Positions 1 to 20,615 of a stretch of DNA of 20,615 nt are shown piece by piece (within the stretch, counting starts at the first letter, position 1; each line of letters begins with the position of its first letter). The notes beneath the pieces are model-generated. The model worked only from the letters and a program-made list of their open reading frames with translations, searched no databases and was not told the origin of the DNA. Source of the stretch: a virus. The position numbers and the translations under genes are program-made. Where the stretch lies: positions 1 through 20,615 of the IMG/VR virus record IMGVR_UViG_3300039171_000021; one strand, written 5' to 3'.

Positions 1-939
1 AGTGTACGCTTCAAATAATTCTGTCCAGTTAACTGTGCCAACACTTTGATTATGGATTATTTGTGCTTGGTTTCCTTGTACAAACAATCCGTAATTTTGC
101 CAAGTAGTAGAAATTACTGTTCTGTTATTGCGCGTAATATCAATTGTAGTGTTGGTTTCTATTCCGTTCGAGTTATCTTTAATAGTTCCAGTAGTGGTTG
201 CTGGCGGAGCAGTATCGGCCCATGCTGCTAGTTCAGGTCCACTAAGTCCTAGCTCAATAGTACCGTTGGCTTCGTCGTAGATGCTATTGATAATTTTTTG
301 TACTACTCCTAACTTTTTAACTTTAACAGGTGAAGAAAGATAAATGGGGATACTAAAAGTTAATTGAGCAACGTCGATTTCACTGTCGACTCCTACAGGA
401 ATGCTACGAGAACTAAACACGATTCCTTCTAAGTCTACAACAGTAAGACTGGTCCAGTCAATAAAGTTATCTGTAGTTTGGATCTCAAGACTAGGGTTAA
501 ACAATGCCAATATCTGTTCAAGTATCTGTAGCTTTTGTTCTGTGTTCGACGCCCAGATGTCGGTACTTAATTTTAGTATATACGGACTTGGCATAAGCCT
601 TTCGACTGTGTAGTTTTGTCCTTGTGTGTTAAGGTACTCGTTGTTTGCGCTATCAAATGCACGTTCTCTGACGTTTACTTTGCTAACTAACGTTCTGTCA
701 CTAGTTCTTGTGCGGTCCATTTCAAGGCCAGTAATGTAAACAGCCATCCTGGGTGCGCTAGGAATTTTGTTTTCTGAGTTATCTCTAATTATATTAGCAA
801 CCTGACGAGTTAAGTCTCCGTACATCACAGGTACTTTCTTGAGATTACCGTTTGCATCTTGATGCGAGAAGTTGCTAAGCAGTCGTATTACTTGGGTAAG
901 GTATCGTCGTATTTGTTTATCGTAAAAGAAATCGCTCAT
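1..939 (-). CDS. 15: gp15-like tail sheath stabilizer / tail completion protein, 3' end cut by window
   Basis: The reading frame on the minus strand starts at an ATG (939-937) and stays open for 313 codons to base 1. The N-terminus reads MSDFFYDKQIRRYLTQVIRL, which fits the start of T4 gp15 (a short FFY..RRY opening), and a central stretch PSPYILKLSTDIW with LQILEQILALFNP matches the family's PSP...L.I....Q.VEQILP.F block. In T4, gp15 caps the tail after sheath assembly and binds the neck (gp13/gp14), so lying next to gp14 and gp13 fits. Its ATG overlaps the gp14 stop codon by one base (TAATG), so it is probably translationally coupled in the same late transcript. T4 gp15 is about 270 residues; this one is already longer and still open, so it has an extra C-terminal part rich in Thr, Asn and Ile. 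Assignment comes from family recognition by eye. Confidence 0.8.
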   Translation of the reverse strand, partial: MSDFFYDKQIRRYLTQVIRLLSNFSHQDANGNLKKVPVMYGDLTRQVANIIRDNSENKIPSAPRMAVYITGLEMDRTRTSDRTLVSKVNVRERAFDSANNEYLNTQGQNYTVERLMPSPYILKLSTDIWASNTEQKLQILEQILALFNPSLEIQTTDNFIDWTSLTVVDLEGIVFSSRSIPVGVDSEIDVAQLTFSIPIYLSSPVKVKKLGVVQKIINSIYDEANGTIELGLSGPELAAWADTAPPATTTGTIKDNSNGIETNTTIDITRNNRTVISTTWQNYGLFVQGNQAQIIHNQSVGTVNWTELFEAYT

Positions 940-2195
940 TAATTATCAGCCCTTGGTCGTAACGCTGTTGACAAGCTCTGCTTCTCTGGGAATGACTCGC
1001 CTGCTACTGTTGTTGTATTGTTGTTATTGATAAACGTGCCTTGTTGCGTTTTTCTGTCACTTGTATTAGTAAGTGTCATTCTAACGTCGTCGTACATTTT
1101 AGTCCATCTATCTCCAGTATACTGGAACATCCTGTTAGGTTTAAAGTCTGTTCTTAAGAAGTAGTCACCTTTAAGGTTGTTTTCAGGAAACTGTATACCA
1201 ATACCAAACGCTTCGCCATTGGGCGCGTTATCGTCGGTAATTAAATACCCTTCGTAACCCAGTCTGTCTGGTTTTCCGAACACGCCGTTTGCTGTTGTTA
1301 TTAACCCAGCATCTATTCCTAAAGCGTCTATGGTTCGTAGTTCGACACTACCGTCTTCATTTAGTGCAACAGTATAAAAATGAGAAACGTCGTAGCCGCT
1401 TTGTGCTGCATCTGCTTCTGCTTCCGCAATAACACCTCGATTAATCTGCATCTCTCGTTCGTAGGTGCTTAGTAGATCACGTAATGTATTGTCTACATAT
1501 TCTTTCCAAAAGTCTGTATCTGTAGGAAGGGTGTCGGATGTTTCTACTATAACTTCATAGAGCACGCCCTTGTACTTTACTACTTGTCCTACTTGGTACG
1601 TTTTGGTAGGATCGTAATCGCCTTCGTATATGTCGTCGTTTTCCGGAGTATCAAGAATGTCAGCAAATTCTTGAGTGTCTGTTAACTGCTTTAATTTAAG
1701 TCTGTATAAGTGTGGATACCAGGTAGGAGTAAACCCTTCGGCTGCCCGGTTGACATCTTCAACTACGTAAAATCTTTTAAGTGCAGTAGCATAGTCGTTA
1801 GCAGCGTACTCGTCGGCAAGATGCGGAAGCTCAATAACATCTCCACTCATTATTTTTCGACCAACAGTTTTAACTGAACTTGTTATGTGTACAGTTAGGA
1901 AGATTGTATCGTTGCTTAGAAATAGTCCAAACTGTGAGAGGTCAAAGTCGATGTCTTGTACATTATAAATTCCTCGTACACGATATATATCGTTGTCGTA
2001 TTTTCTATCTCGGTTTTCCAAGAACAATAGATCTTGTATTTGTGTTTGGTCCTTAACAACCGTTCCGTCGTCGGTACCTAAGTACTTATGGATCAAGACG
2101 TCCGTTCCGCCTATAGTGAACTGTTCGAGTATTATACGATCTAAAAAATAATAATCGTTTCCTCTGGTTGGCCGGTATAAACTTAATCTTGGAAT
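939..2195 (-). CDS. 14: gp14-like neck protein, predicted ATT start
   Basis: This 418-residue frame ends at the TAA overlapping gp15. The core (NVQDIDFDLSQFGLFL, then GRKIMSGDVIELPHL, then LKRFYVVEDVNRAAEG and WYPHLYRLKLK) has the layout of T4-like gp14 neck proteins (GDLIYFP...EINWVEP...), which with gp13 form the collar that seals the packaged head and joins the tail. The first ATG/GTG/TTG-type codon is a TTG at 2096, but 33 codons of protein-like sequence precede it in frame (PRLSLYRPTRGNDYYFLDRI and onward) up to an ATT at 2195-2193. That ATT sits 7 bases after a perfect AGGAG (2207-2203), downstream of an exact late promoter. A stop codon lies in frame just upstream, and no ATG, GTG or TTG is available between. 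I therefore place the start at ATT; a base error turning ATG into ATT is the main alternative. T4 gp14 is about 256 residues, so this is a long version. Confidence 0.8.
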   Translation of the reverse strand: MPRLSLYRPTRGNDYYFLDRIILEQFTIGGTDVLIHKYLGTDDGTVVKDQTQIQDLLFLENRDRKYDNDIYRVRGIYNVQDIDFDLSQFGLFLSNDTIFLTVHITSSVKTVGRKIMSGDVIELPHLADEYAANDYATALKRFYVVEDVNRAAEGFTPTWYPHLYRLKLKQLTDTQEFADILDTPENDDIYEGDYDPTKTYQVGQVVKYKGVLYEVIVETSDTLPTDTDFWKEYVDNTLRDLLSTYEREMQINRGVIAEAEADAAQSGYDVSHFYTVALNEDGSVELRTIDALGIDAGLITTANGVFGKPDRLGYEGYLITDDNAPNGEAFGIGIQFPENNLKGDYFLRTDFKPNRMFQYTGDRWTKMYDDVRMTLTNTSDRKTQQGTFINNNNTTTVAGESFPEKQSLSTALRPRADN

Positions 2196-2219
2196 TGTCC
2201 TTCTCCTTAATAGTTATTG

Positions 2220-2227
2220 TATTTATA
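2220..2227 (-). promoter_or_regulatory. late promoter for gp14-gp15 (exact TATAAATA)
   Basis: Read on the minus strand this is TATAAATA, the exact T4 late promoter consensus recognised by the gp55 sigma factor. By T4 spacing (element at about -13 to -6) transcription would begin near 2214, followed by AGGAG at 2207-2203 and the gp14 start. Confidence 0.8.
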
Positions 2228-2234
2228 ATAAATA
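2227..2234 (+). promoter_or_regulatory. late promoter for gp13 (AATAAATA)
   Basis: One mismatch to TATAAATA. Predicted start of transcription is near 2240, giving a leader of about 12 bases that holds only the Shine-Dalgarno GGAG before the ATG at 2252. It shares base 2227 with the opposing promoter. Confidence 0.7.
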
Positions 2235-2251
2235 CAGTATGGAGAACTTCA

Positions 2252-3034
2252 ATGACTGATGCATCAATACAAGAACAACTAGCAACTCAAAAACAAGAGG
2301 TGTTCGATTATGTCAATGCCTTTTTAGGTGGCGGTATGGTTGACGTAGAACTAGACCCTATACATTATGAAATTGCTCTTACGAAGGCGTTAACGCGATT
2401 TAGACAGCGATCTGATAATGCAGTGGAAGAATCTTATCTCTTTCTTCCGTTAGTTACAGATCAAAACGAATATACATTACCCAAAGAGGTTATTGAAGTC
2501 CGTAAGATTTATCGAGCAGGTGTTGGCTCAAGAATGGGAGGTGGCGGCGGAGGCCAAACATTTGAACCGTTTAACCTTGCATATACTAACACCTACTTAC
2601 TAAGCGGCTCGTCGCAGATGGGCGGTCTTGCTACGTATGACTTCTTTGCACAACACCAAGAACTTGTAGGCAGAATGTTTGGCAGCTTTATAGAATTTAC
2701 GTGGAACTCTACTACTAAGAAACTATTAATACTTCAACGTCCGCGTAGTGGCACAGAAGAAGTGCTAATAGAAGCATATAACTATCGGCCAGATAGTCAA
2801 CTATTAGAAGACTATCTGGCCAAGCAGTGGATTAAAGACTACACTCTTGCATCGTGTAAGTATATGTTAGGAGAAGCACGTAGCAAATTTGCTACTATTG
2901 CAGGTCCACAAGGCGGCACCTCACTTAATGGCGATAGCCTAAAAGCCGAAGCACAGGCCGAAATGGAAAAACTTGAAATAGAAGTAATACAGCAAGTAAG
3001 CGGCGGTGTGGGCTATGGCTTCACGATCGGTTAG
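2252..3034 (+). CDS. 13: gp13-like neck protein
   Basis: A 260-residue protein beginning MTDASIQEQLATQ. The N-terminal half has the gp13 opening, a helix followed by VDVELDPIHYEIALTKALTRF and then YTLPKEVIEVRKIYR. The C-terminus has GPQGGTSLNGDSLKAEAQAE followed by E..IEV and ending FTIG, very like the T4 gp13 tail with its GG...LNG...A..EI..LE and final FIG. In T4, gp13 and gp14 form the neck that closes the filled head. The ATG at 2252 follows GGAG at 2241-2244 with 7 bases between, and a late promoter lies just upstream. An upstream TTG in the same frame (2168) would add a hydrophobic stretch, but that is read through the divergent promoter and is not credible. A glycine run (near residues 95-100) interrupts the middle. 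Confidence 0.85.
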   Translation: MTDASIQEQLATQKQEVFDYVNAFLGGGMVDVELDPIHYEIALTKALTRFRQRSDNAVEESYLFLPLVTDQNEYTLPKEVIEVRKIYRAGVGSRMGGGGGGQTFEPFNLAYTNTYLLSGSSQMGGLATYDFFAQHQELVGRMFGSFIEFTWNSTTKKLLILQRPRSGTEEVLIEAYNYRPDSQLLEDYLAKQWIKDYTLASCKYMLGEARSKFATIAGPQGGTSLNGDSLKAEAQAEMEKLEIEVIQQVSGGVGYGFTIG

Positions 3035-3050
3035 ATTCCTTATTGGATAA

Positions 3051-3058
3051 GATAAATA
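3051..3058 (+). promoter_or_regulatory. late promoter (GATAAATA) abutting the HNH endonuclease start
   Basis: GATAAATA is the commonest late-element form in this window. By T4 spacing transcription would begin at 3064, exactly the A of the ATG, predicting a leaderless mRNA. No good Shine-Dalgarno lies between. Confidence 0.65.
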
Positions 3059-3063
3059 AGAGT

Positions 3064-3876
3064 ATGAAAACTACTCTTATTGAAATTATTGAAAACGACG
3101 CAAGTTATAATAAATCCGCAACTAGGTATCTGTATAAACAGCATCCTGAGCTATGGCAGCGGATTCTAACAGCAACAAATTTTCTGCCTGGAACCGCTAA
3201 AGCTAAACAACGAGTATGGCACGTATTGAATGACGTGTATGAACGTCCTGTGTGTCCTGTTACAGGAGAACACGTTAAGTGGTGGGAGAACAGGTATTTA
3301 GAAACTATTAGTCGTTCAGCTAAATCAACCTTGATGGCAAGACAAGGAAAGTTCAACAATCAATCACCTAAGTCAAGAGCAAGACGTAAAAAGACACTAA
3401 GAGACGGTTTTTCTACTGGGCGTATCAAGCCTAAACAGTGGACACCTAAAGAAGCTGCCGCTAGGTACGAAAAGATACGTGCTGCTACACAAGAGAAGTA
3501 CGGGGTTCATTCTACACTGCTAATCCTAGAAGTAAGAGAAAAACAATATCAATCAAAGGTTGATAAAGGAATCATAACAGCTAGAGAGGATCGCACTGCT
3601 CGTCAGTTATATTACGACGCTGTAACACGTCTTACTAAGAAGAGCTGGGCAGAGCACTTTGATAAAATAAATCCTAACAGACTAAACAGAAGCGAATGGG
3701 ACTTGGATCATAATTATAGTATTCAAGCAGGATTCCGCAACGGGATTCCGCCGTATGTTATAGGACATTGGACTAACTTGCGTATGATGATTCCAGCAGA
3801 GAACTATAGTAAAGGCATGAAGTGTCACAAAACAAAGAAGCAACTATTTGAAGATGTATTTGAGTCGATAGGCTAA
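3064..3876 (+). CDS. HNH endonuclease, probable free-standing homing endonuclease
   Basis: A 270-residue basic protein. Near the C-terminus WDLDHNYSIQAGF (W212, D215, H216) followed by IPPYVIGHWTNLRMMIPAEN and NYSKG is the typical HNH nuclease core of phage-encoded endonucleases, with LDH as the first metal/catalytic histidine motif and the N-rich stretch as the second. The N-terminal part (NFLPGTAKAKQRVWHVLNDV then RPVCPVTGEHVKW) resembles the DNA-binding or zinc-ribbon front end of such enzymes, although only one cysteine is present in that loop. The role would be to cut related phage genomes and promote its own inheritance. I start it at ATG 3064 rather than TTG 3043, because the TTG version would be translated across the late promoter. 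It lies between gp13 and the kinase, outside any intron I can see. Confidence 0.8.
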   Translation: MKTTLIEIIENDASYNKSATRYLYKQHPELWQRILTATNFLPGTAKAKQRVWHVLNDVYERPVCPVTGEHVKWWENRYLETISRSAKSTLMARQGKFNNQSPKSRARRKKTLRDGFSTGRIKPKQWTPKEAAARYEKIRAATQEKYGVHSTLLILEVREKQYQSKVDKGIITAREDRTARQLYYDAVTRLTKKSWAEHFDKINPNRLNRSEWDLDHNYSIQAGFRNGIPPYVIGHWTNLRMMIPAENYSKGMKCHKTKKQLFEDVFESIG

Positions 3877-3882
3877 TTTAGG

Positions 3883-3911
3883 TTGACAAGTTGATGTTTT
3901 CCTAGTATAAT
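3883..3911 (+). promoter_or_regulatory. consensus sigma70 promoter for the P-loop kinase
   Basis: TTGACA (3883-3888), a 17-base spacer, and TATAAT (3906-3911) form a perfect housekeeping promoter. Transcription would begin near 3918. It stands in an otherwise late-transcribed region, so the kinase is probably expressed early. Confidence 0.9.
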
Positions 3912-3925
3912 TTAACAAACTAGGA
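3900..3925 (+). repeat. inverted repeat across the -10 element and Shine-Dalgarno
   Basis: TCCTAGT (3900-3906) is the exact reverse complement of ACTAGGA (3919-3925), with 12 bases between. The right arm covers most of the AGGAG ribosome site (3922-3926). In RNA reading through from upstream, the arms could pair and hide the site; RNA starting at the sigma70 promoter would lack the left arm and leave it free. It could instead be a DNA operator. Confidence 0.5.
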
Positions 3926-3935
3926 GAACAATAAC

Positions 3936-4481
3936 TTGATTAAGAAACCTAAACTGTTGGTTATCGGACACGCACAACACGGTAAAGATAGTGCGTGCGA
4001 GACACTTGTCAAATACTACAACTTAGCATACGAATCTAGTAGCCATTTTGCTGCTCGTAAATTTATCTTTGACGAAATTAAAGACCATTACAAATACAAC
4101 ACTGTAGAAGAATGCGTAGCAGATCGTGTTAACCATAGACGGCTGTGGTATGACATGATTTCTAATTACAACTACCCTGACCCTGCCCGCCTTGGTAAAG
4201 AACTGTATAAAGAGAATGATGTCTATTGCGGTCTTCGACACAAGCGTGAATTCAATAGTATGAAAAACCAAGGGGTCTTTGACTGTGTGCTATGGGTAGA
4301 CCGCAGCGACCACATGCCGCCTGAAGATAAGTCTAGCATGACGCTCGAACCATGGATGGCAGATTTTATAATTGACAACAACGGAACCAAAGCAGAGCTG
4401 GAATTTAGAGTATGTGAACTAATAGACTATTTACTGCCTGCAAGATACGGGCTATTGTCTGCCTCAGTGATCAGGCGTTAA
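3936..4481 (+). CDS. P-loop nucleotide kinase, deoxynucleoside monophosphate kinase-like
   Basis: A 181-residue protein with a Walker A loop GHAQHGKDSA at residues 11-20, preceded by a hydrophobic strand (KLLVIG). The GxxxxGKD(S/T) form is typical of phage dNMP kinases (T4 gene 1) and related small-molecule kinases; a basic lid-like region (NHRRLW, then RHKREF) and a strand FDCVLWVDRSD follow, and the end FIIDNNGTKAELEFRV fits the last strand of that fold. It would phosphorylate deoxynucleotides for phage DNA synthesis; the substrate cannot be read. The start is TTG at 3936, 9 bases after AGGAG; no in-frame ATG lies nearby. It has its own sigma70 promoter. Its last 18 bases overlap the end of a convergent HNH gene. 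T4 gene 1 protein is longer (about 240 residues), so the assignment is at fold level only. Confidence 0.65.
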   Translation: MIKKPKLLVIGHAQHGKDSACETLVKYYNLAYESSSHFAARKFIFDEIKDHYKYNTVEECVADRVNHRRLWYDMISNYNYPDPARLGKELYKENDVYCGLRHKREFNSMKNQGVFDCVLWVDRSDHMPPEDKSSMTLEPWMADFIIDNNGTKAELEFRVCELIDYLLPARYGLLSASVIRR

Positions 4482-4802
4482 GTCGCCCTGTCGCCAGCGT
4501 ACACCGGTCTTTTGTAGGATGCGCTGGCAGTTAGCACACACAGTCTTTAAGTTGTTTGGACGGCAATTTTCCAAGTTTCCATCTACGTGATACACATCGA
4601 ACTGCTCAGGGTGCTTACTAGTGTACCCGCATTTTTCACAAAATTCTTTTTTCTTATACCCTTTATAAAACCACCTTGGGTTCCTTCCTTTCCGATTATT
4701 TCTAGAGCACGGGTCGCACTTCGATCTATAATAAGGTTTATTGAGCTTATAATAGTTCAACGCACATGGATTTCTTTGGCAAGTATTACATAATGGACGC
4801 AT
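4464..4802 (-). CDS. small HNH endonuclease
   Basis: A 112-residue basic, cysteine-rich protein. The C-terminal half is a classical zinc-stabilised HNH domain: CEKC (C55, C58), VYHVDGNLEN with H72 and D74, NNLKTVCANC with N84 and the second cysteine pair C89/C92. An N-terminal CNTC and a CDPC (C5/C8 and C29/C32) form a second likely zinc knuckle. Proteins of this type are free-standing HNH endonucleases common in T4-like phages. It is transcribed against the neighbours and its end overlaps the kinase gene by 18 bases. A late-promoter-like element lies right before its ATG and no Shine-Dalgarno is visible. Confidence 0.8.
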   Translation of the reverse strand: MRPLCNTCQRNPCALNYYKLNKPYYRSKCDPCSRNNRKGRNPRWFYKGYKKKEFCEKCGYTSKHPEQFDVYHVDGNLENCRPNNLKTVCANCQRILQKTGVRWRQGDLTPDH

Positions 4803-4808
4803 ACTTAT

Positions 4809-4816
4809 TATTTAGT
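4809..4816 (-). promoter_or_regulatory. late-promoter-like element (ACTAAATA) before the minus-strand HNH gene
   Basis: On the minus strand ACTAAATA lies with its last base 7 bases from the ATG at 4802. Two mismatches to TATAAATA, but the gp18 promoter in this window shares the CTAAATA core. It would give an almost leaderless transcript. Confidence 0.5.
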
Positions 4817-4869
4817 ACCTTTTTGGCCCCTTTTCTTGGGCGATTACATGGCTATTTTACGTAATGTAC

Positions 4870-4877
4870 GCTAAATA
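4870..4877 (+). promoter_or_regulatory. late promoter for the tail sheath gene (GCTAAATA)
   Basis: CTAAATAC stands about 38 bases before the gp18 ATG. Predicted start of transcription near 4883 gives a leader of about 32 bases with a strong AGGAG at 4902-4906. Confidence 0.6.
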
Positions 4878-4914
4878 CTTGTAACGGAACATACCGCTTA
4901 AAGGAGAAATAAAC

Positions 4915-7900
4915 ATGGCACTAACCTCACCAGGTGTAGAAGTTAATGTAATTGACGAATCGTTCTACACGCCAGCAGCACCGGGAACTGTCCCAATGAT
5001 TTTTGTTGCTTCTGCGCAGAACAAAACAAACGGCAGTGGAACTGGTATTGCACCAGGAACTCTAGCAGCTAACGCAGGTAAACCTTACTTGCTAACATCT
5101 CAGCGTGAACTTGTAGATACATTTGGTGACCCAGTGTTCTATACAGACGCAAATAACAACCCGATTAATGGCAGCGAGCTAAACGAATACGGCTTGCAGG
5201 CAGCATATTCTTTGCTAGGAGTTAGCAGCAGAGCGTATATTACTCGAGCAGACATTGACTTAACTGCACTACAACCGCAAGCCGAAGAGCCCGGAGCAAA
5301 TCCTGACAACGGCACTAACTGGCTAGACACGCAGATAACTCGTTGGGGGATCTTCGAGTGGAACAGCGAGCCGAGCAACGTGCCGGGCGGACAAACATTT
5401 ACTATACAAACTCCAATTGTAATCACTGACGAAACTAACCTAGTTGGTAATGACCCAACGGGCGCACCAAAAAGCAGTGTAGGTGCAATTGGACAATATG
5501 CTGTTCGAGCTACTACTACTAGAGTAATGTATTTCTATAAGAACGCTAACGGTACTTGGGTACAAGTAGGAAACACTGCTTGGATGAAAAGTATTCCGTT
5601 TATCTCTGGCGAATCAATTAATAGTCAGACACTAGGTAGCGACACCGATACTATGCAGATGCAGTTCGGTGTATCGGGCCCTGTAGTAATACTTACTGAA
5701 ATAAATGCCGGTAGCGTACAAGACCACGTAGATTTGATAAACGATCCGACTGATGGATTTGCACAATACGGAGTAACTGCTACTCTTACTAATAACCGTA
5801 TTGTTATGTACAACGACGGCACAACAGCTGATTCAGTGGCACTTTCGGGTACATTAAATTCTACCACTAAGTTAAATCTTCTGTCAGGCACATACAGAGC
5901 ACCTGCAACGCAGATCAGTGCTCACACAAATGTTCCGAGATTTAAGACCAATGATAACAACCGTCCTACAGGTAGTGTGTGGATTAAAACAACCGAGCCA
6001 AACCTAGGATCGCGTTGGAGATACTTCCGTTGGAACAGCGATGTAAACTTGTTTACTGCAATTGACGCACCGTTATACGAAACTGCTGCACAAGCAATGT
6101 ATTCCTTAGATCGCGCAGGTGGCGGACTAAATCTTGCAGGTGGCGAAACATTTGTTCGTTATAATTCAGAAGCAAGAGTTCCTGCACAAGCAGATTTTAG
6201 AATTTATAGTAGAAGCACTATTGGACCAACTACTATAGTTAGCGCTCCGATCACAGTTTCAATGAACCTTGGCAGCACAGCTCTTCTTGTTACTATTTAC
6301 GAAACACAAGTAGGCCAGCAGGCTATATCAGCAGGTCAGACAGTAAGTGTGCCAGTTACAGGTACATCGTCTGATGACGCAGATGTTATTGCCGGGGCAA
6401 TCAACGACGCAGGGTTTATGCATGTTGTTGCTAGTGTTGATAACCAAGACAGAGTAGTTATTACTCACACCCAGGGCGGCGACATCCGATTTGACGATAC
6501 CGACGGCTTAATGGGCGACATTGGGTTTACTACAGTTGGCGTTTCGCCAACTAAGAACCTATATGCTTCTCAGGGCGACAATATAGGTGATTTAATTGCA
6601 AGCAATTGGATAGAAGCTGATGTTATTGCTCAACAAGATCCGCCACAGAATCTAGCATCAGACGGTGAGCTTTGGTTTAACAGTATTGTTGACGAAGCTG
6701 ACATTATGGTACACGACGGTAATACTTGGGTCGGTTACAGAAACGAATTTGGAACTACTAATATCACAGGTCCTATTGTTAGCGCAAGCGAACCAACTCT
6801 ACAATCAGATGGAGTTACTCCGCTAGTTGAAGGCGACCTTTGGATAGATACTTCAGATATCGAAAATTACCCAACTATCTATCGTTACAATGAGCTAGCT
6901 AAACGATTCTCTCTAGTAGACAAGAGTGACCAAACAACAGACAACGGTGTATTGTTTGCTGATGCACGTTGGAATACAAGCGGAATGAATTCAGACATAG
7001 CTGGTACTATACAGGCACTTCTTAGCAGTGACCATTTAGATCCAGATGCACCTGATCCTGCACTATACCCGCGTGGTATGTTGTTATTCAACCTGCGCAG
7101 AAGCGGATTCAATGTTAAGAGATTTGAACGTAACTATATTAACGTAAATGACGATAACATTCGAGCAGCCGACGAAGCAATGGCTGATTATTACCCACAT
7201 CGTTGGGTTACAGAATCACGTAACCAAGCAGACGGTTCAGGTAGCTTTGGGTCGGCAGCTCAGCGGGTTGTTGTTGTTCAGGCATTGCAAGCAATGGTTA
7301 ACAGTAATGACGCTATACGCGATGACGAATCGCGATTGTTTAACGTTATGGCAACTCCAAACTATCCTGAGCTAATTGGCGAAATGGTTACGCTAAACTA
7401 CGACAGGGGTCTAAGTGCGTTTGTTGTTGGCGATAGTCCAATGACACTAACTCCAGATGCAACTTCACTTAATGAGTGGGGACAAAACGTGCGTCTTGCA
7501 GTTGAAGATAACAAAAACGGACTAGTTAGCTTTGACGAGTACCTAGGAGTGTATTACCCAGCAGGCTTTACTAGTGACAACGCAGGTAACAACATTGTTG
7601 TACCGCCAAGTCACATGGCACTACGAACTATTGCTCTTAGTGACCAAGTAAGCTACCCTTGGTTTGCCCCAGCTGGTACAAGACGCGGTGGTGTTACTAA
7701 CGCAACGTCGTCTGGCTACATAACTAGCGAAGGTGAATTTGTAAGTGTGTCGCTGAACGAAGGACAACGAAATACTCTGTACAGCAATAGTATTAACCCG
7801 ATTACGTTCCTAAACGGTGCAGGGCTTGTTGTATTTGGTCAGAAGACTAGAGCAAGAAACGCTAGCGCATTAGACCGCATCAACGTAGCACGTCTTGTTA

Positions 7901-8190
7901 TATACTTGCGTTCGCAGTTGAATAGACTAGCAAAGCCTTACTTGTTTGAACCTAACGATAAGATTACAAGAGACGAAATTAAAGGCGCAGTTGAGAGCTT
8001 GATGCTAGAACTAGTAGGGCAACGAGCATTGTACGATTATATTGTAGTGTGTGACGAATCAAACAACACTCCTGCAAGAATCGACCGTAACGAACTCTAC
8101 GTCGACGTAGCTATTGAACCTGTTAAAGCAATTGAGTTTATCTACATACCGTTGAGACTTAAGAACACAGGAGAGATTGCAGGTCTATAA
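4915..8190 (+). CDS. 18: tail sheath protein gp18, enlarged
   Basis: A 1091-residue contractile sheath subunit. The N-terminus (MALTSPGVEVNVIDESFYTP) is the standard T4-like sheath opening with its SPGVEV motif. The conserved C-terminal core is clear: FNVMATPNYPELI, VYYPAGFT, VPPSHMALRTIA, PWFAPAGTRRG (about residue 917), INPITFLNGAGLVVFGQKT and the final VAIEPVKAIEFIYIPLRL. T4 gp18 is 659 residues, so over 400 residues are extra, lying between the two core parts (roughly residues 110-740). They include two similar segments (near residues 267 and 486), each an IN-containing helix followed by V.A....(N/D)RIV(M/I) strands, and three GxLW/GSVW motifs (near 352, 583 and 639) of the kind seen in exposed phage tail domains. 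The extra part probably decorates the tail surface. A strong AGGAG precedes the ATG. Confidence 0.93.
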   Translation: MALTSPGVEVNVIDESFYTPAAPGTVPMIFVASAQNKTNGSGTGIAPGTLAANAGKPYLLTSQRELVDTFGDPVFYTDANNNPINGSELNEYGLQAAYSLLGVSSRAYITRADIDLTALQPQAEEPGANPDNGTNWLDTQITRWGIFEWNSEPSNVPGGQTFTIQTPIVITDETNLVGNDPTGAPKSSVGAIGQYAVRATTTRVMYFYKNANGTWVQVGNTAWMKSIPFISGESINSQTLGSDTDTMQMQFGVSGPVVILTEINAGSVQDHVDLINDPTDGFAQYGVTATLTNNRIVMYNDGTTADSVALSGTLNSTTKLNLLSGTYRAPATQISAHTNVPRFKTNDNNRPTGSVWIKTTEPNLGSRWRYFRWNSDVNLFTAIDAPLYETAAQAMYSLDRAGGGLNLAGGETFVRYNSEARVPAQADFRIYSRSTIGPTTIVSAPITVSMNLGSTALLVTIYETQVGQQAISAGQTVSVPVTGTSSDDADVIAGAINDAGFMHVVASVDNQDRVVITHTQGGDIRFDDTDGLMGDIGFTTVGVSPTKNLYASQGDNIGDLIASNWIEADVIAQQDPPQNLASDGELWFNSIVDEADIMVHDGNTWVGYRNEFGTTNITGPIVSASEPTLQSDGVTPLVEGDLWIDTSDIENYPTIYRYNELAKRFSLVDKSDQTTDNGVLFADARWNTSGMNSDIAGTIQALLSSDHLDPDAPDPALYPRGMLLFNLRRSGFNVKRFERNYINVNDDNIRAADEAMADYYPHRWVTESRNQADGSGSFGSAAQRVVVVQALQAMVNSNDAIRDDESRLFNVMATPNYPELIGEMVTLNYDRGLSAFVVGDSPMTLTPDATSLNEWGQNVRLAVEDNKNGLVSFDEYLGVYYPAGFTSDNAGNNIVVPPSHMALRTIALSDQVSYPWFAPAGTRRGGVTNATSSGYITSEGEFVSVSLNEGQRNTLYSNSINPITFLNGAGLVVFGQKTRARNASALDRINVARLVIYLRSQLNRLAKPYLFEPNDKITRDEIKGAVESLMLELVGQRALYDYIVVCDESNNTPARIDRNELYVDVAIEPVKAIEFIYIPLRLKNTGEIAGL

Positions 8191-8201
8191 GCAAAAAGAT
8201 A

Positions 8202-8227
8202 GGGCTCTGTTATGGAGCCCACTTTTT
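8202..8227 (+). terminator. Rho-independent terminator after the sheath gene
   Basis: GGGCTC (8202-8207) pairs with GAGCCC (8215-8220) around a 7-base loop, followed by ACTTTTT. An A-run upstream can extend the stem against the T-run. The next late promoter begins one base after the T-run. Confidence 0.85.
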
Positions 8228-8235
8228 GATAAATA
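8228..8235 (+). promoter_or_regulatory. late promoter for the tail tube gene (GATAAATA)
   Basis: Immediately downstream of the gp18 terminator. Predicted start of transcription near 8241, leaving a leader of about 17 bases with AGGAGAA before the gp19 ATG. Confidence 0.8.
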
Positions 8236-8257
8236 CTAGCAACAGGAGAATATATAA

Positions 8258-8893
8258 ATGGCAATTTCATCATTATCGAAAATTTCAGTACCTCTAGCAA
8301 GCGACCAGTCTGCTTCTAGTCAGGGACTGTTGATGCCTAAGCTACAATATCGCTTCAGGGTAACACTTGAAAACTTTGGTGTAAGCTCTGGAGCAACAGA
8401 ATTAACCAAGCAAGTTGTTGATACAACTAGGCCAAACGTAACTTTTGAAGAAATTACAATTGACGTTTACAACTCTAAAGCATATCTTGCAGGCAAGCAT
8501 ACTTGGGATCCGCTTACTATCAATCTACGTGATGATGTGACTGGAGCAGTACAAAAACAAGTAGGTGAGCAACTACAGAAGCAGTTTGACTTCTTCGAGC
8601 AGTCGAGTGCAGCTAGTGGTGTTGACTATAAGTTTACAACACGAATTGAGATACTTGACGGTGGCAACGGATCTTTTGAACCAACAATATTAGAAACTTG
8701 GGAATGCTACGGTTGTTTTGTGCAAAACGCAAACTATAACTCGCTGAACTATGCAACTAACGAGCCAGTAACAATTACATTGTCGATTAGGTTCGATAAC
8801 GCAGTACAATCACCACAAGGAACTGGTGTTGGTACAAACGTAGGACGTTCGATTAATACATTGATCACAGGCGCAGGATCGGGCGGCAACTAA
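8258..8893 (+). CDS. 19: tail tube protein gp19
   Basis: A 211-residue protein following the sheath gene, as gene 19 follows 18 in T4, with its own late promoter and Shine-Dalgarno. The sequence shows the tube-protein pattern: an N-terminal strand LQYRFRVTLENFG, a TFEEITIDVYNSKAYLAGKH loop-strand region, TWDPLTINLRDDVTGAV, a helix QKQFDFFEQSS, and C-terminal strands LETWECYGCFVQNANYNSLN and PVTITLSIRFDNA. These subunits stack as hexamers to form the inner tube through which DNA passes. T4 gp19 is 163 residues; the extra length lies mostly at the N-terminus and in a Gly/Thr-rich C-terminal tail. Confidence 0.9.
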   Translation: MAISSLSKISVPLASDQSASSQGLLMPKLQYRFRVTLENFGVSSGATELTKQVVDTTRPNVTFEEITIDVYNSKAYLAGKHTWDPLTINLRDDVTGAVQKQVGEQLQKQFDFFEQSSAASGVDYKFTTRIEILDGGNGSFEPTILETWECYGCFVQNANYNSLNYATNEPVTITLSIRFDNAVQSPQGTGVGTNVGRSINTLITGAGSGGN

Positions 8894-8909
8894 AGTTGTT
8901 CGTAACTTA

Positions 8910-8946
8910 ATAACATACAAAAGGAGCATTGCTCCTTTTGTGTTAT
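8910..8946 (+). terminator. long stem-loop terminator after the tail tube gene
   Basis: CAAAAGGAGC (8918-8927) pairs with GCTCCTTTTG (8931-8940) around a 3-base loop, and ATAACA (8910-8915) pairs with TGTTAT (8941-8946) with a two-base bulge. The T-run lies within the stem, as in many bidirectional phage terminators. Confidence 0.75.
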
Positions 8947-8966
8947 GTGAGCACTTAATAGTATTG

Positions 8967-8974
8967 TATAAATA
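8967..8974 (+). promoter_or_regulatory. exact late promoter (TATAAATA) giving a leaderless start
   Basis: An exact T4 late consensus. By T4 spacing transcription starts at 8980, the A of the ATG of the next gene. There is no Shine-Dalgarno between the terminator hairpin and the ATG. Confidence 0.8.
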
Positions 8975-8979
8975 CTAGT

Positions 8980-10278
8980 ATGGCAAACAAATTTACTGGA
9001 TTTCTGGACAATGTTGGACGAGGTGTCACTAACCCTAAAGGTAACGTAGGCGATTTCCGCCATGCGGCTCGACTTTATGTTGACAACTTATTTAGATTAG
9101 CACCAAAGCAAAAGTTTCTATTCTTTGTAAACTTTAATATTGACCCCGAAGCACTGGCACTTTACCCTCAATTAAAAAACCGTCATCAAAATGAACTTAA
9201 CATGTTGTGCAAGACTGCTGACTTACCGCAATACTCTGCTAACTTAGAAGTTAAGAATCAGTACAATCGAAAGAAAGTAGTCCAAACTGCAATTGATTAT
9301 ACTCCTATAAGTATTACGCTACACGACGACAATCAAGGTATTACTACTTTTATGCTAGAAGCATATTACAAATATTATTACCGAGACAGTAGGGTAGAAA
9401 ATCCAGTCCGGGCGTATGCGCCAAGAAACACGTATGCTGCTGAAAGAAAAGACCGGTATGGTTTAGATAATGGCTCTGTGAAGCCTTTTTTTAATAACAT
9501 CAAGCTATTTCAACTATCGAGGCAGCAGTTTACTGAGTATACTTTGATTAATCCGCTAATAGAAAGATGGGGCCATGATACAATGGATTATTCAGACGGA
9601 ACAAGTCCTGCCGAAAACTCTATGATTATAAATTACGAAGCAGTAATGTATGACAGAGGCGCAGTTAAAGATGACTTACCTGCTACCTTTGGTACATCGC
9701 ATTACGACACTAGTCCTAGTCCGTTAAATATACAAGGTGGCGGCGTTGCTAATGTGTTTGGGGGCGGTGGAGTAATTGACGGCGCCGGTTCAGTAGTAGG
9801 GGATTTTACTGACGGAAGTTTTGGTTTAGGGTCTATCCTGTCTACAGCTAACACTATTAAGAACGCTACTAATCTAACAAAGTCCGGAGTTATTTCGGAA
9901 CTTAAAAGCAACTTTAACTCGGCAGTAGTAAACCTAGGTAACTCGGGTGCAAACGGTGTTACTGGCCCTGGCATAGCGTTTACTGGAGCAGCGGGTAGTG
10001 GGCAACTTAGTGACAACGGTGGCGGCACCGGCTTGCCTGGCACAACTATTCCGGGCTCTAATAGATCGGGCCAAGGAGAAGTTACTACTGCATTAGCGGA
10101 CACTCCAGGAGCAAATCCTAGAGCAGGTCAAAATACGGCATCGGCAGCAAGGTCGACTCCGGGAGCAAATCCTAGGGGGACGCCAGGGCGATTAGGCACT
10201 AGTACTAGACCTGGCCAAACACCAACACCAACACCAACTGGTACTGGTTACCCACCAGGCGTTGGTCCATCAAGCTAA
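8980..10278 (+). CDS. tail tube-like structural protein, possibly baseplate tube initiator (gp54-like)
   Basis: A 432-residue protein. The first 240 residues read as a phage tube-fold domain: QKFLFFVNFNI as the first strand, CKTADLPQYSANLEVKNQYN, YTPISITLHDDNQGITTFML and, near residue 220, MIINYEAVMYDRGAV as the closing strand. This order of elements is that of tube-related proteins such as T4 gp54, which starts tube growth on the baseplate; the exact member cannot be settled by eye. From about residue 250 the protein turns into a Gly/Ser/Thr/Pro-rich tail with a repeated TPGANPR motif and a PTPTPT run. It stands directly after gp19 behind an exact late promoter that predicts a leaderless mRNA. 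Confidence 0.6.
   Translation: MANKFTGFLDNVGRGVTNPKGNVGDFRHAARLYVDNLFRLAPKQKFLFFVNFNIDPEALALYPQLKNRHQNELNMLCKTADLPQYSANLEVKNQYNRKKVVQTAIDYTPISITLHDDNQGITTFMLEAYYKYYYRDSRVENPVRAYAPRNTYAAERKDRYGLDNGSVKPFFNNIKLFQLSRQQFTEYTLINPLIERWGHDTMDYSDGTSPAENSMIINYEAVMYDRGAVKDDLPATFGTSHYDTSPSPLNIQGGGVANVFGGGGVIDGAGSVVGDFTDGSFGLGSILSTANTIKNATNLTKSGVISELKSNFNSAVVNLGNSGANGVTGPGIAFTGAAGSGQLSDNGGGTGLPGTTIPGSNRSGQGEVTTALADTPGANPRAGQNTASAARSTPGANPRGTPGRLGTSTRPGQTPTPTPTGTGYPPGVGPSS
10102..10175 (+). repeat. direct repeat encoding TPGANPR in the tube-like protein
   Basis: ACTCCAGGAGCAAATCCTAG (10102-10121) recurs with one change at 10156-10175, 54 bases (18 codons) later. A short ACACCA triplication follows at 10219-10236. 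Both stay in frame. Confidence 0.85.
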
Positions 10279-10295
10279 CAACAAGGACAATACCT

Positions 10296-10661
10296 ATGCC
10301 CAATTTACCTAGAACTGATATACAAAACACAGACCAACCTGTGCGAGACTTTTTTGACAAGTATTACCAAGACAGAGTAGAGTACGCTGCAAACGAAGTA
10401 GATGCGGTGTTAGGGTTTTTTAATGACAGAGGATTTGGCGAAGTATCGAGCTCTAGTATTGCTACTGTTGTGTTGCGCCAAGCATCAGTTGACGGTATCA
10501 GTTCGTTTCAAGTACTTGATACACTAAAAGGACTTGACGACACTCAACTAAGTGCATTTGTAGCAGAAATATTAAACTTGTCAAGAGCCAAGTCTAGTGC
10601 ACTAGGATACAGAGATCGCAATACAGCAAACTTCTTCGAAGCAAGAAACATAATAGAATAA
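10296..10661 (+). CDS. conserved-looking protein of unknown function, probably virion-associated
   Basis: A 121-residue acidic protein that I cannot name. It opens with a short Asp/Pro-rich stretch and then alternates predicted helices: VRDFFDKYYQDRVEYAANEV, AVLGFFNDRGFG, SIATVVLRQASVDG, FQVLDTLKGLDDTQLSAFVA and EILNLSRAKSSALGYR. No signal peptide, membrane segment or cysteine motif is present. It lies 17 bases after the tube-like gene with an AAGGA ribosome site and ends two bases before gp4, so it is probably co-expressed with them late in infection. The arrangement between tail and head-completion genes suggests a structural or assembly role, which is inference from position only. Confidence 0.7.
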   Translation: MPNLPRTDIQNTDQPVRDFFDKYYQDRVEYAANEVDAVLGFFNDRGFGEVSSSSIATVVLRQASVDGISSFQVLDTLKGLDDTQLSAFVAEILNLSRAKSSALGYRDRNTANFFEARNIIE

Positions 10662-10662
10662 T

Positions 10663-11112
10663 ATGGCTAGATATGTACAAGGTAAATTTACACCTAAGAA
10701 CCCAGAAAAGTATGTAGGAAATAAAACGCCTACATTCCGCAGCGGCTGGGAATTTAGTTTTATGAAGTTTTGTGACGAGCACCCAAGTGTTACACAATGG
10801 GCTAGTGAAGCTATACGCATACCCTATAGGAATCCTCTCACAGGGAAACAAACGATATACGTACCGGACTTTTTTATTGCGTATGCCACAAAGACCGGCA
10901 AGAGCAAGGTTGAGTTAATAGAAGTTAAACCTGCTAATCAGACAATTAAAGAAAAAACAGGTCGCAGCAAATCAAACCAAGCAGCTTGGGTTGTTAATCA
11001 AGCAAAATGGGAAGCAGCAAGAGCATGGTGCAAACAAAAAGGAATTTTCTTTAGAATAGTAACTGAAGACGACATCTTTGCAGGAACTAAAGGAACCAGC
11101 AAGCGGAGATAA
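10663..11112 (+). CDS. 4: head completion protein gp4 (nuclease fold)
   Basis: A 149-residue basic protein matching T4 gp4 closely in pattern: MARYVQGKFTPKNPEKYVGN, FRSGWEFSFMKFCDEHPSV, WASEAIRIPYRNP, TIYVPDFFI and ELIEVKPANQT. The PDF...(I/V)E(V/I)KP motif is that of PD-(D/E)xK nuclease-like folds. In T4, gp4 acts late in head completion after DNA packaging, before tail attachment. The ATG follows the previous stop by one base; there is no clear Shine-Dalgarno, so translation is probably coupled. Length is almost the same as T4 gp4 (about 150 residues). Confidence 0.9.
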   Translation: MARYVQGKFTPKNPEKYVGNKTPTFRSGWEFSFMKFCDEHPSVTQWASEAIRIPYRNPLTGKQTIYVPDFFIAYATKTGKSKVELIEVKPANQTIKEKTGRSKSNQAAWVVNQAKWEAARAWCKQKGIFFRIVTEDDIFAGTKGTSKRR

Positions 11113-11115
11113 ATA
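11108..11115 (+). promoter_or_regulatory. late promoter for small terminase (GATAAATA)
   Basis: Overlaps the stop codon of gp4. Predicted start of transcription near 11121, 20 bases before the gp16 ATG, with only a weak AGGG ribosome site in the leader. Confidence 0.75.
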
Positions 11116-11140
11116 ATACTAGCACTTTATAGGGTTAACT

Positions 11141-11665
11141 ATGACTAAAAAATTAGAGGAACTCTTAGATTTAGAATCTTCGAAAGAAATCGTTTCTGAC
11201 GCTAAGAAGCAAGAAAAAGCAAAGACTAAAGCAGCGGCTAAGTACGAAAAAGAAGCGCTGCGGGACATTGCCGAGTTCGATAAGATCGCATCGGCATTGC
11301 CGTCGGTAAAAGGATTAGGTGCACTTGCTGACAAAGAACTTGAAGAAGTTGCTGACAAGGCAATGGCAGCATACGATGACCTAATGGACTTAGGGATGAA
11401 CGTAGAAGCAAGATACTCTGCCAGAATCTTCGAAGTTGCAAGTTCTATGCTTAAGACTAACTTAGATGCTAAGACGTCTAAATTAGAAACAAAATTAAAG
11501 ATGGTTGAGTTACAGCTGAAAAAAGAAAAGCAAGATAACGACAATAGGACCAAAGGCGACCCCGACGACGGCTTTATTGCTGGAGAAGGTCAAGTAATTA
11601 CAGATCGCAACAGCTTGTTACAACGGCTTAAGGCTATGGATAAAGGTAGCGGTAATGATAAATAA
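11141..11665 (+). CDS. 16: small terminase subunit gp16
   Basis: A 174-residue, highly charged and mostly helical protein. The central part (LADKELEEVADKAMAAYDDL, NVEARYSARIFEVASSMLKT and NLDAKTSKLETKLKMVELQL) has the layout of T4-like small terminases: a helical pair with A(R/Y)..EV...ML, then a long coiled coil that drives ring formation. Small terminase binds phage DNA, starts packaging and regulates the gp17 motor. Length is close to T4 gp16 (164). Unlike T4, where 16 and 17 overlap, two further genes stand between it and gp17. Confidence 0.8.
   Translation: MTKKLEELLDLESSKEIVSDAKKQEKAKTKAAAKYEKEALRDIAEFDKIASALPSVKGLGALADKELEEVADKAMAAYDDLMDLGMNVEARYSARIFEVASSMLKTNLDAKTSKLETKLKMVELQLKKEKQDNDNRTKGDPDDGFIAGEGQVITDRNSLLQRLKAMDKGSGNDK
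11657..11664 (+). promoter_or_regulatory. late promoter (GATAAATA) at the end of gp16
   Basis: Overlaps the gp16 stop codon. Predicted start of transcription near 11670, 17 bases before the next ATG; AGGAT in the leader is a moderate ribosome site. Confidence 0.75.
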
Positions 11666-11686
11666 GATTATAACTAGGATATTACC

Positions 11687-12256
11687 ATGAGATCTTTCAC
11701 AGATATTTTAAACGAATCAAAAAAGAGCTACCCTTTTAAAATTGCAGTAGCAGGTGAGTTACCTGAAGAATTTACCAACCATCTTGAAACTTCTCTTAAG
11801 AAGTTTGGCGTAACGTCGTTATCGAGTGGAAAAAAGACTCCAATTCAAGAACGTCCGCTAGATTTTCCACAATTGCAGAATATGGAAGTTACGTATTTTG
11901 ACGCAGAACTTACGTACCCAACAACCTCGCAGGTTCTACTAGGATATCTATCTAGTATGTGCAGTGTAACAGAAGCAAATATTATGGTACGTAACACAAA
12001 TGAACCACTTATGCGTTACCAAGAAAACATGCCAGCAGAAGGCCAGTCAGAAACATACGAAACGTTACTTACTAACGAAGACATGGGCGGAGTTAGCGCA
12101 CAAGCTGATGTCGGTTCTAACAGAGTAATGGATCTACTAAAAGAACTCGAAACTGCTCGCAAAGAGCGCGAGCACGATCCGGCTGCGGCAGCACCCGTGG
12201 GCGATTCGAAAGATATTAGTGACACAACTAACGCCAAAAGTCCAATAGGGAGCTAA
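11687..12256 (+). CDS. protein of unknown function between the terminase subunits
   Basis: A 189-residue protein with two parts. Residues 1-115 look folded: FKIAVAGELPEEFTNHLET, LKKFGVTSLSSGKKTPIQE, NMEVTYFDAELTYPTTSQVL and EANIMVRN suggest an alpha-beta fold with a strand-helix-strand order. Residues 116-189 are acidic and Ala/Ser-rich, with a short charged helix (MDLLKELETARKEREHD), and appear disordered. I do not recognise the family, though the pattern looks like a conserved T4-like marine phage protein. It has its own late promoter and is followed three bases later by an acidic protein gene, so the two probably share a transcript and may act in head assembly or packaging (inference from context). 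Confidence 0.75.
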   Translation: MRSFTDILNESKKSYPFKIAVAGELPEEFTNHLETSLKKFGVTSLSSGKKTPIQERPLDFPQLQNMEVTYFDAELTYPTTSQVLLGYLSSMCSVTEANIMVRNTNEPLMRYQENMPAEGQSETYETLLTNEDMGGVSAQADVGSNRVMDLLKELETARKEREHDPAAAAPVGDSKDISDTTNAKSPIGS

Positions 12257-12258
12257 TA

Positions 12259-13182
12259 ATGGATAACAGCACACAAAAATTAAAAGATATGATTCAACGA
12301 ATGACAGAGTTGGATACACCAAAACAAATAAAAAAGAAAATAACCGAAGCAATTACTATTAGTGGTGATTCAGCAGACGAAATAGCATCGCTAATGAAAA
12401 TGCTAGGCAACGCGGGCATTAGCCAACCAGAAGCGTCTGGTGTTGCATCAATGCCGGTACGCCAGGATATGGAACGCCTTGCGGGCATTATGGGCGGAAG
12501 TGACTTTGCGCCAGAAATGGGAGACCCGGAGACTAGTGTTTCTAACGGTGACCCGGAAGTAGTTGTTGGAAATGACGAAGAAGATCTGCCCATGGGCGAA
12601 GAGGTATTAACTGATGGTTGGTCAAGCCAAGATGCAACAGAGCTAGAATCACTACACGGTTTACTAATGAGCGCAGCTAACGGTGATCGCAGCGCCGCTG
12701 CAAAATTTGAAGATTATGTCGACAACGAATTCCGACAGCCGAGCGGAGATCCAGTGGACGGCAACAGGCTGCGACGCCGCCTGTCAAAAATGGACCAAGG
12801 TGGCCAAATTGATATGTTGCATAAATTAATTAGAGATTCCAATAGAGCAGATGTCGACGACACTGATTCTTCTATGAAAAAAGGCGAAATGGGTCTAGAA
12901 GGGTATGACAACGAACCGGACGAAGAGTACCAAGACACCAACTACATGACCAAGGACATCAGTGGTGGTTTAAATCGCGAGAAGAAAGCTTATGCTAAAG
13001 CACAAGACGGCGACAATGCCATGGCGGTTGAAAGCATTAAAGATCGTCTGTATGCTATGCTTTCAGAGAAGAAAGAAAAGCCCGACTTTGCTGATATTGA
13101 CGACGACGGCGACAAGAAAGAACCAATGAAGAAGGCAGCTAAAGATAAGAAGGCAGTTAACGATACAAAAGCAAAGAAGTAA
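12259..13182 (+). CDS. very acidic protein of unknown function, possible head-core or internal protein
   Basis: A 307-residue protein with strong low-complexity character. It begins with a helical segment (KLKDMIQRMTEL), then an acidic stretch rich in Asp, Glu and Gly, then YDNEPDEEYQDTNYMTKDIS and GGLNREKKAYAKAQDGDNAM. The end has a lysine-rich tail after DIDDDGDKKEP, a run resembling an EF-hand-type Asp loop (D-x-D-D-D-G-D). No catalytic motif is visible. Acidic, helical, low-complexity proteins near packaging genes are often scaffold, core or internal head proteins, but that is only a guess here. It follows the previous gene by two bases with GGGAG as ribosome site, and a strong hairpin follows it. 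Confidence 0.75.
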   Translation: MDNSTQKLKDMIQRMTELDTPKQIKKKITEAITISGDSADEIASLMKMLGNAGISQPEASGVASMPVRQDMERLAGIMGGSDFAPEMGDPETSVSNGDPEVVVGNDEEDLPMGEEVLTDGWSSQDATELESLHGLLMSAANGDRSAAAKFEDYVDNEFRQPSGDPVDGNRLRRRLSKMDQGGQIDMLHKLIRDSNRADVDDTDSSMKKGEMGLEGYDNEPDEEYQDTNYMTKDISGGLNREKKAYAKAQDGDNAMAVESIKDRLYAMLSEKKEKPDFADIDDDGDKKEPMKKAAKDKKAVNDTKAKK

Positions 13183-13187
13183 TCTTA

Positions 13188-13213
13188 ACAATAGCGCTCT
13201 AGGGCGCTATTGT
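13188..13213 (+). terminator. 10-bp perfect hairpin between the acidic protein gene and gp17
   Basis: ACAATAGCGC (13188-13197) pairs with GCGCTATTGT (13204-13213) around the 6-base loop TCTAGG. No T-run follows, so it may pause or process the transcript, or tune gp17 translation, rather than terminate outright. It ends 16 bases before the gp17 ATG. Confidence 0.65.
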
Positions 13214-13229
13214 CTTGAGCAACCATAAT

Positions 13230-14807
13230 ATGTCAAAATCATTAGACGGAGTCTTAACTAAAAAAGCCAATCAGAAAGAAACATTTACTGAAGGGCAAAT
13301 TAGCGAACTGCTTAGCTGTACGGATCCCGAGCTCGGGTATCTATACTTTGCCAAGAACTTTGCCTACATTCAGCATCCTGTAAGAGGCAAGTTGCTGTTT
13401 GAGCCATACGAATATCAAGAACGACTAATGGCAAGTTATCACAACTATCGCTTTAACATCAACATGCTGCCGCGGCAAACGGGCAAGACTACGTGTGCTG
13501 CTGTTTACTTGGCGTGGTACGCTATGTTCCACCCTGACCAAACTGTGCTAATTGCTGCCCACAAGTACACTGGTGCACAAGAGATTATGCAGCGCATTCG
13601 CTACATATACGAACTGTGTCCGGATCATATACGTGCTGGTGTTATCAACTATAACAAAGGTAGCATAGAATTTGAAAACGGAAGTCGCATAGTGAGCTCG
13701 ACTACGACAGGTAACACTGGACGTGGTATGGCTATCTCGCTTCTATACTGTGACGAATTTGCGTTTGTGCAGCCCGGCATTGCAGAAGAATTCTGGACTT
13801 CAATATCTCCTACACTGGCAACAGGTGGTAGTGCTATCATTACAAGCACACCAAACTCAGACGAAGACACCTTTGCTACAATATGGAAAGATGCTGAAAA
13901 GAAGTTTGACGAACACGGTAACGAGCAAACACTGGGCATTAACGGATTTCACTCGTTTACTATTGCTTGGGACGAACATCCGGACAGAGACGAAGCATGG
14001 CGGGTTGCTGAAACAGGTCGTATTGGTGAAGAGCGGTTCCGACGTGAATACGGTTGCGAATTTCTCGTGTTTGATGAGACTCTGATTAACTCAATCAAAC
14101 TATCAACTATGGAGGGGAGCACCCCTATCCTTAATATGGGACAAACTCGCTGGTACAAGAAGCCACAGGCAGGTTATACCTACGCTGTTGCGCTCGACCC
14201 TAGTATGGGCACAGGGGGCAACAACGCCGCAATTCAAGTAATAGAATTACCGACATACGTACAAGTGGCCGAATGGCAACATAACATGACTTCAATACCT
14301 GGACAGATCCGAGTACTCAAAGATATATGTACATACATACAAGAAACAATACAATCACCTAACAGTATATACTGGAGTCTAGAGAACAACAGCATTGGAG
14401 AAGCAGCACTGATTGTAGTCCAGGACGTAGGGGAAGAAAATATCCCAGGCCTGTTCATATCGGAGCCAATGCGCAAAGGACATATAAGAAAGTTCCGCAA
14501 AGGGTTTAACACAACCCACGGCGCTAAAATAACAGCGTGCAGTAGGTTAAAAACAATGGTAGAAAACGACAAATTGATAATACACTCTAAACCGTTAATA
14601 TCAGAGTTTAAAGGATATATTGCCACCGGCTCAAGTTTTCAGGCTAAACAGGGATCTGCAGACGATCTCATTTCTGGAATCTTACTAACTATCAGGATGA
14701 TGTCAGTACTTAAAGACTGGGATCCAAAGATATATAACACATTCACTCAGGCAGAGGACAACGACTACGACCCCCCACTGCCGATTTTTATGAGCAGCAA
14801 CGGATAA
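13230..14807 (+). CDS. 17: large terminase subunit gp17 (packaging ATPase and nuclease)
   Basis: A 525-residue protein with both terminase domains. ATPase: PRQTGKTT (Walker A, residues 81-88), LLYCDEFAF (Walker B, D175 and catalytic E176) and TSTPN (coupling motif, 205-209). Nuclease (RNase H-like): D323 in ALDPSMGTGG, E385 in WSLENNS and D478/D479 in SADDLISG, the usual three-acid metal site. It drives DNA into the prohead and cuts the concatemer. The start is uncertain: a TTG at 13215 overlaps the preceding hairpin, while ATG 13230 is in frame 15 bases later; I prefer the ATG. No strong Shine-Dalgarno and no late promoter precede it, which may keep its level low. Length is somewhat below T4 gp17 (610). 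Confidence 0.93.
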   Translation: MSKSLDGVLTKKANQKETFTEGQISELLSCTDPELGYLYFAKNFAYIQHPVRGKLLFEPYEYQERLMASYHNYRFNINMLPRQTGKTTCAAVYLAWYAMFHPDQTVLIAAHKYTGAQEIMQRIRYIYELCPDHIRAGVINYNKGSIEFENGSRIVSSTTTGNTGRGMAISLLYCDEFAFVQPGIAEEFWTSISPTLATGGSAIITSTPNSDEDTFATIWKDAEKKFDEHGNEQTLGINGFHSFTIAWDEHPDRDEAWRVAETGRIGEERFRREYGCEFLVFDETLINSIKLSTMEGSTPILNMGQTRWYKKPQAGYTYAVALDPSMGTGGNNAAIQVIELPTYVQVAEWQHNMTSIPGQIRVLKDICTYIQETIQSPNSIYWSLENNSIGEAALIVVQDVGEENIPGLFISEPMRKGHIRKFRKGFNTTHGAKITACSRLKTMVENDKLIIHSKPLISEFKGYIATGSSFQAKQGSADDLISGILLTIRMMSVLKDWDPKIYNTFTQAEDNDYDPPLPIFMSSNG

Positions 14808-14810
14808 ATA
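14803..14810 (+). promoter_or_regulatory. late promoter (GATAAATA) overlapping the gp17 stop codon
   Basis: The TAA of gp17 is part of the element. Its last base lies 5 bases before the next ATG (14815), so the predicted transcript is leaderless within one base. There is no Shine-Dalgarno. Confidence 0.7.
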
Positions 14811-14814
14811 CGTT

Positions 14815-16653
14815 ATGAACTTAAACACAATTGCAGAAGAATTATTTGCCAAGATACGTGGGAGGTTTCCTAGCGTATCCTTAGGTGACGAAGAAGGTAA
14901 TACAACTAATGAGCCTGCCGACGCCCGTTACTTTGAGTTTACGTTTGATAAAAACGACACTAACACAATTAGTATATCGTTAAGCGATGACAACGGCGTG
15001 GTTATTATGTACGCCGACTCTGTTACAGATAACGACATAGCTAGAAAACAATGGTACGAGTTCTTACGCGAGATGAGAATGTTTGCAAAGAAACGAATGT
15101 TGACCTTTGACGTTCGCAATATTACAAAATCAAATTTAGATAAAAGAGACTATCAATACCTATCAAGGAGCTCCAGAGACAGCAGCATGAACGAATCAAA
15201 GTTATATGGTACTTCTAAGTTAAGTTACCAAGACGTAGATAGTGCCAGACTAGTGATCAAGCATACTGAGAACGTAGATCACGAATCTCCCGCAGGATGT
15301 ACTAGAAACATTGGCGCAATTTATATTGAAAGCGCAGAAGGCGAACGGTTTAAGTATCCTTTCAAACATCTAGCAGGTGCAAGAGCAATGGCACGTCACG
15401 TTGCAGAAGGCGGAACAACATACGACGATTTTGGCCACCATATTGTTGATTTGTCAGAAGAGCTATCTAAACTGCGTAAGTTTAAAAGCTACATGGGCCG
15501 CTCGAAAGTGATGGCAGAAAGTCTAGCAGATTATATGGGCATTGTACACGAGCGCATTGGCTCTGTAAAGAAAAGAATCGATAGTCTACAAAAAACAAGT
15601 TACTATAAAGAAGCATTTGACGGCTTTGAAAAACCGGTATTTGAAGACATACCTGATGACATTAGAGAAAACTGGATAGACCAGCTTACTATACGTCAAT
15701 TTAACGAAGAACTAAAAGATGTATTTCCGTATATCTACAAGCTAATTGGCGAAGCAACTCGTGCTACAGAACTTGGACCTGACGACTTTATGAGTGAAGC
15801 TACTGAAAAGCTGGCTTGCTTAGGATGCGATGCAGTATCAACAAAAGCAGCTTGGAAGAAAAACAACGGCACTTGCCCTAAGTGCAAAAAGTCAAGTAAA
15901 GGAGTTGCGGAAGATTCAGTCACGGAAGGCGACGAGGATCCTTGCTGGAAAGACTACAAGCAAGTAGGTATGAAAAAGAAAGGCAGCAAAAACGTTCCGA
16001 ACTGTGTGCCCAAAGAAGAAATGGAAATCGAGTCTTATTTTAACAAACTGATAGGCGAGTGGGACGACGACCGCCCAGAAACTAGCCTAGAAAAAAATAA
16101 ACGCAAGTTGGCTGATCTTCGCAAACTTAAGGCAGAAATGTGGGGCACTGCTGATAAGCAAACTTTGCAGGCAATACAGCAAAGAGAGTCTGAACTTAAA
16201 CAGGCTATACAATCTCAAACAGAAAATAGCGAAAAGTCAGACGACAGTGCGTGCTGCGATACGTGCGAAAAATCAGCAGCATCGGAAACTTGTGGTGAGT
16301 GCGGGTGCGATCCGAAAAACCCGGATCCAGACTGCGATTGCGCAGCGCACACAGAAGACGAAGCGCTAGAAGAACAACAAACTAAGTTAAGTGAGTTTAT
16401 TCTTAGCTTTTACGATCGTGCAACCGGCGCGTTTCCTAAAGGTGAAACCGCAGTGCTTACTATGGTAGAAAAAGACTACGGTGAAGAGTTTATAGAACCA
16501 GCAAAAGCCTTTATTGAAAGTGTGAACCAGACGTTTGAGCAATACCAACCGAGAAATATGGATCATGCAAGCTTTGAGCAAGCACAAGAGCAACAAGACG
16601 GTCGCCGCGGTGAACGAGAGTTTGTTCGTATGAGAAGCTTAGCAGGTCTTTGA
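14815..16653 (+). CDS. 612-residue protein of unknown function with zinc ribbon and Cys-rich cluster
   Basis: I do not recognise a named family. Residues 1-120 form a charged alpha-beta region. Residues about 140-225 hold SARLVIKHTENVDHE, IGAIYIESAEGERFKYPFKH and LAGARAMARHVAEGG, which looks like a compact domain. A CxxC-X15-CxxC zinc ribbon follows (C335, C338, C354, C357), then DPCWKDYKQVGMKKKGSK with VPNCVP (C377 and C397), a motif that recurs in phage structural proteins. Residues 480-509 contain eight cysteines (480, 481, 484, 493, 496, 498, 507, 509) in an acidic, low-complexity stretch. The C-terminus is helical and charged. It is expressed from a late promoter after gp17 and ends in a strong terminator whose loop contains its stop codon. 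A virion-associated or DNA-processing role is possible; neither is shown. Confidence 0.8.
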   Translation: MNLNTIAEELFAKIRGRFPSVSLGDEEGNTTNEPADARYFEFTFDKNDTNTISISLSDDNGVVIMYADSVTDNDIARKQWYEFLREMRMFAKKRMLTFDVRNITKSNLDKRDYQYLSRSSRDSSMNESKLYGTSKLSYQDVDSARLVIKHTENVDHESPAGCTRNIGAIYIESAEGERFKYPFKHLAGARAMARHVAEGGTTYDDFGHHIVDLSEELSKLRKFKSYMGRSKVMAESLADYMGIVHERIGSVKKRIDSLQKTSYYKEAFDGFEKPVFEDIPDDIRENWIDQLTIRQFNEELKDVFPYIYKLIGEATRATELGPDDFMSEATEKLACLGCDAVSTKAAWKKNNGTCPKCKKSSKGVAEDSVTEGDEDPCWKDYKQVGMKKKGSKNVPNCVPKEEMEIESYFNKLIGEWDDDRPETSLEKNKRKLADLRKLKAEMWGTADKQTLQAIQQRESELKQAIQSQTENSEKSDDSACCDTCEKSAASETCGECGCDPKNPDPDCDCAAHTEDEALEEQQTKLSEFILSFYDRATGAFPKGETAVLTMVEKDYGEEFIEPAKAFIESVNQTFEQYQPRNMDHASFEQAQEQQDGRRGEREFVRMRSLAGL

Positions 16654-16676
16654 GGCCTGCTAAGTCTTTCATTTTT
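16638..16676 (+). terminator. Rho-independent terminator with the stop codon in its loop
   Basis: CTTAGCAGGTC (16638-16648) pairs with GGCCTGCTAAG (16654-16664), 11 bp with one G-T pair, around the 5-base loop TTTGA that contains the TGA stop of the preceding gene. A T-rich trailer (TCTTTCATTTTT) follows. Confidence 0.88.
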
Positions 16677-16691
16677 AAAGAAAAAAATCAG

Positions 16692-16720
16692 TTGACAGGA
16701 TAAATAAACTTGTGTAGTAT
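16692..16720 (+). promoter_or_regulatory. sigma70 promoter for gp32
   Basis: TTGACA (16692-16697), a 17-base spacer and TAGTAT (16715-16720, one mismatch to TATAAT). Transcription would begin near 16727, giving an A-rich leader of about 84 bases. A late element lies inside the spacer. Confidence 0.85.
16699..16706 (+). promoter_or_regulatory. late promoter nested in the gp32 sigma70 spacer (GATAAATA)
   Basis: The element falls between the -35 and -10 hexamers, so the same 30 bases could serve host polymerase early and the gp55-type polymerase late (start near 16712). The two cannot be used at once. Confidence 0.65.
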
Positions 16721-16738
16721 ATAACATGTGCTACACAA
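16710..16738. repeat. 8-bp inverted repeat overlapping the gp32 -10 element, candidate operator
   Basis: TTGTGTAG (16710-16717) is the exact reverse complement of CTACACAA (16731-16738), with 13 bases between; the arm centres are 21 bp apart, two helical turns. It covers part of the -10 and the predicted start of transcription, the usual place for a repressor site. Confidence 0.5.
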
Positions 16739-16810
16739 TTAAAGGCACAAGCAGTTAAGAGCTGCAAATAAAGCATAGGCAAAAGGCAAAACACAGGAGG
16801 CACTTATACT
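16739..16810 (+). promoter_or_regulatory. A-rich leader of gp32 with small hairpin and AGGAGG ribosome site
   Basis: The leader holds a short stem (GCAGTT pairing with AGCTGC around AAG, about 16751-16765), then an A-rich, little-structured stretch and a full AGGAGG (16796-16801) before ATG 16811. T4 gp32 represses its own translation by binding unstructured A/U-rich leader RNA behind a folded element; this layout is compatible with that, but a pseudoknot cannot be shown by eye. Confidence 0.4.
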
Positions 16811-17839
16811 ATGGCTACACTAGCGGAAATTCGCGCAAAACTCAAAGATCAAGAAGCTAACAAAGGCGGTGGCAATCGCGCACCGGGTGACAACGCAATC
16901 TATCCATTCTGGAATATTAAAGAAGGCGAAAGCACAACACTCCGATTCTTACCTGATGGTAATACCGAAAACACTTTCTTCTGGGCAGAACGCCTTATGA
17001 TCAAACTGCCATTCGCAGGGATCAAAGGTCAAACTGATTCACGCCCGGTAACAGTAGCAGTACCTTGTATGGAGATGTATGGCAAAAATTGCCCAGTACT
17101 TGCAGAAGTACGTGGTTGGTTCAAAGACCCTGCACTCGAAGACATGGGTCGCAAGTACTGGAAAAAGCGCTCTTATATTTTCCAAGGCTTCGTGACAGAC
17201 ACTCCCCTTACTGAAGACACAACTCCTGAGAACCCGATTCGACGGTTTATCATTGGTCCGCAGATCTTCCAAATCATTAAACAGGCTCTTATGGATCCTG
17301 ATATGGAAGAACTACCGACTGACTACACAGCCGGTGTTGACTTCCGTCTTAACAAGACTAGCAAAGGCGGCTATGCTGATTATTCTTCATCTAACTGGGC
17401 AAGACGTGATCGCCCACTAAGTGATGCAGAGCAAAAAGCAGTTGACGAGCACGGCTTGTTTAACATGAGCGACTTCTTACCAAAAGAACCAGACGACACT
17501 GCGGTCCAAGTGATCAAAGAAATGTTTGAAGCAAGTGTTGACGGCGAAGCATACGACGCAGATCGTTGGAGTAATTACTTCCGTCCTGCAGGCGTTAGTG
17601 CTAACACTGGTGATCCCAACAAAGGCACCGGCGGCGCAACTAAGCCAGCAGCTAACGTTTCTAAGCCAGCAGCTAATGTTTCTAAGCCAGCAGCAAAGGC
17701 TGAAAGTACACTAGCTGAAGACGAAGCAACGTTGCCGTGGAATGATGATGCCAAAGCAGAAAAGATAGAGACAAAATCTGAAGGTGGCGGTAGCGCCCAA
17801 GATATTCTGTCAATGATCCGCTCACGTCAGAATCAGTAA
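16811..17839 (+). CDS. 32: single-stranded DNA-binding protein gp32
   Basis: A 342-residue SSB. It has a basic N-terminal segment (LAEIRAKLKDQEANKGGG), a core with YPFWNIKEGESTTLRFLPDG, then VPCMEMYGKNCPVL and YWKKRSYIFQGFV, and an acidic C-terminal tail (LPWNDDAKAEK onward) as in T4 gp32, where it contacts replication and recombination partners. T4 gp32 binds zinc through one His and three Cys; here only C86 and C94 are in the matching region, the third Cys position is Leu97 and no His is near, so the zinc site looks lost. A lysine/proline/alanine repeat links core and tail. It carries early and late promoters and a full AGGAGG. The neighbouring UvsX and UvsY are its known partners in T4 recombination. 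Confidence 0.9.
   Translation: MATLAEIRAKLKDQEANKGGGNRAPGDNAIYPFWNIKEGESTTLRFLPDGNTENTFFWAERLMIKLPFAGIKGQTDSRPVTVAVPCMEMYGKNCPVLAEVRGWFKDPALEDMGRKYWKKRSYIFQGFVTDTPLTEDTTPENPIRRFIIGPQIFQIIKQALMDPDMEELPTDYTAGVDFRLNKTSKGGYADYSSSNWARRDRPLSDAEQKAVDEHGLFNMSDFLPKEPDDTAVQVIKEMFEASVDGEAYDADRWSNYFRPAGVSANTGDPNKGTGGATKPAANVSKPAANVSKPAAKAESTLAEDEATLPWNDDAKAEKIETKSEGGGSAQDILSMIRSRQNQ
17642..17698 (+). repeat. 21-bp tandem repeat in gp32, encoding KPAANVS
   Basis: Two full copies (17642-17662, 17663-17683; one base different) and a partial third to 17698, all in frame. They encode a flexible linker between the DNA-binding core and the acidic tail; copy number may vary between relatives. Confidence 0.9.
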
Positions 17840-17847
17840 TAGACATA

Positions 17848-17872
17848 ACTAGGGGGAGTTCTTCCCCCTAGT
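17848..17872 (+). terminator. hairpin terminator after gp32
   Basis: ACTAGGGGGA (17848-17857) pairs with TCCCCCTAGT (17863-17872) around GTTCT, 10 bp and GC-rich. ATTATT follows rather than a long T-run, so partial read-through to uvsX is likely, and no separate uvsX promoter is visible. Confidence 0.8.
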
Positions 17873-17898
17873 ATTATTAACTAGCACAGGAGTCATTA

Positions 17899-18987
17899 AT
17901 GGCTAAATCTTTCGATCCGACTAAATTCCGCAAGGACATAACAAAAGCAATAACAGGTATGAGCACCGGTTTTAACGACCCAACTGATTGGGTATCAACC
18001 GGCAGCTATGCCTTGAACTATCTAATTAGTGGAGACTTCTACAGAGGTATACCACTAGGCAAAGTAACAGTGTTTGCTGGTGAGAGTGGCGCAGGCAAGA
18101 GCTATTTTTGCGCAGGCAATATTGTTAAAGACGCCCAGGCACAAGGTATCTTTGTTGTACTGGTTGACAGCGAAAACGCCCTTGACGAAAAGTGGCTACA
18201 GGCGTTGGATGTGGACACTAGTCCGACCAAGCTGCTCAAGCTAAACATGAGTATGATCGACGACGTTGCAAAAACTATCTCAACGTTTATGATCGACTAC
18301 AAAGCATTGCCAGACGGAGATAGGCCCAAGGTGCTGTTTGTAATAGACAGTCTTGGTATGTTGTTAACCCCAACAGACGTAGACCAGTTCAATAAAGGCG
18401 ACATGAAAGGTGATATGGGTCGCAAGCCCAAGGCACTTACTAGTCTTGTCAGAAACACTGTGAATATGATTGGTAGTTACAACGTGGGCCTAGTATGTAC
18501 TAACCACACATACGCAAGTCAGGATATGTTTGACCCAGACGACAAGATCAGTGGTGGCCAAGGCTTTATCTACGCAAGCTCTATCGTAGTTGCTATGAAG
18601 AAAATGAAGCTCAAAGAAGATGAAGACGGCAACAAAATTTCTGAAGTAATGGGTATACGCGCTGGCTGCAAGGTAATGAAGACTCGCTACGCAAAACCGT
18701 TCGAAGGTGTGCAGGTCAAGATTCCCTATGAGACAGGCATGAACCCTTACTCGGGCTTGGTTGAACTATTTGAAAAGAAAGGTATGTTAGTAAAATCAGG
18801 CAATCGATTACAATATATCGACAGTGACGGTGTTGAGCACCTTGAATACCGCAAGAAGTGGATTGGTGAGAAACTGGATATGCTGATGGAGGACTTTATC
18901 AAACTTAAGGCCAAAGGCCCTGCGAAGGTAAATAGCGCTGAAGTAGAAGAACCAACTGACGACATCGAGGAGCAAGACCAGGAATGA
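17899..18987 (+). CDS. uvsX: UvsX, RecA-like recombinase
   Basis: A 362-residue RecA-family ATPase. Walker A is GESGAGKS (61-68) after GKVTVFA; DSENALDEKW carries the region with the catalytic Glu; Walker B is VLFVIDS (145-151); GLVCTNHTY is the polar strand that senses the nucleotide, and SGGQGFIYASS fits DNA-binding loop 2. The domain order and the C-terminal YSGLVELFEKKGML segment are those of phage UvsX rather than bacterial RecA. It forms filaments on single-stranded DNA for strand exchange and recombination-dependent replication, loaded by UvsY in place of gp32. AGGAG precedes the ATG. T4 UvsX is 391 residues. Its stop overlaps the next start (ATGA). Confidence 0.95.
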   Translation: MAKSFDPTKFRKDITKAITGMSTGFNDPTDWVSTGSYALNYLISGDFYRGIPLGKVTVFAGESGAGKSYFCAGNIVKDAQAQGIFVVLVDSENALDEKWLQALDVDTSPTKLLKLNMSMIDDVAKTISTFMIDYKALPDGDRPKVLFVIDSLGMLLTPTDVDQFNKGDMKGDMGRKPKALTSLVRNTVNMIGSYNVGLVCTNHTYASQDMFDPDDKISGGQGFIYASSIVVAMKKMKLKEDEDGNKISEVMGIRAGCKVMKTRYAKPFEGVQVKIPYETGMNPYSGLVELFEKKGMLVKSGNRLQYIDSDGVEHLEYRKKWIGEKLDMLMEDFIKLKAKGPAKVNSAEVEEPTDDIEEQDQE

Positions 18988-19196
18988 ATGAAGAACACGT
19001 GAGCGAAGTATGGATGCTGTTTAAGCAGTACGTAGACAAGAAGCAGTTAGAAGTAGCTGCCGAAAAGTACATAGATTTGCTTGCGGACCAGGGAGTCTCT
19101 GACACTGTATTACAAGAAGCAATGGGCATGGACGCCGATCTAGACGATGCTATTGTGTACTATCTTGACTTAGACGCAATCGAAGACGAGGATTAA
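18984..19196 (+). CDS. small acidic protein of unknown function between UvsX and UvsY
   Basis: A 70-residue protein beginning MNEEHVSEVWMLFKQYVDKK. It is predicted helical throughout and strongly acidic at the C-terminus (DLDAIEDED). Its ATG overlaps the uvsX stop in an ATGA arrangement, and uvsY begins one base after its own stop, so it is translationally coupled in a uvsX-uvsY unit. No motif identifies it. The setting and size suggest a small partner of the recombination machinery, which is inference only. Confidence 0.75.
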   Translation: MNEEHVSEVWMLFKQYVDKKQLEVAAEKYIDLLADQGVSDTVLQEAMGMDADLDDAIVYYLDLDAIEDED

Positions 19197-19197
19197 A

Positions 19198-19653
19198 ATG
19201 GGCTGGTACCATGTAGTATCAAATGATATATCAAAGATTCCTGATGCAATACAGCATTACGAATCAGAATTAATTGATGCTCGTCTCGAAGTAAAAATTA
19301 AGGGTAGTATCGAGAGAGCTGCGGCACAAATGCCAGGCATAATCGAACAACGCTTTTGTCAGCTACAAGAGCTAGAAGCAATCCTTAATTACTTAAACAT
19401 TGAACTGCGCAAGTTGCGTAGTTCTTTTTTTAAGAAATACCTCGAGAACTATCAAAGAGCATTGAGCAGTAGAGATGTAGAGAAGTATGTAGACGGCGAA
19501 AGTGCAGTAGTTGACTATGAACTACTGATTAACGAGTTTGCTTTATTGCGCAATAAATGGTTGGGCATACTAAAAGCACTTGACCAGAAACAGTGGCAAC
19601 TAACCAACGTAATAAAACTTAGAGTAGCCGGGATGGAAGATGCTAGTTTATAA
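19198..19653 (+). CDS. uvsY: UvsY, recombination mediator
   Basis: A 151-residue, helical, mostly basic protein close to T4 UvsY in length (137). The pattern LRKLRSSFFKKYLENYQRAL, SSRDVEKYVDGESAVVDYEL and NEFALLRNKWLGILKALDQK followed by QLTNVIKLRVAGMEDA fits the family: a basic helix carrying R/K pairs, a SxR..EKYVxG turn, and a final helix with the conserved R.AG.E.A type ending. UvsY helps UvsX replace gp32 on single-stranded DNA. All three partners lie together here. The reading frame overlaps the start of the next gene by 14 bases. Confidence 0.85.
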   Translation: MGWYHVVSNDISKIPDAIQHYESELIDARLEVKIKGSIERAAAQMPGIIEQRFCQLQELEAILNYLNIELRKLRSSFFKKYLENYQRALSSRDVEKYVDGESAVVDYELLINEFALLRNKWLGILKALDQKQWQLTNVIKLRVAGMEDASL

Positions 19654-20224
19654 AGACTGGTTTAAAGGAAAATCAGTAGCGGTTGTTGGTAACGCACAAT
19701 CGTTATTTGATCGAGAGTATGGACAGATAATCGACTCTCACGATGTTGTATGCCGAATAAATAAAGGGTTTTACAACATTGTTGATCTTTCTCATGGAAC
19801 TAGGACCGATGTACTAGTCTTTTCTCAATGGGCAACTGTTAGGCGTGCTGTTAAGAGAAAGTCAGCATTGTGTATTAAATACTTTATTCATACTAGTGCT
19901 TTAGGTCGTGAAGTGATCATTGCCCCAACAGAGTTGAATCTAGAATCAGAATACACTCAGTGCCCAATTGACGTTATTAATGACTTAAAGACTAAGGTGT
20001 TACTAACCAAAAAGCAATCTGTTTCGACTGGTATTACATTTTTAGAAATGCTAAGTAATTGTGAACCAAAAAAGGTTTCGATATTCGGGTTTGACTGGAA
20101 AAAGACCCCTACATTTTACACGCCGGTAGACACTATAAAGCCGGATCCTCACGACTTTGAAAAAGAAAGAGAATACTGTAACAAGTTGTGTACGCAAAGA
20201 AACATATTTATTCTGCATCATTAA
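19640..20224 (+). CDS. GT29 (sialyltransferase-like) glycosyltransferase
   Basis: A 194-residue protein with the sialylmotifs of glycosyltransferase family 29. The large motif is GKSVAVVGNAQSL (10-22) followed by IDSHDVVCRINKGF (31-44) and HGTRTDVLVFSQW; the small motif is STGITFLEML (129-138) and KVSIFGFDW (about 145-153) with TPTFYTP; a conserved His with following Glu lies at H171/E176 (HDFEKERE). Enzymes of this family use CMP-activated sugars, usually sialic acids or related nonulosonates. No signal peptide is present, so it acts in the cytoplasm. It overlaps uvsY by 14 bases and is followed by a methyltransferase, suggesting a sugar-modifying pair attached to the recombination operon. 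Donor and acceptor are unknown. Confidence 0.8.
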   Translation: MLVYKDWFKGKSVAVVGNAQSLFDREYGQIIDSHDVVCRINKGFYNIVDLSHGTRTDVLVFSQWATVRRAVKRKSALCIKYFIHTSALGREVIIAPTELNLESEYTQCPIDVINDLKTKVLLTKKQSVSTGITFLEMLSNCEPKKVSIFGFDWKKTPTFYTPVDTIKPDPHDFEKEREYCNKLCTQRNIFILHH

Positions 20225-20245
20225 TAACTAACTAAAGGAAAAATA

Positions 20246-20615
20246 ATGGCAACAAGTGATGAGTACTTACAAGACCTAAAGGCGTTGCACTCAAAAAAGT
20301 CTTTTGGAAAAGGCGGAAAAATACCAAAAGCAGTTGACGATTTGATAATAGAACACAACGTTCTATCTATTTTAGACTACGGTTGCGGCAAAGGGAATAC
20401 TTCTAATAGTTTGCGAGACAAATACCCTCATATTAAAGTTTACAGTTACGATCCTGTTATGTCGCCTATAGAGTTGCCAGACCACGCGGACTTAATAATT
20501 AGCCTTGATGTACTCGAACACATTGAGCCAGAATTTCTAGCAGACACGCTTAAAGATCTAAAATTGCGCTCGACAATGATGTATCATTTGATAGCATGTC
20601 ACCCTGCGAAAAAGA
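20246..20615 (+). CDS. SAM-dependent methyltransferase, 3' end cut by window
   Basis: The frame opens at ATG 20246 after an AAGGA ribosome site and runs 123 codons to the window end. SILDYGCGKGNTS (about 41-53) is methyltransferase motif I, the glycine loop that binds S-adenosylmethionine; YSYDPVM follows as motif II; ADLIISLDVLEHIEP (about 83-97) is the motif IV/post-I acidic strand of class I methyltransferases with the typical DVLEH. The acceptor cannot be read because the C-terminus is missing. It follows the GT29 gene by 21 bases and is probably in the same transcript, so a sugar or metabolite substrate is possible. Confidence 0.8.
   Translation, partial: MATSDEYLQDLKALHSKKSFGKGGKIPKAVDDLIIEHNVLSILDYGCGKGNTSNSLRDKYPHIKVYSYDPVMSPIELPDHADLIISLDVLEHIEPEFLADTLKDLKLRSTMMYHLIACHPAKK

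Follow-up and report, generated by a model that had tools for sequence, protein, structure and literature searches.

The gap between gene gp13 and its leftward neighbor in an uncultivated giant T4-like phage, represented by a 20-kb fragment (20.6 kb; this whole stretch of analyzed DNA is called the window), contains a 17-bp palindrome, and the question arises whether this palindrome is a promoter for both directions, a switch between them, or an element of another kind. The features of the locus are as follows.

1-939, minus strand: gp15, tail sheath stabiliser, running off the end of the window (PF16724 T4-gp15_tss, E 2.8e-23; phrog_227)
939-2195, minus strand: virion structural protein in the gp14 position, 418 aa (phrog_11591; placed by its position between gp13 and gp15)
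2193-2195, minus strand: predicted ATT start codon of the gp14-position gene, preceded by the ribosome site AAGGAGAAGG
2219-2235, no strand assigned: 17-bp hyphenated palindrome, predicted fused divergent late promoter (arms 2219-2226 and 2228-2235, center 2227)
2220-2227 (read 2227-2220), minus strand: late promoter octamer TATAAATA, predicted for gp14-gp15, predicted +1 at 2214 (A)
2227-2234, plus strand: late promoter octamer AATAAATA, predicted for gp13, predicted +1 near 2240
2241-2246, plus strand: ribosome binding site GGAGAA of gp13, from the sequence
2252-3034, plus strand: gp13, head-tail adaptor Ad2 (phrog_211, the family of T4 gp13), ATG at 2252

Genes Flanking the Palindrome

A first-pass annotation of this DNA had named gp13, gp14, and gp15 as the genes around the palindrome. 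Family matches back the calls for gp13 (phrog_211) and gp15 (PF16724 and phrog_227). Judged from sequence, however, the name gp14 is positional, i.e., it denotes the gene in the gp14 position, because homology to T4 gp14 was not found: a profile comparison detected no similarity between the two proteins (hhalign probability 0.4%), and T4 gp14 (head closure Hc2) matches phrog_679/460, whereas the window protein matches phrog_11591 only. A PDB sequence search with the gp14-position protein found nothing, and a structure model was too poor (mean pLDDT 51) to provide an identity. The N-terminus read from ATT 2195-2193 aligns with the MP start of relatives, and the stop codon overlaps the ATG of gp15 by one base. 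The first in-frame ATG, GTG, or TTG of this frame is TTG 2096, which lies within the conserved region; scans for ATG/GTG/TTG starts therefore shorten gp14 in such genomes.

Two other genes of the window deserve mention. The one at 3064-3876, adjoining gp13, has a weak match to phrog_5104, resembles by eye an HNH-type homing endonuclease, and possesses its own octamer, in an octamer-ATG context that is also present in the relative L004. The one at 4915-8190 encodes a very long tail sheath protein of 1091 aa.

Structure of the Palindrome

The sequence at 2219-2235 is GTATTTATAATAAATAC, i.e., GTATTTAT-A-ATAAATAC, and base pair 2227 is common to both octamers. On rereading, the sequence and coordinates given in the first-pass annotation, including the sharing of 2227, are exact, but its description of the palindrome as "perfect" needs correction, as a DNA palindrome of odd length cannot be perfect; there are two 8-bp arms around an unpaired center base. 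The base at the predicted plus-strand +1, 2240, is a T, adjoined by the purines A2239 and G2241.

Single octamers are about as frequent in the 20.6 kb as expected by chance (two TATAAATA seen versus 1.5 expected, three AATAAATA versus 1.6). When the 51-bp gap is shuffled, both motifs occur in 0.17% of cases and the shared-base form in five per million, and palindromes with 8-bp arms and a 1-bp center number two in the window versus 0.23 expected. An RNA hairpin or terminator was rejected: although RNA of the plus strand would fold (z -2.2), late transcripts would start outside the fold, and a search of the region for a terminator-like site found none.

Conservation of the Octamer Pair in Relatives

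Relatives were collected by IMG/VR searches with gp13, gp14, and the fused pattern, and the phages Atu_ph07 and Phosso were added. The 177 loci with both genes, among which are the locus of the window itself and some contigs retrieved by more than one search, reduce to 89 distinct gaps. In all 177 loci gp14/gp15 are divergent from gp13, so the contrast drawn earlier with T4, where genes 13, 14, and 15 all run in one direction, stands. The same divergent genes with TAAATA pairs are found in Atu_ph07, cultured on Agrobacterium, and Phosso, cultured on Sinorhizobium. In PA5oct, gp13 is preceded by a gene of the same orientation.

If A, T, or G is permitted at the second base, 87 of the 89 distinct gaps contain a late-type octamer on each strand, the commonest form being GATAAATA; in the other two (L003 and L022) one or both octamers are degenerate. 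This conservation is the strongest evidence against chance, and together with the shuffles it rules out a chance origin of the pair. The spacing between the octamers varies widely: at close range it is -1 (the shared-base form) in 6 gaps, 0 in 2, 1 in 4, 3 in 1, and 4 in 6, and at wider range it is 5 in 42 gaps, 6 in 12, 10-11 in 4, 16-17 in 8, 21 in 1, and 25 in 1. Thus, both octamers are present but unfused, at 0-25 bp, in 81 of the 89 gaps. In L001-L005, the closest relatives of the window, the octamers are likewise separate or one of them is gone. What is conserved is the octamer pair, not its fusion into a palindrome; the idea that relatives with the same gene order would retain the palindromy fails for the strict 17-bp form.

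One might also read the palindrome as the site of a dimeric regulator or as a DNA hairpin, to which the resemblance to promoters would be secondary. Gaps with a spacing of 5 are indeed symmetric beyond the octamers, base -14 being complementary in 38 of 42, five of which have G in place of C on both sides, and the preference for C at -14 is absent from these phages' other late promoters, which rules it out as a general late-promoter feature. However, an arm spacing that ranges from -1 to 25 bp would be intolerable for a dimer site, the first octamer base does not covary, and each arm lies at a promoter-like distance from its own gene; we regard a regulator site or hairpin as very improbable. 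Gaps with 5-bp spacers that carry the -14 symmetry and its paired C-to-G switches include L070, L065, and L033, and the spacers GTAAC and GTTAC are mutual reverse complements, as if inverted. The -14 symmetry could stem from common descent, from near-palindrome repair, or from an extra binding partner. The symmetry of the palindrome itself reflects the presence of one octamer in two inverted copies; it probably does not amount to a separate element.

Probable Identity of the Octamers as Late Promoters

The octamer of T4 late promoters occupies positions -13 to -6 (PMC2988020), and the predicted 5' ends at 2214 (minus strand) and 2240 (plus strand) follow from this rule. Cyanophage late promoters use NATAAATA (PMC2984593). 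Eight of the nine plus-strand NATAAATA sites in the window are upstream of genes: seven lie 4-33 nt before the predicted starts of gp13 and of the genes at 3064, 8258, 8980, 11141, 11687, and 14815, and another, at 16699, precedes the gene at 16811 by about 100 nt. The remaining plus-strand site (19756), like the one other minus-strand site (20212), is inside a gene. Sites outside the gp13-gp14 gap include the following.

3051-3058, plus strand: late octamer GATAAATA, 5 nt before ATG 3064, predicted leaderless
8228-8235, plus strand: late octamer GATAAATA, before the tail tube gene (ATG 8258, with a ribosome site)
8967-8974, plus strand: late octamer TATAAATA, 5 nt before ATG 8980 of a tail-tube-like gene, predicted leaderless
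14803-14810, plus strand: late octamer GATAAATA, 4 nt before ATG 14815, predicted leaderless

In the 330-kb clade contig G021, the heptamer ATAAATA is rarer than permuted heptamers (89 sites versus a mean of 226), and 54 of the 89 sites lie within 60 nt of an ORF starting with ATG. A homolog of the late sigma factor gp55 is encoded in G021 (E 1e-78) and in a second clade contig, G022 (E 1e-82), both detected with phrog_12791, as phrog_234 is too specific for T4. Within the clade it was found in these two contigs, most of the others being fragments, and gp55-type homologs are also present in five cultured jumbo phages (Atu_ph07, Phosso, PA5oct, RaK2, and one Vibrio jumbo phage). None of gp55, gp33, and gp45 was identified within the 20-kb window, a fragment too short to tell whether the phage itself has gp55.

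Taken together, the conserved octamer pair, the location of octamers upstream of genes, and the presence of gp55 in relatives make it highly likely that two divergent late promoters of the T4 type are paired at 2219-2235. The first-pass annotation had predicted divergent late promoters between gp13 and gp14/gp15, and conservation of the pair along with the gene order backs this prediction. After the onset of replication, host RNA polymerase with a gp55-type sigma factor of the phage would recognize NATAAATA on either strand; a rightward start near 2240 would yield the gp13 mRNA, a leftward start near 2214 would yield the gp14-gp15 mRNA, and both directions would presumably fire.

A bidirectional promoter of the host sigma-70 type, in which the fused form creates a TATAAT box, seems extremely unlikely. 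TATAAT is indeed present on one strand in the window and in other fused gaps, and symmetric -10 boxes drive divergent transcription in E. coli (PMC12825309), but the pair is also conserved in the common GATAAATA forms, which lack TATAAT. Only a single 9-of-12 sigma-70-like match, on the minus strand, overlaps the site, and the whole region has four such matches versus 1.9 in shuffles.

Predicted Exclusion Between the Two Polymerases

With the octamers assigned to late promoters, it can be asked what the shared base contributes. The first-pass annotation had proposed a single shared switch for gp13 and gp14/gp15, at which two polymerases could not bind together; the divergent promoter pair in this proposal stands, whereas the shared base as its key feature (6 of 89 gaps) and the term "switch" are not backed. 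Shared-base forms do recur on separate branches (L189, L173, L162, L171/L178, and the window), with at least four changes on the tree, and of the 22 IMG/VR matches to the fused pattern, 18 fall at the gp13-gp14 locus. The many unfused gaps and the absence of the fused form from the nearest relatives argue against a function of the shared base itself, and in E. coli bidirectional promoters exclusion alone alters output only if one direction is strongly active (PMC12825309). A functional fusion, in which mutually exclusive binding would balance gp13 against gp14/gp15, is therefore regarded as quite unlikely.

By the T4 rule, the predicted starts at 2214 and 2240 are 26 bp apart. Given that the melted region of a promoter spans -12 to +2 (PMC7892883), the melted regions of the two promoters at 2219-2235 would not overlap. 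In no relative are the two recognition sites more than about 40 bp apart, and from what is generally known of polymerase footprints, we infer that the footprints would overlap in the window and in every relative. Exclusion would then be general to the locus and not specific to the palindrome, since the footprints would overlap at every spacing seen. The polymerases would thus have to take turns at the gp13-gp14 gap, the shared base being the tight end of a freely drifting spacing.

Predicted Translation Starts of gp14 and Other Late Genes

The distance between the minus-strand octamer and the gp14 start codon is 5 nt in 62 of the 89 gaps and 4 nt in one, and the start codon is ATG in all 63. 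At a distance of 5 nt, the A of this ATG is exactly the expected first transcribed base. The gp14 mRNA is predicted to be leaderless in these 63 gaps, i.e., in most relatives, because the ATG is at or next to the expected +1, although a distance to a start codon cannot prove the position of +1. In 22 other gaps a leader of 21-25 nt that includes a ribosome site precedes gp14, and 20 of these 22 have ATC, ATT, or ATA as the start codon; the two leadered gaps with ATG have a weaker ribosome site (AGGT). The window belongs with the leadered forms, having a 24-nt gap, the ribosome site noted above, and an ATT start. Atu_ph07 and Phosso have 27-28 nt before gp14 and an ATG start, and two other gaps could not be classed. 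Along the tree, gain of a leader coincides with loss of ATG in five of five independent pairs (p 0.06, the minimum possible for five). Because an in-frame ATG also occurs two codons before the start in several of the ATC gaps, the non-ATG reading is most secure for the remaining gaps. On the gp13 side the distance from octamer to start varies, and a ribosome site is always present (GGAG in 87 of 89 gaps).

The two messages therefore probably differ in translation. The gp13 message would combine a strong ribosome site with ATG; the gp14 message would start with a leaderless ATG, as usual in the clade, or carry a short leader and a ribosome site followed by ATT, ATC, or ATA, as in the window. 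Leaderless translation of gp14 and a lower gp14 output would be the expected consequences.

The pattern seems to extend beyond gp14. In G021 an ATG-started ORF of at least 60 codons follows 16 of the 89 ATAAATA sites at 4-5 nt, versus 31 of 4516 sites of 20 permuted control heptamers. At this distance ATG starts number 16, GTG starts 1, and TTG starts 0, which fits a leaderless reading because leaderless translation in both E. coli and Caulobacter shows a strong dependence on AUG (PMC9031893). In five clade contigs taken together, octamer-to-ATG distances of 4-5 nt occur 43 times and distances of 9-10 nt five times. No such excess is seen in T4 (2 versus 2), S-PM2 (2 versus 4), or Syn9 (1 versus 3), and the corresponding counts are 1 and 0 for RaK2, 9 and 6 for PA5oct, 6 and 3 for Atu_ph07, and 0 and 3 for Phosso. 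Pelagibacter phage HTVC008M (NC_020484), unlike the tested cyanophages, has 10 versus 2 and possibly possesses leaderless late genes. G021 (L199-L215, e.g., 303322-303356) carries 16-17 octamers 4-5 nt before an ATG as well as two further divergent octamer pairs; in one of these pairs, each octamer is followed by an ATG after 4 nt. Searches of the open-access literature yielded no account of leaderless late mRNAs of the T4 type.

Clamp loading is constrained in polarity in T4 (PMC2988020). A more far-reaching reading, offered tentatively and as possible rather than probable, is that a sizeable share of the late mRNAs of this clade is leaderless, so that the late promoter also sets the translation start; that gp14 is held below gp13 by weak initiation, either at a leaderless AUG or at AUC, AUU, or AUA replacing AUG after a leader with a strong ribosome site; and that the sliding clamp, through the orientation in which it arrives, could also influence which direction fires. 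The linked pattern, either an ATG at the expected +1 or a leader with a non-AUG start, would predict that widespread environmental giant phages have a class of leaderless late mRNAs and that they can set the ratio of two neck proteins in this way.

Comparison With Known Systems

The proposed promoters resemble the late promoters of T4 (gp55/gp33/gp45) and of cyanophages in the octamer itself, in the expected distance to +1, in their location before structural genes, and in the presence of a gp55 homolog in relatives. In contrast to these known late promoters, they form a divergent pair that serves neck genes, and position -13 is often G; in contrast to T4, S-PM2, and Syn9, many sites of the clade lie 4-5 nt from an ATG.

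In prokaryotic bidirectional promoters (Warman et al., PMC12825309), inverted -10-like elements likewise overlap or abut, and polymerase can bind either way but not both ways at once. Such promoters are known mainly for sigma-70, and the pair described here would place them in the best-understood phage late transcription system, with a phage late-sigma octamer as the recognition element and one base pair as the shared part. The predicted distance between starts is 26 bp here, versus 10, 18, or 23 bp in the promoters of that study, where small variations are allowed. Whereas the bacterial promoters share a -10 element, a single base pair is shared in the window and in five other gap types, and 81 of the 89 gaps have two separate octamers; this natural range of spacings, which extends from fused octamers to a separation of 25 bp, would allow tests of polymerase exclusion.

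With known leaderless mRNAs (PMC9031893), the predicted late messages have in common an AUG at the 5' end, the restriction to AUG, and the absence of a ribosome site. They differ in that leaderless starts are predicted here, from sequence alone, for a whole class of T4-type late genes.
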